Assembly: GCF_900637665.1 (NCBI RefSeq)
Contig: NZ_LR134386.1
Location: 922,501 to 986,500, forward strand
Reading direction: 5' to 3'
DNA length: 64,000 nt
Source of the DNA: Chryseobacterium nakagawai
GTDB lineage: Bacteria; Bacteroidota; Bacteroidia; Flavobacteriales; Weeksellaceae
Part shown: piece after piece, positions 1 through 64,000 of the stretch
How positions within the stretch are numbered: position 1 is the stretch's first letter
How the letters are laid out: every line of letters starts with the position of its first letter
Made by a program: the position numbers and the translations under genes
Notes under the pieces: generated by a model
What the model was told of the DNA's origin: nothing
Database searches by the model: none
Seen by the model: the letters and a program-made list of their open reading frames with translations, nothing else

Positions 1-154
1 GGAAGAGATAAGCACTGAAAGCATATAAGTGCGAAACTCGCCTCAAGATGAGACATCTTTTAAGGGTCGTGGGAGATGACCACGTTGATAGGCTATAGGT
101 GTAAAGACAGTAATGTCATAGCCGAGTAGTACTAATTACCCGTAGATTTATAGC
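1..154 (+). rRNA. 23S ribosomal RNA, 3' end (partial)
   Basis: The first ~154 bases read as the 3' end of a bacterial 23S rRNA, including the stretch GATAAGCACTGAAAGCAT and the terminal CCGAGTAGTACTAATTACCC. The gene starts outside the window. The 3' boundary near TTTATAGCC is set by eye and could be off by a few bases. It is followed by a spacer and the 5S gene, so this is the distal end of an rrn operon on the plus strand. Confidence 0.95.
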
Positions 155-218
155 CTGATATGGCGCACGAAAGTGCAGCAAGGTTAGCTCTTTGTGAAAG
201 TTTTTATCGCTTAAAACA

Positions 219-287
219 GATATCAGAGATTAGATCTCAGATATCAGACCAATTGGTCTGACATCTGCTGTCTTGCATCTGACATCT
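219..287 (+). repeat. Hairpins and short repeats in the 23S-5S spacer
   Basis: The 23S-5S spacer holds two adjacent stem-loops. At 219-245, GATATC pairs with GATATC and GAGAT with ATCTC across one A-A mismatch and a TAG loop. At 245-260, CAGACCAATTGGTCTG is a perfect 16-base palindrome. The word TCTGACATCT then occurs twice, at 257-266 and 278-287. The hairpins could be rRNA processing sites or a repeat insertion; both readings are inference. Confidence 0.6.
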
Positions 288-300
288 TATATACAACCTT

Positions 301-407
<107 letters not shown>

Positions 408-422
408 TTTTATTTTATTTTT

Positions 423-458
423 AAAAGTCTCATACAGTAATGTATGAGACTTTTTTTT
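423..458 (+). terminator. rrn operon terminator
   Basis: A perfect 14-bp stem (423-436 with 441-454), loop GTAA and a run of T to 458 form a strong intrinsic terminator just after 5S rRNA. Confidence 0.9.
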
Positions 459-576
459 GCTCTATACTCAAATCCAAAACACAATACAAAACACACCACC
501 ACACCACACTAAAACATTACAACCACAATACAATCACAAAACAATCATTAATCAGTAATAAATAATCTCTAAGTTT

Positions 577-637
577 TGGCTAAAGCCATTGGAATTCTTA
601 TTTACTATTAAGCGGGCTAAAGCCCACTTCTATTGAA
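577..637. repeat. REP-like element with two xGGCTAAAGCCx hairpins
   Basis: TGGCTAAAGCCA (577-588) and GGGCTAAAGCCC (614-625) are two short perfect palindromes sharing the core GGCTAAAGCC, 25 bases apart. I recall this core as a dispersed intergenic element in Chryseobacterium genomes, but no second copy was found in this window. Confidence 0.55.
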
Positions 638-724
638 TATTGGCTGTATCAAATATAAATAGCACTGAGAGTTAGATTGTACTCAACTATTGAATATCAT
701 TATAATTCTTTTTTTCATCGTCTA

Positions 725-840
725 TTGTCATCCTGTAAGGATCTAAATGGTTGAAAGGAAAAAAGAGCTTCTTATTTTCAATGGTAGCTTGAGTAGGTAT
801 AATTGTGAATAACGCTGGCTGGATGCCTACGGGATGACAA
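725..840. repeat. Inverted-repeat element bounded by TTGTCATCC
   Basis: TTGTCATCCTGTAAGG at 725-740 faces TTGTCATCCCGTAGGC on the opposite strand at 825-840. The ~116-bp unit thus has imperfect terminal inverted repeats, like a non-coding miniature element. The short minus-strand open frame over it is probably spurious. Confidence 0.5.
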
Positions 841-894
841 ATAGAATATAGACAAGATAAAGAATCATACAAGTACACTCGTCTTCATTATAGA

Positions 895-922
895 TTACTT
901 ATTGCTCATTACCCATTACTGA
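895..922. repeat. Short repeat word ATTGCTCATTAC
   Basis: The segment reads TTACTTATTGCTCATTACCC and continues CATTACTGAT. Closely related words (TTGCTCATTAC and the reverse GTAATGA..GCAA) recur at 44136-44214, so this looks like a dispersed AT-rich intergenic repeat. Confidence 0.4.
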
Positions 923-933
923 TGATTCATACC

Positions 934-1062
934 TTTTTCCTAGCCCTGATAGGAACGGTTACCCCGCAGCTTGGGTTAGCCCTTCGGCGAGGTTCAGGAT
1001 AAGGGAAAGGCATTGGTGCCAGGAGTATGAGTGGATAGCAGGATAAAGCTCCTGAGAGTATT
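934..1062. ncRNA. Candidate structured intergenic element (CCTAGCCC ... GCAGGATAAAGCTCCT)
   Basis: A GC-richer island in AT-rich sequence starts with TTTTTCCTAGCCCTGATAGG and ends with GGATAGCAGGATAAAGCTCC. Within it GGCA/TGCC (1009-1012 with 1017-1020) and AGGAG/CTCCT (1021-1025 with 1049-1053) can pair. I recall similar start and end words around variable middles in other flavobacterial genomes, possibly the Flavo-1 motif of Rfam; that link is from memory and untested. Strand and transcription are unknown. Confidence 0.4.
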
Positions 1063-1154
1063 TTTTGAAATTAAGTCAAGATTATTTCTATTCATGAAGA
1101 TTAAAATAGACTAAATCTCTTAAAGTCTTTTTATTTATGTTGTAACTTTATTCT

Positions 1155-2273
1155 ATGAAAGAGCATATTGTGAGAGGGTTCAGATTTGAAACTTACAAAG
1201 CACCGGAACTGTCTGTATTTGATCGGTTACTGGAAATTTTTACAGATTTGCTAACCCACACTTCAGGAGATTTTGATGAAGCCATTGACTGGCTTCGAAT
1301 GCTGGATGAAGAATATCAGCTTACCACTCCGGAATATACTATTGACGATTTTATTGAGGACCTTAAAAAGAAAGGATACATCCGTGATGAAGTTGATCCT
1401 AATGGTGGAAATGGAATTCGCCTGAGCGCAAAAATGGAACAGAACATCCGTAAACAAGCGCTTAATCAAATATTCGGAAATCTTGGTAAAAGTGGTAACG
1501 GTAATCATAAAACCAATAAAAGCGGAACAGGAGAAGATACAACGGGAGAATTTCGTAATTATAATTTTGGTGATCCGGTAGAGAAAATTTCTATTACGGA
1601 AAGTCTTAAGAATGCTCAAATCAATAACGGAATCGGAGATTTTCATCTTACTGAAAATGATTTAATTGTAGAAGACAGTATTCATCAATCACAGATGAGC
1701 ACGGTTTTGATGATTGACATCAGCCACAGTATGATATTGTATGGTGAAGATCGTATCACTCCGGCCAAAAAAGTAGCAATGGCACTTGCAGAGCTGATTA
1801 CTACCCGTTATCCGAAAGATACACTGGATATCATTGTTTTTGGTGACGATGCATGGCCTGTTAAAATTCAGGATCTGCCTTATCTGCAGGTTGGTCCTTA
1901 TCATACCAATACAGTGGCAGGGCTTCAATTGGCAATGGATATTCTACGTAGAAAAAGAAATACCAACAAACAGATTTTCATGATTACCGACGGAAAACCA
2001 AGTTGTATTCGTCAGGCGGATGGTACTTACTATATGAATTCTTATGGTTTGGATGAATATGTTGTTCAGAAATGTTATAATATGGCATCTCAGGCAAGAA
2101 GGTTACATATTCCGATTACTACTTTTATGATTGCGCAGGATCCTTATTTACAGCGTTTCGTGAGTGAATTTACAGAAGCTAATCAAGGGAAGGCTTTTTA
2201 TACGGGACTCAATGGACTAGGACATATGATTTTTGAGGATTATGAGACTAATCGTAAGAAAAGAATTCGTTAA
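1155..2273 (+). CDS. VWA domain protein, partner of the AAA+ ATPase downstream
   Basis: 372 residues with no signal peptide, so probably cytoplasmic. The N-terminal ~180 residues are acidic and helical with a Gly/Asn-rich linker (about 108-130). The C-terminal half is a von Willebrand A domain with an intact MIDAS: DISHS at 188-192, a threonine in the loop HTNTVAG, and the aspartate of ITDGKPS. VWA proteins next to MoxR or Mg-chelatase-like ATPases usually act as a metal-dependent adaptor for the ATPase. The ATPase gene follows after 58 bases, so the two probably form one transcript. The substrate is unknown. Confidence 0.85.
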   Translation: MKEHIVRGFRFETYKAPELSVFDRLLEIFTDLLTHTSGDFDEAIDWLRMLDEEYQLTTPEYTIDDFIEDLKKKGYIRDEVDPNGGNGIRLSAKMEQNIRKQALNQIFGNLGKSGNGNHKTNKSGTGEDTTGEFRNYNFGDPVEKISITESLKNAQINNGIGDFHLTENDLIVEDSIHQSQMSTVLMIDISHSMILYGEDRITPAKKVAMALAELITTRYPKDTLDIIVFGDDAWPVKIQDLPYLQVGPYHTNTVAGLQLAMDILRRKRNTNKQIFMITDGKPSCIRQADGTYYMNSYGLDEYVVQKCYNMASQARRLHIPITTFMIAQDPYLQRFVSEFTEANQGKAFYTGLNGLGHMIFEDYETNRKKRIR

Positions 2274-2331
2274 AAAATGACTATTCATTAAAAATATATT
2301 TCAACGTTTATAAAATCAGATTTTAAATAAG

Positions 2332-3771
2332 ATGACTGAAAAGCCAAACATAAAAACACTGGGTTCATTAAGAGCCTCAGGATATATATCAAAAAATATA
2401 AAAGACGAATTAAGAGATAATTTAAAAGCTAAAATTCGTAATAAAGAATCTGTATTTGAGGGAATTTTCGGATATGAAAATACGGTTATTCCTCAATTGG
2501 AACACGCTATTCTGAGCCGTCATAACATTAATCTATTAGGATTGAGAGGACAGGCAAAAACCAGGCTGGCAAGAATGATGACCTCTTTACTGGATGAATG
2601 GATTCCTTTTATTGAAGGAAGTGAAATTAATGACGATCCATTGAATCCGATTTCCCGCTATGCTAAAGAATTAATTGAGAAGGAAGGTGATAATACTCCA
2701 ATAGAATGGCTTCACCGCGATGAAAGATTTTTTGAAAAATTGGCTACTCCGGATGTGACTGTTGCCGATCTGATCGGTGATGTAGATCCTATTAAAGCTG
2801 CCAATCTTAAACTTTCTTATGCAGACGACCGTGTGATTCACTTTGGAATGATTCCGCGCGCTAACCGTTGTATTTTTGTAATTAATGAATTACCGGATCT
2901 TCAGGCAAGAATTCAGGTTTCTTTGTTTAATATTTTGCAGGAAGGCGATGTGCAGATTCGAGGATTTAAGGTGAGAATGCCTTTGGATATACAATTTGTT
3001 TTTACCGCAAACCCTGAAGATTATACCAACAGGGGAAGTATTGTGACACCGCTGAAAGATCGTATAGGATCTCAGATTTTGACTCATTATCCTGAAAATA
3101 TCAATATTGCAAGAGAAATTACCAATTATGAATCCAGTTTAGACAGCCGTCAGAAAAATGGAGTATATGTTCCTTCTTTAGCGAAGGATCTTCTGGAACA
3201 GATTGGATTTGAGGCTCGTGAAAGCGAATATGTAGATTCAAAAAGTGGAGTAAGTGCCCGTATGAGTATTACAGCTTTCGAAAATTTATTGAGTACAGCG
3301 GAACGCAGGTCTTTACTGACAGGTGATGAAGCAACTTCTGTAAGATTAAGCGATTTTGTGGGAATAATTCCTGCGATTACGGGAAAAGTGGAATTGGTTT
3401 ATGAAGGTGAGCAGGAAGGAGCAGAAGCGGTCGCTCAGTTATTAATTGATAATGCGATCAGAACTTTATTCACCTCTTATTTCCCGAAAGTCGAAAAACT
3501 GGAGAAAAAGAATATTGATGGACCGTTTAGCCAAATTACGGAGTGGTTTTTGGACGACGATGGCTTTTTGGAAATTACAGATGAATCTTCGGATGAAGCC
3601 TATGCAAAATCTCTTAACAGGATTTATCCTCTTGATCAGATTATTGAAAAATATCAGCCAGATACTCAGCCGGAAGATGTTTTATTCTTAAAAGAGTTTA
3701 TTCTTTGGGGATTGGCAGTTAACAAGAGACTGAATAGAGAAAGATTCAGAACGGGAGTTTTCTTTTCTTAA
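2332..3771 (+). CDS. AAA+ ATPase, Mg-chelatase subunit I / MoxR-like
   Basis: 479 residues. Walker A is GLRGQAKT (70-77), Walker B lies in CIFVINELPDL near 180-190, and a sensor-like FTANPED follows near 225. The Walker B region shows the E-x-P pattern of the Mg-chelatase/MoxR class rather than classical DE. No chlorophyll or cobalamin genes are nearby, so metal chelation is unlikely. With the VWA protein upstream it probably forms a chaperone-like remodelling complex, an inference from the family. A terminator hairpin at 3802-3835 ends the pair. Confidence 0.85.
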   Translation: MTEKPNIKTLGSLRASGYISKNIKDELRDNLKAKIRNKESVFEGIFGYENTVIPQLEHAILSRHNINLLGLRGQAKTRLARMMTSLLDEWIPFIEGSEINDDPLNPISRYAKELIEKEGDNTPIEWLHRDERFFEKLATPDVTVADLIGDVDPIKAANLKLSYADDRVIHFGMIPRANRCIFVINELPDLQARIQVSLFNILQEGDVQIRGFKVRMPLDIQFVFTANPEDYTNRGSIVTPLKDRIGSQILTHYPENINIAREITNYESSLDSRQKNGVYVPSLAKDLLEQIGFEARESEYVDSKSGVSARMSITAFENLLSTAERRSLLTGDEATSVRLSDFVGIIPAITGKVELVYEGEQEGAEAVAQLLIDNAIRTLFTSYFPKVEKLEKKNIDGPFSQITEWFLDDDGFLEITDESSDEAYAKSLNRIYPLDQIIEKYQPDTQPEDVLFLKEFILWGLAVNKRLNRERFRTGVFFS

Positions 3772-3801
3772 AATTTCGAAAAACTTAAAGAGCATAAAAA
3801 C

Positions 3802-3835
3802 AAAAGATGTGGAAGTAACTTCCACATCTTTTTAT
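3802..3835. terminator. Bidirectional terminator between convergent genes
   Basis: AAAAGATGTGGAAG (3802-3815) pairs with CTTCCACATCTTTT (3819-3832) around a TAA loop, with A runs on one side and T runs on the other. It can serve both the ATPase gene and the convergent carboxylase gene. Confidence 0.85.
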
Positions 3836-3854
3836 ATTTTAATCAAATTAATGA

Positions 3855-5483
3855 TCAGACCTGAATAACTCCCAGATTAAATTTCTCTGTAATAGGAGCA
3901 TGATTGGCAGCTTCTATGCCCATAGAAATCCATTTTCTGGTATCTGTTGGATTAATGATAGCATCTGTCCATAATCTTGAAGCAGCGTAAGTAGATTCTG
4001 TTTGTTTTTGATATTTCTTTGAAATAGTATCCAGTATATTGTTATGTTCTTCTTCAGAAATTTCTTTACCTTGTTTTTTCAGTGTAGATTCCTGAATCTG
4101 TGCCAGTACTTTAGCTGCTTGTGCACCACCCATTACTGCCAAGTCTGCCCAAGGCCATGCTACAATCAGCCTTGGATCATAAGCTTTTCCACACATCGCA
4201 TAGTTTCCTGCTCCATACGAATTACCAGTAATGATTGTAAATTTAGGAACTACAGAATTGGAAACTGCATTTACCATTTTTGCTCCATCTTTGATGATTC
4301 CTCCATGTTCTGATTTTGAACCCACCATGAAACCGGTAACATCCTGTAAGAAGATTAAAGGAATTTTTCTTTGATTACAGTTGGCAATGAATCGAGTAGC
4401 TTTATCGGCAGAATCGGAATAGATCACTCCTCCAAACTGCATTTCTCCTTTACCGCTCTTCACTAATTTTCTCTGGTTGGCTACAATTCCTACAGACCAG
4501 CCATCTACGCGTGCAGTAGCACAAATAATACTTTTACCATAGTCTGGTTTATATTCTTCATATTCTGAGTTATCCACAATACATTTGATGATTTCATAGG
4601 TATCATATTGCTCAGCCCTTGAAACCGGCATAATTCCGAAGATATTATCAGGATTTTCTTTTGGCGGAAAACTTTCTATTCTGTCGAAGCCTGCTTTTTC
4701 AGTACTTCCGATAGATTTCATGATATTTTTGATTCTGTCTAAAGCGTCTTTATCATCTTTGGCCTTATAATCAGTAACCCCTGAAATAGAACAGTGCGTG
4801 GTAGCTCCTCCTAATGTTTCATTATCAATACTTTCCCCAATAGCAGCTTTTACAAGGTAGCTTCCTGCAAGGAAAATAGAACCTGTTTTGTCCACAATCA
4901 TGGCTTCGTCACTCATGATAGGAAGATAAGCACCGCCTGCTACACAACTGCCCATAACCGCTGAAATCTGGATGATTCCCATAGAACTCATTTTGGCATT
5001 GTTTCTGAAGATTCTTCCAAAATGCTCTTTATCCGGGAAAATTTCATCTTGCATTGGAAGATAAACTCCTGCAGAATCTACCAGATAGATGATGGGAAGT
5101 TTGTTTTCCATGGAAATTTCCTGTGCTCTTAAATTTTTCTTACCTGTGATGGGAAACCAAGCTCCAGCTTTTACAGAGGCATCATTGGCAACAACAATAC
5201 ATTGCCTTCCGGAAACGTACCCCATAACTACAACTACACCTCCACTAGGACATCCGCCATGTTCTTCATACATCTCATAGCCGGCAAATGCTCCTATTTC
5301 TATGGAATCAGAACCTTTATCAAGAAGATAGTCTACTCTTTCTCTTGCTGTCATTTTTCCTTCTTCACGAAGCTTCTGAAGCCTCTTTTCACCGCCTCCT
5401 TTTTTGATCTCGGCAAGCAAGCGATTTATCTCTGATAATTTTAATCTGTTCTGATCTTCTCGTTTGTTGAATTCGATGTCCAT
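3855..5483 (-). CDS. Acyl-CoA carboxylase, carboxyltransferase (beta) subunit
   Basis: 542 residues, the usual length for propionyl- or methylcrotonyl-CoA carboxylase beta chains. It transfers CO2 from carboxybiotin to an acyl-CoA. Both halves of the carboxyltransferase fold are visible, with glycine-rich acyl-CoA/biotin loops SCVAGGAYLP in the N half and GNSYGAGNYAMCG in the C half. The whole family signature is intact. The biotin carboxylase/carrier subunit is not in the window, so substrate (propionyl, methylcrotonyl or other acyl-CoA) cannot be fixed. It is a single-gene unit transcribed away from the candidate small RNA. Confidence 0.9.
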   Translation of the reverse strand: MDIEFNKREDQNRLKLSEINRLLAEIKKGGGEKRLQKLREEGKMTARERVDYLLDKGSDSIEIGAFAGYEMYEEHGGCPSGGVVVVMGYVSGRQCIVVANDASVKAGAWFPITGKKNLRAQEISMENKLPIIYLVDSAGVYLPMQDEIFPDKEHFGRIFRNNAKMSSMGIIQISAVMGSCVAGGAYLPIMSDEAMIVDKTGSIFLAGSYLVKAAIGESIDNETLGGATTHCSISGVTDYKAKDDKDALDRIKNIMKSIGSTEKAGFDRIESFPPKENPDNIFGIMPVSRAEQYDTYEIIKCIVDNSEYEEYKPDYGKSIICATARVDGWSVGIVANQRKLVKSGKGEMQFGGVIYSDSADKATRFIANCNQRKIPLIFLQDVTGFMVGSKSEHGGIIKDGAKMVNAVSNSVVPKFTIITGNSYGAGNYAMCGKAYDPRLIVAWPWADLAVMGGAQAAKVLAQIQESTLKKQGKEISEEEHNNILDTISKKYQKQTESTYAASRLWTDAIINPTDTRKWISMGIEAANHAPITEKFNLGVIQV

Positions 5484-5626
5484 AGAATTTTCAATTTTTT
5501 ACGCTTAAAGATACTATTTTTATGAGGAATATGATTAGGAAGTAAAACAGTTGTTTAATAGTTTGGTTATTAGTTAATTGTGAAATTTTTAACAAAAAAA
5601 TATTTTTAAATAATTTAAATTTTTTC

Positions 5627-5748
5627 TAACTTTACAATAGAGTAACAGGGGGTGAAATCCTCTGCAAATACTCTGTTCCTAGTTTATTTTTTTAATAGTT
5701 TATTATTTGAAGGCCCTGAAAGTTTAATGAATTTTCAGGGTTTTTTTT
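5627..5748 (+). ncRNA. Candidate small RNA with nested hairpin and its own terminator
   Basis: A -7-like box TAACTTTA (5627-5634) precedes a nested stem: AGAGTA (5639-5644) with TACTCT (5669-5674), and inside it CAGGGGG (5646-5652) with TCCTCTG (5658-5664, two G-U pairs) around loop TGAAA. A linker leads to a terminator at 5714-5748. No open frame lies between, and both neighbouring genes are on the minus strand, so the plus-strand terminator needs a transcript of its own. No clear -33 box is visible. I cannot match it to a named RNA family. Confidence 0.55.
5714..5748 (+). terminator. Orphan plus-strand terminator
   Basis: CCCTGAAA (5714-5721) pairs with TTTCAGGG (5733-5740), followed by eight T. 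The opposite strand has no T run, so it works on the plus strand only, where no protein gene precedes it. Confidence 0.8.
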
Positions 5749-5766
5749 GATAATAAATAGTATTTG

Positions 5767-6288
5767 TTAGTAATATTTTCGATACTCTAAAATAGAAAGG
5801 TCAGTAAGAGGATTTTTAAATTTCTTGTATTTTTTAACTGGAATGAAGCCTAGTTTTTCTGGAATTTTTTTGCTGGCTATATTTTCTTCATCCACAGGAT
5901 ATAGAATATATGTAAAAGTAAAATTATTTTCAAGGAATTCAACGAGTTTAGTGATGATCTCAGTTCCTAATCCTTTCCCTTGAGAGCTTTTTTTTAGCCA
6001 TAATCCAAGCTCGATAGACTCTTCCGTTATGTTATGAATGCCACAACATCCAATAAAAATTCCGTTTGAATCTAGAGCGACCATTACCAAGTCCGTATTT
6101 TGGGATAGAGTTCTTTTTGATTCATTCACAAAATTGATAATGTCTTCTCTATTACCTTGTGGATTAAAGGGCATATACTTAGTGACTTCCTCTGTAAAAT
6201 GTTCTAAAATATCATCTATATATGAATCTTTAACAGGCTGTAAGGTGATGCGCTCCGTTTTGATTGTAATATCTGGATTTAAAATCAT
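5767..6288 (-). CDS. GNAT acetyltransferase, RimJ/RimL type
   Basis: 173 residues covering one full GNAT fold. The opening ITIKTERITLQPV pattern is typical of the RimJ/RimL branch, and the acetyl-CoA loop appears as SSQGKGLGTEI near residue 120, followed by the family's NIASKKIPEKLGF element. The substrate is not predictable; members act on ribosomal-protein N termini, antibiotics or small amines. It stands alone between the small-RNA candidate and a divergent transporter gene. Confidence 0.8.
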   Translation of the reverse strand: MILNPDITIKTERITLQPVKDSYIDDILEHFTEEVTKYMPFNPQGNREDIINFVNESKRTLSQNTDLVMVALDSNGIFIGCCGIHNITEESIELGLWLKKSSQGKGLGTEIITKLVEFLENNFTFTYILYPVDEENIASKKIPEKLGFIPVKKYKKFKNPLTDLSILEYRKYY

Positions 6289-6398
6289 TATTTTTCTTTT
6301 TTGATTTTTTTAGAAAATGAATAGAATAGATTATGTATTAGAAGCAAAAACTATTAAAAACTAAATTTATCATTTTTTATTAACTTAAATTTAAGTTT

Positions 6399-6433
6399 TT
6401 TGTGAGATTTATAAAAGCCTATTTGTAAATTTG
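6399..6433 (+). promoter_or_regulatory. Promoter of the DMT transporter gene
   Basis: -33-like TTTG (6399-6402) and a perfect -7 box TAAATTTG (6426-6433), spacer 23 bases, a little long. The ATG at 6462 follows 28 bases later. Confidence 0.6.
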
Positions 6434-6461
6434 CCTGTTAAAATTTTAAAGAAGGTAGGAT

Positions 6462-7340
6462 ATGCATAAATTAGCGCTTTTCAGATTGCACTTAATAATA
6501 TTTTTATGGGGATTCACTGCAATTTTAGGAAAACTGATTCATGCCAATGCTCAGATCCTAGTATTTTATCGGATGCTGTTTGCAGCAATCTTTCTTTTTG
6601 TATTTATCAGAGTATATAAGAAAGAAAGTATAAAGGTTTCTAGAAAAATATTTTTTCAGTTGGCAGCAATAGGTTTTACCATGGCGCTTCATTGGTATTG
6701 TTTTTTTTATTCCATCAAAGTTTCCAATGTTTCTATTGCGTTGAGCTGTTTATCACTATCAACGCTTTTTGCTTCTATTTTGGAGCCTATTATCTTTAAA
6801 AGAAAGATTGATATTTCAGAAGTAGTGATGGGTGTAGTAATTGTAGCCTGCATTTTACTGATTTTCAAAACAGAATTTCAATATAAAGAAGGAATTATAT
6901 ATGGAATTCTCTGTGCTGTTTTTGGGACTATATTTTCTGTTTTTAATGGAAAAATGTTTGGAAAGACAAGTTCTGGAAATATCATATTTTACGAAATATT
7001 CTCTGGTTGGTTTATTTTGATGTTATTTTATTTGTTTTCAGGACAAATTTTTCAAATGAATGAAATAAACTATCGTGACATAGCGTTAATATGCTTGTTA
7101 GCCAGTGTTTTTACTGCTTTTCCAATGCTGGAATCAGTGAAATTAATGAAGTATATATCGCCTTTTACTCTAATTTTAACAGTTAATTTGGAACCTGTTT
7201 ACGGAATTATACTAGCTTTTTTTATCTTTGGGGAATCAGAACATATGAGTCCTATATTTTATATTGCCTCAGGGGTTATGATATTGGCAATCATTGCGAA
7301 TGGATTAATAAAAGCCAGAAAAACTAAAAACTTTAACTAG
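6462..7340 (+). CDS. EamA/DMT family membrane transporter
   Basis: 292 residues, almost entirely hydrophobic, with about ten predicted membrane spans arranged as two EamA repeats; the second begins near residue 148. The opening LHLIIFLWGFTAILGKL is characteristic of the drug/metabolite transporter superfamily. It probably exports a small metabolite or amino acid from the cytoplasm, but no substrate can be named. The PorV-like gene starts 12 bases downstream, so it may be the first gene of that unit although the functions look unrelated. Confidence 0.85.
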   Translation: MHKLALFRLHLIIFLWGFTAILGKLIHANAQILVFYRMLFAAIFLFVFIRVYKKESIKVSRKIFFQLAAIGFTMALHWYCFFYSIKVSNVSIALSCLSLSTLFASILEPIIFKRKIDISEVVMGVVIVACILLIFKTEFQYKEGIIYGILCAVFGTIFSVFNGKMFGKTSSGNIIFYEIFSGWFILMLFYLFSGQIFQMNEINYRDIALICLLASVFTAFPMLESVKLMKYISPFTLILTVNLEPVYGIILAFFIFGESEHMSPIFYIASGVMILAIIANGLIKARKTKNFN

Positions 7341-7352
7341 CATCAAATTTAA

Positions 7353-8435
7353 ATGATGAAAAAATATTTTTTACTTGCATTTTCACTGCTCTATGGGCTG
7401 TCTCAATCTCAGATTATCAGGAAATATTCCAATGAATTTTTAAATATCGGAGCAGGAGCCCGAGGACTGGCAATGGGAGGGGCTGTAATATCCAATCAGG
7501 ATGACGTATATTCTCCTATGTGGAACCCGGCAGGTTTGATGTCTATTGAAAAAGACTGGCAAGGAGCTGCAATGCATGCTGAATACTTTGAGTCTATTGC
7601 AAAATATGATTATTTGGCTTATGCTAAAGTATTAGAAGAAGGTGTTTTTGGAGTTTCTGTGGTACGGCTTGGAGTAGATAATATTCTGAATACCACCCAG
7701 ATGATTGATGCTGAAGGGAATATTGATTACGATAAAATTACAAAATTCTCCCAATCGGACTATGCCGCTATACTTTCATATGCATTTCGCCCAGGAGGAA
7801 ATCCAAATCTTGATGTGGGGGTAAATGCTAAAATTGTCTATAGAAATGTAGGTAAATTTGCAAATGGGTATGGTTTCGGTTTTGACGTGGGGGCTATTTA
7901 TAAAGGTGAAAACGGATGGAAATTCGGGGGAATGATAAGAGATATTACAACTACTGTTAACTTTTGGAGTATTAACCAGAAAGAATTGTCAACGGTAGTG
8001 AATGGTGAAGAATTTAACCCGGCACCAAAAGATAAAATGGAACTTACGATGCCTAAGCTTAATGTAGGAGCAAGTAAGTTATTTGAAATCAATAGTAGTG
8101 TTTATGTATTACCGGAAGCAGGGATCAATGTAGATTTTGCGAAAACGGCTTCTTTAATCTCAACCGATTTTGCCAGTATCAGTCCCTATGCAGGAGCTGA
8201 ATTAGGATACCAGAAAATGATTTTTGTACGATTAGGGATCAATAGATTCCAGTCTATTACAGATATAGAAGATTTAAAAAGAAAAGTTTCTTTCCAGCCA
8301 AGTGCGGGGATAGGGATCAGATATAGAGGACTTACCCTGGATTATGCAATTACGAATTCAGGAATTGGAGGATCTAATTTCTATTCTAATTTCTTCTCAC
8401 TTAAGTTAGATATGGGAGCATTCAGAAACGATTAA
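7353..8435 (+). CDS. PorV/PorQ-family outer-membrane protein
   Basis: 360 residues with a signal peptide ending near SQSQ. The start of the mature chain (SNEFLNIGAGARGLAMGG, then WNPAGL) is the hallmark of PorV/PorQ-family 14-stranded beta barrels, related to FadL. PorV itself collects cargo leaving the type IX translocon and hands it to the sortase; PorQ-type relatives are of less certain function. This copy is followed one base later by a small secreted protein and then by a large T9SS cargo, suggesting a dedicated role for that cargo, which is inference. Confidence 0.85.
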   Translation: MMKKYFLLAFSLLYGLSQSQIIRKYSNEFLNIGAGARGLAMGGAVISNQDDVYSPMWNPAGLMSIEKDWQGAAMHAEYFESIAKYDYLAYAKVLEEGVFGVSVVRLGVDNILNTTQMIDAEGNIDYDKITKFSQSDYAAILSYAFRPGGNPNLDVGVNAKIVYRNVGKFANGYGFGFDVGAIYKGENGWKFGGMIRDITTTVNFWSINQKELSTVVNGEEFNPAPKDKMELTMPKLNVGASKLFEINSSVYVLPEAGINVDFAKTASLISTDFASISPYAGAELGYQKMIFVRLGINRFQSITDIEDLKRKVSFQPSAGIGIRYRGLTLDYAITNSGIGGSNFYSNFFSLKLDMGAFRND

Positions 8436-8436
8436 A

Positions 8437-9219
8437 ATGAAGGATATGAAAAAATTATCAATATTGATGTTGGCCATTTGCTCAACAGCTGTTTTCGGAC
8501 AGAAAGTTTCAGATTATAAATATGTGTCTATTCCGGAAGAATTTACAACATTCAAAGGAGATAGTTATGGGTTAGAAGCTGCTCTAGCAAAAGCATTAAA
8601 AGGTAAAAATTATGTGGTTTTACCTGCGAGTATAGATCTTTGGCCTTCAGAAGCAAAAGATAATTCCTGTAATGTTTTGAATGCTAATGTTCTGCATGTT
8701 AGTAGTCTATTGTCAAATAAACTAATGCTGGAGTTTAAAGATTGTAATAATAAGGTAATCCTTGAATCTAAAGGGAGCTCCAATATCAAGGAATTTGAAG
8801 AAGGTCTTGCAGATGCTCTGAAGGTAGCTTTAATAAAAGTAAGCACTTCTAGTCCTGTTGCAATGCTACCTGCTAAGAATCAGAATCAAAATCAATCTGC
8901 CACAAATATTTCGAATCCTGTTCAGAATGCTGTTAGGGAAGTACCCTCAAAATCTTCTATTACTCCTGGTGCAGGTAATTATTCTAACGGAAAAGTAGAT
9001 GTACAAAAGATAGAAATTGATGCAAGTCAGTTTATTCTGGCTAAATCAGGAAGTTCTGTGCCGTTTGCTATTTTTAAAACAACTTCAAAGAAAGATGTGT
9101 TTATTGTGAAGCTTTCTGATAACAGTATTACAATTGGTTATTTTGAGAATGGAAATATTATAATTGATATTCCACAGGCTGATGGGAGATATTCTAAGGA
9201 GGTTTTTGCAGCAAAATAA
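8437..9219 (+). CDS. Secreted protein of unknown function
   Basis: 260 residues with a signal peptide (MKKLSILMLAICSTAVFG). I do not recognise the family. The N-terminal half (about 25-140) has the look of a small alpha/beta periplasmic domain; an Asn/Gln-rich linker lies near 148-160, and a beta-rich C-terminal part follows. ATG at 8446 (residue 4) is an equally good start and gives a cleaner signal peptide. One base separates it from the PorV-like gene, so the two are surely co-transcribed. A long perfect hairpin lies 22 bases downstream. Confidence 0.75.
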   Translation: MKDMKKLSILMLAICSTAVFGQKVSDYKYVSIPEEFTTFKGDSYGLEAALAKALKGKNYVVLPASIDLWPSEAKDNSCNVLNANVLHVSSLLSNKLMLEFKDCNNKVILESKGSSNIKEFEEGLADALKVALIKVSTSSPVAMLPAKNQNQNQSATNISNPVQNAVREVPSKSSITPGAGNYSNGKVDVQKIEIDASQFILAKSGSSVPFAIFKTTSKKDVFIVKLSDNSITIGYFENGNIIIDIPQADGRYSKEVFAAK

Positions 9220-9241
9220 TCTGTATATAGTAAGAAACTAT

Positions 9242-9284
9242 AGTTAATCCTTAATTCAAAAATATTTTGAATTAAGGATTAACT
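9242..9284 (+). terminator. Long perfect hairpin between secreted-protein genes
   Basis: AGTTAATCCTTAATTCAAAA (9242-9261) and its exact complement (9265-9284) form a 20-bp stem with a three-base loop. The T run after it is weak (TTTATAT). A near -7 box TAACTTTA (9280-9287) overlaps the right arm, so it may end one transcript and start the next, or act as an mRNA-stabilising stem. Confidence 0.6.
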
Positions 9285-9299
9285 TTATATATTAAAAAC

Positions 9300-12149
9300 A
9301 TGAAGAAAATTTATATTTCGATATTGACTGCGATGTCAATATACTCTAGTGCACAAAATGTATTTAATACTCAATTACATGAGATTAACTTCGGATCTTC
9401 AAGTAGCCCAGCCCCGCTTATAAAATTGAATGACCGTATTCTTTTTCCTGCTTCAAAATCTGATGGAACAGCGTTGTGGAGTTTTAATCCAATAACACAA
9501 AAATCATCGTTAATAAAAGATATTTTTCCGGGCTCTAATATGAGCATGTCTGGTAATCCTGCTTTTATGAAACTCAATAATAAGATATACTTTATTACTC
9601 AGAATAATAATGACAACAAACAGCTCTGGGTAACAGATGGAACAACGGCAGGGACTTCCAAATTAACAGATCTTAATTTTTATTATTCAATTGAAGTTAC
9701 CGCAGCCACAGGAAATAATATCTTTTTCTATCACAATAAAGAACTTTGGGGCTATAATATAGTAACAGGTATTCTGCAGCAGCTAAAAATATTTGAATAT
9801 ACTTCCGGAAATATTAAAATGTATACCATGAATGATACCGTGTTTTTTGCGGCTAATGATGGTGTGCATGGAACAGAGATATGGAAATCAGATGGTACAG
9901 CAGCAGGAACATCATTATTAAAAGATATTGTTACCGGTCCATCATACGGAAGTATTGATGGAGACTTTAAAGCATTAATTTTAAAAAATAAACTTTATTT
10001 TGTTGCTAATGTTGGAACAGGATATGAATTATACTCAACAGATGGAACTGAAGCAGGTACAGTATCTGTCAAATCTGTAGGGTTTTATCAGCTGGAGGGT
10101 GCAGCAACTGATGACTATTTTGTTTTTACAGGATCTGATACTGTAAACGGTTTAGAACCGTGGATTTCTGATGGAACAACTGCCGGAACACATTTACTCA
10201 AGAATCTGATGCCCGGAGCTACAAGTTCTATGACCATGATGAAATTTGTAAAATTTAATAATAAAATATTCTTTCAAAATGGTGCCAACGGGGTAAGTTT
10301 GGGATATGGTAATTATATTTGGGAAACAGATGGTACAGAAGCCGGAACTGTTCGCTATACTACCAATAATGATGCTCTGATATATGGAACGAGTTCAGAT
10401 AATAACCACCTGATTCTTACAATGCCCAATTATTATAACAGATTCTGGGTTGTTAATGGAAATTCATCTCAGAATTTTGAGATCACAGGACTTGATATGT
10501 CATCCAATAATAGCTTTATAGACCTGAATTCTAAAATTTATCTTAGCGGAAGTACTCCGAAATATGGAACAGAGCTATTTTCATTAGATCCGGTTACCCA
10601 TGAGATTGCAATAGCTTCTGATATCAATAAGTCTGATAGTTCTTCCCCTCATGCATTTTATGGACTGAATAATGACCTGATTTTCATTGCAACAGACAGA
10701 CAATATAAAAGCCAGATTTATAAAAGAAATAAAAGTACGCAGCAGATTGAGAGACTGTCCAATTATGGGAATGATTGGTCTGTTGGAATGAGCAGTGGCT
10801 TTAATGACAATTTTATTAAAGTTGGAAGTTATCTGTATACACCTGAAGGGGCCTACAGAACAGATGGAACAGCAGCCAATACCATATCAATATCATCGCC
10901 AGATATCACCAGCAGGGTATTGTACACAAATTTAAATGATAATACATTACTTTTTGCCGGATATAATAATTTGGTGGGTACTGAACTTTGGAAAATTGAT
11001 AATACATCTAATACCGTTAGTCTAGTAAAAGATATTTCCACAGATAATATGGGAAGTCTTTATTCCGTAGATTCAAAAGCTGCAGTGTTGAATGGATTTG
11101 CCTATTTTGTGGCAAAAGAAAATGGAAAGCTGGGAATCTGGAAAACAGATGCTACTGAAGCAAATACTCAAAAGGCAATACAGTTTTCCTACCAGGACGG
11201 AACAGATGGTGATATCAAAGTCTTAAATACATTTAATGATAAGCTATTCTTTACAAAACAACAGGAAAATACTCCGACAAACTACAGCTCCGGACAGAAT
11301 GAACTTTGGGTCTCAAACGGAGATCAGGCATCTGCTGTATTGCTGAAATCTTACGCAGCTCCTTATAGCTCTACCACTATTGTAAGAGAAACAATAGTGT
11401 TTAATGATAAGTTATTTTATGTGACCTCAGGTTATCCCTCGCCAGCTTTGTATTCTACAGATGGAACTGTTGCCGGGACGGAAAAGATTGTATCAGATCA
11501 TTTTTCAGGGAATGTACAATTTAAAAAATGTGGAAATCAGTTATTCTTTACCAATAACAATAATACGCAACTGTGGAAAACAGATGGGACAGCTGGTGGT
11601 ACTTCTAATTTATCCCAAAATATTTCTTCTGTGAAAGATATGACGTGTATTAATAACTATTTTTATTTCCTGAATGGTGATTCCCAAAAAGTATGGAAAA
11701 GTGATGGCACTTCTGTTTATCCTATGGATATTTTTGTAACCAACGATGATGATCAGCTTTTGGCTAATGAAAATATTCAGAAAATGGGAACAGATGGTGA
11801 AAAACTATTTCTGACCATTTCCACCAAAGAACATGGAAGTGAATTATATGAAATTACAGATCTAATGCCGGTTTATCTGGCAACCAATGAAACTACTAAA
11901 ACAGAAAGTAAAAATAGAACTTTAGATCTTCAGATTTATCCTAATCCTGTTTCAGAATATTTTTCAGTAAGATTGAAAGAAAATGATAAAATAGAGACCC
12001 TGAAAATTTTCGATTCCTCCGGAAAGTTGGTGAAGGATATGATCTACAACCATACGAATATTAATGTAGCAGAACTTTCATCAGGAATATATTTCATTAA
12101 AGTCAAAACAAGTAAAGGAGATTACCTCGGTAAAATCATAAAAAAATAA
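9300..12149 (+). CDS. ELWxxDGT-repeat protein with T9SS C-terminal sorting domain
   Basis: 949 residues. A signal peptide (to about SSAQ) is followed by more than ten spaced copies of the repeat ending in [LI]WxxDGTxAGT, which in this family build a beta-propeller-like surface domain. The last ~75 residues form a type A T9SS sorting domain: YPNPVSEYFSV, a GKLV turn, SSGIYFIKV and a basic KIIKK end. It should cross the outer membrane by type IX secretion and be anchored or released. The PorV-like protein two genes upstream could be its carrier. Ligand unknown. Confidence 0.9.
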   Translation: MKKIYISILTAMSIYSSAQNVFNTQLHEINFGSSSSPAPLIKLNDRILFPASKSDGTALWSFNPITQKSSLIKDIFPGSNMSMSGNPAFMKLNNKIYFITQNNNDNKQLWVTDGTTAGTSKLTDLNFYYSIEVTAATGNNIFFYHNKELWGYNIVTGILQQLKIFEYTSGNIKMYTMNDTVFFAANDGVHGTEIWKSDGTAAGTSLLKDIVTGPSYGSIDGDFKALILKNKLYFVANVGTGYELYSTDGTEAGTVSVKSVGFYQLEGAATDDYFVFTGSDTVNGLEPWISDGTTAGTHLLKNLMPGATSSMTMMKFVKFNNKIFFQNGANGVSLGYGNYIWETDGTEAGTVRYTTNNDALIYGTSSDNNHLILTMPNYYNRFWVVNGNSSQNFEITGLDMSSNNSFIDLNSKIYLSGSTPKYGTELFSLDPVTHEIAIASDINKSDSSSPHAFYGLNNDLIFIATDRQYKSQIYKRNKSTQQIERLSNYGNDWSVGMSSGFNDNFIKVGSYLYTPEGAYRTDGTAANTISISSPDITSRVLYTNLNDNTLLFAGYNNLVGTELWKIDNTSNTVSLVKDISTDNMGSLYSVDSKAAVLNGFAYFVAKENGKLGIWKTDATEANTQKAIQFSYQDGTDGDIKVLNTFNDKLFFTKQQENTPTNYSSGQNELWVSNGDQASAVLLKSYAAPYSSTTIVRETIVFNDKLFYVTSGYPSPALYSTDGTVAGTEKIVSDHFSGNVQFKKCGNQLFFTNNNNTQLWKTDGTAGGTSNLSQNISSVKDMTCINNYFYFLNGDSQKVWKSDGTSVYPMDIFVTNDDDQLLANENIQKMGTDGEKLFLTISTKEHGSELYEITDLMPVYLATNETTKTESKNRTLDLQIYPNPVSEYFSVRLKENDKIETLKIFDSSGKLVKDMIYNHTNINVAELSSGIYFIKVKTSKGDYLGKIIKK

Positions 12150-12156
12150 TCAATAT

Positions 12157-12184
12157 AAAAGGCTCTTGAAAAAGAGCCTTTTTG
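12157..12184 (+). terminator. Terminator after the ELWxxDGT gene
   Basis: AAAAGGCTCTT pairs with AAGAGCCTTTT around a GAAA loop, with a short T run, starting about 8 bases after the stop codon. Confidence 0.85.
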
Positions 12185-12554
12185 TAATAGATATGTTGAT
12201 GTGTTTTTTCTTTTTTAGAGTAATAATTAGGAGTCTACCAGGTTATGGATTTGTATAAAAAAATAGAAAAAGGGAAAATAGGGTAGAATGGCTAATGCAT
12301 TATCATTTGCAGAATGAGTTTTTTTTCATGGTATTATTGTTTATTAATTGATAATACTAATTTATGAAAAAAACATATATAATGATATTATTTGTTTTAT
12401 ATTTTAAATATATTGAATTTTTATTAGTCTTAATATGGGTTTGTGATGTATTTTTATAGTATTTGTTTCTTATTGAGAAAATGTATTTTGAATTGTAATT
12501 TTATAAAAAAAAGTTCCTTTATTTGTGAAAAATAAATTAATGGAGTAGGCGAGA
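12185..12554. other. AT-rich intergenic stretch, no feature seen
   Basis: About 370 very AT-rich bases between two converging genes. I find no credible open frame, no strong hairpin and no TAnnTTTG box with a gene behind it on either strand. Confidence 0.6.
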
Positions 12555-14351
12555 CTATCCGTTATTATTGAAAAACTCCCAAATCACTTTTGCTTTACTT
12601 TTACCTAAGATCTCTTCCAATGTTTCTTGGTTGGCTTCTTTAATTCTTTTTACAGACTTAAGTTTAGACAGTAATAATTCTATGGTTTTTTCTCCCACAC
12701 CAGGAATTTCTTCCAGTTCAGATTTTATAGTGGAATTTTTTCTTCTTGTTCTGTGATGTTTTACCCCAAATCGGTGAGCTTCATCCCGTACTCTTTGTAA
12801 GATTTTTAAAGTCTCGGACTTTTTGTCGAGATATAATGGAATAGGATCTTCCGGAAAGAAAATCTCTTCAAGCCTTTTGGCAATTCCTACGATGGTAATT
12901 TTCCCATACAATCCTAATAGTCTAAGACTTTTGACAGCAGAAGATAATTGACCTTTTCCACCATCAATAAGAATCAATTGTGGTAAGCTTTCCCCTTCAT
13001 CCAGCATTCTCTTATATCGACGGTAGATAACTTCCTCCATTGTTGCAAAGTCGTTGGGACCTTCTACTGTTTTAGGGTGAAAAATTCTGTAGTCTGCCTT
13101 GCTAGGTTTCCCGTCTTTAAAAACTACGCAGGCAGAAACCGGGTTGGTTCCCTGAATATTCGAGTTGTCAAATCCTTCAATATGGCGGGGCTCTACAGGC
13201 ATTCTGAGAAGCTTTTGCATTTCAGCCATAATCCTGTTCGTATGTCTTTCCGGATCAACAATCTGAACTTGTTTTAATTTTTCCAGACGATATTCCTTTG
13301 CATTTTTTTCAGAAAGCTCTACGATTCTTTTTTTATCCCCAACTTTAGGAACAATAAGTTTTACATTTGGAATTTCTACAGATAAATGGAAAGGAAGCAG
13401 TACTTCTTTAGAATCAGATCCAAACTTCTGCCTGATCTCAATTAAAGCCTCTTCCATAATATCTTCATCAGTCTCTTCAAGAATTTTTTTAATTTCTGTA
13501 GTGAAACTCTGGATGATATTTCCGTTTCTTATTTTGAAGAAGTTAACATAAGCTGCAGTCTCATCACTGGTCATACCGAAAACATCCACATCATCAATAT
13601 TTGGATTGACCACTGTATTTTTAGCCTGATAATCCTCCAGAATATCCAGTCTTTCCTTAATAATCTGAGCTTCTTCAAACTGAAGATTGGAGGCGTGCTT
13701 CATCATTTGATTCACCAGATACTCCTTTGCTTTGCGGAAATCTCCTTTAATGATTCCACGGATGGCATCTATCTTTTCATCATATTCTTCTTTACTTTCA
13801 AGATCTTCACAAGGACCTTCACAGTTTTTAATATGATACTCCAGACAGACTTTATACTTTCCGTCTGCAATTTTAGCAGGCGAAAGATTCAGATTACAGG
13901 TTCTGAGTTTATAAATATGTTTGATGGTATCCAGCAAAATTTTTGCGGGACGTACTTTTGCATAAGGTCCATAATATTCCGAACCATCTTTAATGACATT
14001 TCTGGTGAGAAAAATTCTGGGAAAATCTTCATTTTTAATACAGATCCAAGGATAGGTTTTGTCATCTTTAAGCATGACATTATAAAACGGTTGATGTTCC
14101 TTAATCAGGTTATTTTCCAGCAAAAGAGCATCATACTCACTGTTTACAATGGTTGTTTCCAGACGTTGGATCTTGCCAACCATAATTTTGATCCTGTATC
14201 CTGAAAGATTTTTATTAAAGTAGGAGAGAACCCTTTTCTTTAAATTTTTAGCTTTTCCTACATACAATAATTGCTCGTTTTTATCATAATAACGATAAAC
14301 ACCAGGTTCGGAAGGTAAAGTTTTGAGCTGTAATTCTAAAGAAGGATTCAT
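12555..14351 (-). CDS. uvrC: Excinuclease ABC subunit C
   Basis: 598 residues, normal length. UvrC makes the 3' and 5' incisions in nucleotide excision repair in complex with UvrB. Visible parts in order: GIY-YIG nuclease (PGVYRYYDKNEQLLYVGKAK, residues ~15-35), the UvrB-binding UVR motif near 205-240, the RNase H-like 5' nuclease half (EGFDNSNIQGTNPV, then LILIDGGKGQL), and a C-terminal helix-hairpin-helix (IPGVGEKTIELLL). A perfect -7 box TAATTTTG (14356-14363 on the minus strand) ends only four bases before the ATG, so its mRNA may have almost no leader. Confidence 0.97.
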   Translation of the reverse strand: MNPSLELQLKTLPSEPGVYRYYDKNEQLLYVGKAKNLKKRVLSYFNKNLSGYRIKIMVGKIQRLETTIVNSEYDALLLENNLIKEHQPFYNVMLKDDKTYPWICIKNEDFPRIFLTRNVIKDGSEYYGPYAKVRPAKILLDTIKHIYKLRTCNLNLSPAKIADGKYKVCLEYHIKNCEGPCEDLESKEEYDEKIDAIRGIIKGDFRKAKEYLVNQMMKHASNLQFEEAQIIKERLDILEDYQAKNTVVNPNIDDVDVFGMTSDETAAYVNFFKIRNGNIIQSFTTEIKKILEETDEDIMEEALIEIRQKFGSDSKEVLLPFHLSVEIPNVKLIVPKVGDKKRIVELSEKNAKEYRLEKLKQVQIVDPERHTNRIMAEMQKLLRMPVEPRHIEGFDNSNIQGTNPVSACVVFKDGKPSKADYRIFHPKTVEGPNDFATMEEVIYRRYKRMLDEGESLPQLILIDGGKGQLSSAVKSLRLLGLYGKITIVGIAKRLEEIFFPEDPIPLYLDKKSETLKILQRVRDEAHRFGVKHHRTRRKNSTIKSELEEIPGVGEKTIELLLSKLKSVKRIKEANQETLEEILGKSKAKVIWEFFNNNG

Positions 14352-14355
14352 ATAA

Positions 14356-14363
14356 CAAAATTA
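14356..14363 (-). promoter_or_regulatory. -7 box of uvrC
   Basis: Minus-strand TAATTTTG fits TAnnTTTG exactly. Its end is four bases from the uvrC ATG, which would give a leaderless or near-leaderless transcript if used. Confidence 0.5.
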
Positions 14364-14390
14364 AGGAAACTTTCCCTATTTAAAAAAAGA

Positions 14391-14420
14391 AAAACCTGCA
14401 GATGATTCTACAGGTTTTGA
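14391..14420 (-). terminator. Terminator of the 14438-15199 gene
   Basis: AAAACCTG (14391-14398) pairs with CAGGTTTT (14411-14418), and an internal GA/TC pair tightens the loop. On the minus strand it is followed by TTTTCTTTTTTTAAA. Confidence 0.75.
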
Positions 14421-14437
14421 TATTTTAATGATGCATT

Positions 14438-15199
14438 TTATCCGTGGTTCATATCAGTATATTGATACACTAAAAAGCTGAAATAATCCCATTCTACAGA
14501 ATTTTTTGGATATTTTTTCATGAATTCAGCGTTATCCCCAAATAAAAAGTCATAATTGTCCTCAAAATCATCTTTGTGAAGCCACATTACCTTATTTCCT
14601 TTCTTTACATAATAAGATTTAATAACACCTCCTCCAAATGCAGGAGCACCAGCAAAACCAGTACTTATAGTTTCTGAAGCAAATGGATCATGGTAAACGG
14701 TTATAAGTTCATTAAATTCAGGATTGATGACCTGCATTAAAAAAGCTTTGGGTTCTTTCTTGTTTTTTAAAGAAACGATTTGGTTTTCATAGGGAATAGC
14801 ATCGTCGGTTATAGATTTTCTGTATTTTTTAGTGCTGTAATTTCTCATATTTGAAATAAACTTTGCTGCTTTCATAGACTTTTCAGTGTCTGTTGCATAC
14901 AAATACATTTCAGCAATATCAGCCGCCGCAAATTTCATAGGTTTTCTTGAATCAACATCTTCAATAGTAATAGAAAGAATCTGTCCTCTTTGCTTTTCCC
15001 ATGATTTGCTATATCCTTGATGTTCCGTATTGTCTTTTAAGATAATGGTGGAAACTTTTTTGTCTGTTGCCGTATTGAAACCTTCGTTAAATAGATAACG
15101 ATTCATTTCTTTTCTTTCTTCCTTGGAATATTTCACTTTTTGGGCAAAAGTGGCTGTGCCTGCAACACATAATGCAAGTAGTAGAGTTTTCAGTCTCAT
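14438..15199 (-). CDS. Secreted protein of unknown function
   Basis: 253 residues with a clear signal peptide (MRLKTLLLALCVAGTATFAQ). I do not recognise the family. The mature part is lysine-rich and mixed alpha/beta, with a Gly/Ala/Phe-rich loop (TGFAGAPAFGGGV) near residue 190 that may be a flexible or membrane-contacting segment. It stands alone, with a terminator after it and the divergent hutH gene upstream. Probably periplasmic. Confidence 0.75.
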   Translation of the reverse strand: MRLKTLLLALCVAGTATFAQKVKYSKEERKEMNRYLFNEGFNTATDKKVSTIILKDNTEHQGYSKSWEKQRGQILSITIEDVDSRKPMKFAAADIAEMYLYATDTEKSMKAAKFISNMRNYSTKKYRKSITDDAIPYENQIVSLKNKKEPKAFLMQVINPEFNELITVYHDPFASETISTGFAGAPAFGGGVIKSYYVKKGNKVMWLHKDDFEDNYDFLFGDNAEFMKKYPKNSVEWDYFSFLVYQYTDMNHG

Positions 15200-15329
15200 G
15201 TATTATAGTTTTTAATTTTCGTGGTAAAAATAACAAATTAATTCACTTCTTTACATAAAAAGATAGAACAGTAAAATTTAGTTTCTCCAATTATTGTTAA
15301 ATGCGTAATTTTAAGAAAATTTTTTAGAA

Positions 15330-16817
15330 ATGATATACGGAGTAGATGTTATTACTTTCCATGATGTTCTGGAAATATGTAAAAAACCTAATAAAGCCAA
15401 GCTGAATAAAGCAGCAAAAGACCAAATTTTAAAATCTCAGAAAAACGTACAGCAAATTGTTGAGTCCGACAGATGCGTATATGGTATCAATACAGGGTTC
15501 GGACCACTGTGCGATACTAAAATATCAGCTGATGAAACAGCTCAGTTACAGTATAACCTGATTATTTCCCATGCTGTAGGAGTAGGGAAACCTATTGAAA
15601 AAGAACTTTCTAAAATCATGATGATTGCTAAAGTTCATGCTTTGTCAAAAGGATTTTCCGGAGTTTCTCTTGACGTTATCGAGAGAATGATTCTTATGCT
15701 TGAAAAAGATATTATTCCGGTTGTTCCTGAACAGGGATCTGTAGGAGCTTCAGGAGATCTAGCCCCTTTAGCTCATCTGGTGTTGCCTTTATTAGGTCTT
15801 GGACAGGTTTGGGAAGGAGATACAATTTCTGATACCCTGGAAGTATTGGAAAAACATAATCTTGAACCATTGGCTCTTGGGCCAAAAGAAGGATTGGGTC
15901 TAATCAATGGTACACAGTTTATCTTAGCGCATTCCATCAAAGGGCTTGAGAAGTTTGAATATCTGTTGGATCTTGCTGATATGACAGCTGCAATGAGTAT
16001 TGAAGCATACAGAGGTTCTGAAAGTCCTTTCAAAAAAGAACTTCATGAGATCAGACCATTTGAAGGAAGTAAAAAAGTAGCTGCAAGAATGCTTAAGTTC
16101 CTGAAAGGTTCGGAAAATATGAAAGCTCATGAAGATTGTGAGAGAGTGCAGGATCCTTATTCCATGAGATGTGTGCCACAGGTTCACGGAGCGAGCAGAA
16201 ATGCTTTTGAACATCTTAAAAGCATGGCAGAAACAGAATTGAATTCTGTAACAGATAACCCAATTGTTTTAAGTGCTGAAGAATCTATCTCCGGAGGAAA
16301 CTTTCACGGTCAGCTGATGGCTTTACCATTAGATTATGCAACGCTTGCAGCGGCTGAATTAGGAAATATTTCGGATAGAAGAAGCTACTTATTATTGGAA
16401 GGAAAATATGGACTTCCAAGATTATTAACAGAAAGCTCAGGACTGAATTCAGGATTTATGATTCCTCAGTATACTTCTGCAGCGTTGGTAACAGAAAATA
16501 AAACATTATGTTTCCCTGCATCTGCGGATTCTATTCCTACAAGTTTAGGGCAGGAAGACCACGTTTCCATGGGAAGTATTTCCGGAAGAAAGTTCAATCA
16601 GGTTCTTGGAAATCTGGTTAATATTCTATCTGTTGAATTAATGTTTGCTGCTCAGGGTCTAGAGTTCAGAAGACCATCAAAGTGTTCTAAGATCATTGAA
16701 GAAAACTTCACGATTCTTCGTTCCAAGGTTGCTAAACTTGAAGATGACAGACTGATCGGTCAGGATATGCTGGCCATTGCAGAGCTTATCAAAGAAAGAA
16801 AGTTTGTTGTAAACTAA
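15330..16817 (+). CDS. hutH: Histidine ammonia-lyase
   Basis: 495 residues, full length. It removes ammonia from L-histidine to give urocanate, the first step of histidine breakdown. The MIO cofactor triad is ASG at 140-142 in VGASGDLAPLAH. YGINTGFG (51-58) carries the catalytic tyrosine, and the SHAVG at 80-84 fits histidine- rather than tyrosine- or phenylalanine-specific lyases. The rest of the hut pathway (hutU, hutI, hutG) is absent from the window, so it is an isolated copy. A terminator follows at 16830. Confidence 0.93.
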   Translation: MIYGVDVITFHDVLEICKKPNKAKLNKAAKDQILKSQKNVQQIVESDRCVYGINTGFGPLCDTKISADETAQLQYNLIISHAVGVGKPIEKELSKIMMIAKVHALSKGFSGVSLDVIERMILMLEKDIIPVVPEQGSVGASGDLAPLAHLVLPLLGLGQVWEGDTISDTLEVLEKHNLEPLALGPKEGLGLINGTQFILAHSIKGLEKFEYLLDLADMTAAMSIEAYRGSESPFKKELHEIRPFEGSKKVAARMLKFLKGSENMKAHEDCERVQDPYSMRCVPQVHGASRNAFEHLKSMAETELNSVTDNPIVLSAEESISGGNFHGQLMALPLDYATLAAAELGNISDRRSYLLLEGKYGLPRLLTESSGLNSGFMIPQYTSAALVTENKTLCFPASADSIPTSLGQEDHVSMGSISGRKFNQVLGNLVNILSVELMFAAQGLEFRRPSKCSKIIEENFTILRSKVAKLEDDRLIGQDMLAIAELIKERKFVVN

Positions 16818-16829
16818 TCAAATAAAAAT

Positions 16830-16856
16830 GAAAGGCTCCCAATGGGAGCTTTTTTG
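16830..16856 (+). terminator. Terminator after hutH
   Basis: GCTCCC and GGGAGC pair around AAT, flanked by A and T runs (six T). Confidence 0.85.
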
Positions 16857-16879
16857 TTTCTAAAATCGATCAAATAAAT

Positions 16880-17329
16880 ATGACTATCCATAGAACAGAT
16901 TCCAGCTCTTCAGATTTTCAAACCTTGGTAAAGTACCTTGATTCTACGCTTGCAGAACATAACGGAGCTGATGATGCATTTTTTGCCCAGTTTAATACAA
17001 CTGATAAGATTAAAAATTGCATTGTGGTTTATATTGATGAAGTTCCGGCAGCATGTGGCGTTTTCAAAGAACTTTCCGAAGATACTGTGGAGATCAAAAG
17101 AATGTTTACCAACCCAGCGTTCAGAAAAAGAGGGTTAGGCTCTTCCATTGTAAAGGAATTAGAAAATTGGGCTAAGGATTTAGGGTATAAAAAAGCAGTT
17201 CTCGAAACTTCCAGGGAATTGACGAATGCCATTTCCGTTTATGAAAAAAGTGGATTCTTAAGAATTCCAAATTATGGACAATATATTGGTGTGGAGCGTA
17301 GTGTATGTTATGAAAAGCAATTGAGGTAA
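16880..17329 (+). CDS. GNAT family acetyltransferase
   Basis: 149 residues, one GNAT domain. The acetyl-CoA loop is RKRGLGSSIV, preceded by the beta strand VEIKRMFT and followed by the standard LETSRELTNAISVYEKSGF element. The order MFTNPAFRKRGLG resembles small-molecule or amino-acid acetyltransferases of the YjdJ/PhnO-like type, but the substrate is unknown. The hutH terminator lies just upstream, so it is probably expressed separately or by readthrough; no good -7 box is seen in the short gap. Confidence 0.8.
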   Translation: MTIHRTDSSSSDFQTLVKYLDSTLAEHNGADDAFFAQFNTTDKIKNCIVVYIDEVPAACGVFKELSEDTVEIKRMFTNPAFRKRGLGSSIVKELENWAKDLGYKKAVLETSRELTNAISVYEKSGFLRIPNYGQYIGVERSVCYEKQLR

Positions 17330-17457
17330 GAACACTTGAAATTCTGACCTGGTATTTACTCCTGATATTAATATTCATGTAATGCTAAATTTATTTTTTT
17401 TAAACTTTTAATTCTCATGAAAGTGTTATATTGTGGCTCCAACCAAAATTATAACAT

Positions 17458-18939
17458 ATGAAAAAAACTGTATTTTTCCTGGCATTATTTTTTGCCTTAA
17501 ACTCCTGTACACAGGAGGAACTTCGCAATGAGAACCCGAATACTGAGATGTCTCAGAAAACTCCTTTAACGGAAAAACAGATTAATGAAAGGATCAACCA
17601 GGCCATAAAAAATGAAGGAACTTTCAATTGGAAGAATGAATCCGATCATTTTCTTTGGAGCGCTATTTTCCGTGGTAACAGAATGGTATCTATTGGATTT
17701 GGTTCATCCAAGGATGATTTTGACAGAAGTAAATCTCCGGATAATAAAAATATGGAGGACGAAATTTTAAATGCCATTGCAAAATCTGAAGGAAGAGGAT
17801 CAGCAAGATTCCTTTTGAATTCCGACAAGTATCTTAACCAACTGGATGTAACCATCGAAAAAGAAGAAACGATAACGGCTCTTCGCCAGATGAAAAACAT
17901 ACGATATGTAGAGCCCGCAGACTATCATTATTTTGAAAATGAAGCCAAATATAATACCACTTCAAAATCTTCAGGCAGCGGTTCTTCAGGGTGTGGTTTC
18001 TCCACTGCTACTTTAAGTGCTGTAGATTATACATCCACAACACCCACTGCAAAAATTCCATGGGCATTTACCAAACATAATATTCCTGACGCCTGGAACT
18101 ATAGTACAGGAGCAGGAGTAACCATTGGGCTTATTGATACTGGAGTTTCTCCAGATCAGTCTTTACTAGGATCCAGTTTTAATAATGGAGCATCATCAGG
18201 AAGAACGATCACCAAATTTGGAGTTTATAATGCTGATGGTTCAGCAGATCAATGCGGACACGGAACCAAAATGGCTTCTGTAATGGCGGCCCCTAGAAAT
18301 AATGCGGGACTTCCCGTAGGAGTAGCCTACAATGCAAATCTTATTGCTTACCGTGCTGCCGAAAATGTAGTATTGGAAACTTCCAGTGAGCAAAATGGAG
18401 TGAAAACTGCGTTTACAGACTTAGGTAACAATACCAATGTAAAAATCATCTCTATGTCAATGGGACATATTTTTTCAGTAGGGAAAATTGAGGATGGAGT
18501 GAAATATGCTTATGCCAGAGGAAAACTTATTTTCTGTGCAGGAGGAACATCTACCAGCTTTACGAATTTTGTAGGGGTTATCTTCCCTGCTTCAATGCCG
18601 GAAACCCAGGCAATAACAGGAGTAAAAGAAGGAACTTCCAACCAGAAATGTGATGTTTGCCACTCCGGAAGTCAGATTGATTTTACCTTCCAGATGGAAA
18701 GAGCATCAGGAAATACAGTTCCGGTTTTAAGTTATTACAACGGACAAGCAGATTACGTAGGAGGATCTTCAGTGGCGACGGCGGCCACTGCCGGAATTGC
18801 AGCATTGGTTTGGGCTAAAAACCCATCATGGACCAGAGACCAGGTTCTTAATAAAATGAGGCAGTCGGCAACCTATTATCCAACTGTTAATTCGAGCTAT
18901 GGCTATGGGAACATTAATGTTTTAAAGGCTGTACAATAA
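17458..18939 (+). CDS. Subtilisin-like (S8) serine peptidase, lipoprotein
   Basis: 493 residues. A type II signal peptide with FALNSC puts the lipid-bearing cysteine at residue 17. Residues ~35-170 form a pro-domain-like region, followed by a Gly/Ser linker. The catalytic triad is D227 (GLIDTGV), H268 (CGHGTK) and S438 (GGSSVATAA). The usual GTSxAxP is altered to GSSVATA, and the region expected to give the oxyanion asparagine reads CAGGTST instead of AAGN. A small Cys pair (KCDVCHSG) near 400 looks like a family trait. Probably a periplasmic or surface protease. Confidence 0.85.
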   Translation: MKKTVFFLALFFALNSCTQEELRNENPNTEMSQKTPLTEKQINERINQAIKNEGTFNWKNESDHFLWSAIFRGNRMVSIGFGSSKDDFDRSKSPDNKNMEDEILNAIAKSEGRGSARFLLNSDKYLNQLDVTIEKEETITALRQMKNIRYVEPADYHYFENEAKYNTTSKSSGSGSSGCGFSTATLSAVDYTSTTPTAKIPWAFTKHNIPDAWNYSTGAGVTIGLIDTGVSPDQSLLGSSFNNGASSGRTITKFGVYNADGSADQCGHGTKMASVMAAPRNNAGLPVGVAYNANLIAYRAAENVVLETSSEQNGVKTAFTDLGNNTNVKIISMSMGHIFSVGKIEDGVKYAYARGKLIFCAGGTSTSFTNFVGVIFPASMPETQAITGVKEGTSNQKCDVCHSGSQIDFTFQMERASGNTVPVLSYYNGQADYVGGSSVATAATAGIAALVWAKNPSWTRDQVLNKMRQSATYYPTVNSSYGYGNINVLKAVQ

Positions 18940-18951
18940 TTTTTTTTAAAG

Positions 18952-18984
18952 GAAGCAGGGAAAGAGAATTCCTGCTTCTTTTTT
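18952..18984. terminator. Bidirectional terminator
   Basis: GAAGCAGG (18952-18959) pairs with CCTGCTTC (18971-18978), with T runs downstream on both strands, between the converging peptidase and 18995-20164 genes. Confidence 0.85.
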
Positions 18985-18994
18985 ACATTGCCCC

Positions 18995-20164
18995 TTAATC
19001 TCCCAACTGATAATCCAAAGGAAGCATTTTTTCAACTTTATTTCTCGAAAATTCTCCCTGGGTAACAAGCTGATCAGGTGTGGTAATATTTCCATCTTTT
19101 GAAACTTCAAAAGACTCTCCTTCCTCTGAATAGAGAAAAGTAGATAAGGTTCTATTGTATTTTCCTCTGATAAATTGATTTTTTTTAATGCTTTCATAAG
19201 GTGCCTTGGTATAATTAACCTGAAGAATATCTTTAAAACTAAAGAGAACCTGTCCGTTTGTTCTTTTCACATAGTCTGAATCAGGGATCAGTGTTTTGGT
19301 GATAGCAAGAGAATAAGGTTTTTGACTATTCTTTCTACGGGAAATATCTCTGATATCTTCAGGAATATTGATTGTCTCTGAAGATTTCGGTATGGTCATG
19401 AAATCTTTTAAAACATTTAATTCTTCCTCAGTAGGGTAGTTTGAATTGGGGATTTTTACAACCTGATTGACAATGAATTCGTTTTCAGGAATTGTATTAT
19501 AGTAAATACTTCTGAAAAAATGAAGTGAACTTCCGTCATAAGCATTCATCCGATTGATTTTAACCTTATCTGTATTTTTAGTTTCCTTAAAGAAACTTGT
19601 TCCTGTATAATTGGTAATATTCGTATTAAAATCTGTTGAATAATTGATCAGATTGTATTCAATTTCATATCCCAAATTTTTATTTTCAATGAGTAAAGTC
19701 TTAGGTGCTTTTACTCTAAGCAGCTTCTTCTTTTTGTCATAAGAAAATTTAAGTGTTTTTTGATTTTTGATTCTCACATTTTCGAGATCATCTCCAATAA
19801 AATTACGGAGAAAAGTATTGATATAATGAGTATAAGCTTCGGAAGTATAAGGGACCAATACTATTTCTTCAATAGCATTGGTTTTAGTTAAAACAACCTT
19901 TAGATTTTTGTTGATAACTGTTGAAATTTCTGTACTGAATGTTTCATAATCTTCTTTCTGAAAAATAATATTACCACTAGTTTGTGTAGAAAGAGAAAGG
20001 CTAAAAGTTCCATCTTCTTTTGAAACCGTTCCTGTTTTTGTTCCATCAATATAGATGCTCACACTGCTTAATCGATGCTCCTTATCATCTACCACGGTAC
20101 CTTTGATGACCTGGGTAAAAGAAAAGGAATAAGTGAATAAAAAAAATAGTAATATCGTTTTCAT
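18995..20164 (-). CDS. Secreted protein with carboxypeptidase-like regulatory domain
   Basis: 389 residues from the ATG chosen at 20164, which begins a good signal peptide (MKTILLFFLFTYSFSFTQ); an ATG three codons upstream is also possible. Residues ~22-95 form a CarboxypepD_reg-like beta sandwich (IKGTVVDDKEHRLSSVSIYI, then DGTFSL), the fold found at the N terminus of SusC/TonB receptors. The remaining ~290 residues have no membrane-barrel signature and I do not recognise them. Probably a periplasmic protein of unknown role. Confidence 0.8.
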   Translation of the reverse strand: MKTILLFFLFTYSFSFTQVIKGTVVDDKEHRLSSVSIYIDGTKTGTVSKEDGTFSLSLSTQTSGNIIFQKEDYETFSTEISTVINKNLKVVLTKTNAIEEIVLVPYTSEAYTHYINTFLRNFIGDDLENVRIKNQKTLKFSYDKKKKLLRVKAPKTLLIENKNLGYEIEYNLINYSTDFNTNITNYTGTSFFKETKNTDKVKINRMNAYDGSSLHFFRSIYYNTIPENEFIVNQVVKIPNSNYPTEEELNVLKDFMTIPKSSETINIPEDIRDISRRKNSQKPYSLAITKTLIPDSDYVKRTNGQVLFSFKDILQVNYTKAPYESIKKNQFIRGKYNRTLSTFLYSEEGESFEVSKDGNITTPDQLVTQGEFSRNKVEKMLPLDYQLGD

Positions 20165-20218
20165 GGTTAACAATATTACTAAATTTTTAGTGATAAAAAA
20201 GATATGATTGAAAATTGC

Positions 20219-21046
20219 TTATCCAATTCTCACACTGGTCATACTTAAAGATCCACCAATCAGTTCGTCGTTAAATAAAGATAATTTTTCGGTTGTATCT
20301 TTCAAAGCTAGAGTGTAGATCAAAGGTAAATAATGGTCAGGAGTAGGAACTGCATATTGTAGAGAAGTACCTTGTTTATGGTAATCAATAATATTCTGAA
20401 AATTACCATCCAAAAGCCAATTATTGGTTTTCTCCCTTGCTTCTATAGCCCAGTCCCAGCCAGCACCAACGGTATTGATATTTTTCCAATCGATCATACG
20501 TAGGTTATGAACAATATTTCCGCTTCCTATGATTAGGATTCCTTTCTCACGAAGCTTATTCAGCCTTTGGGCAAGGTCATAATGATATTGTGGCGGTTTT
20601 GTATAATCAATGCTTAATTGAATAACAGGAATATCTGCATCAGGATATAAATGTCTTATAACAGACCAGGCTCCATGATCCAGTCCCCAATTGTGATCTT
20701 CCTCTACTTCTACAGGAAGTAAAAGTTCAGCCGTTTCCCTGGCAAGTGCCGGACTTCCGTGAGCGGGATACTGTACTTCAAACAATTCTTTTGGGAAGCC
20801 ATAAAAATCATGGATTGTTTTAGGCATCTCCATAGTGGTGACAAAGGTTCCCGGCGTATACCAATGTGCAGAAATACATAGAATAGCATTCGGTTTTGGA
20901 ATTTCACTCGCTATTTTGCGGAACCCTTGTACAAACTGGTTTTCTTCAATAGCATTCATCGGAGAGCCGTGTCCAAGGAATAAAACCGGCATTCTTTGTG
21001 TGTTGTTGAAACTGTCACTTATATTTTGAAGATCGTTGAGGTTCAT
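20219..21046 (-). CDS. ygiD: Class III extradiol dioxygenase, 4,5-DOPA type
   Basis: 275 residues, typical length. Members of the LigB/DODA family open catechol rings using Fe2+ or Zn2+; the E. coli relative YgiD acts on L-DOPA. Metal ligands appear as the His of FLGHGSPM near residue 26, SAHWYTPG near 60, GSGNIVHNL near 173, and the C-terminal PTPDHYLPL. The physiological substrate here is unknown. The YceI gene lies upstream on the same strand but is separated by a terminator. Confidence 0.88.
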   Translation of the reverse strand: MNLNDLQNISDSFNNTQRMPVLFLGHGSPMNAIEENQFVQGFRKIASEIPKPNAILCISAHWYTPGTFVTTMEMPKTIHDFYGFPKELFEVQYPAHGSPALARETAELLLPVEVEEDHNWGLDHGAWSVIRHLYPDADIPVIQLSIDYTKPPQYHYDLAQRLNKLREKGILIIGSGNIVHNLRMIDWKNINTVGAGWDWAIEAREKTNNWLLDGNFQNIIDYHKQGTSLQYAVPTPDHYLPLIYTLALKDTTEKLSLFNDELIGGSLSMTSVRIG

Positions 21047-21070
21047 AAGTATTGAATATTGATAAAAAAT

Positions 21071-21111
21071 AAAAGGTTCAAGGCTTTTTAATAAAAATCC
21101 CTGAACCTTTT
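21071..21111 (-). terminator. Terminator of the yceI gene
   Basis: AAAAGGTTCA (21071-21080) pairs with TGAACCTTTT (21102-21111), extended by GG/CC. On the minus strand it is followed by ATTTTTTATC. Confidence 0.8.
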
Positions 21112-21128
21112 AAAAAGCATGTTACAAA

Positions 21129-21641
21129 TTATGCTTGTTTTACAAACTGTAATTCGCCAGCGATTTTTACATCATCACTTACCATTACCCCTCCTGCTTC
21201 AAGCGCTGCATTCCAGTTCAATCCAAAATCTTTTCTGCTGATTTTTCCTTCAAAAGAGAAACCTGCTTTTGTATTTCCCCATGGATCAACATTGATTCCA
21301 CCGAAGTCTACATCTAATGTTACAGGCTTTGTAATTCCGTTGATCGTAAGGTTTCCAACTACTTCATTGTTCAGTTTCTGAGATTCAAAAGTAATGGTTG
21401 GGTGAGCTTCAGCACTGAAGAATTCAGCAGACTTTAAGTGATTGTCTCTGTCTGTATTATTAGTGAATACAGAATCAGTTTGAATGGTAGCTGTAGTTTT
21501 TGCGTTTGCAAAGAACTCGTCTTCAGATTCAATTTCAGCAGAGAAAGTTCTGAAGCTTCCTTTTACGTTAGAAATCATCATGTGTTTTACTTTGAAAGTA
21601 ATTTCACTATGCGTAGGGTCTAAGATCCATTTTGTTGCCAT
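21129..21641 (-). CDS. YceI family protein
   Basis: 170 residues matching a complete YceI lipocalin-like barrel that binds long isoprenoid or lipid chains. The opening WILDPTHSEITFKVKHMM and the later FEGKISRKDFGLNW are family signatures. Unlike many YceI proteins it has no signal peptide, so it should be cytoplasmic. A perfect minus-strand -7 box lies at 21675-21682 and a terminator follows the gene, so it is a single-gene unit. Confidence 0.93.
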   Translation of the reverse strand: MATKWILDPTHSEITFKVKHMMISNVKGSFRTFSAEIESEDEFFANAKTTATIQTDSVFTNNTDRDNHLKSAEFFSAEAHPTITFESQKLNNEVVGNLTINGITKPVTLDVDFGGINVDPWGNTKAGFSFEGKISRKDFGLNWNAALEAGGVMVSDDVKIAGELQFVKQA

Positions 21642-21674
21642 TGTATTTTGTATTTTTTGTTGTTGTTAATGATG

Positions 21675-21682
21675 CAAATTTA
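21675..21682 (-). promoter_or_regulatory. -7 box of the yceI gene
   Basis: Minus-strand TAAATTTG, exact TAnnTTTG, 33 bases before the ATG. A TTG at 21699-21701 could be the -33 element, with a short spacer. Confidence 0.6.
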
Positions 21683-21892
21683 GGATAGAGAGTATATACA
21701 AGTCATTGATATAGGATAAGAAATGAAATTACTTCATTACAAACCATCTTTTTTTATTCAGACCCGTTTTACCTTATCCAAGGAACCTCATAAAATTCCA
21801 TTATTAAGGTAAGAAATAATTTTCATCAATTCATTAATTCCATTTTATGAATGTTTTATTTTAACGTTTCTTAACGGATGATTTTTATTTCT

Positions 21893-21900
21893 TATTTTTG
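21893..21900 (+). promoter_or_regulatory. -7 box of the S9 peptidase gene
   Basis: TATTTTTG fits TAnnTTTG exactly, 19 bases before the ATG at 21920. Confidence 0.6.
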
Positions 21901-21919
21901 ATGGATTCAATTTTATACA

Positions 21920-24058
21920 ATGAAATTACATAAATTTTCTTTATTGATGCTTGCTTTGGGGACCTCAGCGTTTGCCCAGACACAGAAATTTACAATGGCG
22001 GAGGCTGTGAATGGAATGCGTACCAACCTTGCAGTGAAAAATATTTCACAATTTTCATGGTCTGCGGACGGAAAATCTTATATCCAGTCAGTAAAAGGCG
22101 GATATCTGGCTACGGATTTAAAAACAAACAAACAGGATACCCTAATATCTCTGACACAGTTGAACAAACCGTTTGCAAGTAATAAGCTGAAATCTGTTCC
22201 ACCTATTAAGTTTACAGGAACATCCAATGGATATTTCAATACCAATGGTGAGATGTTCTGGATTGAAAAATCTGGAAATGATTGGAAAATAAAGAACTCA
22301 ACAAAGATTGATCTTGATGCAGCCAATGTGAAAATGTTTGGTGACGGACAAACTTTTGCCTTTACTGCAAAAAACAATTTATTTGTTAATAAAAACGGGA
22401 AAACCATAGCGGTAACCAATGAGGCTAATGAAAATATAATCAGTGGTCAATCTGTTCATAGAAATGAATTCGGAATTGATACCGGAATTTTCCCTGCACC
22501 GAATTCTGAAAGTGTAGCGTTCTACAAAATGGACCAGTCAATGGTAGCAGATTATCCGATCATCGACTGGTCAGTAACGCCAGCCGTTAATCATAACATT
22601 AAATATCCAATGGCTGGCCAAACATCGCATCAGGTAACATTAGGTGTTTTCAATATCAAAACACAAGCTACAACTTTCCTTAAGATTGATGGTGAGAAAG
22701 ATCAGTATCTAACAGCGGTTACATGGAGCCCGGACTCAAAATATATTTTTGTAGCGGTACTGAACAGAGGACAGAATCACATGAAGATGAACCAATATGA
22801 TGCCGCTACCGGAACTTTGGTAAAGACTTTATTTGAAGAATCAGACAGCAAATATGTTGAACCACAACATCCACTTACTTTCTTCCCGAATTCAAATACA
22901 GATTTTATCTGGCAGAGTCAGAGAACGGGATATAATCACTTATTTCATTACAGTTTAGAAAAAGGATTGGTGGCTCAGATCACAAAAGGAGACTGGTTGG
23001 TAACCGATATTTTAGGATTTAATGAAAAGAAAAAAGAAATTTTCTTTACTTCTACTAAGGAAACACCTTTAGAAAGACATTTATATAAGATCAACTGGAC
23101 AAATTTCAAAATGCAAAGATTGGATGCAGATGCAGGAATGCACTTCGGAATTCTGAGCAGTGATGGAAACTATCTTTATGATGCTTACAGTAATCCCAAT
23201 ACTCCACGAGTAGGAAACATTATCAATACATCCAGTTTAAAATCTACCAATATCCTTACTTCTGAAAATACATTAAAAAATTATCAGAGACCGGAAATTA
23301 AAAATGTAGAATTAAAGGCTGATGATGGAACTCCTTTATATGGAAAGATCATCTTACCAACGAATTTCGATCCCAATAAAAAATATCCAACAATTGTTTA
23401 CTTATACAATGGGCCACACTTACAACTGATTACAAACAGTTTCCCGGCTTCCGGAAATCTTTGGTATGAATACATGGCTCAGAACGGATATATCATCTTC
23501 ACTATGGATGGAAGAGGTTCTTCCAACCGAGGAATGAAGTTCGAGCAGGCTGTGTTCAGAAATCTGGGGACGACAGAGATGAATGACCAAATGAAAGGAG
23601 TAGATTATCTGAAATCTCTTCCTTATGTAGATGGTGACAAAATGGGTATTCACGGATGGAGCTTCGGAGGATTCATGACAACAAGTTTCATGCTTCGTAA
23701 ACCGGACGTTTTCAAAGTAGGAGTAGCTGGAGGACCGGTGATCGACTGGAATATGTACGAAATCATGTATGGGGAAAGATATATGGATACACCGCAAGAA
23801 AATCCACAAGGATATGCAACAGCTAATCTTTTGGATAAAGTTCAGAACCTGAAAGGAAAACTATTGATGATTCACGGGGCACAGGATGACGTAGTAGTAT
23901 GGCAGCATTCCATTAAGTTTATCAAATCAGCTGTTGACAATGGAGTTCAATTGGATTACTTTACTTATCCGGGACATCCACATAATGTGATCGGAAAAGA
24001 CAGAGTTCACCTGATGCAGAAAATCACAGATTACTTTGATTTATATCTGAAAAAATAA
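21920..24058 (+). CDS. S9 family peptidase, dipeptidyl peptidase IV type
   Basis: 712 residues with a signal peptide ending at AFAQ, so exported to the periplasm. Residues ~40-470 form the eight-bladed DPP-IV propeller and the C-terminal ~250 the alpha/beta hydrolase. The nucleophile sits in HGWSFGGF, the aspartate in GAQDDVV and the histidine in PGHPHNV. The substrate-binding Glu region of DPP-IV is present as GIFPAPNSE followed later by the double-Tyr element IDWSVTPA region, so cleavage of X-Pro dipeptides is likely. This is consistent with peptide-scavenging flavobacteria. A terminator follows. Confidence 0.92.
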   Translation: MKLHKFSLLMLALGTSAFAQTQKFTMAEAVNGMRTNLAVKNISQFSWSADGKSYIQSVKGGYLATDLKTNKQDTLISLTQLNKPFASNKLKSVPPIKFTGTSNGYFNTNGEMFWIEKSGNDWKIKNSTKIDLDAANVKMFGDGQTFAFTAKNNLFVNKNGKTIAVTNEANENIISGQSVHRNEFGIDTGIFPAPNSESVAFYKMDQSMVADYPIIDWSVTPAVNHNIKYPMAGQTSHQVTLGVFNIKTQATTFLKIDGEKDQYLTAVTWSPDSKYIFVAVLNRGQNHMKMNQYDAATGTLVKTLFEESDSKYVEPQHPLTFFPNSNTDFIWQSQRTGYNHLFHYSLEKGLVAQITKGDWLVTDILGFNEKKKEIFFTSTKETPLERHLYKINWTNFKMQRLDADAGMHFGILSSDGNYLYDAYSNPNTPRVGNIINTSSLKSTNILTSENTLKNYQRPEIKNVELKADDGTPLYGKIILPTNFDPNKKYPTIVYLYNGPHLQLITNSFPASGNLWYEYMAQNGYIIFTMDGRGSSNRGMKFEQAVFRNLGTTEMNDQMKGVDYLKSLPYVDGDKMGIHGWSFGGFMTTSFMLRKPDVFKVGVAGGPVIDWNMYEIMYGERYMDTPQENPQGYATANLLDKVQNLKGKLLMIHGAQDDVVVWQHSIKFIKSAVDNGVQLDYFTYPGHPHNVIGKDRVHLMQKITDYFDLYLKK

Positions 24059-24062
24059 AATT

Positions 24063-24093
24063 AAAATCCAGCCATTGTGGTTGGATTTTTTTG
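24063..24093 (+). terminator. Terminator after the S9 peptidase
   Basis: AAAATCCA pairs with TGGATTTT, with CC/GG inside, then seven T; it begins five bases after the stop codon. Confidence 0.85.
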
Positions 24094-24323
24094 TTGTTTT
24101 TTGTTGGGAAACTCAAGGGCGCAAAGAACATTTAATAGAATACTTCTTTAACGCGAAAGGATTTAAAATTTTGAACCCCCATAGGCACATAGAATATAGG
24201 CTCTAATATACGATCAATATTATAAGAAATTCGTGCATTCGTGGCAAAAAAATCAGTGTAACTCTGGCCGGAAATCTTATATTTTCTCGGAGACTATTTC
24301 TGCTGCATTGAACTTCCTTTATA

Positions 24324-25136
24324 TTATTCGTAAAACTCTTTGATAATATAGTTTCCGTTGTTCAGTTTATTTAATTCTTTCAACAGATAATAACGGTGCA
24401 GGAATCCGGTTAAAACAACTATTTTTTTGTGAGGATATCTTATCGAAACAGTATAGATATTCTGAGCCATAGTTTGGTTTCTTAGATCCCAAAAACCTGA
24501 CATTAATTTGAACCCGCTTTTGTAGCTGATTTTTTCTCCATCAGGTTTGGTTACAAATCTTTCGGAAAACTCTTTCCTATTTTCTGTTATTTTTGATAAA
24601 CCGGAGTATTGAGCATTTTGTCTTTTTTCTGAAATCTTATCTGTTGTTGTATTGTTGAAATTTTCGGGAGACAATTCAGCCTTTTTCATGAGTTCTTTAG
24701 TTGTATTCAGGAAAATTTCATATTCCTCAGCTTCAGATGGTGACAATTTTTTAGCTTTATACAGACTGTCAATTAATTTTACAGACAAATTATCTGTTGG
24801 AACCATCCCTTTATCCCTTCTGTATTGATTTCTGTTTTCAAAATCAAAAGGAAGTCTCAGTGTATTGGGAAACTTTTTAAGATAGCGATTGCTTGCGATA
24901 ATTTCGTTTCCCTTGAGATCTTTATCAGTCTCATATTCTTTCATTCCCTGGCTGTCAACCTCGTGAAGAATAATATCAGGTTTTATTTTGTTCAGGATAT
25001 CAAACAATATTGTTGGATGATAATTTGGAACACTGTCATGTATATTTCCAATCACATAAATTTCCGTTTTGTTTTGTGAAAAGTAAAAAGTAGTCATTAG
25101 AAAGAAGAAAAATACCAGTGAGTGTCTCATTTTCAT
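24324..25136 (-). CDS. Secreted TraB/GumN-like protein
   Basis: 270 residues from the ATG at 25136. A -7 box (25151-25158) lies inside the longer open frame that begins at 25175, so the shorter start, which also opens a clean signal peptide (MKMRHSLVFFFFL), is preferred. Features of the TraB/GumN/Tiki fold are visible: VIGNIHDSVP, then a predicted DIILHEVD, and near the C terminus MAQNI followed by VVLTGFLHRYYLL. Members of this superfamily include putative metalloproteases and esterases. The function here is unknown; it is a single-gene unit. Confidence 0.7.
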   Translation of the reverse strand: MKMRHSLVFFFFLMTTFYFSQNKTEIYVIGNIHDSVPNYHPTILFDILNKIKPDIILHEVDSQGMKEYETDKDLKGNEIIASNRYLKKFPNTLRLPFDFENRNQYRRDKGMVPTDNLSVKLIDSLYKAKKLSPSEAEEYEIFLNTTKELMKKAELSPENFNNTTTDKISEKRQNAQYSGLSKITENRKEFSERFVTKPDGEKISYKSGFKLMSGFWDLRNQTMAQNIYTVSIRYPHKKIVVLTGFLHRYYLLKELNKLNNGNYIIKEFYE

Positions 25137-25150
25137 AAAGTTATTATTCT

Positions 25151-25158
25151 CAAATATA
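25151..25158 (-). promoter_or_regulatory. -7 box that sets the start of the TraB-like gene
   Basis: Minus-strand TATATTTG, exact match. It lies between the upstream in-frame start (25175) and the ATG at 25136, and so excludes the longer form. Confidence 0.65.
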
Positions 25159-25257
25159 AATAAGTTTAGATACATGACAAAAAGAAGCCGTCATTTAGAC
25201 AACCTGTGCCAAATTCCGATCTTATCAAACATCAATGCATCTGATACTTTATAGCTG

Positions 25258-25265
25258 TATTTTTG
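25258..25265 (+). promoter_or_regulatory. -7 box of the LLM oxidoreductase gene
   Basis: TATTTTTG, exact TAnnTTTG, 19 bases before the ATG at 25285. Confidence 0.6.
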
Positions 25266-25284
25266 TATAACTAAAATCAACAAT

Positions 25285-26310
25285 ATGGAATTAGGAATAG
25301 GAATGTTCGGAGATTTAGCTTTCGATCAGTCAACAGGGAAATATAGAGATGCAGGAACCAAGCTTCATGAAATTCTTGAGCAGGTAAAATTCATGGATGA
25401 GGTAGGAATAGATGTCTTTGCGATGGGAGAGCATCATCGTCCGGATTATGCTGTTTCTTCGCCGGAAATAGTATTGGCAGCAGCGGCAAGCATTACCAAA
25501 AATATAAAATTAGCAAGTGGAGTAACTGTTTTGAGTTCATCAGAACCGGTAAAAGTGTATGAAGACTTTTCTACATTGGATTTAATTTCAAACGGAAGAG
25601 CAGAAATATTCGTTGGACGAGGGAGCTTTATTGAGTCATTTCCTTTATATGGTTATTCGTTGAATGACTATGAAGAGCTTTTCGATGAAAAACTGGATTT
25701 ATTATTAAAAATCAATTCTGAAGAAAATGTGACCTGGTCAGGAAAGCTTCGCGCTCCAATGAAAGACCAGACTGTATATCCAAGAGCAAAAAATGATGGT
25801 AAGCTTTCTATCTGGAGAGCAGTGGGAGGGACTCCACAGTCTGTTTTAAGTGCTGCTCAATTAGGAATGCCATTAGTAGTCGCCATCATTGGCGGAATGC
25901 CGATCCAGTTTAAAAATCTGATTGAATTCTACAAACAGGAATATCAAAAAGCAGGACACGATATGTCTAAAATGCAGATTGCAATTCATTCACATACTTT
26001 TGTAAGTGATGATCAGAAGGTGGTGGATGGATATTTCCACAATTACAAATCTCAAATGGATAGAATAGGCTCTTCCAGAGGCTGGGCACCTTATACCAAA
26101 ATGCAGTATGATGGTGGAAGAAGTAAAGACGGGGCATTATTTATCGGAAGCCCGGCTGAGGTAGCAGATAAGATTGCTTACATGAAAGAAATCTTTGGAA
26201 TTACAAGATTTATTGGTCATATGGATATTGGCGATCCGGCTCATGATGTCATGATGAGGTCTATTGAACTATTTGGAAAAGAAGTAAAACCATTGGTACA
26301 AAACCTGTAA
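25285..26310 (+). CDS. LLM class flavin-dependent oxidoreductase
   Basis: 341 residues, a luciferase-like TIM barrel that uses reduced FMN or F420. The start MELGIGMFGDLAFD and the segments AMGEHHRPDYAVSSPE and LASGVTVLSSSEPVKVYE fit the LLM family named after Atu2307/SP_0267-type monooxygenases; the C-terminal FIGSPAEVADKI closes the domain. Substrate unknown. Its stop codon sits inside a perfect palindrome that probably serves as the terminator. Confidence 0.88.
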   Translation: MELGIGMFGDLAFDQSTGKYRDAGTKLHEILEQVKFMDEVGIDVFAMGEHHRPDYAVSSPEIVLAAAASITKNIKLASGVTVLSSSEPVKVYEDFSTLDLISNGRAEIFVGRGSFIESFPLYGYSLNDYEELFDEKLDLLLKINSEENVTWSGKLRAPMKDQTVYPRAKNDGKLSIWRAVGGTPQSVLSAAQLGMPLVVAIIGGMPIQFKNLIEFYKQEYQKAGHDMSKMQIAIHSHTFVSDDQKVVDGYFHNYKSQMDRIGSSRGWAPYTKMQYDGGRSKDGALFIGSPAEVADKIAYMKEIFGITRFIGHMDIGDPAHDVMMRSIELFGKEVKPLVQNL

Positions 26311-26321
26311 TTACAGGTTTT
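26300..26321 (+). terminator. Terminator overlapping the stop codon of the LLM gene
   Basis: AAAACCTGTAATTACAGG followed by TTTT is a perfect 22-base palindrome; the TAA stop (26308-26310) lies at its centre. TATTT follows. Confidence 0.7.
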
Positions 26322-26327
26322 ATTTAA

Positions 26328-26377
26328 CCACAAAAGTCACAAAAGCTGTATTTTAAAACACTTTGTGGCTTTTGTAG
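26328..26377. repeat. CACAAAAGTCACAAAAG hairpin element
   Basis: CAAAAGTCACAAA (26331-26343) pairs with TTTGTGGCTTTTG (26362-26374), one G-U pair. The words CACAAAAG and CTTTTGTG recur in flavobacterial intergenic DNA in my memory; here it may also end the minus-strand sbcC transcript. Confidence 0.5.
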
Positions 26378-26393
26378 TTTAAAATATTAGAAG

Positions 26394-29300
26394 TTAGATA
26401 ATCTCAATTAAACTTCCTCTTTCCTCATCCTTGATAATGTTGAGTGCTGTAGGAATTTTTTCTTTAAGCTCTTCTACGTGAGAAATAATTCCCACAATTC
26501 TATTTTCCTTCATCAGATTGGTCAGTGTTTCAAATACAATATTCACAGATTCCGTATCCTGAGTTCCAAAACCTTCATCAATAAAAAAGAAGTTTTTATC
26601 AGCCTGAGCATTGGATTGAACACTTTCTGCCAACGCTAAGGCAAGGCTTAAAGATACCTGGAAAGCCTGACCACCTGAAAGTGTTTTCACACTTCTGCTT
26701 CTGCCTTCGTTAAGATAATCGATGATCTCAAAGTCATTATTTTCATTAAGCTGTAGACTCAGTTGGTTTCTTGTCATCCTGTGGAAGCGGGTATTGGCAT
26801 GATCACACAGTTGTCTTAGATAAATTGAGGAAACATATTGTACAAAACCGGCACCTTTGAACAGGTTTATCATCAGTTTCAGGTTTTCAGAACGTTTTTG
26901 AAGCTTTGATAATTCCTTTAGAAGCTCTTCTTTTTTCTGGTATTCCTTCTCTAGTCTGTCTTTTTCAGCAATCATAGTTACCACAGAATCATTGATCTGC
27001 TTCAGTTCAGCCTGAGCTTCTCCAAAGTGTTTTTCTGCCAATGAAAACTGTTCATCATCAAAGGAAAGCCCCCTAAGTTTTAGCTCCAGACCTTCAATAA
27101 CTTTCTTTAAAGTTTCAAAATCAATTTTGAATTGCTGGATTTTAGCTCTTGCTTCCTGAATATTGATTTCCTGCTGAAGAATCTTTTCCACTTCATTAAA
27201 TACTGTAAAATTGTGCTCGTTTAAAGCTTTATCAATAGTTTGCTGATTCCCGGAAATTTCTTTTTCAAGTTCTGCAATTTGTTTTTCAGACTGGCTGACG
27301 ATAGCTTTCTGCTCTGCAAGTTTAGGAGCAAGATCTTTTTCCTGTTGAGAGGTTTTTTGATATAGCTGTTCTGTTTCAGTATTGGATTGCGCTAATTTCT
27401 GATAAGCTCCTTCAATTTCTGTTACAGTCTTTTGCTCATAATGTTCCCATTCTAGCATCTTAAGGTTAGAACGGCTGATATTGATTTCTTTCTGCTTGGT
27501 AGCCTCTTCCAGCTTGAAGGTTTCCAAAGCATTTTTATATTTTTCAAGAACTTTGCTTTCTTTTTCAAGGGTCTCACGTTCCAGATTAATGGTTTTGTCT
27601 GCTTCTTCAATTTGTTTTTCGATAGCAAACGAATCCGATCTTTTTTTCTCAAAATCATCCTCATGATCCGGGCTGAACTGTTTCCATATAAACTGTTGGA
27701 GATGAATTTCCCTATCCTTTTGGATCTGCTGAAGAACTTTTTGTTCAGAGATCAGTTGCTCTTCAAAGATCTTTTTTCTATCCAGTATTTTCTCAATAGC
27801 AGTTTCCTGTTGCTGAAGATGTTGAGCTTCTTGTTCAACGATCTTTATTTTTTCCTGAATGTCCTGTAGTTCGGTGTTGATATCATGAAATTCCACAATA
27901 TGCGGATGCTCCTGGGAACCACAAAGTGGACAGGCTTCCCCATGATGAAGTTCACTGGCAAAACGTGACAATTCTTTTTGGATTTTTAAATGATCCAGCT
28001 TTTGAGAAAGTTCCTTTTTCTTTGCTTCCAGCGTTTCCTTTTTATTATTGAAATCAGTTTTAAAGTTTTCCTGAATCGCAAAAGGTTTTAATTCTTCAGC
28101 AATGAGTTCAATCTGTTTCTGATGTTTTTCAGTTTTTTCAATCTGCTCCTGATGTGATTTCTTAAAGTTTTTTTGTTGAATAAACCAGTTACCCACATCG
28201 GAAATTAAAGAGGGATCAAGCTTTTGAGCCTTTAAAACCTCCATATTTTTAGACAATTCAGTGATTTTTTTCTGAATCATATCTCTTTGAACTTCTACTT
28301 CCGCTACTTTTTCTGAGCCTTTTTGAGTTCTTTCATTAAGAGTTTTAATCTCATCATGAAACTTCAGAATTTGTACAATAAGACTTAAATCATTTTCCTG
28401 TATTCTGGACTGTTCCAGTGCTTTGACTTTAGGTTCTAGAGCAGTAAGTTGTTCTTTTACAACCTTAAAAGTAATTTCTGTTTCCTGTAAAGCTTTGGTT
28501 TGGTTTTCTTTCTCATTTCCTTTTTCAACAATGCTCTTTAAAAGCCTGTTTTTTTCGGTAATCAAAGGATTAAAAACTCTAAAAGTATGATCGTACCGTT
28601 CCGATTGAGCTTCCAGAGCATCCATCTGAGTTTTTTGTTCAGATAGTTTACCGAAGTTTTCCTGGTTTAGTTTTAAACTTTCAAAATCAGTTTTTAAATT
28701 TTTCAGTTGTTGATAAGTCTGGGAAGCTTTTTCAAACTTTTCATTGGCTTGGACCAGTTTTTTTTGTTCCTCTTCCAAAAGATCTTTCCGGAGTTGAATT
28801 TTTTCTTCATTCACTTCTTCAAAACCTTTCAGCTGTCCTTCAAGCTGATCCAGCTCAGATCTGTTTTTGGTATTCAAAGTTGAAACATTATTCTGCAGAT
28901 CATACCGCTGAAGGCTGAAAATTTCCTTCATCATATTGGTTCTGTCAGCAGCACCTAATTCAAGAAACTCTTTGAATTGCCCTTGAGGAATAATGATGGT
29001 ACGTTTGAAGTTGGAATAACTTAAACCAATAATAGTTTCCGCATTGGAATGATCCAAAGGAATCCACTTTCCATCAATATTTTCATAGAACGCTACAGAA
29101 TTAGGCTTTACATCATCAAACTTCTTGGAATTTCGTCTGAAATCCCTGGTAGCGCGAAAAAGTTTATTTTCATAATTAATAAAATCAAACTCAATATAAG
29201 AGCTGTTCGATTTTAAATTCATCATATTATACGCTCTTTTGTCACGCATATTCAAACGTTCCGTTTCCCCATACAATGCAAACGAAATGGCTTCAAGAAC

Positions 29301-29429
29301 TGATGATTTTCCGGAACCTACTGCTCCGAAAATACCAAATAATCCCGCTTCCGTAAGATTTTTAAAATCTATGGTCTGGCGCTCCTGGTAGGAATACAAA
29401 CCTTCAACTGTTAATCGAATAGGAATCAT
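26394..29429 (-). CDS. sbcC: SbcC-type nuclease ATPase (Rad50-like)
   Basis: 1011 residues. Partner of SbcD; the complex opens and trims DNA ends and hairpins. The N-terminal ATPase half has Walker A GAVGSGKSS near residue 36. Two long coiled coils flank a zinc-hook CPLC near residue 500. The C-terminal half has the signature LSGGQ and Walker B FFFIDEGFGTQD. The gene starts three bases after the sbcD stop, so translation is probably coupled. Confidence 0.95.
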   Translation of the reverse strand: MIPIRLTVEGLYSYQERQTIDFKNLTEAGLFGIFGAVGSGKSSVLEAISFALYGETERLNMRDKRAYNMMNLKSNSSYIEFDFINYENKLFRATRDFRRNSKKFDDVKPNSVAFYENIDGKWIPLDHSNAETIIGLSYSNFKRTIIIPQGQFKEFLELGAADRTNMMKEIFSLQRYDLQNNVSTLNTKNRSELDQLEGQLKGFEEVNEEKIQLRKDLLEEEQKKLVQANEKFEKASQTYQQLKNLKTDFESLKLNQENFGKLSEQKTQMDALEAQSERYDHTFRVFNPLITEKNRLLKSIVEKGNEKENQTKALQETEITFKVVKEQLTALEPKVKALEQSRIQENDLSLIVQILKFHDEIKTLNERTQKGSEKVAEVEVQRDMIQKKITELSKNMEVLKAQKLDPSLISDVGNWFIQQKNFKKSHQEQIEKTEKHQKQIELIAEELKPFAIQENFKTDFNNKKETLEAKKKELSQKLDHLKIQKELSRFASELHHGEACPLCGSQEHPHIVEFHDINTELQDIQEKIKIVEQEAQHLQQQETAIEKILDRKKIFEEQLISEQKVLQQIQKDREIHLQQFIWKQFSPDHEDDFEKKRSDSFAIEKQIEEADKTINLERETLEKESKVLEKYKNALETFKLEEATKQKEINISRSNLKMLEWEHYEQKTVTEIEGAYQKLAQSNTETEQLYQKTSQQEKDLAPKLAEQKAIVSQSEKQIAELEKEISGNQQTIDKALNEHNFTVFNEVEKILQQEINIQEARAKIQQFKIDFETLKKVIEGLELKLRGLSFDDEQFSLAEKHFGEAQAELKQINDSVVTMIAEKDRLEKEYQKKEELLKELSKLQKRSENLKLMINLFKGAGFVQYVSSIYLRQLCDHANTRFHRMTRNQLSLQLNENNDFEIIDYLNEGRSRSVKTLSGGQAFQVSLSLALALAESVQSNAQADKNFFFIDEGFGTQDTESVNIVFETLTNLMKENRIVGIISHVEELKEKIPTALNIIKDEERGSLIEII

Positions 29430-29432
29430 GGC

Positions 29433-30638
29433 TTAGGTATTTAGAATTTCGTTAAACAATTTCATCAATTCTTCATTGGCCTCCTGTCCTGCATTCTTTG
29501 ATTTAAAATAATCCTTAAACAATGTTTCTATATTCTGATTTAAATTAATTTCTTGGTTTGTTTCTTCACCGAACTCCTTACTTTTAACTTTAGGAATAAG
29601 ATGGACAATTCCAGTATGAGACTGATAAATGAGCCTTCGTTCATCAGCCGTTAAAAAGGTTTCACTTTCTAATGTAAGTTCAATAAATGTATTTGGATTT
29701 TCCTGCAACCACTGAACAGTTTCATAGACAGATGTAAAAGTTTTTCGCACTAAAGTTCTTCCGCTTTTCAATACCTTTTTTTCATAAGAAACTGGTTGCC
29801 CCGGTTCTGCATCAATAATGGATATATATTTTGTCTGACCTGCCTCACTAAAGCTATAGCAAAGGGGAGAAGATGAATACACTACGGGCTTTTCCTTTGT
29901 TCCGATATTCTGATAACCATGTAGGTGACCCAAAGCTGTATATTGAATCTGTTCCGGAATACTGTCAGAATAAATAAGATCAGCATTTCCAATTTTAATC
30001 GGTTTTTCTCCTTCGGGTTCTTCCAAAATTTCACCTCCTCTTTTATTCATATACAAATGAGCGGTCAACAGGTTAATCCCATTTTCATCACAGAACTGAT
30101 TAGCAAGATCTTTCCAAGTTTTCGAAAGGACATTATTGATCTCTTCTTCTTTATTTTCTCCTAAATATTCTTTCAAACGGATTTCATTAGCGTAAGGAGT
30201 ATGCAATAGTCTTATTGGAAAATCAATAGTGTTGATTTTCACTTCTATAAAACCTTCTTTTGAATGGGTAATACTAAAATGTTCTGTTCCAAACGGAGTA
30301 ATTTTTGCTTTGGGATGGCCAATTAGAATAATTCCACATTCTCTAGCCAATGGATCTGGTGCATTGATGAGGTTGGGGGAATCGTGATTCCCGGCAATGG
30401 CGATTACAGGACGTTTTCCGTTTTGAGACAAACGTTTCAGTGTTTTATAAAAAAGTTCAACAGCTTCAACAGCGGGGTTAAAATTATCAAAAAGATCACC
30501 GGCAACAAGAATAAGGTCTGCCTGTTCTTCATCAGCAATCGCAATGATTTCCTCCATCACTGAAGCCTGCTCTTCCAGTCGGGAAAAGCGATCCAGTTTT
30601 TTTCCTAAATGCCAGTCGGCGGTGTGTAGAATTTTCAT
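29433..30638 (-). CDS. sbcD: SbcD-type nuclease subunit (Mre11-like)
   Basis: 401 residues. Mn2+-dependent nuclease subunit of SbcCD. Phosphoesterase motifs are all present: HTADWHLGK at the start, LVAGDLFD near residue 44, AGNHDSP near 82, and the later TAHLYMN and ALGHLHGYQ. The C-terminal ~100 residues hold the capping region that contacts SbcC. The gene lies between a small lysine-rich protein gene (13 bases upstream) and sbcC (three bases downstream), forming one operon. Confidence 0.95.
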   Translation of the reverse strand: MKILHTADWHLGKKLDRFSRLEEQASVMEEIIAIADEEQADLILVAGDLFDNFNPAVEAVELFYKTLKRLSQNGKRPVIAIAGNHDSPNLINAPDPLARECGIILIGHPKAKITPFGTEHFSITHSKEGFIEVKINTIDFPIRLLHTPYANEIRLKEYLGENKEEEINNVLSKTWKDLANQFCDENGINLLTAHLYMNKRGGEILEEPEGEKPIKIGNADLIYSDSIPEQIQYTALGHLHGYQNIGTKEKPVVYSSSPLCYSFSEAGQTKYISIIDAEPGQPVSYEKKVLKSGRTLVRKTFTSVYETVQWLQENPNTFIELTLESETFLTADERRLIYQSHTGIVHLIPKVKSKEFGEETNQEINLNQNIETLFKDYFKSKNAGQEANEELMKLFNEILNT

Positions 30639-30651
30639 AAAAAGTTGATCT

Positions 30652-30801
30652 TTATTTATTATCGCTTTCTTTTGTTTTGAAATCAGCCATAATCTGTTTT
30701 AAACGTGCTTTTCTTTCTGCTTCTGCATTTTGTATTTTCCGTTTTTTCTGATCAATTTGTTTTTTATTTTTTTTCCTGTTGGCGTCGTTGTTTTTGCTCA
30801 T
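30652..30801 (-). CDS. Small lysine-rich protein upstream of sbcDC
   Basis: 49 residues from the ATG at 30801. The -7 box at 30847-30854 rules out the longer form starting at 30849. The chain begins MSKNNDANRKKNKKQ and is almost entirely Lys, Arg, Asn, Gln and Glu, predicted as one long charged helix. I do not recognise a family. It shares a transcript with sbcD, so a nucleic-acid-binding accessory role is possible but speculative. Confidence 0.6.
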   Translation of the reverse strand: MSKNNDANRKKNKKQIDQKKRKIQNAEAERKARLKQIMADFKTKESDNK

Positions 30802-30846
30802 ATTGGTTTGCAGCGAATATTTTTTATAGGTAAAAAATTGCTTCAT

Positions 30847-30854
30847 CAAAAATA
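30847..30854 (-). promoter_or_regulatory. -7 box of the small-protein/sbcD/sbcC operon
   Basis: Minus-strand TATTTTTG, exact TAnnTTTG, 46 bases before the preferred ATG at 30801. Confidence 0.55.
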
Positions 30855-30921
30855 CTAAAGATTAAGAGTGTAAACAATTTTAGTGGGTAAGTCTGGTAAA
30901 ATGTTTTAATTTTACTGTGTT

Positions 30922-31167
30922 ATGGAAGAAAAATCAAAAGATCCTTTACACGGAAAAAGACTCGATGCTATCCTTGAAGAATTGGTAGAATACTACGAAG
31001 GATTTGAAAAATTAGGTGAGCAAATTAATATAAAATGCTTTACAGATAATCCAAGCATCAGTTCCTCTTTAAAGTTTTTAAGGAAAACACCTTGGGCAAG
31101 AACGAAAGTAGAGAGCTTGTATCTTTTTGTACTGAGACAGAAGAAAAAGAGAGGAGACCAGAAATAA
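30922..31167 (+). CDS. VF530 family protein (DUF2132)
   Basis: 81 residues covering the whole family. The phrases DPLHGKRLDAILEELVEYYE, then CFTDNPSISSSLKFLRKTPWAR and a basic C terminus are diagnostic. A Vibrio member has a known small helical structure and DNA binding is proposed for the family. The near -7 box TAATTTTA lies just upstream. Stand-alone gene. Confidence 0.9.
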   Translation: MEEKSKDPLHGKRLDAILEELVEYYEGFEKLGEQINIKCFTDNPSISSSLKFLRKTPWARTKVESLYLFVLRQKKKRGDQK

Positions 31168-31174
31168 GAATAAA

Positions 31175-31336
31175 GGTTGGAAGCCGAAAGCCCGGTGCTG
31201 AATATTACTTGTAGTTTTATAACTTCGGATAATTATTATAGGGAATTAAGAAGAATATTTTTTAAAGGTAAAAAGAAAATATAGTTATTCTTTATGCCTT
31301 TCATAGCTTCATTCTTCTATCTCCCAGCTACCAACC
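31175..31336. repeat. Inverted-repeat element with GGTTGGxAGC ends
   Basis: GGTTGGAAGC at 31175-31184 faces GGTTGGTAGC on the opposite strand at 31327-31336, giving a 162-bp non-coding unit in an otherwise empty intergenic stretch. The right end continues inward on the minus strand as TGGGAGATAGAAGAATG, a purine-rich pattern also seen near 63093-63122. Confidence 0.5.
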
Positions 31337-31359
31337 TAATTAAATAATTTCAAAAAGAG

Positions 31360-31367
31360 TATATTTG
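31360..31367 (+). promoter_or_regulatory. -7 box of the FKBP gene
   Basis: TATATTTG, exact match, 45 bases before the ATG at 31413. The leader includes a small hairpin, TCGTAA (31380-31385) with TTACGA (31392-31397). Confidence 0.65.
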
Positions 31368-31412
31368 TAGTATCGTTAATCGTAAAAAAAATTACGACAA
31401 AAAAAGAAAAAT

Positions 31413-31913
31413 ATGACAATTGAAAACAATCACGTTGTAGCTGTAAAGTATATCCTTCACACTATCGAAGCAGATGGAAGTAAAGTTCTTGTAGAAGAAA
31501 CAACAGCAGAAAATCCACTTACATTTTTGTATGGTGTTGGAATGATGATTCCAAAGTTTGAAGAAAATATCCTTGGTCTAAAAGCTGGTGATAAAGCTGC
31601 TTTTGTAATTCAGCCTGAAGAAGCTTACGGAGAAAGACAGCCTGATGCTATTGCTCAATTGCCGCTTGAAATGTTCCAGGAATCAGGAACTCCACCTGTT
31701 GGGGCGATTTTACCTCTATCAGACAATCAGGGGAACAATTTCCAGGCTTTTGTAGTAGAAGTAACTCCTGAAGCTGTAGTAGCAGACCTTAACCACCCAA
31801 TGGCTGGTAAAGTTTTAGATTTCCAGGTTGAAATTTTAAACACTCGTCCTGCAACAGAAGAGGAATTATCACACGGTCACGCTCACGGAATTGACGGTAC
31901 TGACGCTCACTAA
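31413..31913 (+). CDS. FKBP-type peptidyl-prolyl isomerase, SlyD-like
   Basis: 166 residues. Folding helper that isomerises X-Pro bonds. The N-terminal FKBP strands (VVAVKYILHTI, FLYGVGMMIPKFEENILG), the inserted-flap chaperone domain starting at EAYGERQPDAIAQLP, and a C-terminal His-rich tail (HGHAHGIDGTDAH) are the SlyD pattern; the His tail usually binds nickel or other metals. No signal peptide, so cytoplasmic. Own promoter and terminator. Confidence 0.92.
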   Translation: MTIENNHVVAVKYILHTIEADGSKVLVEETTAENPLTFLYGVGMMIPKFEENILGLKAGDKAAFVIQPEEAYGERQPDAIAQLPLEMFQESGTPPVGAILPLSDNQGNNFQAFVVEVTPEAVVADLNHPMAGKVLDFQVEILNTRPATEEELSHGHAHGIDGTDAH

Positions 31914-31923
31914 GAAATAATAT

Positions 31924-31952
31924 AAATGTCCGATATTTCGGACATTTTTTTA
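31924..31952 (+). terminator. Terminator after the FKBP gene
   Basis: AAATGTCCGA pairs with TCGGACATTT around a short T-rich loop, then seven T. Confidence 0.85.
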
Positions 31953-31980
31953 TACATTATATTGTAAGATAATATAAAAA

Positions 31981-32006
31981 TAACCAGCAGAACGTTCTGC
32001 TGGTTA
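31981..32006 (-). terminator. Palindromic terminator of the 32052-32645 gene
   Basis: TAACCAGCAGAAC and GTTCTGCTGGTTA form a perfect 26-base palindrome. On the minus strand it is followed by TTTTTATATT. Confidence 0.75.
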
Positions 32007-32051
32007 CTTTGTTTTTATACACAAAAGTAAGTCTTGTGCTTGGCATTCCCT

Positions 32052-32645
32052 TTATTCTGTATCATACTCCGTTACATCAATAAACGTAAGGAACCATCTC
32101 CCTTCAATTTTTGTCATGATAAAACTAAATCCGTTAACAGGAGCCTTTTCCTTACTGTTCTCAGCAAGGGTTACAAAAACAACATTTTTAGGATTGGAAT
32201 TGATCTTAAAAATCGTCTGATCCTTTACAGCGTATAGTTCTGAAAACCTGTCAGCATAATCATTGACTATATTGGAATTAAACTGAACAAATAATCCTTC
32301 TTTTGTCCATTTCTTATTTTTTAAATCATATCTATCACTCTTGTCGAATTGCATCGGAAATTGATTTTTGATATTCCATGCCTTTTTGATAGGTCCTAAC
32401 GGCATGCTGAAATCAACATCCTCATTTAAAACAAATCCCAGCTCACCACCACTTTTAAAAAGGATACCTACACCATAGGTTCCATTCACGTATTTATTCA
32501 TGATAGTACCATTTTTGGTCTGGAAACCCTTTAAGATATCGGTTACAGCTATGGAAACTTCTTTTTTATCTTCAGCTGTTTGTGCGTTGAAAACACCAAA
32601 GCTGCAAAATAAAAACAGCAATGTGTAAATAAAATTCTTCTTCAT
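32052..32645 (-). CDS. Secreted protein of unknown function
   Basis: 197 residues with a signal peptide (MKKNFIYTLLFLFCSFGVFNAQ). I do not recognise a named family. The mature part is a mixed alpha/beta domain; the ending RWFLTFIDVTEYDTE resembles the terminal strands of NTF2-like or DUF-type periplasmic proteins, which is only an impression. The YchJ gene ends seven bases upstream on the same strand, so they share a transcript. Confidence 0.75.
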   Translation of the reverse strand: MKKNFIYTLLFLFCSFGVFNAQTAEDKKEVSIAVTDILKGFQTKNGTIMNKYVNGTYGVGILFKSGGELGFVLNEDVDFSMPLGPIKKAWNIKNQFPMQFDKSDRYDLKNKKWTKEGLFVQFNSNIVNDYADRFSELYAVKDQTIFKINSNPKNVVFVTLAENSKEKAPVNGFSFIMTKIEGRWFLTFIDVTEYDTE

Positions 32646-32652
32646 ATTATTA

Positions 32653-33030
32653 TTAATCTAAAAATTCACCTGAAACATAATACCAGCGTTCATGCATTTT
32701 CTGAAAAACAGAAAATTCGTGATGAATTTGCGGATGACCATCTTGGTCTGTATAATAAGCCTTAAACTCTACATGGTTTAAGGTAGGAGTTTGAATAATT
32801 TCCAGTTTTGTCCATTCATTAATCTCTCCCCATTCCTGTAAATCCTGTTTGTTGTGGAATTTTCGTTTTCCCGGAAGGGTAGTTTCCATTAAATATTCAC
32901 CGTTGGGAATAGCGAAGGCCGAAAATCTTGAACGCATTAATCCTTCAGCAGTAGGAGCATTTTTTTCTCCGGTGTGATAAGGCTTACAGCATTCTTCGTA
33001 GGATTTTCCTGAACAGCAGGGACAATTCAT
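32653..33030 (-). CDS. YchJ family protein with SEC-C metal-binding motif
   Basis: 125 residues matching the whole UPF0225/YchJ family. The N-terminal zinc-binding SEC-C motif is CPCCSGKSYEECCKPYH (residues 3-19), followed by the YchJ NTF2-like domain with LMRSRFSAFAI. The molecular function is not established. A -7 box TACTTTTG lies at 33056-33063, and a secreted-protein gene follows seven bases downstream. Confidence 0.9.
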   Translation of the reverse strand: MNCPCCSGKSYEECCKPYHTGEKNAPTAEGLMRSRFSAFAIPNGEYLMETTLPGKRKFHNKQDLQEWGEINEWTKLEIIQTPTLNHVEFKAYYTDQDGHPQIHHEFSVFQKMHERWYYVSGEFLD

Positions 33031-33055
33031 CTTTTTTATTTAAAATTTTATGCTG

Positions 33056-33063
33056 CAAAAGTA
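33056..33063 (-). promoter_or_regulatory. -7 box of the ychJ unit
   Basis: Minus-strand TACTTTTG, exact TAnnTTTG, 25 bases before the ATG. Confidence 0.55.
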
Positions 33064-33173
33064 GGGAATATCAATAGAAACAGGTAATGCTCATTCTAAA
33101 ACTTCAGAAATAACCTCATTAGATAGTCATTCCGTAAGAATCACGACTATAATAATTTTAGGATTCAATCAAA

Positions 33174-33200
33174 AAAAGCATTCTTTCTAAGAATGCTTTT
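33174..33200 (-). terminator. Terminator of the M3-peptidase operon
   Basis: AAAAGCATTC pairs with GAATGCTTTT around TTTCTAA; T-rich sequence follows on the minus strand. Confidence 0.8.
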
Positions 33201-33209
33201 CACTATATT

Positions 33210-33641
33210 TTACTGATTATCTTCGTCAATTTTTGTATCCACAAAACTATAAGTATCAGTTGCCATGGTCATAGTTTGTTGCTTTGAACTAAACTTTACA
33301 TGATTTGGATCCAGTACCTTGTAAGTATAGGTATCTGTTTGACCGGAAGCAAAATGAAGCTCATGGAATTCACCATTCTCGATCCACCATTGTCCTTTTT
33401 CAATGTGTTGATTGACTTCACAATCCTGAACAGTAGTAAAAATTAGAACAAAAGTTCCGTTTTCTTTTCTATCCATTACCCAAAGTTTTTCCATTCCGGC
33501 GATCTGCTGATCTTTTTCACCGCCTTTCCATATACCTACGAGATGTTTATCTATTTTGTTAGTTTGGGGTTTTGATTTGGTTTTCTGAGCATAGAAAGAT
33601 CCAAAAGTTAGTAATAATGCGCTTAGAATAATTTTTTTCAT
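33210..33641 (-). CDS. Secreted lipocalin-like protein
   Basis: 143 residues with a signal peptide (MKKIILSALLLTFGSFYAQ). After a short Lys/Thr linker the chain reads LVGIWKGGE and continues as alternating beta strands, the pattern of small lipocalin-like domains that start with a GxW motif. Ligand and role are unknown. It starts two bases after the preceding gene and ends at a terminator, making it the last gene of the three-gene operon led by the M3 peptidase. Confidence 0.7.
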   Translation of the reverse strand: MKKIILSALLLTFGSFYAQKTKSKPQTNKIDKHLVGIWKGGEKDQQIAGMEKLWVMDRKENGTFVLIFTTVQDCEVNQHIEKGQWWIENGEFHELHFASGQTDTYTYKVLDPNHVKFSSKQQTMTMATDTYSFVDTKIDEDNQ

Positions 33642-33643
33642 AG

Positions 33644-34477
33644 TTATTTAAAGTGTATTGTCATTCTCATTTCACTATGTACAGGAATTCCCATCTTTTT
33701 TGCAGGGACCCATTTTGTATTTTGAATGAATTCTTTTAATTCTTTCATGAAATAAGATGAATATTTATAGTTTTTTTTGTTGTGAAAAGTAATAGCAATT
33801 TTTACATCTGAAATCTTACCTGTTTTGTATAAAATAAAATTGGCAGACATATGGGAGTACAGATCTTTATTTTTTCGAAATTCAAAATCTGAAGGATACT
33901 CTACAGTTTTCCAGAAATCTTTTTTACTATTCTTAAAAAAATCGTTATAATCCTGATCACCGGGATACCTTGAGGCGGAATCACATTCTTCAAAAGGATA
34001 GATGAGGTCTGGATTCTTTCTTACATATTGTATTTCTGCAACTTCCCTCAATGAATCAGTAAACTTTTCTCCAAATCTTCTTTTAATTTCCTTGTCCATA
34101 ATTTTCCCATAGCAGTTTTGCAACTTCCAAGGAACTGTGCAGTAAGTAAGGGCTGAATCAATTTCAATATTGTTTTTTTTCAGAAGCTCATTCATTTCCT
34201 CATTACTTCTGTAATGATCTACCATCCCGAAATAATGAAAATAAACAAGTTTGTTCTTCTTAATATCAGACTCGGCTCTTATTGTTTCCGCTGTACATGC
34301 TGAATCCAAATGTTTTGTTTCTTCTTTGATTAATTCAGCCAATTCTTTATCCGTAACTGTATCTGTACGTTTTTGAAAAAAAGATTCTGACCTGCCATCA
34401 AATCTTTTGTTTTTCATTGAGAAGCAAGTCAGAATAATTAATGAGGACAATACTTTTATACCTGTATTGAATATCAT
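33644..34477 (-). CDS. Exported protein with TonB C-terminal-like domain
   Basis: 277 residues. A weak N-terminal hydrophobic stretch (IKVLSSLIILTCF) suggests export or one membrane anchor. The last ~65 residues follow the TonB C-terminal pattern: KTGKISDVKIAI, then WVPAKKMGIPVHSEMRM and a final beta strand. The usual proline-rich spacer of TonB is missing, and a charged helical middle region of unknown nature takes its place. It lies six bases after the M3 peptidase gene. It may be a divergent TonB-like or CarboxypepD-linked protein rather than a working energy transducer. Confidence 0.6.
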   Translation of the reverse strand: MIFNTGIKVLSSLIILTCFSMKNKRFDGRSESFFQKRTDTVTDKELAELIKEETKHLDSACTAETIRAESDIKKNKLVYFHYFGMVDHYRSNEEMNELLKKNNIEIDSALTYCTVPWKLQNCYGKIMDKEIKRRFGEKFTDSLREVAEIQYVRKNPDLIYPFEECDSASRYPGDQDYNDFFKNSKKDFWKTVEYPSDFEFRKNKDLYSHMSANFILYKTGKISDVKIAITFHNKKNYKYSSYFMKELKEFIQNTKWVPAKKMGIPVHSEMRMTIHFK

Positions 34478-34483
34478 AAAGTG

Positions 34484-36625
34484 TTATTTAATAAACCCTC
34501 TGTTTCTTAATAAAGGTTTAATGTCCGGATCATGTCCTGTGAAATCTCTGAAGGCCTGATTAAGATCTACAGAATTTCCTACGGAAAGAATGTATTTTCT
34601 GAAACGGTCACCATTTTCCCTGGTTAAACCACCATTCTTACTAATCCATTCCCATGCATCGTTATCCAATGTTTCAGACCACAGATAGGCATAATATCCT
34701 GCTGAATATCCACCACCCCAGATGTGTGCAAAATAAGGAGTATGATATCTTGGAGGAACTGTTGCTAAAGTAAAGCCGTGGTTGGTTAAAGACTGTTTTT
34801 CAAAATCTAAAACAGGGATCAGCTGGTTGTCATTGGTTACAGAATGCCAATCCATATCTAAAGCTGCTGCAGAAACCAATTCTGTAGTCATATATCCCTG
34901 GTTGAAAGTAGCTGCTTTTTTAATCTTGTCTATTAAAGCTTGTGGAATAGGCTGTTTTGTCTCGTAATGAACTGCATAGCTCTTTATAACCATCGGATCT
35001 AGTGCCCAATGCTCATTAATCTGAGAAGGGAATTCTACAAAGTCTCTTGGTACATTTGTTCCGGAAAGAGATGGATATTTCTGGCTTGCAAACATTCCGT
35101 GAATAGAGTGCCCAAACTCATGGAAAATGGTTGAAACATCATCAAAACTGATTAATGAAGGCTTCCCAGGAGCAGGTTTCTGATAATTGTAACAGTTTAC
35201 GATTACAGGTTTTGTTCCCATAAGATAAGACTGTTCTACGAAGTTACTCATCCAGGCACCACCATTTTTAGAATCTCTTGTATAGAAATCCAGATAATAG
35301 ATCGCGATAGATTTTCCATCATGATCGAAAACTTCATAAGTTACTACATCCGGGTGATATACCGGAAGGTCCGTTCTCTTTTTGAATGTTAATCCGTAGA
35401 ATTTTTCAGCAGCGAAGAAAACTCCTTTTTCTAAAACGGTTGTGATTTCAAAATAAGGTTTAATCTCGCTTTCATCAAGATCAAATTTAGCTTTTCTTAC
35501 CTGCTCAGCATAGAAATTCCAGTCCCAAGGTTCTACTTTGAAACCTCCTTTTTGCTGATCGATAAGATCCTGAATATCCTTTGCTTCACGTCTTGCTGTC
35601 TCTACTGCTGGTGTTGCAACCTGATTCATTAGCTTAGTAGCCGCTTCAGGGGTTTTCGCCATCTGATCCTGAAGTTTCCATTCAGCGAAATTCTTTTTAC
35701 CAAGAATCTGAGCTTTCTTCAATCTGATCTTAGCTAGCTTTTCAATTGTTTCTCGTGTATCGTTAGCATCACCTTTCTCAGCTCTCGTCCATGAAGCTTT
35801 GAATAACTTTTCTCTGGTTGCTCTGTTTTTCAGATTCTGTAAAAGAGGTTGCTGGGTTGTATTTTGTAAAGCAAGAAGGTATTTACCCGGTTGTCCTGCT
35901 GTTTTAGCATCAGCTGCTGCCGCTGCAATTTCGTCAGCAGAAAGTCCGTCAAGTTCCTTTGCTTCAGAAAAGAATACTCCACCTTGCTTTCTTGCTTCCA
36001 ATAATTTATTAGCATATTGAGTAGAAAGAGAAGCCAGCTCCTGGTTGATCTGCTTCAGTTTTTCTTTATCCGCAGCAGAAAGGTTAGCTCCTGCAATCTC
36101 AAAGTTTTGCTTGTAGTATTGTACCAATCTCTTGCTTTCAGGATCAAGTCCGTCTTCTTTGATGGATTTGATTCTTTTATAAAGATTTTCATTCAGGTAC
36201 ATTTTATCAGAATGTGCTGCAAAAATTGGAGCATATTCTTCATCCAAAGCCTGTAGAGTAGAGTTTGTATTTGCACTTGTCAGATTAGAAAAAACAATTT
36301 GAGTTCTTCTTAGTACTTCACCACTCTTTTCCAATGCAACGATGGTATTTTCAAAAGTAGGAGAAGCTGGATTGTTGGCAATCTTTTCAATTTCAGCAGC
36401 ATGCTGCTTTAATCCGAATTCAAAAGCCGGTTTAAAATGTTCGTTTTTAATTTTGTCAAACTCCGGAGCTTCGTACTGAAGCTTGCTCTTCTTCATAAAA
36501 GGGTTTGAAGATAATGATGGATCGGGAGCAGGAAGTTCCTGTTGAGTATCGGTCTGTTTCATTGTAGTACAAGATTGATTGAACGCCAAGGCAGAAATTA
36601 ATAATACCGATGAAATATTCTTCAT
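34484..36625 (-). CDS. dcp: M3 family metallopeptidase (peptidyl-dipeptidase Dcp type), lipoprotein
   Basis: 713 residues. A signal peptide ending in FNQSC suggests a lipoprotein (the lipobox is weak). The zinc site is HEFGHSIHGMF with the downstream Glu in the DFVEFPSQINEHW segment. Length and helical layout fit Dcp/oligopeptidase A, which remove dipeptides from C termini. Placed in the periplasm it fits peptide use with the DPP-IV-like enzyme elsewhere in the window. It leads a three-gene operon. A near -7 box (TATCTTTA, minus) lies about 25 bases upstream. Confidence 0.93.
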   Translation of the reverse strand: MKNISSVLLISALAFNQSCTTMKQTDTQQELPAPDPSLSSNPFMKKSKLQYEAPEFDKIKNEHFKPAFEFGLKQHAAEIEKIANNPASPTFENTIVALEKSGEVLRRTQIVFSNLTSANTNSTLQALDEEYAPIFAAHSDKMYLNENLYKRIKSIKEDGLDPESKRLVQYYKQNFEIAGANLSAADKEKLKQINQELASLSTQYANKLLEARKQGGVFFSEAKELDGLSADEIAAAAADAKTAGQPGKYLLALQNTTQQPLLQNLKNRATREKLFKASWTRAEKGDANDTRETIEKLAKIRLKKAQILGKKNFAEWKLQDQMAKTPEAATKLMNQVATPAVETARREAKDIQDLIDQQKGGFKVEPWDWNFYAEQVRKAKFDLDESEIKPYFEITTVLEKGVFFAAEKFYGLTFKKRTDLPVYHPDVVTYEVFDHDGKSIAIYYLDFYTRDSKNGGAWMSNFVEQSYLMGTKPVIVNCYNYQKPAPGKPSLISFDDVSTIFHEFGHSIHGMFASQKYPSLSGTNVPRDFVEFPSQINEHWALDPMVIKSYAVHYETKQPIPQALIDKIKKAATFNQGYMTTELVSAAALDMDWHSVTNDNQLIPVLDFEKQSLTNHGFTLATVPPRYHTPYFAHIWGGGYSAGYYAYLWSETLDNDAWEWISKNGGLTRENGDRFRKYILSVGNSVDLNQAFRDFTGHDPDIKPLLRNRGFIK

Positions 36626-36875
36626 AAATATAGTTGTTATTAAAGCATAAAGATATTAAAAACTTGCCTTATAGCTGATATTTTGCATTGTGTATTTAAT
36701 AAAACGAATAATTTGAACATTTTTATGGAAAAGAGTAAAACCTATGTTTTCATAAAAAGCTTTTCAAATGTCGAATTACAGAGACTAAAAGGATAATCAT
36801 AAGAAGATGTAATATTTTTTATATTTTAGTTGTTATTAAATTATAATCAAAAAAATAATCTATAAAAAAATAAAC

Positions 36876-37694
36876 ATGAAAAAAAGAACTCTTTTTATTT
36901 TTTCAGCCTTAGTGGTATTGGGCTCATGTAATGAAAGACATGAGAAAAAAAATAGAGAAAACAATAATGGGTGGGTAGAGAAAGTCATCAATAAAGAAAC
37001 CGGGCCTATTCAGCAGAGAGAATTCAAAGGAGATTTTGATGAAATTCAGGTTTCTCAGGCTATTGATGCAGAGATTATAAAATCCGATGTAGAAAAAGTG
37101 ATCATTTCAGCACCTCAAAGTATTATTGACGAAATTCTTGTAGAAAATAGTGGTGGGAAACTTCATATTCACTATAAGAAAGGAATCAGAGTGATGAATA
37201 TCAGTAAAGTTACAGCAAAAATTTATACCAGGGATTTTACAAAACTGACTGCAGAATCAGCTGCAAGCATTAATGTAAAAGATAAGTTTACTCAGGAAAA
37301 AACCAGTGTTGAAGTATCCAGTGCTGGAAGTGTTTCAGGGAACCTGGAAGCTAACGATTTTAATATTAATGCAGATAGCAGCAGTAATTTCAGTGGAAAA
37401 ATCTGGGCTGTAAATCTTGATATAGAATCTTCATCAGGATCAAGTATTGATATTTCTGGAAAAGCAAAAAATGCAGATATCAGTTCTTCTTCGGGAAGCA
37501 GCATTTCGGCTAAGGGTGTTATTGTAGATCATGTAGAAGCAGATGCATCCAGTGGAGCCAGTATTCACATCAGTGCTGTTTCTTCAGTGAAAGCTGAAGC
37601 TTCTTCAGGTGGAAGTGTAGATATTGCCAGAAAAGGAGATCTTAAAAACATCACTAAGAATGAAAGCAGTGGCGGAAGTGTAAATATCGAATAA
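36876..37694 (+). CDS. Head GIN domain lipoprotein (DUF2807)
   Basis: 272 residues. Type II signal peptide with lipobox VLGSC (Cys18 region). The mature chain has the head-GIN layout: REFKGDFDEIQVSQAIDAEI early, then a right-handed beta solenoid made of Ser/Gly-rich turns such as SSSGSSIDISG, SSSGSSISAKG and SSGASIHISA. Proteins of this kind are putative adhesins or auto-transporter-like folds; function unknown. Only two bases separate its stop from that of the converging antiporter gene, and its terminator seems to lie inside that gene (37703-37756). Confidence 0.88.
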   Translation: MKKRTLFIFSALVVLGSCNERHEKKNRENNNGWVEKVINKETGPIQQREFKGDFDEIQVSQAIDAEIIKSDVEKVIISAPQSIIDEILVENSGGKLHIHYKKGIRVMNISKVTAKIYTRDFTKLTAESAASINVKDKFTQEKTSVEVSSAGSVSGNLEANDFNINADSSSNFSGKIWAVNLDIESSSGSSIDISGKAKNADISSSSGSSISAKGVIVDHVEADASSGASIHISAVSSVKAEASSGGSVDIARKGDLKNITKNESSGGSVNIE

Positions 37695-37696
37695 AA

Positions 37697-39583
37697 TTAA
37701 TCCTGGGATTCCTCCTCCTCTTCCTCTTCAGTGGATGGAGAAGAATCCCAGTTTTTATTATCAAAATTTAGATTATCATAAGCTAATAACTCCTCCTCAC
37801 GCTGGAGAAGTTCTTTTGTAGTAAACAAAGCAATGTCACTATCTTCCGTTGCCTTTGCCAACTTTCTGATAGAGGCTTTATCAATAGCCATAAAACGCTG
37901 ACCGAGACGTCTCGCTGCATATTTTCTCATTCCCGTTTCATGCAGGACATCAACGGCCATATCAACGGCAGTTCCCAATGTTTCCCGATAAATGTGATTG
38001 ATACCATTGTTGAGATACTCATAGGCATCAATTCTGTTTTTAGCCCTTACAAAGATTTTTACTTTCGGATAATGCTCACGCACAAGTTCTGCAATAAACA
38101 TATTATCATCTGCATCATCAAGACACAATACCAGAATTTCAGCATCTTCAATACCTGCTGCTCTTAGAATAGGTATTCTTGTCGCATCACCATAATAAAC
38201 TTTAAAGCCGTAGCTTCGCAACAATTTTACACGATCCGAATCTCTATCCAGAACTGTTGCCGATATTTTATTGGCTTTTAAAAGACGTCCCACCGTACTT
38301 CCAAAATGTCCAAAACCTACAATAATAATTTTTTTCTGACTTACATCACTGTCCAGAATATTATAATCATGTTCTTCCTCAGGGATTTCTTTAATAAATT
38401 TAGGGGTAATAAATTTATCGTTAACAATCAATAGAATAGGAGTAATACACATAGTAATCGCGGTGACGGCCATTAGCTGTGCATTCAGTTCCGGACCTAA
38501 AAGATAGAGATCCGATGCATAATTAATCAGTACGAAGGCAAATTCTCCCACCTGCGAAAGTGCAAAGGCATAAAAAAGACTTTGCGGAGTATCTATCCTA
38601 TAAAATTTTCCAATGGTATACAACACCAAAAACTTCACTGCCAATACCGCAAATACAGTACTAAAAATGAATAAGGGATCCTTTTGAATAATGTTAAAAT
38701 TAATGGTTGATCCCACACTTACAAAAAATACTGCCAGTAATAATCCCTTAAAAGGATTAATCTGTGCTTCTAGTTCATGTCGGAATTCACTGTTGGCCAA
38801 CATTACTCCGGCAAGGAAAGCTCCTAACGCAGGTGAAAGTCCAATAACGATCATCAGTTCAGATACTCCAATAACCAGAAATAAGGAAGAAGCAGTCAGT
38901 AGCTCAGTCATTCCTGATTTTGAAACATAACGTAAAAAGGGAACAAATACATACCTGCCCAATAAAATCAATAGGGCAACTCCAAAAATTACAGTACTGG
39001 CCTGAAGCCATTCCGGAAGCTTTTGTATCAGGATTTGAATTTCATTATCATGATGCTTGGCTTTATAGTTGGCAATAATCGGAAGAATGGCCAAAATAGG
39101 AATTACAGAAATATCCTGAAATAGTAAGGTGGAGAATGAAGCCTCTCCAGCTGTAGTTTTAAAGTTATTTTTTTCCTGTAATGTCTGTAATACAATTGCG
39201 GTAGAGGAGAGTGCAAAACACATGGCAACAGCTATAGCTTTATCTATTCTCCAACCCACACTGATGAATATCAGAAATAATAATAAAATGGTCAGAAGCA
39301 TCTGAGTGAGCCCCAACCCCATGATCTTTTTACGCATTTCCCAGAACTTCCGCGGTTCCAGTTCAAGCCCAACAATGAATAAAAGCATGATAACTCCAAA
39401 TTCACTGGCATGCATAATGTCATTGACATTATTTCCTGTCAATCTGAGAACGTAGGGACCAATAATGATTCCTCCTAAAATATAACCGATTACTGAACTC
39501 AATCCAAATTTTCTGGCCAGTGGAACCATGATAATGGCTACACCCAGAAAAATTAATGTGTTCATCGCTAAGCTGGACTCCAT
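37697..39583 (-). CDS. Cation:proton antiporter (CPA2) with TrkA-N domain, KefB/KefC-like
   Basis: 628 residues. The N-terminal ~390 residues contain about 12 membrane spans of a Na+/H+ exchanger fold. A Rossmann RCK/TrkA-N domain follows (IIIVGFGHFGSTVGRLL near 415), binding NAD or a nucleotide to gate the pore. The C terminus is unusually acidic, ending in a run of glutamates. In KefB/KefC systems glutathione and its adducts control potassium efflux, helped by a flavoprotein; just such a protein gene lies three bases upstream. Confidence 0.88.
   Translation of the reverse strand: MESSLAMNTLIFLGVAIIMVPLARKFGLSSVIGYILGGIIIGPYVLRLTGNNVNDIMHASEFGVIMLLFIVGLELEPRKFWEMRKKIMGLGLTQMLLTILLLFLIFISVGWRIDKAIAVAMCFALSSTAIVLQTLQEKNNFKTTAGEASFSTLLFQDISVIPILAILPIIANYKAKHHDNEIQILIQKLPEWLQASTVIFGVALLILLGRYVFVPFLRYVSKSGMTELLTASSLFLVIGVSELMIVIGLSPALGAFLAGVMLANSEFRHELEAQINPFKGLLLAVFFVSVGSTINFNIIQKDPLFIFSTVFAVLAVKFLVLYTIGKFYRIDTPQSLFYAFALSQVGEFAFVLINYASDLYLLGPELNAQLMAVTAITMCITPILLIVNDKFITPKFIKEIPEEEHDYNILDSDVSQKKIIIVGFGHFGSTVGRLLKANKISATVLDRDSDRVKLLRSYGFKVYYGDATRIPILRAAGIEDAEILVLCLDDADDNMFIAELVREHYPKVKIFVRAKNRIDAYEYLNNGINHIYRETLGTAVDMAVDVLHETGMRKYAARRLGQRFMAIDKASIRKLAKATEDSDIALFTTKELLQREEELLAYDNLNFDNKNWDSSPSTEEEEEEESQD
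37703..37756 (+). terminator. Plus-strand terminator inside the antiporter reading frame
   Basis: CTGGGATTC (37703-37711) pairs with GAATCCCAG (37743-37751), with CTCC/GGAG adding four pairs across a two-base bulge, then five T. It is well placed to end the head-GIN transcript, whose stop codon is eight bases upstream. Confidence 0.6.
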
Positions 39584-39586
39584 ATA

Positions 39587-40108
39587 TTATTGATTGAGCA
39601 GTTCTGTAAACTCTTTTTTATGTAGAATAATTTCTTTTTTAGACAATTTATTGGCTTCGTAAACAATCTTGATATGTTTGATATCAGCCTTGAAAACCTT
39701 TAAAGATACAATCAACCCACTGATAAGTTCATCAATGGTATATTGATAAGTTCCGGTTTTACTGAATGATCTTTCCTTTCCGCCAGTAGTTACCAGTATA
39801 TAAACCTCCTTATTTTCAAGAGGATTTTCTTTTCCGGGTTGCAGCCAGTTACGGTCAAAAACTTCATCAATCCATAGTCTTAATAGAGGAGGCATTCCGA
39901 ACCAGATCAATGGAAATTGAAAAACAAAGCGGTCATAATTAGCTAAACGTTTTCTTTCCCGGAATGCAGCAATATGAAAATCAGGATATTCTTCATAAAG
40001 ATCACGTAAGGTATAATGCTGGTGCCGAACGTAGAAATTGATGAGCTCTACATTCGAATTGGAGTGCTCCAGATAAGGGTGTGCAAATACTACCAGCGTC
40101 TTCTTCAT
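39587..40108 (-). CDS. NAD(P)H oxidoreductase, KefF/KefG-like antiporter partner
   Basis: 173 residues, a flavodoxin-like fold of the NQO1/MdaB/KefF family. LVVFAHPYLEHSNSN carries the FMN-phosphate loop and FQFPLIWFGMPPLL the second flavin loop. In enterobacteria KefF and KefG activate the KefC/KefB antiporters and reduce quinones. The antiporter gene starts three bases downstream, so the two form an operon and probably a complex. Confidence 0.85.
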   Translation of the reverse strand: MKKTLVVFAHPYLEHSNSNVELINFYVRHQHYTLRDLYEEYPDFHIAAFRERKRLANYDRFVFQFPLIWFGMPPLLRLWIDEVFDRNWLQPGKENPLENKEVYILVTTGGKERSFSKTGTYQYTIDELISGLIVSLKVFKADIKHIKIVYEANKLSKKEIILHKKEFTELLNQ

Positions 40109-40305
40109 AATCCTGTTTTCAGTAAATATACTGAAAAAATATTAAATAAAAGGTAGTTTTTGCGTTGATTTATTAATTTATTAATATGTAAAAGTCAAAT
40201 TCATGTTAATTAAAATCAAAAAAATACTATTATTTTAAGTTTTTAAATAAAAAATCAGGTCATTAAGACCTGATCTCTTGATATCTGAATAGAATGTTTG
40301 TAAGA

Positions 40306-41124
40306 TTACCATCCTCCCGAAGCACCACCGCCTCCGAAACTTCCGCCACCGCCGAAGCCTCCAAAGCCACCGCCTCCTCCGGAACTTCCGCCACCGAAGC
40401 CGCCACCTCCAAAACCACCTGGGAACGGAAAGAATCCACCAGGATAGTTTCTACGTCCTCTTCGGCTAATGATAACATCATCATCATCGTCAGAATTACC
40501 ACGACCACCGCCACCACCGCCACGATTACCGAAGAGAATAGCAATGATGATAAAAATAACAAAGGCAATGATAAGAACTTTAAGAGCACTGCCATCCCCT
40601 GACGGTGCTGTAGTAGGGACAGGTTTGAATTTCCCCTGAACCGCATCCATAATGGCTGAGGTACCACGGTTGATCCCTTCATACCAAAGCCCTTTTTTGA
40701 AGTTGGGCGTCACAATATAATCCAGAATCTGTCCTGCAACAGACGCAGTGAGATATTGTTCTACAGCACGCCCCTGCTGGATAGACATGGTTCTGTCTTC
40801 AGTAGCAATAAGAAAAACAACACCGTTGTCTACTCCTTTTTTCCCGATCTTCCATTGCTGGCCAAACATTGTAGCCAGAAAGTTGACATCTTCACCTTTG
40901 GTAGACTTAATGATAACAACCTCAATTTCTGTGGAAGTGGAATCAGCAAATTTGATGAGCTTATTATTGAGCTCGTCTTTTTCCTGTTGAGAGAGAAGGC
41001 CTGCTTCATCAAAAACAGGATATAAAACTGCTGGTTTTTCAGGAACAGTATATTGTGCTGATACAAAAGTGTAAAAGCAAATCAGTAAAAATGAAAATAC
41101 TATTTTAAGAGAATGTAATTTCAT
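40306..41124 (-). CDS. TPM domain membrane protein with glycine-rich tail
   Basis: 272 residues. A signal peptide (to about SAQ) is followed by a TPM domain (about 35-160, with VFDEAGLLSQQEKDELNNKL and GVVFLIATEDRTMSIQQG), one transmembrane helix (VLIIAFVIFIIIAILFG) and a C-terminal tail of Gly-Gly-Phe repeats ending GGGASGGW. The start ATG lies 20 bases inside the preceding gene, so translation is coupled. TPM proteins are linked to photosystem repair in plants and to envelope stress roles in bacteria. Confidence 0.85.
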   Translation of the reverse strand: MKLHSLKIVFSFLLICFYTFVSAQYTVPEKPAVLYPVFDEAGLLSQQEKDELNNKLIKFADSTSTEIEVVIIKSTKGEDVNFLATMFGQQWKIGKKGVDNGVVFLIATEDRTMSIQQGRAVEQYLTASVAGQILDYIVTPNFKKGLWYEGINRGTSAIMDAVQGKFKPVPTTAPSGDGSALKVLIIAFVIFIIIAILFGNRGGGGGGRGNSDDDDDVIISRRGRRNYPGGFFPFPGGFGGGGFGGGSSGGGGGFGGFGGGGSFGGGGASGGW

Positions 41125-41533
41125 TTGGAAGTTGGTTTGGATTTTCTCCTTCTACAGGAAAATATTTTTTAAGTTCGATACCTGTTTCCAGGATAGCGCT
41201 TTTCAAAGCCTTATAATAGTTTCCTTTGGCAAATTCGTTAGTGATATAATCGTGCAGATGATCCCAATACGATTGATTTACTTTAGCATGAATGCCTACA
41301 TCTCCGATAATGGTGAGGTATTTTTTTTCAAAATTAACATGAAAAAGCACAGCATTCCTATCGGTAGTTTTATCCATACACAGTTCTTTGAAAACTTCAA
41401 ATGCTGTTTTAGCATCACGGTTCTCCGTATTAGAGTCAATATGTACCCTAATCTCGCCTGTAGAATGGTCTTCTGCTGACTGAATCGCTTCCACAAGGGA
41501 AGCGATTTGTTGATTTGTAAGGAAATTACCCAT
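41105..41533 (-). CDS. TPM domain protein (soluble)
   Basis: 142 residues. A bare TPM domain with no signal peptide: STGEIRVHIDSNTENRD, then AVLFHVNFEKKYLTIIGD and a helical end. It is predicted to face the cytoplasm, unlike its neighbour 40306-41124. It follows lemA by two bases and overlaps the next gene by 20 bases, so the order lemA, soluble TPM, membrane TPM is a single operon. Confidence 0.85.
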   Translation of the reverse strand: MGNFLTNQQIASLVEAIQSAEDHSTGEIRVHIDSNTENRDAKTAFEVFKELCMDKTTDRNAVLFHVNFEKKYLTIIGDVGIHAKVNQSYWDHLHDYITNEFAKGNYYKALKSAILETGIELKKYFPVEGENPNQLPNEITFS

Positions 41534-41535
41534 TA

Positions 41536-42141
41536 TTATTTAAATACTTCAGGGGCTTTCTGAGCTCCTGCATCAGCTTTGAAATAAGGTTTTTCTTTAA
41601 AGTTGGTGAAATTCGCCAAAATATTATTAGGGAAAGTCTTGATTGAGGTGTTGTAATCCTTAGCAGCATCGTTATAATAAACAGTTTCTGTTCTGATACT
41701 GTTTTCAATTGCGGTATACTCTCTCTGGAAGTTGATATACTGCTGATCTGCTTTTAAGTTAGGATAAGATTCTACTACAGCCATTAATCTGCTTAATGCA
41801 CCGGATAATTCTCCCTGTGCAGCCTGGAATTTAGCAAGATCTGCTTCCGTCATATTGGTAGGGTCAATGTTGATAGAAGTTGCTTTAGAACGTGCTTCCA
41901 CAACTTGTGTTAAAGTTTCCTGCTCAAATTTTGAATACGATTTTACAGTTCTTTCCAGGTTAGGAATAAGATTCGCTCTTTTCTGATACACAGTTTCTAC
42001 GTTGGACCATTTTGCGTTAACGGTTTGTTCTTTGTTGACAAAGCTGTTATATCCGCTTTTTCCCCAGAAGAATAGGACGGCAACAATAATAAGGAGGGCG
42101 ATACCAATGGTTCCGGCGCCCAGACATCCTTTATTTTTCAT
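41536..42141 (-). CDS. lemA: LemA family protein
   Basis: 201 residues with one N-terminal membrane helix (GTIGIALLIIVAVLFFWG) and the LemA helical-bundle region: YNSFVNKEQTVNAKWSNVE, YQKRANLIPNLERTVKSY and the later DQQYINFQREYTAIENSI. Function is not established; family members occur with TPM proteins in many bacteria, as here. The promoter box is at 42174-42181, sharing a short divergent region with folA. Confidence 0.92.
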   Translation of the reverse strand: MKNKGCLGAGTIGIALLIIVAVLFFWGKSGYNSFVNKEQTVNAKWSNVETVYQKRANLIPNLERTVKSYSKFEQETLTQVVEARSKATSINIDPTNMTEADLAKFQAAQGELSGALSRLMAVVESYPNLKADQQYINFQREYTAIENSIRTETVYYNDAAKDYNTSIKTFPNNILANFTNFKEKPYFKADAGAQKAPEVFK

Positions 42142-42173
42142 AGTTTATTTTTTTTTTAATTTTTTGTGCTAAT

Positions 42174-42181
42174 CAAATATA
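42174..42181 (-). promoter_or_regulatory. -7 box of the lemA operon
   Basis: Minus-strand TATATTTG, exact match, 32 bases before the lemA ATG and only 12 bases from the plus-strand box of folA. Confidence 0.65.
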
Positions 42182-42193
42182 CAAATTATGTGC

Positions 42194-42201
42194 TAATTTT
42201 G
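42194..42201 (+). promoter_or_regulatory. -7 box of folA
   Basis: TAATTTTG, exact TAnnTTTG, 17 bases before the ATG at 42219. A second match TATATTTG (42210-42217) touches the start codon and is too close to serve. Confidence 0.6.
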
Positions 42202-42218
42202 TAGAAAATTATATTTGA

Positions 42219-42716
42219 ATGACAACAATAGTGGTGGCAATGGGAGAGAAGAACGAGATTGGTTTTGAAAACCAGTTGCTTTGGCATCTTCCGACAGATT
42301 TAAAACATTTTAAGGACCTTACTTCCGGGCATCCGATTATCATGGGAAGAAAAACTTACGAGAGTATTGGAAAACCACTTCCTAATCGTACCAATATTGT
42401 TGTTTCGAGAAAAAAAGATTGGTTTGAGGAAGGGATTCTTATTGTAGGAAGCATTAAAGAAGCTATGAAGTTTGCTAAAAAGATTGATGAAGAGGTTTTT
42501 GTTATTGGAGGCGGAAATATTTATGAGCAAACAATGGATATGGTAGATAAACTTGAGGTTACTTTGGTAAAAGCAGACCTTGAAGCGGATACATTCTTCC
42601 CGAAAATTGATGGAAAGATCTGGAAAAAAACAAATGAAGTTTTCCATGAAAAAGATGAAAAGAATGGCTATGATTTCTGTTTCCAGACGTTTGAAAGAAT
42701 TAAGAAAGAAGCTTAG
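42219..42716 (+). CDS. folA: Dihydrofolate reductase
   Basis: 165 residues. Reduces dihydrofolate to tetrahydrofolate with NADPH; target of trimethoprim. Visible motifs: the start VVAMGEKNEIGFENQLLWHLP, the substrate residue and NADPH loop PIIMGRKTYESIGKPLPNR, and VIGGGNIYEQ. Cytoplasmic and complete. An inverted-repeat element follows. Confidence 0.95.
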   Translation: MTTIVVAMGEKNEIGFENQLLWHLPTDLKHFKDLTSGHPIIMGRKTYESIGKPLPNRTNIVVSRKKDWFEEGILIVGSIKEAMKFAKKIDEEVFVIGGGNIYEQTMDMVDKLEVTLVKADLEADTFFPKIDGKIWKKTNEVFHEKDEKNGYDFCFQTFERIKKEA

Positions 42717-42718
42717 AA

Positions 42719-42811
42719 GTCAATAATCAATTTTTGCTTCGCAATGGGAATAATAAATGACCAATAGATATTAATATTTAACAAGCGCAGCGAATTGACC
42801 ATTCACCATTG
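42719..42811. repeat. Inverted-repeat element with CAAT...GC(T/G)..CGC ends
   Basis: GTCAATAATCAATTTTTGCT followed by TCGC lies near 42719-42742, and near 42784-42811 GCGCAGCGAATTGACCATTC runs into ACCATTGAC. The two ends are rough inverted copies. The unit is non-coding and lies between folA and the promoter of the next gene. Confidence 0.45.
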
Positions 42812-42815
42812 ACTT

Positions 42816-42848
42816 TTTGAACTTTAACCTTTAAATTTATTATCTTTG
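42816..42848 (+). promoter_or_regulatory. Promoter of the 42867 gene
   Basis: -33 TTTG (42816-42819), spacer 21, and an exact -7 box TATCTTTG (42841-42848), one of the best-formed promoters in the window. The ATG follows 18 bases later. Confidence 0.7.
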
Positions 42849-42866
42849 CACTTCTAAAATTTAATA

Positions 42867-43433
42867 ATGAATAAGAACATAAAAATTGCAATAGCAGCAC
42901 TTCTTATCCTTCTGGGACTTTATATGATGATTTTCACAAGAAATCTTGGTTGGGGGATTGTTATCTTTCTTTTGGCTGCATTTCCCATTTTACTCTACTT
43001 TAAAAATGAGTACATCCTTTTGGCATTCTGGCAATTGAGAAAACAAAATATGGAGAAAGCTGCAGAATGGCTAACAAAAATTACCGACTATAAAGGACAG
43101 CTTCATAAAACTCAATACGGATATTTCCACTATTTATTAGGTTTAACCCAAGCTCAGGACCACCCGACAAAAGTGGAGCCTTTAATGAAAAAAGCTTTGG
43201 AGTACGGTTTGAATATGAAACATGACAGAGCAATGGCTACTTTAAACCTTGCAGCATCTGCAATTTCTAAAGGAAGAAAGCAGGAAGGGCAAAAGCTATT
43301 GGAAGAAGCTAAAAGACTAGATAGCGCAGGAATGATGACCGATCAGATCAAAATGATGAAAGATCAGTTGAAAATGCCAACGATGCAGAAACACATGCAT
43401 AATCCTAATATGAGACAGAGAGGTAAGTTCTAA
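42867..43433 (+). CDS. Membrane protein with helical-repeat tail
   Basis: 188 residues. Two adjacent membrane helices occupy residues ~7-52. The remaining ~135 residues are helical and look like TPR-type repeats (EKAAEWLTKITDYKGQLHKT, then ATLNLAASAISKGRKQEGQK and LLEEAKRLD), ending in a Met/His/basic tail. I do not know a functional name; a cytoplasmic TPR scaffold on a membrane hairpin is the visible design. Own promoter and a strong terminator. Confidence 0.75.
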   Translation: MNKNIKIAIAALLILLGLYMMIFTRNLGWGIVIFLLAAFPILLYFKNEYILLAFWQLRKQNMEKAAEWLTKITDYKGQLHKTQYGYFHYLLGLTQAQDHPTKVEPLMKKALEYGLNMKHDRAMATLNLAASAISKGRKQEGQKLLEEAKRLDSAGMMTDQIKMMKDQLKMPTMQKHMHNPNMRQRGKF

Positions 43434-43448
43434 TAAGAAACTACAGAT

Positions 43449-43483
43449 AAAACGAAAGCACCTGATTCAGGTGCTTTCGTTTT
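43449..43483. terminator. Bidirectional palindromic terminator
   Basis: AAAACGAAAGCACCTGA pairs with TCAGGTGCTTTCGTTTT as a near-perfect 35-base palindrome between converging genes. Confidence 0.88.
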
Positions 43484-43492
43484 ACATTTGAG

Positions 43493-44125
43493 TTACATTT
43501 CCGAAGTCTGATCGTAGCCATAAAATTTAGGCATCTGCCAATGATATTTCACGGCAAGTGTTCTGATCCCTACAATCAATAAAATGGTGAAGATCTGTAT
43601 AAAAGTGTAGGAAAGTGGAGTATACTTCGTCATTAATAAAAATGCAGCTCCGCCTACAATACATGCTGTAGCATAGATTTCTTTTCTGAAGATTAACGGA
43701 ATTCTGTTCAATAATATATCCCGGATAATCCCTCCGAAGCAGCCGGTAATAGTTCCCAATCCGATACAGATTAGAGGGTGGATCCCAACATTGAGTCCTT
43801 TCTGAATCCCAATAATGGTAAATAATCCTAATCCAAAGCTATCGAAGATAAATAAAGTGACCTTAAAGTTTTTTTCAAGGGATTTGAATACCATGGAAAT
43901 AACGCTGGTGATGATAATCAGGGCACACATCAGAAGATCATGCATCCAGAATACGGGAATATCCAGCAGGAGATCTCTTACAGTTCCTCCCCCTACAGAA
44001 GTAACAAAGGCAATAATAAGAACGCCAAAAGGATCAAGTCGTTTCTGCATCGCGGCAAAACTTCCTGACATGGAAAACGCAATGGTTCCCAGTACTTCTA
44101 TGGCAAAATTGAACTGTTCGTGCAT
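43493..44125 (-). CDS. Trimeric intracellular cation channel family protein (UPF0126)
   Basis: 210 residues, seven predicted membrane spans built from two copies of a three-span unit. The glycine-rich signatures of each copy are clear: FAMxGxFAAM-like GSFAAMQKRLDPFGVLII with GGGTVRDLL, and ITGCFGGIIRDILLNRIP. Bacterial TRIC relatives form trimeric potassium-permeable channels. No partner gene is apparent nearby. Confidence 0.9.
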   Translation of the reverse strand: MHEQFNFAIEVLGTIAFSMSGSFAAMQKRLDPFGVLIIAFVTSVGGGTVRDLLLDIPVFWMHDLLMCALIIITSVISMVFKSLEKNFKVTLFIFDSFGLGLFTIIGIQKGLNVGIHPLICIGLGTITGCFGGIIRDILLNRIPLIFRKEIYATACIVGGAAFLLMTKYTPLSYTFIQIFTILLIVGIRTLAVKYHWQMPKFYGYDQTSEM

Positions 44126-44135
44126 ATATTATGAT

Positions 44136-44214
44136 GAGTAATGAATAATGAGCAATGAATAATAAAAATTATGCCACTTAAATTTGAGATAATTTATATT
44201 TGCTCATTACTCAC
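44136..44214. repeat. Inverted-repeat element with GAGTAATGA / TGCTCATTACTC
   Basis: GAGTAATGAATAATGAGCAA (44136-44155) faces GTGAGTAATGAGCAAAT on the opposite strand (to 44214). It fills the gap between the TRIC and coaD genes and shares the word TTGCTCATTAC with the element at 895-922. Confidence 0.5.
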
Positions 44215-44219
44215 TATAT

Positions 44220-44684
44220 TTATCTTTCAACCCTAACGGAATCGGGTACCATCAGTTCGTATTCACCTCCGTGGGTAATAATTTCCCTTACGATGCTGCT
44301 GCTGATGAATGATTTTCCGGAAGAGGTTAATAAGAATACGGTTTCTAGTTTTTTATGAGCTAATGTTCTGTTGGTGTGGGCTATTGCTTTTTCGAATTCA
44401 AAATCGGCAGGATTTCTAAGTCCTCTGATAATGTATTGAGCATTCTTTTCAAAACAGTAGTCTACTGTTAAGCCTTCAAATGAATCTACTTCTACATTGG
44501 GGAATTCTGCTACAGAGTTTTGAATGAATTCCTTTCTTTTCTCAAGAGGAAACATATATTTCTTCTGGGAATTCTGCCCAATGGCAATAATTAATTTATC
44601 AAATAGCGGTGCCGCTCTTTCTATAATATCGTAATGTCCTAAAGTGATAGGGTCGAAAGACCCAGGGAAAACAGCAATTTTCAT
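44220..44684 (-). CDS. coaD: Phosphopantetheine adenylyltransferase
   Basis: 154 residues from the ATG at 44684, which begins directly with MKIAVFPGSFDPITLGH, the family's standard N terminus; the open frame extends ten codons upstream without support. It makes dephospho-CoA from phosphopantetheine and ATP. The nucleotide-binding TLGH and the C-terminal SFISSSIVREI are intact. ddl lies upstream on the same strand. Confidence 0.95.
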   Translation of the reverse strand: MKIAVFPGSFDPITLGHYDIIERAAPLFDKLIIAIGQNSQKKYMFPLEKRKEFIQNSVAEFPNVEVDSFEGLTVDYCFEKNAQYIIRGLRNPADFEFEKAIAHTNRTLAHKKLETVFLLTSSGKSFISSSIVREIITHGGEYELMVPDSVRVER

Positions 44685-44773
44685 GTTGTATGAGTTATGA
44701 TTTTGAGTTGTCAATGGAGGTTTGATTTCAAATTTTGCTCAATCACTAACCTCTGATTTCTAACTTTTATGAT

Positions 44774-45769
44774 CTATTTTCTTTTATTTAAAGCTTTTTC
44801 AACTTCATTTCCACAAAGATCCATAATGGAAATTCCATAATGCTTGGCCTGTTGAGGAAGAATACTTGCCGGAGAGAATCCTGGGTTGGTGTTCATTTCA
44901 AGCATATAAGGTATCCCATCCATTAAAATAAATTCACTTCTTGAGAATCCACTCATTCCAAGAGAATCGTAGGCTCTTTTGGAAATTTCTTCTACTCTTT
45001 TTGTCGTTTCTGCATCAATTCTCGCTGGAGTAATCTCTTCAGATGCTCCTTCATATTTAGCTTCATAGTCGAAAAACTCATTAGTTGGAACAATCTCTGT
45101 AATTCCTAAAACGATAGTTTCTCCTTTAAAATCGATGACTCCTACAGAAACTTCCATTCCGTTTAAGAAACTTTCGATCAGGATTTCGTCATCTTCTTTG
45201 AAAGCAATTTCTGTAGCTGCGATGAGTTCAGATTTTTCCTTTACTTTAGAAATTCCCAGTGAAGATCCGGATTGATTGGGCTTTACAAAAAGGGGAAGAT
45301 TTAATTCTTCTACAATTTTATCTACATCGATGTTTTCTCCTTTTCTCAGATAAATGCTTTTAGCTGATGGAATTCCATATTTTGACAATACGGCGAGCGT
45401 ATCTTTTTTGTTGAAGGTAAGGGCACTCTGGTAGAAATCACAACCTGTGTACTTTTGACCTATGGCATCCCAATAAGCCTGGAGAATACCATTTTCACCC
45501 GGTGTTCCGTGGATGATATTGAAACAAGCATCAAATTTTAATGTTTCTCCATTATCTAAGGTGACAGAAAAATCGCCTCTGTTGATTGGAAATTTTTTAT
45601 CATTTTCTCCTAAAAAATACCATTCATCTTTAAGGACGACTACTTTATATACATCATACAAATTTCTGTCTAAGGAATCGTAGATCAATTGTCCGCTTTT
45701 TAAGGATACAACATATTCATCAGAATAGCCTCCCATTACTACGGCAACACTTTTTTTATTCATAACCAT
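44774..45769 (-). CDS. ddl: D-alanine--D-alanine ligase
   Basis: 331 residues. Joins two D-Ala for peptidoglycan precursors. ATP-grasp features: VVMGGYSDEY at the start, the ATP loop SGSSLGISKVKEKSEL, the metal-binding end YMLEMNTNPGFSPAS. A second in-frame ATG (45763) two codons in is a possible start. A minus-strand -7 box lies at 45786-45793. Confidence 0.95.
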   Translation of the reverse strand: MVMNKKSVAVVMGGYSDEYVVSLKSGQLIYDSLDRNLYDVYKVVVLKDEWYFLGENDKKFPINRGDFSVTLDNGETLKFDACFNIIHGTPGENGILQAYWDAIGQKYTGCDFYQSALTFNKKDTLAVLSKYGIPSAKSIYLRKGENIDVDKIVEELNLPLFVKPNQSGSSLGISKVKEKSELIAATEIAFKEDDEILIESFLNGMEVSVGVIDFKGETIVLGITEIVPTNEFFDYEAKYEGASEEITPARIDAETTKRVEEISKRAYDSLGMSGFSRSEFILMDGIPYMLEMNTNPGFSPASILPQQAKHYGISIMDLCGNEVEKALNKRK

Positions 45770-45785
45770 ATAGTATCAATTAAGG

Positions 45786-45793
45786 CAAATTTA
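45786..45793 (-). promoter_or_regulatory. -7 box of ddl
   Basis: Minus-strand TAAATTTG, exact TAnnTTTG, 16 bases before the ATG at 45769. Confidence 0.6.
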
Positions 45794-45885
45794 AACATTT
45801 TATGCAATGCAATACGGGAAATCGGGAAATTTTCAAATCAAAAATGAATTGTGTTAAATAAAAAGTCCATTCTAAAATTATTAGC

Positions 45886-45893
45886 TATATTTG
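45886..45893 (+). promoter_or_regulatory. -7 box that sets the start of the PASTA gene
   Basis: TATATTTG, exact match. It lies inside the longer open frame beginning 45851, so that start would be upstream of transcription; ATG 45920 is used instead. Confidence 0.65.
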
Positions 45894-45919
45894 CGGTTAT
45901 AATTAAAGTATTTTTAAGT

Positions 45920-47011
45920 ATGCTTAAATCACTTTTCAATTGGAAAGTTTTAGTCAATTTAGTAGTGGCAATCGGTGTTTTCGTAGGTCTTGTATGGCTT
46001 ACGTTCCGTTGGTTAGAGTACCACACTAATCATGGTCAGGAAATTCCTGTTCCTAATGTTGTTAATAAATCTGTACATGATGCTGTTAAAATATTAGATG
46101 ATACAGGGTTGGAATATGAAGTAGACAGTGCCAATTATGACCCTAAATACAGACCATTTCAGGTTTTACAGATCTATCCAGCTCCGGGTTCCCGTGTAAA
46201 GGATGGAAGAACAGTACGTCTTAAAGTAAATCCTAGAACCTGGGCTCAGATTGCTGTTCCGGATGTTATCAATAAATATTCAGGACTTGCATTCCAGAGA
46301 TTGGATCAGGTTGGACTGAAAATTGGCGATACTATTTACGAACCGAGTATTCAGAAAGATGCTCTTTTAAGGATTTTATATAAAGGAAACGCTGTAAATC
46401 CAGGTGCCCGTCTTCCTAGATTCTCCGTCATTGATGTTGTGGTAGGATCAGGACCAATGAGAAATATTTCAATTCCTAATGTAGTAGGGCTTTCCGTAAA
46501 AGAAGCAAGAGCAGTCATTACGAAGAGCATGTTTGAAATAGGATTGATAGAACATGAAGATGGTGGCAAGGATGAATCTGATATTATCTATTATCAAGAT
46601 CCTGCTTCCGGTGATGTGCGTGACCAGGGAATGCAGATTGACCTTTGGGCAAGTAAGAAAACCCCGGCAGAACTGAGAGCAAAAGTGGAACAACTGAATT
46701 CTATTTACCGTATGAAAGTAGATACCTCTCTGCCACCAGTACGATATGAAGAAGTTCACCATGAGCCAAGCTATGAAGCTCCGGTAGTACCAACACCAGC
46801 GCCTAAGAGAGAAACCCCAAAAGTGGAAGCTCCGAAAACAGAGACTCCAAAAGCTCAGTCTACAACTCCAAAACCGGCAAGTACAACGACAGAGAAACCT
46901 AAGGCTTCTACAAGTACTCCTGCTACAGGAAATACTGCAAAACCAGCAGCTTCAACTTCTACACAACAGCCTGCTCAAAAGCCAAAGGCTAAGAAAGTAG
47001 TCGTAGAATAA
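45920..47011 (+). CDS. PASTA domain membrane protein
   Basis: 363 residues from ATG 45920, which opens with a basic stretch and one membrane helix (VLVNLVVAIGVFVGLVWLTF), so the bulk is periplasmic. Three PASTA repeats follow, starting at IPVPNVVNKSV, AVPDVINKYSG and SIPNVVGLSV, then a ~90-residue Pro/Thr/Lys-rich tail. PASTA domains bind muropeptides, but no kinase or transpeptidase domain is attached. It lies divergent from ddl and upstream of an RluD-type gene, a cell-wall-flavoured setting. Confidence 0.88.
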   Translation: MLKSLFNWKVLVNLVVAIGVFVGLVWLTFRWLEYHTNHGQEIPVPNVVNKSVHDAVKILDDTGLEYEVDSANYDPKYRPFQVLQIYPAPGSRVKDGRTVRLKVNPRTWAQIAVPDVINKYSGLAFQRLDQVGLKIGDTIYEPSIQKDALLRILYKGNAVNPGARLPRFSVIDVVVGSGPMRNISIPNVVGLSVKEARAVITKSMFEIGLIEHEDGGKDESDIIYYQDPASGDVRDQGMQIDLWASKKTPAELRAKVEQLNSIYRMKVDTSLPPVRYEEVHHEPSYEAPVVPTPAPKRETPKVEAPKTETPKAQSTTPKPASTTTEKPKASTSTPATGNTAKPAASTSTQQPAQKPKAKKVVVE

Positions 47012-47035
47012 ATAAAAATTAATAGTAAAAATATA

Positions 47036-47066
47036 GGCTTCAACTGCAAAATGTTGAAGCCTTTTG
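47036..47066 (+). terminator. Terminator after the PASTA gene
   Basis: GGCTTCAAC (47036-47044) pairs with GTTGAAGCC (47053-47061), then TTTTG. The next gene begins only ~20 bases later, so part of its transcription may depend on readthrough. Confidence 0.8.
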
Positions 47067-47084
47067 TGTAAAAAAATAAATACA

Positions 47085-48158
47085 ATGTCAGAAGATAACG
47101 AAGATTTTTTAGACGAAGAATTATTAGATTCCAATAGTATTGATAATATCGATATTGATGAAGAAAATAAAGGTTTATATGAGCATCTTAATATCACTGT
47201 TGATCCAGGACAGGAATCATTAAGAATTGATAAATTTCTTCTAATACACCGCCAGAATTCTTCAAGAAATAAAATTTCTCAGACCTGCAGGGCTGGAAAC
47301 GTTATAGTAAATGGTGCTGCAGTGAAGCAGAATTACCGGGTAAAACCTGGTGATCAGATCTCAATACTGCTAACCCGTCCGCCAAGAGAAAATGTGATTA
47401 TCCCACAGGATATTCCTATTAATATAGTGTATGAAGATGATGATCTGGTAGTAGTAGATAAAGAGCCTGGTATGGTAGTACATCCGGGACATGGAAATTG
47501 GGACGGAACATTAGTTAATGCTCTGGCATTTCATTTTGAAAAAAATGGCTCAAAATCTGATCTTGACAGGGTAGGGCTTGTTCATAGAATTGATAAGGAC
47601 ACTTCCGGACTTCTTGTAGTGGCTAAAAATGAATATGCATTAAGCTTTCTGGCTAAGCAGTTCTTCAACAGGACTACTAAAAGGTTGTATTGGGCTTTTG
47701 TATGGGGAAATCCTCAGGAAGAAGAGGGAACCATCAGAGGACATATCGGAAGGCATCCTAAAAATAGAATGCAGATGTCTGTATACGAAGATGGCAGCCA
47801 TGGAAAACATGCTGTTACCCATTATAAAGTCTTAGAGAGATTTAAGTATATGACATGGGTAGAATGCAAGCTTGAAACAGGAAGAACCCATCAGATCAGG
47901 GCGCATTTCAAACATATTGGGCATACATTGTTCAATGATGAGCGCTATGAAGGGCATACGCCTTTAAGAGGAGTGAATCTTCCAAAATATAAACAATTTA
48001 TTAAAAATGTTTTCGAAATTCTTCCAAGACATGCTTTGCATGCACATACCCTAGGATTTATACACCCGACAACAAAAAAGGAATTATATTTTGAAAGCCC
48101 AATGCCCAAAGATATGGAGGATGCTGTAAAAAAATGGAGAATTTATTTAGAAAACTAA
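47085..48158 (+). CDS. rluD: RluA-family 23S rRNA pseudouridine synthase (RluD-like)
   Basis: 357 residues from ATG 47085; the longer frame uses a TTG inside the terminator and is rejected. An acidic N-terminal leader is followed by an S4 RNA-binding domain (LRIDKFLLIHRQNSSRNKIS near 48-110) and the catalytic domain with GLVHRIDKDTSGLLVVAK holding the active-site aspartate. GRTHQIRAH and the C-terminal HALHAHTLGF are standard. RluD modifies helix 69 of 23S rRNA; the exact target here is inferred. Confidence 0.92.
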   Translation: MSEDNEDFLDEELLDSNSIDNIDIDEENKGLYEHLNITVDPGQESLRIDKFLLIHRQNSSRNKISQTCRAGNVIVNGAAVKQNYRVKPGDQISILLTRPPRENVIIPQDIPINIVYEDDDLVVVDKEPGMVVHPGHGNWDGTLVNALAFHFEKNGSKSDLDRVGLVHRIDKDTSGLLVVAKNEYALSFLAKQFFNRTTKRLYWAFVWGNPQEEEGTIRGHIGRHPKNRMQMSVYEDGSHGKHAVTHYKVLERFKYMTWVECKLETGRTHQIRAHFKHIGHTLFNDERYEGHTPLRGVNLPKYKQFIKNVFEILPRHALHAHTLGFIHPTTKKELYFESPMPKDMEDAVKKWRIYLEN

Positions 48159-48178
48159 AAATATATTGAGATTTTTTT

Positions 48179-48186
48179 TATATTTG
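48179..48186 (+). promoter_or_regulatory. -7 box of the PorP/SprF-like gene
   Basis: TATATTTG, exact match, 23 bases before ATG 48210. It excludes the TTG start at 48192. Confidence 0.65.
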
Positions 48187-48209
48187 TTGAATTGAAATCA
48201 AGATTTGTT

Positions 48210-49160
48210 ATGAGAAAACTATATGCTATCGTATGTTTAGCTCTTTTGTCAAATGCATACAAAGCACAAGAATCACTACCATATTATCAACAGTATCTTT
48301 TGGATGGTGATTTCCTGTTCAACCCAGCTCAGTACGGTAAAACAGACTACGTACAGCTCAATGCCATTTATCAAAAGCAATTTTCAAAATTCAGCGAATC
48401 CCCAAATGTACAATCGGTGGGAATTAATGCAAACATTTTCGATAGAGTAGGTGCTGGTCTTACCATATTCAGAGACAGTAACGGAGCTGAATCTGCGGGT
48501 GGTATTACGGCGGGTGCTTCATATTTTATTCCTCTAAGTAGTGAAGGAGACAGAAAAGATCAGTTCTCATTTGGTACAAGTGTAAGTTTGTACAACAGAA
48601 ATTTTGATTATACTAAAATCAACGTTGAAGAGCAGGGAGATCCTTTAGTAAAAGGAGATCAGCAGAATATTTTCATGGCTTATGCTAACTTCGGTTTGGC
48701 TGCTACTTATAGAAACCTTTTTGGAGGTGTTTCCGTAAATGATATTGCATTAGGTAATGATAAACCTATTGTTAACGGATGGGAACCTTCTCCAATTAAG
48801 TTTTTCTTAAACTTAGGGTATAACTGGCATATTGCAGATAACATCATGTTAACGCCTGCTGCCATGATTAATCTTAACACGAACTCAACAAGAGTAATGG
48901 ATTATAACCTAATGGCTACCTTCAATAATGAAGTGAATGCATTCTCTGTAGGGGTAAGTTATAGAGCTGCTCAGAACAGATTTGACAGCCAGCAATTAGA
49001 AATTGCTCCGATTGTTAAAGTAAGATTGAACAAAATCATGATTGGAGCTACTTATAACCTAGGTTTGTCTGATATTCAAACGTATGGAGGAAACAGCTTC
49101 ATGATTGGACTTGGGTATAACTTCGATAACTTTATTAATGTTCGAGGATATAGATATTAA
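48210..49160 (+). CDS. PorP/SprF family type IX secretion membrane protein
   Basis: 316 residues from ATG 48210, which opens a signal peptide (MRKLYAIVCLALLSNAYKAQ). The mature part begins with the family motif LPYYQQYLLDGDFLFNPAQYG and continues as outer-membrane beta strands, ending IGLGYNFDNFINVRGYRY. SprF proteins assist secretion of SprB-type adhesins and PorP acts in the Por system. No SprB-like partner is adjacent, so this is a stand-alone copy of uncertain cargo. Confidence 0.9.
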   Translation: MRKLYAIVCLALLSNAYKAQESLPYYQQYLLDGDFLFNPAQYGKTDYVQLNAIYQKQFSKFSESPNVQSVGINANIFDRVGAGLTIFRDSNGAESAGGITAGASYFIPLSSEGDRKDQFSFGTSVSLYNRNFDYTKINVEEQGDPLVKGDQQNIFMAYANFGLAATYRNLFGGVSVNDIALGNDKPIVNGWEPSPIKFFLNLGYNWHIADNIMLTPAAMINLNTNSTRVMDYNLMATFNNEVNAFSVGVSYRAAQNRFDSQQLEIAPIVKVRLNKIMIGATYNLGLSDIQTYGGNSFMIGLGYNFDNFINVRGYRY

Positions 49161-49175
49161 TCAATTTAATTTAAA

Positions 49176-49183
49176 TAAATTTG
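49176..49183 (+). promoter_or_regulatory. -7 box overlapping a terminator, upstream of hemW
   Basis: TAAATTTG, exact match, its last base being the first base of the terminator stem of the preceding gene. The predicted hemW transcript would begin inside that hairpin. Confidence 0.5.
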
Positions 49184-49211
49184 AGCTCTGAATTTTTTCA
49201 GAGCTTTTTTT
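49183..49211 (+). terminator. Terminator of the PorP/SprF-like gene
   Basis: GAGCTCTGAA pairs with TTCAGAGCTT around TTTT, then seven T; the hemW ATG follows immediately at 49212. Confidence 0.85.
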
Positions 49212-50336
49212 ATGATATATATTCACATTCCGTTCTGTAAGCAAAAGTGTAGTTATTGCAATTTCCATTTTTCAACATCTCTTAATTTTAAGGATGAAAT
49301 GCTTCGTGCGATGAAAACGGAAATACAGCTTAGAAAGCATGAGCTGCAGAGTAAAAGTTTAAAATCGCTTTATTTTGGAGGCGGAACTCCTTCTATTCTT
49401 TCAGTGGATGAAATTAATTCCTTAATTGATGAGGTTTTACACGGTTTTAGTTTCGAAAAAGATATTGAAATCACATTGGAAGCCAACCCGGATGATTTGG
49501 ATAAAAACTTCTTAAAACAACTGGCAGGAACACCTGTTAACCGATTGTCAATTGGAACCCAAAGTTTCTTTGAAGAAGATCTTAAACTCATGAACCGTGC
49601 CCATACCGCTTCAGAAGCAGAAGGATCTATAAAACGTGCTCAGGATTTTGGATTTGAAAACCTAAGTATAGATCTCATCTATGGTTCGCCTACTTCCAAT
49701 CTGGAGATCTGGAAAGAAAATTTGCATAAAACTATTGCTCTGGAAGTTCCTCATATCTCCTCTTATGCTTTAACAGTTGAACCTAAAACGGCTCTTGACA
49801 ACTGGATATTAAAAGGGAAAGTTAAAAGTCCGAAAGAAGAAGAGCAGAACCGTGAGTTCTATTATTTATCTGATTTTTTAAAGGATCATGGTTTTGAGCA
49901 TTATGAAGTTTCTAATTTTGCAAAGCCTGGCTTCTACTCCAGACATAATTCAGCCTATTGGAAATATCAGGAATATTTAGGAATTGGCCCTTCTGCACAT
50001 TCTTACAACGGATTTGATGTGAGAAGTTGGAATATTGCTAATAATCAACAATACATTAAAAAACTCGGTGCAAAGCTTTTAGCCAAGGAAGAAGAAATTC
50101 TTTCCAAAGAAGATCAGTTTAATGAAATGATTATGATTGGTTTAAGAACCATTTGGGGGGTAGATCTACAAAGCTTAAAAGAAAAGTTTGATGACCGGTT
50201 CATGGAGCATTTTCAAAATGAGATCAAACATAAAATGGAAGATGGTATTTTAATTATAGAAAATGATCATCTGAAAATTCCGGAGAAGCATTGGTTTATG
50301 GCAGATGGAATTGCCTCGGATTTGTTTATGGTTTAA
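49212..50336 (+). CDS. hemW: Radical SAM heme chaperone HemW
   Basis: 374 residues. The iron-sulfur cluster motif CKQKCSYC is at residues 9-16 (C-x3-C-x2-C), followed by the SAM loop YFGGGTPSIL. The C-terminal HemN_C-like part (ELYY-type YEVSNFAKPGFYSRHN, GIGPSAHSY) is complete. HemW inserts heme into respiratory proteins and lacks the extra residues of true coproporphyrinogen dehydrogenase HemN. The ATG begins at the end of the previous gene's terminator. Confidence 0.92.
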   Translation: MIYIHIPFCKQKCSYCNFHFSTSLNFKDEMLRAMKTEIQLRKHELQSKSLKSLYFGGGTPSILSVDEINSLIDEVLHGFSFEKDIEITLEANPDDLDKNFLKQLAGTPVNRLSIGTQSFFEEDLKLMNRAHTASEAEGSIKRAQDFGFENLSIDLIYGSPTSNLEIWKENLHKTIALEVPHISSYALTVEPKTALDNWILKGKVKSPKEEEQNREFYYLSDFLKDHGFEHYEVSNFAKPGFYSRHNSAYWKYQEYLGIGPSAHSYNGFDVRSWNIANNQQYIKKLGAKLLAKEEEILSKEDQFNEMIMIGLRTIWGVDLQSLKEKFDDRFMEHFQNEIKHKMEDGILIIENDHLKIPEKHWFMADGIASDLFMV

Positions 50337-50461
50337 AACAAAAAGTACCTTGACTTCACTCAGCATGATATATCTATAGATTAAGACGACATATTGTATC
50401 TGACAATCAAAGCTTCTTAATAATATAGTATGATATGCTATTATATACAACGTAAATTCAT

Positions 50462-50469
50462 TAATTTTG
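50462..50469 (+). promoter_or_regulatory. -7 box that sets the start of murI
   Basis: TAATTTTG, exact match. The TTG at 50467 overlaps this box and cannot be the start; the TTG at 50488 lies ~12 bases after the predicted transcript start. Confidence 0.6.
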
Positions 50470-50487
50470 TATAAAATTTCAGTTCAT

Positions 50488-51318
50488 TTGAAAACTAAAA
50501 AACAAGATTATTCGCATCTTTCACGCAGCCAGCCTATCGGTATTTTCGATAGCGGAGTAGGTGGTCTTACTGTTGCTAAGGAAATCAAAAGGCTTCTGCC
50601 TAATGAAGACCTTATCTATTTTGGAGATACTAAACACCTTCCTTATGGTGAAAAGTCAAAAGAAGCGATTATAGAATACTCTACAAAAATCACTAATTTT
50701 CTTCTGGAGCAGAACTGTAAAGCCATTGTGATTGCCTGTAATACGGCTACGGCCAATGCGTTGAATGAAGTGATGAAGTCGGTGGCAGGTAAAGTTCCTG
50801 TTATAGATGTTATTAATCCTGTAGCAGAAAAAGTAGCTTATGAGATCCATAACAATGTGGGAGTGATTGCCACCAAAGCTACTGTGAATTCTGGATTGTA
50901 TAAAAAAAGCATCAGGAAACACAATAAATGGATTAAGGTAGATGAATTGGCAACGCCTTTATTGGTTCCGGCTATTGAAGAAGGATTTAAGAATCATCCG
51001 ATTACTCATGCGATTATTTACAATTATCTGAGTAATAATAAGCTGAAAAATATTGAAACTTTAATTCTGGGCTGTACCCATTATCCATTGTTGATTGATG
51101 AGATTAAACAGTATTATGGAAACAGGGTTCGAGTGATTGATTCTCCTAATATTGTAGCCAATCATCTGAAGATTATTCTTGATAAATACAATCTTCTGAA
51201 TGAAAATAACCCTAAGCCGAATTATCATTTCTATCTTTCGGATCTTACCAAAAACTTTGAAAAGATCTCTAAAAAATTCTTCGGTAAAACCATTGATTTA
51301 GAATTCAAAGTATTATAA
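50488..51318 (+). CDS. murI: Glutamate racemase with a TTG start
   Basis: 276 residues from TTG 50488, read MKTKKQDYSHLSRSQPIGIF. No ATG or GTG precedes the conserved core PIGIFDSGVGGLTVAKE, so a TTG start is required. It converts L- to D-glutamate for peptidoglycan. The two catalytic cysteines are in ACNTATANAL and GCTHYPLL. Own -7 box and terminator (51322-51355). Confidence 0.92.
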   Translation: MKTKKQDYSHLSRSQPIGIFDSGVGGLTVAKEIKRLLPNEDLIYFGDTKHLPYGEKSKEAIIEYSTKITNFLLEQNCKAIVIACNTATANALNEVMKSVAGKVPVIDVINPVAEKVAYEIHNNVGVIATKATVNSGLYKKSIRKHNKWIKVDELATPLLVPAIEEGFKNHPITHAIIYNYLSNNKLKNIETLILGCTHYPLLIDEIKQYYGNRVRVIDSPNIVANHLKIILDKYNLLNENNPKPNYHFYLSDLTKNFEKISKKFFGKTIDLEFKVL

Positions 51319-51321
51319 ATA

Positions 51322-51355
51322 AAAAGTCTGCCTCATAAAGAAGCAGACTTTTTTA
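51322..51355 (+). terminator. Terminator after murI
   Basis: AAAAGTCTGC (51322-51331) pairs with GCAGACTTTT (51343-51352), followed by T. Confidence 0.88.
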
Positions 51356-51522
51356 TAGTCATTGCAAGCGTTGTGAAGCAGTCACAATACTGTATATTGC
51401 CAGTTACAGAATAGTTTTAGGTAAGCCTATTATCTATGTTTCTATATGGTAAAAAATATCATACTACATAGAAATATAGATTTTAGAATTAAGTATCAAT
51501 AAAAGATATTCATATTTTCAAA

Positions 51523-52122
51523 TTATGCTTCCAGGATCACTTTCTCAGCGTTTAATCTTGATTTTGGATTGAATTGAGGTTGGTTGGCATCCGTATCCAG
51601 CTTTTCCCCGATTGCAACGGCAAATAATGTTTCATATTTATCATTCTTCAGGATCTCGTCATAGAGCTCAGGTTCTATTCCTTCCATCGGTGTTGAATCA
51701 ATTCCCATATCTGCACAAGCTGAAAGGAGTATTCCTAATGATAAATATACCTGATGCCCTAACCAGGATTTAACAAAAGCATCTCCTTTAGGCTTTACTC
51801 TGTTTTTGTAATAATTTACAGATCCTTCAGGCAGGTTTTCTTCAATTTGCTTTTCAAAATCTTCAGGATTTTTAAGAACCTGGAAAATAATCAGATGGCT
51901 GCAGTCGATTACTTTTTCTTTATTAATAAAAGAAACCTCTGCTAGCTGTGATTTCAGCTCGCCACGATTTACAAAGATAAAATTCCATGGCTGGCTGTTG
52001 ATGGAAGATGGACTTAAATTCAGGATTTCTTTCAGTTGAGAGATCTGTTCTTCACTGATATTGCCTTGTGGATTATACTTTTTTACAGTATACCTTGTTT
52101 TCATTTTGTCTAAAAAGTTCAT
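51523..52122 (-). CDS. Nitroreductase-family NAD(P)H oxidoreductase
   Basis: 199 residues, an FMN-dependent NfsB-like fold. FMN contacts appear as RYTVKKYNPQ near the start, LSPSSINSQPWNF near 40, and the C-terminal VAIGEKLDTDANQ. These enzymes reduce nitro compounds, quinones or flavins. It faces the hxlR-type gene across an 84-base region with a perfect inverted repeat, so it is very probably controlled by that regulator. Confidence 0.9.
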   Translation of the reverse strand: MNFLDKMKTRYTVKKYNPQGNISEEQISQLKEILNLSPSSINSQPWNFIFVNRGELKSQLAEVSFINKEKVIDCSHLIIFQVLKNPEDFEKQIEENLPEGSVNYYKNRVKPKGDAFVKSWLGHQVYLSLGILLSACADMGIDSTPMEGIEPELYDEILKNDKYETLFAVAIGEKLDTDANQPQFNPKSRLNAEKVILEA

Positions 52123-52149
52123 AATTTTATACTATCATTTTTATAGTTA

Positions 52150-52180
52150 CAAAATTAATTTAAGTTTATTAACTTTGCAA
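52150..52180 (-). promoter_or_regulatory. Promoter of the nitroreductase gene
   Basis: On the minus strand, -33 TTG (52178-52180), spacer 20, -7 TAATTTTG (52150-52157). Predicted transcript start falls at the left operator arm. Confidence 0.65.
52170..52177 (+). promoter_or_regulatory. -7 box of the hxlR-type gene
   Basis: TAACTTTG, exact TAnnTTTG; the predicted start lies just before the right operator arm. Confidence 0.65.
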
Positions 52181-52206
52181 TAACGGTTAAAAATGATAGT
52201 ATAAAA

Positions 52207-52554
52207 ATGTATACAATAGATAACAAATCTTACCCTTGCTGTACGAGTGTAACCATGCGGTTTATAGGCGGAAAATGGAAGGCTGTAATTTTACACCATC
52301 TTATTAGTGGTGCTAAAAGATATAACGAACTGCGAAAAGATATTCCAACAATTACGGAAAGAACACTGAGTCTTCAACTCAAACAACTGGAGGAGGATAA
52401 CATTATTAATAGAAAAGTATACACAGAGAAACCGCCTTTGATGGTGGAATATACTTTAACAGAATTTGGAAAGACATTACTGCCTGTTCTCGAAGCAATT
52501 ACCCGATGGGGAATAGATGCTCCTGGGAATTCAAAAAAAATAATCAAGAACTAA
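52207..52554 (+). CDS. HxlR family transcriptional regulator
   Basis: 115 residues. A winged-helix dimeric regulator: CTSVTMRFIGGKWKAVILHH is the family signature, then RYNELRKDIPTITERTLSLQ (recognition helix) and the wing near VYTEKPPLMVEYTLT. A CC pair at residues 8-9 could sense thiol stress or quinones, as in related YodB/HypR proteins. It is divergent from the nitroreductase gene and overlaps the rsmD stop by four bases. Confidence 0.92.
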   Translation: MYTIDNKSYPCCTSVTMRFIGGKWKAVILHHLISGAKRYNELRKDIPTITERTLSLQLKQLEEDNIINRKVYTEKPPLMVEYTLTEFGKTLLPVLEAITRWGIDAPGNSKKIIKN

Positions 52555-53123
52555 AGTTCCTGATTATCTTCTTTATTTGGATCAAAAAAACTGAAACTCA
52601 CGTTTCCGTATTTTCTGGTATCTACTAAATTAGGATGCTCCAGTTTCATTCGGCTTTGATGCTCTACGATGAGAACTCCATTTTCTTTCAAGAACTTATT
52701 ATTCAGGACTAAAGAAATTAATTCGTAGTATTTTTTCTCTTCCATTTCAAAAGGTGCATCAGAAAAAACAATTTCGAAGGACCTTTTATTTCTGAATTTT
52801 TTAAGCCAATCAAACACATCTCCTCTCTGTACATTGATCTGAAGAGCCATGTCAAGTTCAGAAGCAGTAGAATTGATAAATGCAGTGTGCTTTGGATTCA
52901 TTTCTACTGAAGTTACGTCCTTGCACCCTCTGGAAGCAAATTCAAAGGTGATAGAACCGATTCCTGCGAAAAGATCCAATACAGAAATCGACTGCATATC
53001 GTACTTATTTTCCAAAATACTGAATAATGCTTCTTTCGCAAAATCAGTGGTAGGCCTTACATCAAAGTTTTTAGGGGCGGCAATTTTTTTGGCTTTCCAT
53101 TTGCCTGATATTATTCTGAACAT
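52551..53123 (-). CDS. rsmD: RsmD-type 16S rRNA methyltransferase with altered DPPF motif
   Basis: 190 residues. RsmD methylates G966 (E. coli numbering) of 16S rRNA. SAM-binding motif I is VLDLFAGIGSITFE (48-61), with motif II SVEMNP. The catalytic motif, DPPF/NPPY in RsmD, reads DAPF at 122-125 (GAT GCA CCT TTT), so the first proline is replaced by alanine. It is followed downstream by the convergent regulator and preceded by a DUF3822 gene, a recurrent flavobacterial neighbourhood. Confidence 0.88.
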   Translation of the reverse strand: MFRIISGKWKAKKIAAPKNFDVRPTTDFAKEALFSILENKYDMQSISVLDLFAGIGSITFEFASRGCKDVTSVEMNPKHTAFINSTASELDMALQINVQRGDVFDWLKKFRNKRSFEIVFSDAPFEMEEKKYYELISLVLNNKFLKENGVLIVEHQSRMKLEHPNLVDTRKYGNVSFSFFDPNKEDNQEL

Positions 53124-53187
53124 GTTGTATTAAAGTTTAAGGAGTAGATTATATGAGACATACATTATTATGTCTCGCTACCAATCT

Positions 53188-53904
53188 CTAATTTAGTATA
53201 AAATTTTTATTAGGAATATTGTCAAAAACGATCTTCAGGTTTTTGACAAACTTCTGAAGTTCGGAAATAAACGTTTCATTTTCTGTAGTTTCACCATAAG
53301 CGAAAAAGCTGGTCTCATTAATTCCGAAACCTATTTTACTTAATGTAAACATGATAAAATAAAGGAAATCTACCTCAGAATTCACATCCAGATTGTTGTA
53401 AAGGATGATCTTCTTATTATCAATGGCAAAAAATTCACACTGATTGTGATAAAGGTTGATATGGATCTCTTTATTATTCTTATTGTGAATGGAGCTTAAA
53501 AACTTTTCCCCTGAAAAATTAAAATGTACCGGTATCGCCAGCTCCTTTATTTTTTTATAATAGTGTTTAGGAAAAGTGTAATAAAACTGAATGTTGAATT
53601 TTTTGTTGATGGAAAGCATCAGCTCTTCTTTCTCTCTATCAGCAGGAGCGTTAAATGAGATCAGATCAAACCCGGCATCATGGTCAGAGAAACCTTCCGG
53701 CATCAATGTAAAATGATTCAGTGCAGAAATGACCTGAATTTCATCAAAACGCTGTTTGAGAAGAACTTCATCCAACTTTTCCTCTATAAGGTTCGCGGGC
53801 GTTTCTTCTGTAACGAAATAAGATTTCTCCTCCAGAATGTTTTTGTTTTTAACAATCTGATAAATCAATCCGTCTTTGGTAAAAAGTAAATTAAGTACGT
53901 TCAT
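53188..53904 (-). CDS. DUF3822 family protein
   Basis: 238 residues. I recognise the DUF3822 family, usually found next to rsmD in Bacteroidota, from the early VTEETPANLIEEKLDEVL segment, HFTLMPEGF and the central ELMLSINKKFNIQFYYTF region. The fold resembles actin-like/ASKHA proteins; function is unknown. It lies between rsmD and the Smr gene, all on the minus strand. A -7 box TAAATTTG (53918-53925) lies close upstream, inside the end of the Smr gene. Confidence 0.8.
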   Translation of the reverse strand: MNVLNLLFTKDGLIYQIVKNKNILEEKSYFVTEETPANLIEEKLDEVLLKQRFDEIQVISALNHFTLMPEGFSDHDAGFDLISFNAPADREKEELMLSINKKFNIQFYYTFPKHYYKKIKELAIPVHFNFSGEKFLSSIHNKNNKEIHINLYHNQCEFFAIDNKKIILYNNLDVNSEVDFLYFIMFTLSKIGFGINETSFFAYGETTENETFISELQKFVKNLKIVFDNIPNKNFILN

Positions 53905-53917
53905 ATTTCAATTCCTG

Positions 53918-53925
53918 CAAATTTA
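53918..53925 (-). promoter_or_regulatory. Possible internal -7 box before the DUF3822 gene
   Basis: Minus-strand TAAATTTG, exact match, overlapping the last codon of the Smr gene and 13 bases before the DUF3822 ATG. Confidence 0.4.
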
Positions 53926-54417
53926 GTGAAATTCTACCATTACCGCACCTGATTGATGGTGAAGTATTTCCTTATTATAAAAATCAACATTAACGAGGCT
54001 TTCCAAAACATCCCGAACCATCCGTTGTAACGTTCCATCTCCAATTCCGTGGACGATTTCCAGTCTCTTTAAATTATTCTTTCTGCAAAACTCGATCACT
54101 TCAATCAGTTTTTCCTTCTGAATAAACAGTCTTTCAAAACTATCGTAATCATTATGATTCTTTACCAAATTATGAAAATGCAGGTCTAAAACCAAATGAT
54201 TTTTTTGATGTTTTTTAGAAATGATCTTTTTTGGCTCCGCTTTTTTTATTACCCGAATATTTTCATAAAGATCAGGATTCTTGGGCACGAGCTTTTCTTT
54301 AGAATATTGATGAGTAAAGCCATATTCATCTTTGAAAACCACAATATTCCCCTTTACGGAAGTTACCACACCGTTTAAATCTTCATCCACTACAGAAACT
54401 GTATCTCCGATCTTCAT
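53923..54417 (-). CDS. Smr/MutS-C domain protein
   Basis: 164 residues. An N-terminal SH3-like/DUF2027 strand region (MKIGDTVSVVDEDLNGVVTS) precedes an Smr domain whose motifs are LDLHFHNL and IVHGIGDGTLQRMVR. Smr domains nick or bind DNA or RNA; short stand-alone versions are common in flavobacteria. It follows the phosphoesterase gene by nine bases in the same operon. Confidence 0.85.
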   Translation of the reverse strand: MKIGDTVSVVDEDLNGVVTSVKGNIVVFKDEYGFTHQYSKEKLVPKNPDLYENIRVIKKAEPKKIISKKHQKNHLVLDLHFHNLVKNHNDYDSFERLFIQKEKLIEVIEFCRKNNLKRLEIVHGIGDGTLQRMVRDVLESLVNVDFYNKEILHHQSGAVMVEFH

Positions 54418-54426
54418 TTTCTTATT

Positions 54427-54924
54427 TTATACTCTTGAACCAAGCTCAATGACTTCAAGATCTTTTATCTCTTCACCATCCACTACAAAACGCATCATCG
54501 TTCTCACCTTGTGCCACCCTTGTTTTCCACAGGCCCCAGGGTTTAGATGTAAAAGACTGTTCTTTTCGTCATACATCGCTTTTAAAATATGAGAATGCCC
54601 TGAGATAAATAATTTAGGAGCTTTTTCCGCAATTTCCTTCTTGGTTAGAGGAGTATATTTTCCAGGATATCCACCAATGTGAATCATTAAAACTTCCAGT
54701 TTTTCACAGAAGAAGCGGTTAACTTCAGGAAATTCAGATTGTATTTTTGAGTTATCTATATTTCCGTAGACTCCTTTTAAAGGTTTTATTTTTTCCAGCT
54801 GTTCAATAACATCCATACTTCCAAAATCTCCGCAATGCCAGATTTCATCAGCCTGAGATGCATATTCCAGGATCCGGTCATCGATATAAGAATGAGAGTC
54901 AGAGAGAAGAAGAATCTTTGTCAT
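54427..54924 (-). CDS. YfcE/MJ0936-type metallophosphoesterase
   Basis: 165 residues, complete. Dimetal site: LLLSDSHSYID, WHCGDFGSMD, GNIDNS, and the C-terminal ISGHSHILKA. Enzymes of this branch hydrolyse phosphodiesters such as bis-pNPP in vitro; the natural substrate is unknown. Its start overlaps the stop of the upstream lipoprotein gene by one base, indicating coupled translation. Confidence 0.9.
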   Translation of the reverse strand: MTKILLLSDSHSYIDDRILEYASQADEIWHCGDFGSMDVIEQLEKIKPLKGVYGNIDNSKIQSEFPEVNRFFCEKLEVLMIHIGGYPGKYTPLTKKEIAEKAPKLFISGHSHILKAMYDEKNSLLHLNPGACGKQGWHKVRTMMRFVVDGEEIKDLEVIELGSRV

Positions 54925-55373
54925 TATCTAAGGGTTCTTTGAGTAATATTTTCGTCGTATTTTTCTTTGAATATTGCAAGACGATCAGGATTTAGCTCTC
55001 CATCCTGATTGATCACTCTTTCTTTGAGCAACCACTTTACCAGTTTTTCCATTCCTTTCTTGGAATTCATAAAATTGGCAATTTTTGCTAAGTCAGTAGA
55101 TTCTACTTTGGTTTTTTCTGTTAGAAAGTTCAGGATAAAATAATCATCGCTTACATATCTTGGCGTTTCATTATCCATGTATTTATACATCAATACTTCT
55201 TCATCATCTTTCATGGAGAAGAATGAGTATTGTGTAAGATTGATCTTTTCTGCTTTTAAAATTTGTTTCCCATCCAGAAGAACCTTATCATCTTTAATGC
55301 TTACATCCTGTGACGAATATAAATTACAGCCCGCAATCAATAAGAAGAAAGCGAATAGTCTGTTTATTATCAT
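54924..55373 (-). CDS. Small lipoprotein or secreted protein of unknown function
   Basis: 149 residues from the ATG at 55373; the longer frame begins with a TTG inside the -7 box at 55392-55399 and is rejected. The signal peptide ends in LLIAGC, a good lipobox, so it is probably a lipoprotein. The rest is a lysine/glutamate-rich alpha/beta domain I do not recognise. It overlaps the phosphoesterase start by one base. Confidence 0.7.
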   Translation of the reverse strand: MIINRLFAFFLLIAGCNLYSSQDVSIKDDKVLLDGKQILKAEKINLTQYSFFSMKDDEEVLMYKYMDNETPRYVSDDYFILNFLTEKTKVESTDLAKIANFMNSKKGMEKLVKWLLKERVINQDGELNPDRLAIFKEKYDENITQRTLR

Positions 55374-55391
55374 TTTTACTATTTTAAATTG

Positions 55392-55399
55392 CAAATATA
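55392..55399 (-). promoter_or_regulatory. -7 box of the lipoprotein/phosphoesterase/Smr operon
   Basis: Minus-strand TATATTTG, exact TAnnTTTG, 18 bases before the ATG at 55373. Confidence 0.65.
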
Positions 55400-55459
55400 A
55401 AGAAGCTTTACCAAAACTATTTTTATTGAATCTTGTATTTCTGTAAAACTAATAAAGTT

Positions 55460-55924
55460 CTAATAAGAAATATTCTTGGTTCTTCGTATAGAGTCGAGTT
55501 TTTTTTCAATGTCTGCACTGAAAACTTTTCTGAGTTTCAATCCGCTTTCAGTAAGCCTTGAAATCACAAAAGTTCCGTTCATGCTGTTATTTGAAGAAAA
55601 TACAATGGCAATAGTGGTGTCTGAGACTTTCTTCCAATTTCCCATATATCGTTCCATTTTTGAAGCTTTTCCTGGAAAATCATCCTTTACATCATAACCA
55701 TTGGCTGATTTACTCAAATTTCCAATAATTTTTCCGTTTTTACTAAACTTTAAACCAGGGGTTTTGGCATCAAAAATATTTTGCTTTTCGTAAGTATATA
55801 TGTAGTCATCCAGCGTATTCAGTTTCCAGTTCTGTAAGAGAAAAGGATCTGAGGTTTTATCTTGGCTTTTCATAAAACCGACTGCGAAGAATAACAACAA
55901 AAGAAATGGGATTGACTTTTTCAT
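55460..55924 (-). CDS. Secreted lipocalin-like protein
   Basis: 154 residues from the ATG at 55924, which opens a signal peptide (MKKSIPFLLLLFFAVGFMKS); the open frame runs 16 codons further upstream without support. The chain opens with LLQNWKLNTLDDY, a W-containing strand typical of small lipocalin-like domains, then alternates strands. I do not know its role. It stands alone. Confidence 0.7.
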   Translation of the reverse strand: MKKSIPFLLLLFFAVGFMKSQDKTSDPFLLQNWKLNTLDDYIYTYEKQNIFDAKTPGLKFSKNGKIIGNLSKSANGYDVKDDFPGKASKMERYMGNWKKVSDTTIAIVFSSNNSMNGTFVISRLTESGLKLRKVFSADIEKKLDSIRRTKNISY

Positions 55925-55972
55925 GTTTTTAAAATGATTACACTTTAATATCGACAAAATTAAGCTTTTCAA

Positions 55973-56318
55973 TACAAGGCTGAAAGTTTTCTATTTAATA
56001 TAACCTTGTCACAAACACTTAAAATTTTCTATAAAGTCTCATATTGAGACATTTTCTATTTTTCTATTGTTTTTTTATTTAATCCTTAAATTCATTTTTT
56101 TAGGATATAAAAAAATACTCTTTACTATTAAAAAAAGGGATCGATAAAATGCATGTATTCACTTTTTAGTGGATTAATTAATTTGAGTTATTTGTTTTAA
56201 TGTATTGAAAATCAAATTTTTGAATTGTTCATTTTCAGTATTTTAAATAATTCTTTTGTTGGGTGAAAAATATGTATATATTTGTCTTAATTTTTATTTA
56301 ATCTAAACAAAAATAATA
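55973..56318. other. AT-rich upstream region of the siderophore operon
   Basis: No gene here. The 3' end holds the operon promoter (56254-56284). A 7-bp inverted pair TGAAAAT (56206-56212) and ATTTTCA (56231-56237) lies upstream of the -33 box and is a possible operator for iron control, but it is not a convincing Fur box. Confidence 0.5.
56254..56284 (+). promoter_or_regulatory. Promoter of the siderophore operon
   Basis: -33 TTTTG (56254-56258), spacer 18, and an exact -7 box TATATTTG (56277-56284). The ATG at 56319 follows 34 bases later. Confidence 0.7.
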
Positions 56319-57923
56319 ATGAGTGTCGGTTTGTACTTATTGGAAAACAAAAACTGGTATTATTTTGACCTTATACCAAAGTTTGATGAAGAGTTGTCAA
56401 CGTTCATGAACAATTGTTCTGAAAGTAAATTCATCCGAATTAATATTACAGGTAAAGAATCTTATTTAATTGTTCCTGTAAAGCATTTTTCTACTACCGG
56501 AGTTCATTACATCGGAAATGACGTAGGGTATAGAGAAAAGAAAATGGGCGAAGTGGCTAAGATAAGCGCAGAGGAAGCATATCGATTTCTTACTTCTATT
56601 GTTTACGGCGGAAATACAACCGTAGAAAATCCAGAAGAGGCTTATATCAAATATTTTTCTGAAGAATTTGATGAATATTTTGACCAGAGCCATACAATTG
56701 TAGAAAGTACTGATACTTTCACAGACTCTGTTAAGGCAGGATCCATCTTTAAATTCTTCGGCTACGATAATGATAAGCAGTTGGAGTTTATTTCTAAGAA
56801 TATTGCACTGGAGACCAATTATGATAAGAAAGCGGCAATTATCCGCTGGTTTTCAGAATATACCCACTCCTTGTTGAAAATAGCAGTAGGAAAGTATATT
56901 GAGGAAGGAATTATTTATAACAGTAATATCGAGCATACATTTATTAGCCAAAATGCAGATAAAGTAAATATTTATTTTGATGAGTATATTACAGGCGGAG
57001 CAGTAATCAGAACTGAAAAAGCTGAAAATTTTATAAGAACCCATGTGGTTTATTACAATTTATATCCTGTTTTAAGGCATTTGGCTTATTTGGGCTCAAT
57101 AGAAGAAGAGGTTCTTTATCAGATTGTAGATACTGAAATAGATTCTTTGAGAGAAGTTTACGGTGATGCCATGAATTTTATTTATGAAACCATAGAGGCA
57201 AGGCTTTTCCTAAAGCAGGCTTATAGTGTGAACCAGGATATCTGGAAAGAATATATCAGACAGCATAATTTCCTAGTTAATCCTAAACATTATTCCAAAA
57301 AGCTGATCAAGCCCGATTATGGAGAAATACTGCATAAAAGATACTTCAATAACGGGACTTTAGAAATTACTCTGAGAGCTTTTAATCCAGAAACGGATAT
57401 GGAATTCCTTCATGAATGGTCTAATATGGAATATGCTAAAAAGTATTGGGAGATGAACGTAGATCAACAGGAGTTTGAAGAAGCCTACATCAAACATATG
57501 GGAGTAGATTATTCTCATCCTTATATCGGACTTCTGAATGGCAATCCTATTTTTACACTGGAACTATATTGGGCAATAAAAGACGAAGTGGGTAAATATT
57601 ACCGTTTCAATCCGGGAGATTACGGCTTTCATATGCTTATTGCTCCTGCCAAAGAAAAAATTCCAAACTTTTCAATGAACGCACTAGCCATGTGTATGGA
57701 ATATTTCTTCTCTTTCCCACAACTGACAAGAATGATAGGTGAGGCTTCCGCATCCCATAAAGGAACTCACAACCTGATTACCAAAGTAGGGTGTGAATTC
57801 AACAGATCATTGGCGCTGCCTTATAAAACATCCAATCTGACTTTCCTCGACCGTGAGAAATTCTATGAAACCACAGAAGATATCTTTAAAAACTCGGTCC
57901 TGAAAATAAACATTACAACATAA
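56319..57923 (+). CDS. Siderophore acetyltransferase (IucB/RhbD type) fused to an unrecognised N-terminal domain
   Basis: 534 residues. The C-terminal ~185 residues (from LEITLRAFNPETDMEFLHEW, 348 on) are a GNAT domain of the IucB/AlcB/RhbD group: SHPYIGLLNGNPIFTLELYW, YGFHMLIAP with H438, and TKVGCEF. These acetylate hydroxylamine nitrogens of N6-hydroxylysine or hydroxydiamines. Residues 1-345 match no family I know; the segment 197-231 (GIIY, EH at 205-206, QN at 211-212, R231) distantly recalls the HGQN..RD region of IucA/IucC-type NIS synthetases, but the other NIS motifs are missing. Standard IucB is ~320 residues. First gene of the operon; its hydroxylase partner follows 26 bases later. 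Confidence 0.8.
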   Translation: MSVGLYLLENKNWYYFDLIPKFDEELSTFMNNCSESKFIRINITGKESYLIVPVKHFSTTGVHYIGNDVGYREKKMGEVAKISAEEAYRFLTSIVYGGNTTVENPEEAYIKYFSEEFDEYFDQSHTIVESTDTFTDSVKAGSIFKFFGYDNDKQLEFISKNIALETNYDKKAAIIRWFSEYTHSLLKIAVGKYIEEGIIYNSNIEHTFISQNADKVNIYFDEYITGGAVIRTEKAENFIRTHVVYYNLYPVLRHLAYLGSIEEEVLYQIVDTEIDSLREVYGDAMNFIYETIEARLFLKQAYSVNQDIWKEYIRQHNFLVNPKHYSKKLIKPDYGEILHKRYFNNGTLEITLRAFNPETDMEFLHEWSNMEYAKKYWEMNVDQQEFEEAYIKHMGVDYSHPYIGLLNGNPIFTLELYWAIKDEVGKYYRFNPGDYGFHMLIAPAKEKIPNFSMNALAMCMEYFFSFPQLTRMIGEASASHKGTHNLITKVGCEFNRSLALPYKTSNLTFLDREKFYETTEDIFKNSVLKINITT

Positions 57924-57949
57924 TACTTGAATACTGAAAAAGATAATTT

Positions 57950-59239
57950 ATGAAATATGATATCATTGGTATAGGAATAGGACCATTCAATCTAAGTCTT
58001 GCTGCTTTGCTTGAAGAACATGACCTGAAAACCATATTTTTTGATAAAGCACCCAGGTTCGAATGGCACAGTGGTTTGATGATAGACAGGACAACCCTTC
58101 AGGTTCCTTTTCTGGCGGATCTGGTAACGATTGTAAATCCAAAAAGCCCTTTTACTTATATCAATTATTTAAGAGAGAAAGGTAAAATTTTCCGCTTCTG
58201 CTTTAAGGAAAGCTTTTATGTAACAAGGATGGAGTATAACCTTTACTGTAAATGGGTAGCCTCACAAATTGAAAGCCTTAATTTTAGCCATACTGTTACA
58301 GAAATAGACTATAATGAAATCCATGATTGCTACGAAGTTTCAGTCATTGATCTTATTAATTGTGAAAAGAAAGTTTATCTTACCGATAAAATTGTATTAG
58401 GGGTAGGCTCAATTCCTAATGTGCCTAAAATCACAGAACGTTTCTCTAAAGAACATATTTTCCACTCTTCTGAATACTTACACAGAAAACAATATTTGAA
58501 GAAAGGCAGTACTATTACAGTATTAGGCTCCGGACAAAGCGGAGGTGAAGTCTTTTTTGATCTTCTTACTGCTAGACCGGAATTAGACTTGAAACTAAAC
58601 TGGGTAACGGCTGCGGATAGATTCTTTCCTATGGAAAATTCGAAATTCACGTATGAATTTACTTCCATGGATTATATTTCCTATTTCAACAGACTTCCAT
58701 TAAACAAAAGAAGGGAAGTGATCAACAAGCAGGATATTCTGTATAAAGGAATCAATGATGAATTGATAAGTACTATTTATGACGAACTTTATCATCAGCA
58801 GATGAAAGAAGAACAACCACTTCCCGTAAAAATACTGACCAATAGTTTGCTTGAAGAAATGTCATACGATGAAAGTTATACACTAAATATGAGGCATTTG
58901 GAAGAAGAGAAAACGTTTTCAGTAAATACGGATTATCTTATCCTGGCTACGGGTTACCGATATGAAGTTCCCCATTTCTTACAACCTATTGAAGATCGTC
59001 TGAACAAGAGTCAAAATGATGGAACATTATTGTCCTCAGAAAACTATACGGTGGATGTCAATGACAGTGAGATATTTATGCAGAACGGTTGTGTAGATTC
59101 ACAAGGGATTATCACATCAGATTTAGGAATGGGACCTTATAGAAATGCTACCATTATCAACAAAATATTAGGACACGAATATTATCCATTGGAAAAAAAC
59201 ATTGCTTTTCAGCATTTCGGAGCATTAGAAACTATATAA
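57950..59239 (+). CDS. L-lysine/L-ornithine or diamine N-hydroxylase (IucD/PvdA family)
   Basis: 429 residues, typical length. Flavin monooxygenase that turns a side-chain or diamine amine into a hydroxylamine, the first step of hydroxamate siderophores. FAD loop DIIGIGIGPFNLSLAALL is at residues 3-20; the family segment FEWHSGLMIDRTTLQVPFL follows; the NADPH loop is VLGSGQSGGEVFFDLL near 185; the C-terminal substrate-side element LATGYRYEVP is intact. Whether lysine, ornithine, cadaverine or putrescine is used cannot be read from sequence. The acetyltransferase upstream would act on its product. Confidence 0.93.
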   Translation: MKYDIIGIGIGPFNLSLAALLEEHDLKTIFFDKAPRFEWHSGLMIDRTTLQVPFLADLVTIVNPKSPFTYINYLREKGKIFRFCFKESFYVTRMEYNLYCKWVASQIESLNFSHTVTEIDYNEIHDCYEVSVIDLINCEKKVYLTDKIVLGVGSIPNVPKITERFSKEHIFHSSEYLHRKQYLKKGSTITVLGSGQSGGEVFFDLLTARPELDLKLNWVTAADRFFPMENSKFTYEFTSMDYISYFNRLPLNKRREVINKQDILYKGINDELISTIYDELYHQQMKEEQPLPVKILTNSLLEEMSYDESYTLNMRHLEEEKTFSVNTDYLILATGYRYEVPHFLQPIEDRLNKSQNDGTLLSSENYTVDVNDSEIFMQNGCVDSQGIITSDLGMGPYRNATIINKILGHEYYPLEKNIAFQHFGALETI

Positions 59240-59241
59240 CT

Positions 59242-61608
59242 ATGAAGCGTATATTTTTTCTGATCTCGGCTTTTTCTTCCTCAGCATTGGCTGCCTGCCC
59301 AATTACCTTAGTTGTTAAAAACATCAAGAATTATAATCATGATGAAGTATATGTAGTTATTAACGGGGAAAAGAAAAAGATTTCAAAACAGGGAACTGTT
59401 GATTTTGCTGAGGTTTCTGATGGTCTTGTAAAGGTGTCTGTATTGTATCAGAATAAAGCTGTTTATAATGATACGCTACATATCGATTGTCAATCGCACC
59501 AGAAATACGAAATAGAGATTTCAAATGCGAACCGGATTGATGAAGTTTATATCAGAGGTAAAAAGAAACTTGAAAAATTAAAGGAAACACCGCTAAGTGT
59601 AAAAATCGTTGATATGCAGGCGGTAAAAAGCCAGGCAAACAATATTGGTGAAATACTGAATATGGCGACCGGAGTTAAGCTCCGAACTGAAGGGGGCGTT
59701 GGTTCCGCATTTCAGGTCAATCTGGGAGGGCTTCAGGGGAAAGCAGTCAGAATTTTTAGGGATGGTGTTCCCATTGAATTTTATGGTCACAGCTTTAATC
59801 CTAATGTTTTGTCTCCCAATATGCTGGATAGAGTAGATGTTTACAAAGGGGTAATGCCTATATCGTTGGCATCGGACGCTTTAGGAGGCGGGATTAATTT
59901 TATCTCAAAGCCGATACAGAAAGATAACCTTGAGATATCAAATGAGATTGCGTCATTCAGTACCTATAAATCACATCTTAATGCTGTATTTATAGGGAAA
60001 AAAGACAGTTTGTTTTATATAGGAACCCAGGCTAGTTATGTGTTTTCCAAAAATAATTATAAAATTCTCGGTGAAGTTATTGATCCTGAAACGGCCAATC
60101 TTAAAAAAGTGGAAGCCAGAAGATTTCATGACGATACCGAAGCTTCTTATATGGAGGTTTACACCGGAGTAAGGAATAAAAGCTGGGCGAATGACTTTAG
60201 AGTAGGATTTATCTATTCTCATTTTTATAAGGAAATTCAGAATGACCTCGAAATGAGAAAACCTTACGGAGAAGCTTTCGCAAAGGAAAATAATGTGACA
60301 GGGTATCTTCAGTATAAAAAAATGTTCTTTGATAATCGTCTTAAAGTAGATTTGATGACTGCCTTCGCGAGATATAACAATTCTTTTGTGGACATCAGCA
60401 GACGAAGATATAATTGGCTGGGAGAATACACTTTCAGTAATGAAAACAGCGTTGGTGAGATCAATAAAGGGAATGATCTGAAGATGAATTACAATATGTT
60501 TCATACAAGGCTCAATGCCGCATTCAGAATCAATAATAATCACAGCCTGGAATTTGGAAATATGTATTTCTATCAAAGAAGGAAGGGAAGTGATCCTTAT
60601 GGGGCTGTCAATGTATACGGAGATGATGTTCTTAAAACCCCGGCGGTTTACAACAAGAATATTGCAGCACTGGGATTGGTATCTCATTGGCTTGACCGTA
60701 AAGTAGAAACTGTACTTGGGGTAAAGAATTATTTCTTCAGTTCTAAAGGATATACTACTGATAAATATAATTTCGCATGGGATTCTGACCGGAGTAAGAA
60801 TGCCTCCGGATATATGGCTGGTATAAGTTATAAGCCTAAAAACTTTATCCTGAAATTATCCTATGAAAAAGCGGTTCGTCTTCCTGATGAAACTGAAATT
60901 TTCGGAGATGGAATTTTAATCAAAGAAAATCTTGATCTGGAGCCGGAAAAAAGTGATAATGTAAATGTTGTTCTGGATTATACTTCATCGAATTATAAAC
61001 TGAATACGAGTTTAAATCTCTTTTACAGAAACGTCAAAAACACCATATTCATGATACCGGATAATCCTTATGGAAGGTATCAGAACTATTATGACAACAG
61101 AATTCTTGGATTAGAGTATGAGATCAATTATCAGCCTATAAAAAATCTTCAGACAGGATTCAATTTTACCTACCAGGATATAAGGCTTAAAAACCTTTCC
61201 GGTTCTGAAAAGATCTGGGAAGATGCCCGACAGCCGAATATTCCTTACTTATTTGGGAATCATTATCTGAGAGTGAATTTTTCAGATATTCTGAAAATGA
61301 AGGATAAGGTGGAGCTGTACTACAACATTAATTATGTGCATCGTTTTCTGTTATACCCTGTACCGAAAAACCTTGAGCCGGGATTGTTTTCTAAAGCAAC
61401 TATAGCTTCCAGTGACCTTCTGATCCCGAATGACGGGAGACTGGGAATGGTAGATGTAGGGGTAGGAATTACCTATTTCCTTGCAGATCCTAAGCTGGCC
61501 ATTAATTTTAGCATTAATAATCTTACGAACGAAAGACTGTATGATAATTATAATGCACAGAAACCTACAAGATCATACCATTTGAAATTAACGTATACAA
61601 TTTTTTAA
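59242..61608 (+). CDS. TonB-dependent siderophore receptor
   Basis: 788 residues, outer-membrane barrel. A signal peptide (to about ALA) is followed by a ~75-residue beta-sandwich extension with Cys19 and Cys83, which could form a disulfide. A TonB-box-like DEVYIRG precedes the plug (LKETPLSVKIVDMQAVKSQA, residues ~115-235, with GGLQGKAVRIFRDGVPI). The 22-strand barrel ends in an aromatic residue (LKLTYTIF). It lies two bases after the hydroxylase gene and should import the ferric siderophore made by the operon, or a foreign one. Confidence 0.92.
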   Translation: MKRIFFLISAFSSSALAACPITLVVKNIKNYNHDEVYVVINGEKKKISKQGTVDFAEVSDGLVKVSVLYQNKAVYNDTLHIDCQSHQKYEIEISNANRIDEVYIRGKKKLEKLKETPLSVKIVDMQAVKSQANNIGEILNMATGVKLRTEGGVGSAFQVNLGGLQGKAVRIFRDGVPIEFYGHSFNPNVLSPNMLDRVDVYKGVMPISLASDALGGGINFISKPIQKDNLEISNEIASFSTYKSHLNAVFIGKKDSLFYIGTQASYVFSKNNYKILGEVIDPETANLKKVEARRFHDDTEASYMEVYTGVRNKSWANDFRVGFIYSHFYKEIQNDLEMRKPYGEAFAKENNVTGYLQYKKMFFDNRLKVDLMTAFARYNNSFVDISRRRYNWLGEYTFSNENSVGEINKGNDLKMNYNMFHTRLNAAFRINNNHSLEFGNMYFYQRRKGSDPYGAVNVYGDDVLKTPAVYNKNIAALGLVSHWLDRKVETVLGVKNYFFSSKGYTTDKYNFAWDSDRSKNASGYMAGISYKPKNFILKLSYEKAVRLPDETEIFGDGILIKENLDLEPEKSDNVNVVLDYTSSNYKLNTSLNLFYRNVKNTIFMIPDNPYGRYQNYYDNRILGLEYEINYQPIKNLQTGFNFTYQDIRLKNLSGSEKIWEDARQPNIPYLFGNHYLRVNFSDILKMKDKVELYYNINYVHRFLLYPVPKNLEPGLFSKATIASSDLLIPNDGRLGMVDVGVGITYFLADPKLAINFSINNLTNERLYDNYNAQKPTRSYHLKLTYTIF

Positions 61609-61618
61609 TATTATAATC

Positions 61619-62899
61619 ATGAGAAAATCAAAATCGATTTCAATCATTTTATCTGCATTAAGCCTATTGCTTTTTACCCATTGCAGCAGCGATGACAGTA
61701 TTGAAGAGCAGAAACAGCCAACCACAACAGCTAAAGACAGCTGGATCATTTATAACAGTACAGCAGGATGGGGAGGAAATATTTATTCATTCTCAGAACT
61801 GCCTCAGGGAGAACTTTCATTAGCTGATAAAAAGCCGTTCTACCAGATTGCTTATTCTGCAGGAGGGAAAGCTTTTGGAGAAAACATGTACAGATTGGGA
61901 GGAGCCGCTTCTTCAGAAGAAGGATTTTCTAAATTGACAGCAGATAATGCCGGAAATATTTCATCAAAAGGGTTTATTGCTACTCAAAATAATGGATTTG
62001 AACCTAATTATCTTGTCGTAAGTGATACAGAAGGATATTATTGGGATGGTTCCAGAGGAATGCTTAAAATCCAAACCTTTAATCCGGGAACCATGCAGCG
62101 TACAGGAGAAATTGACCTGTCTTCATTAGCTCAAACTATTGACCCTGCAGTGCTTGAACCAGGAGAAACAGCTTATCAGGCTGCCGGACAATTAATTCTA
62201 ATAAAAAGAGATGATAAATTGTATCTTGATTTACAGATTGGTAAAAAAGGATCGAACTGGCAGATCAAACCTGTTGTAAAAGAAGTGGCTGTTGCAGTTT
62301 ATAACCTGACCTCAAAAAAGGTGGAAAATGTTACAAAATATCCTAATACTACCAACTTGGGACTTTTCACTGACCATGTCCTATGGAGTATTGATGAGGT
62401 AACCAAAGATATTTATATGGTAGCAGCATCAGATATGAAAGCTCAGGAATCAGCATATTCATCAAAAATTTTAAGAATAAAGAACGGGCAAACTGTCTTC
62501 GATGCTGGTTTTGAAATTGATATGAAGAATTATGTACAGCCGGCGGAGTTTAACAGAATCTTCGCTTATAACAATAAAATTTATACTACCATTCCTTCAA
62601 CAGGTGCATCCTATTATGCAGGAGGCCATGGGGTAAGCTACAGAAATGATATCTGGTTCTGGAACGAAATTGATGTTCAGACGAAGAAGGCTGTAAAACT
62701 GGATATTCCGGTAGATAATTTCTACAACTATCAAAACCCATTCTTGTATAAAAACAGAATCTATTTCATGTCTAATAATAAAGCTGATAACTTTTCAGGC
62801 TTAAGTTCTTATGACCCGGTTTCTAAAAACACTAAAGTTGAGTTTAAACTTAAAGGAAGCGGAAGATTAATGGGTGTGAATGTCATTTCTAAAAAATAA
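61619..62899 (+). CDS. DUF4374-like surface lipoprotein (XusB-like siderophore binder)
   Basis: 426 residues. Signal peptide with LLLFTHC and lipid cysteine at residue 22, followed by SSDDSIEEQ; such acidic residues after the cysteine resemble the lipoprotein export signal that sends Bacteroidota lipoproteins to the cell surface. The rest is beta-rich with repeated YWDG, LYLDLQIG, WFWNEIDV and IYFMSNNKAD strands, consistent with the DUF4374 beta-propeller. XusB, a DUF4374 lipoprotein of Bacteroides, binds ferric siderophores beside a TonB receptor. Family assignment is from recall. Starts ten bases after the receptor gene; terminator follows. Confidence 0.8.
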   Translation: MRKSKSISIILSALSLLLFTHCSSDDSIEEQKQPTTTAKDSWIIYNSTAGWGGNIYSFSELPQGELSLADKKPFYQIAYSAGGKAFGENMYRLGGAASSEEGFSKLTADNAGNISSKGFIATQNNGFEPNYLVVSDTEGYYWDGSRGMLKIQTFNPGTMQRTGEIDLSSLAQTIDPAVLEPGETAYQAAGQLILIKRDDKLYLDLQIGKKGSNWQIKPVVKEVAVAVYNLTSKKVENVTKYPNTTNLGLFTDHVLWSIDEVTKDIYMVAASDMKAQESAYSSKILRIKNGQTVFDAGFEIDMKNYVQPAEFNRIFAYNNKIYTTIPSTGASYYAGGHGVSYRNDIWFWNEIDVQTKKAVKLDIPVDNFYNYQNPFLYKNRIYFMSNNKADNFSGLSSYDPVSKNTKVEFKLKGSGRLMGVNVISKK

Positions 62900-62942
62900 T
62901 TTCTTTTTTGTTAGTACAATAAGATCATTTGATTTAACGACA

Positions 62943-62970
62943 GCCGGGAGAGTTTTCTCCCGGTTTTTTT
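62943..62970 (+). terminator. Terminator of the siderophore operon
   Basis: CCGGGAGA pairs with TCTCCCGG, with AGC/GTT flanks, then seven T. It marks the end of the four-gene operon. Confidence 0.88.
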
Positions 62971-63092
62971 GTGATAAGGAAGGACGTGTAGAACTGAAAG
63001 CTAGTCGTTATCATAGACAAGATTATTAAAATTCAACCTGAACTACAAGTTAAGCTTCTAATAACCTCCTTTTATTTATAGTTTAAGAGCAC

Positions 63093-63122
63093 TTCCGTCT
63101 TTCATCCTCAAGCTTCCCGTCA
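63093..63122. repeat. Purine-rich repeat-like stretch
   Basis: On the minus strand GACGGGAAGCTTGAGGATGA continues into AAGACGGAAG. The GGAAG..GATGAAAGA pattern resembles the arms of the 31175-31336 element. No gene lies in this 288-base gap. Confidence 0.35.
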
Positions 63123-63162
63123 TATAAATCACAATTTTATTATTCCATACTCACTTATTTAC

Positions 63163-63170
63163 TAAATTTG
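63163..63170 (+). promoter_or_regulatory. -7 box of the serine hydrolase gene
   Basis: TAAATTTG, exact TAnnTTTG, 17 bases before the ATG at 63188. Confidence 0.55.
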
Positions 63171-63187
63171 GGAAAATTAAAAAAATA

Positions 63188-64000
63188 ATGAAGCAGAAAT
63201 TTTCTTTTTTCATTTTTCTTTTAACCGTAGGATTAGCGAATGCACAGGTTGAAGAGAAAAAACTGGATGATCTGATCCAAAATACTTTGAAAACTTTTGA
63301 CGTTCCGGGAATGTCGGTAGGAATTGTAAAAGACGGAAAAGTTACCTACTCCAAAGGATTTGGAGTACGTTCTCTTACCTCTAAACAACCAATGGATGAT
63401 AGTACTTTGGTAGGAATTGCTTCCAATTCCAAAGGTTTTACTTGTGTAGCATTAGCAATTTTAGCAGATGAAGGAAAATTGAATTGGGACGATAAAGTTT
63501 CAAAATACATCCCTGAATTTCAAATGTATGATCCTTACGTTTCTCAAAATATTACGATCAAGGATCTTATTACTCACAGAGCCGGACTAGGATTAGGACA
63601 AGGAGATTTAATGTTTTTTCCGGAAGGAGGAAGCTTAACCGTTAATGATATTGTTCACAATGTGAGATACCTGAAACCAGAAAACCCTTTCAGAACAACT
63701 TTAGATTATAATAATATCATGTTCATCGTTGCCGGTGAAGTAATCCACAGAATTTCAGGATTAAGCTGGGCCGAATTTATTGAGCAGAGAATCATGAAAC
63801 CTGTAGGAATGACTTCCAGCTTTGGAAGCTACAACAGAGCGAAAGCAGTAACAAATAAAATTGATGCCCACGCTCCTGTAGATGGAAAAGCGATTGCCGT
63901 TCCTCACGATTGGAATGAAACCGGAAATGCCGCCGGAGGGATCATGAGTAATATTAAAGACATGACCACCTGGGCAGAATGTTTATTAAATAATTTCACT
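63188..64000 (+). CDS. Serine beta-lactamase-like hydrolase (partial, 3' end outside window)
   Basis: 271 codons are visible before the window ends. A signal peptide (MKQKFSFFIFLLTVGLANAQ) is followed by a class C beta-lactamase/DD-peptidase domain. The nucleophile motif S-x-x-K is SNSK near residue 80, and the Y-x-N motif is YNN (LDYNNIMFIVAGEVI). The third K-T-G motif should lie beyond the end. Likely an esterase or peptidase of the serine hydrolase (Pfam Beta-lactamase) family; resistance cannot be claimed. Own -7 box; not part of the siderophore operon. Confidence 0.88.
   Translation, partial: MKQKFSFFIFLLTVGLANAQVEEKKLDDLIQNTLKTFDVPGMSVGIVKDGKVTYSKGFGVRSLTSKQPMDDSTLVGIASNSKGFTCVALAILADEGKLNWDDKVSKYIPEFQMYDPYVSQNITIKDLITHRAGLGLGQGDLMFFPEGGSLTVNDIVHNVRYLKPENPFRTTLDYNNIMFIVAGEVIHRISGLSWAEFIEQRIMKPVGMTSSFGSYNRAKAVTNKIDAHAPVDGKAIAVPHDWNETGNAAGGIMSNIKDMTTWAECLLNNFT

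Follow-up and report, generated by a model that had tools for sequence, protein, structure and literature searches.

A 64,000-nucleotide stretch of Chryseobacterium nakagawai DNA (the window), corresponding to positions 922501-986500 of one 5.60-Mb contig, was analysed. Four open reading frames were confirmed on the + strand, g1 at 56319-57923, g2 at 57950-59239, g3 at 59242-61608 and g4 at 61619-62899. They are separated by 26, 2 and 10 bases, and so the compact four-gene layout proposed in a preliminary description was borne out in both coordinates and spacing. The first gene encodes a gutted NIS synthetase fused to a predicted siderophore N-acyltransferase (534 aa), the second a diamine-type flavin N-hydroxylase, the third an MxcH-like TonB-dependent receptor, and the fourth a beta-propeller lipoprotein resembling Bacteroides fragilis XusB. 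A terminator had also been proposed 3' of the operon, and a 10-pair terminator-like stem (six G-C pairs, then a T run) was found at 62942-62965 (+). It was the longest of six terminator-like sites in the region, compared with 3.9 ± 2.1 in shuffled sequences. The next ORF 3' of g4 was beta-lactamase/serine hydrolase-like by eye.

About 50 bases directly 5' of g1 were almost invariant in all 13 aligned Chryseobacterium loci. The candidate −7 promoter element, TATATTTG (56277-56284, +), was present in 13/13 upstream regions and agrees with TAnnTTTG, the Bacteroidota −7 consensus. Mention of −7/−33 elements is made for the Bacteroidota group (PMC5609570). A possible, weak Fur-type operator, ATTTTTATTTAATCTAAAC (56290-56308, +), had the same letters in 11 of the 13 loci and differed by one base in each of the remaining two. 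It scored 14/19 against the Riemerella Fur box, a value with a chance probability of about 0.11 in random 100-base stretches, and scores of at least 14/19 occurred 18 times across the 64-kb window, with strands counted apart. This Fur box is not convincing, its score being close to chance level. Scores for the TonB genes of six distant loci of the same short type were 9, 11, 11, 11, 13 and 15 of 19; four TonB genes of the long type (full-length NIS-GNAT fusions) reached 16/19, and two decarboxylase-like genes 12/19. Iron control of the predicted operon is plausible.

The C-terminal half of g1 (residues 345-520; 57351-57878, +) is a DfoC-like GNAT acyltransferase domain. It matched PF13523 in Pfam with 117.7 bits (E 4.1e-34, cut-off 27), and its closest solved GNAT by sequence was DfoC (5o7o, E 2.5e-25). 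A search of about 5.8 billion proteins gave 34 g1 homologues, all with the PF13523 domain. The dN/dS in this half was 0.014. Its predicted role is acyl transfer to an N-hydroxy amine.

The preliminary description had seen no recognisable NIS synthetase. That claim has to be corrected, as the N-terminal part of g1 (residues 1-324; 56319-57290, +) is a gutted one, in which the start of the N-terminal domain and the palm are left and the ATP core is missing. PF04183 (IucA/IucC) was absent from g1 at E values up to 10, and from all 34 family members at E values up to 1. The core motifs GHxLHP, HPWE, SS[IV]RT and KFSLH fell in gaps in 34/34 members, and the full palm motif E-x-H-Q-Q-N was found in 0/34, while all of them were intact in 6/6 long relatives; we take these motifs to be functional sites of NIS synthetases. 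In the structure model, the first half of g1 superposed on IucA at 2.7 Å, and the remaining domains kept the NIS fold. An FhuF iron-reductase reading (match E 0.03) was discarded, because the g1 model fits IucA instead.

It had been suggested that this N-terminal domain does the coupling. With the catalytic core missing in 34/34 members, the half was rejected as an active coupling enzyme of the known kind. To couple still, it would need a mechanism unlike known NIS synthetases, which we find hardly credible given the absence of the four core motifs and the full palm motif throughout the family, and a dN/dS roughly eight times as high as in the GNAT half. One point counts against a mere shell: the palm His (kept in 3/34) and Asn (10/34) occur together in two members (P0027 and P0032). 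Both residues are lost in the g1 of this genome.

The N-hydroxylase g2 matched PF13434 with 375.8 bits. Its closest solved relative was the putrescine N-hydroxylase 7us3 (E 1.7e-109), followed by the desferrioxamine N-hydroxylase 5o8p (E 2.4e-109). Ornithine monooxygenase 3s5w was matched at E 5.8e-39, so the diamine enzymes are closer. Assignment to histamine N-monooxygenase (TIGR04439) was rejected, with 379.1 bits against a curated cut-off of 700.

The receptor g3 has a Plug domain (PF07715, E 7.4e-16). It was not accepted as the MxcH myxochelin receptor, because its NF038079 score of 408.4 bits is under the cut-off of 925. It ends 10 bases 5' of g4, as expected of a Xus operon, a type that further includes an adjacent PepSY reductase. 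By fold, g4 is a DUF4374-type beta-propeller, and its best match was the hookless BfXusB, with 12% identity across the superposed residues. A PDB sequence search with g4 gave noise only, so the XusB assignment, which had been made before and holds, rests on fold. The structural comparison suggests that g4 of the window is of the hydroxamate-binding type, which lacks the hook loop; the g4 of Pedobacter is too remote a match for this reading to extend to it. XusB-type proteins fall in length groups peaking at 410 and 465, and the type is known for xenosiderophore capture (PMC13142918). The length of g4 is 426 aa, and its predicted lipoprotein cysteine, Cys22, was invariant in 29/29 aligned sequences. 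Relatives of g4 with 57-58% identity were found in Riemerella and Bergeyella (P0037, P0038). Neither name appears among the g1 homologues bearing names (most of the 34 listed bear none), and these bacteria may take up the same ligand through a receptor without making it.

Both the kind of binder and these relatives would fit an XusAB-like piracy operon, in which g1 and g2 would act on scavenged xenosiderophore fragments or amines, modifying or repairing them. However, an N-hydroxylase and a hydroxamate acyltransferase are the standard hydroxamate-making pair. Moreover, g4 was found in 14 of 98 Chryseobacterium genomes, namely the 12 with a short g1 and two with remote matches at 25-28% identity; all 12 orthologues thus accompany a short g1. 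We regard piracy as decidedly unlikely.

All four genes were found together in 20/20 distinct loci. These comprise 12 loci and a further eight, which are L052 and L053 from Chryseobacterium, three from Pedobacter, and those of Empedobacter, C. oryctis and Taibaiella. Among the loci bearing species names, those of Chryseobacterium jejuense, C. ureilyticum, C. contaminans and C. pennae are close to this one. Among the 12 Chryseobacterium genomes with a short g1, identity was 74-100% in 11 and 44% in one. PF04183 was matched in 50 of the 98 genomes, and none had both, with a chance expectation of about 6 (12 × 50 / 98). The 11 genomes are close relatives, so this exclusion counts as few independent events. 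Nine genomes were searched through their loci; seven were without PF04183, one of them apparently among the 12. Two of the three Pedobacter genomes carried a separate full NIS-GNAT fusion (815-aa frame) elsewhere, so that beyond Chryseobacterium the exclusion does not hold throughout. In the three Pedobacter loci, g3 was 35% and g4 29-31% identical to the genes of the window, the latter being a remote match. The class-wide search detected g1 in 5/247 genomes, with full-length coverage only in C. nakagawai itself, and g4 in 6/247; in five of these six, the best match had 24-28% identity. One of the g1 hits, a 558-aa ORF in L079, was unrelated and presumably GldM-like. Among plasmids, 3773 records matched g1, all below 60% identity and none over more than 80% of the query.

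A tree of 31 GNAT domains separated 20 short from 9 long forms by supported branches (98/95), with two others outside. The short forms were 11 from the loci and 9 of 33 homologues; the root was placed at the midpoint for drawing, and the tree includes long branches that may attract each other. Judged from this tree, the truncated g1 is one old family. Two local irregularities were seen. In L027:5311-7678 (genome G038), g3 has a frame change near residue 110, either a sequencing error or a real break. Compared with L028 (G007), the window at 57569-63818 had 95-100% DNA identity in 250-base bins from ~57.6 to ~63.8 kb, and 83-90% in four bins at 56.6-57.6 kb, which hold most of the NIS-derived half of g1. 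The pattern suggests recombination of this tract, one edge of which would fall within g1.

The gene order in six distant loci was g3-g4-[HmuY-like or DoxX-like]-g1-g2; Taibaiella had no intervening gene. HmuY is a heme-binding family, and its member lies between g4 and g1 in the three Pedobacter loci (L058:7038-7748 by Pfam; L061 and L064 by position, length and start). A DoxX-like gene takes its place in Empedobacter and two Chryseobacterium (L059:7511-7945, L062:7522-7953 and L060:3670-4101), an assignment based on Pfam in L059 and L062. A membrane acyltransferase-like gene follows g2 in the six distant loci, recognised as HGSNAT/Acyl_transf_3 by Pfam in one (L058:11015-12121) and by eye in five. 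It was not seen in the compact operon and is possibly a further biosynthetic or tailoring step. Directly 3' of it, Empedobacter has a SIP reductase by Pfam, and C. oryctis one by eye.

In the whole one-contig genome of C. nakagawai, PF04183 had zero matches, in a search with positive controls in E. coli and Haloferax. The lack of an IucA/IucC synthetase noted for the locus thus extends to the genome, and the picture of hydroxamate enzymes, receptor and XusB-like binder in a compact operon without a complete NIS synthetase in the genome stands. No NRPS-sized condensation domain was matched in this genome either. At 4.12 Mb (L046, G000:C1:4119749-4121760), a pair of neighbouring condensation-like ORFs stand alone, in frames of 429 and 425 aa; the first also matches AATase in Pfam, and a 177-aa ORF comes next. 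The missing amine source, which had been presented as a puzzle, is not a real one: diamines could come from a PLP decarboxylase (5.29 Mb) and an arginine-decarboxylase-like gene (4.53 Mb), above Pfam and below NCBIfam cut-offs. As such genes exist elsewhere in the genome, the amine source need not be in the locus. In the locus itself, no exporter and no dedicated decarboxylase were recognised. Two SIP reductases scored above the cut-off, both away from the locus, and no HGSNAT-like protein was matched in the genome, in a search run without a positive control.

These searches bear on the proposal that the pathway is completed elsewhere, with a g1/g2 building block condensed to a larger siderophore by another enzyme of the genome. 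In favour of it, most known hydroxamate siderophores are multidentate, a membrane acyltransferase-like gene is added in the distant loci, some of which also have a SIP reductase, and the two condensation-like ORFs are paired at 4.12 Mb. Against this, PF04183 was unmatched in the 12 operon-bearing genomes among the 98 and in seven of the nine searched through loci, and the NRPS-sized condensation search was negative in the genome itself. Completion elsewhere thus appears unsupported by the PF04183 and condensation-domain searches, and we consider it doubtful; it is the main rival of the reading favoured below.

The nearest comparison is with the loci of full-length NIS-GNAT fusions in other Chryseobacterium, possibly of the chryseochelin type. 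They have the same domain order as g1, with g2 43-46% and GNAT 35-39% identical to those of the window, but retain the complete IucA/IucC core. A separate decarboxylase-like ORF was present in 5/8 of these loci by clustering (family-tested in L040), several have a MATE exporter-like transporter by eye, and one type has a second NIS synthetase. None of the eight had a g3 or g4 match at 1e-4. Elsewhere, an 801-aa protein (L042:8341-10746) has the GNAT-NIS order of DfoC, in a genome that also holds a NIS-GNAT protein (L043). In G003 (L044:7965-10390), the long NIS-GNAT gene reads as one ORF of 460 aa plus another of 349 aa, with a PF04183 match only at positions 1-181.

In DfoC of the desferrioxamine pathway, the GNAT (residues 19-186 of 787) stands ahead of an intact NIS part, whereas in g1 it comes last. 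EryM/MbtK and SidF have, going by PDB entry names and lengths, a C-terminal GNAT behind an N-terminal domain, as in g1. However, both halves of g1 align with EryM only at about 10.5 Å, compared with the 2.7 Å of the first half on IucA. The g2 relative 7us3 is FbsI of the fimsbactin pathway, in which an NRPS takes up the hydroxamate; the C. nakagawai genome differs in having no NRPS-sized condensation match. XusAB of B. fragilis has in common with this operon the g4 fold, the adjoining TonB receptor and the expected hydroxamate ligand, and hydroxamate-making genes are joined only in the case described here. Neither the operon nor a gutted NIS-GNAT protein was described in the titles and abstract starts of the open-licence PMC articles listed by the literature searches.

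Of the three options raised in the preliminary description, the simple N-acyl-N-hydroxy compound is the one left and the one that we favour. We see an even chance that the operon serves both to make a small hydroxamate siderophore and to take it up again, with no condensing synthetase involved. This reading builds on what was computed, namely the families, the folds, the loss of the NIS core, the conservation of the gene set, and the lack of NIS or NRPS-sized condensation matches. In it, g2 would hydroxylate one amino group of a putrescine- or cadaverine-like diamine from general metabolism, and the GNAT half of g1 would acylate the N-OH to give the hydroxamate. The front half of g1 would be an ancient NIS synthetase which lost its ATP core and serves as a structural or docking shell. 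After export, the ferric complex, probably of several bidentate ligands, would be bound at the surface by the g4 propeller and imported by g3. What we infer concerns the substrate and the acyl group, the final product and its export, binding at the surface, and the response to iron. The pathway needs no synthetase, in agreement with the absence of NIS matches in the genome. The weak iron binding of monohydroxamates when dilute counts against a small hydroxamate. So do the lack of a recognised exporter or dedicated decarboxylase in the locus, the additional membrane acyltransferase-like gene of the six distant loci, the near-chance Fur box, and in Pedobacter the remote g4 and the full NIS-GNAT genes of two genomes. 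An extension that we consider unlikely is that the cell makes only a bidentate monohydroxamate and that g4 collects three of these ligands about a single iron, in a cage like that of ferrichrome, before passing the complex on to g3. A protein scaffold would then do outside what NIS condensation did inside, which would explain the loss of the NIS core alongside the XusB-type binder.

Genome mining for NRPS-independent siderophores searches for IucA/IucC genes, and loci like this one would therefore be passed over. Judged by sequence, the g1 family would be a natural case in which a gutted NIS synthetase survives as the shell of an acyltransferase that looks active. The operon would also tie to the cell's own hydroxamate synthesis an XusB-type lipoprotein, a kind described so far, in the source cited, for stealing foreign siderophores (PMC13142918).
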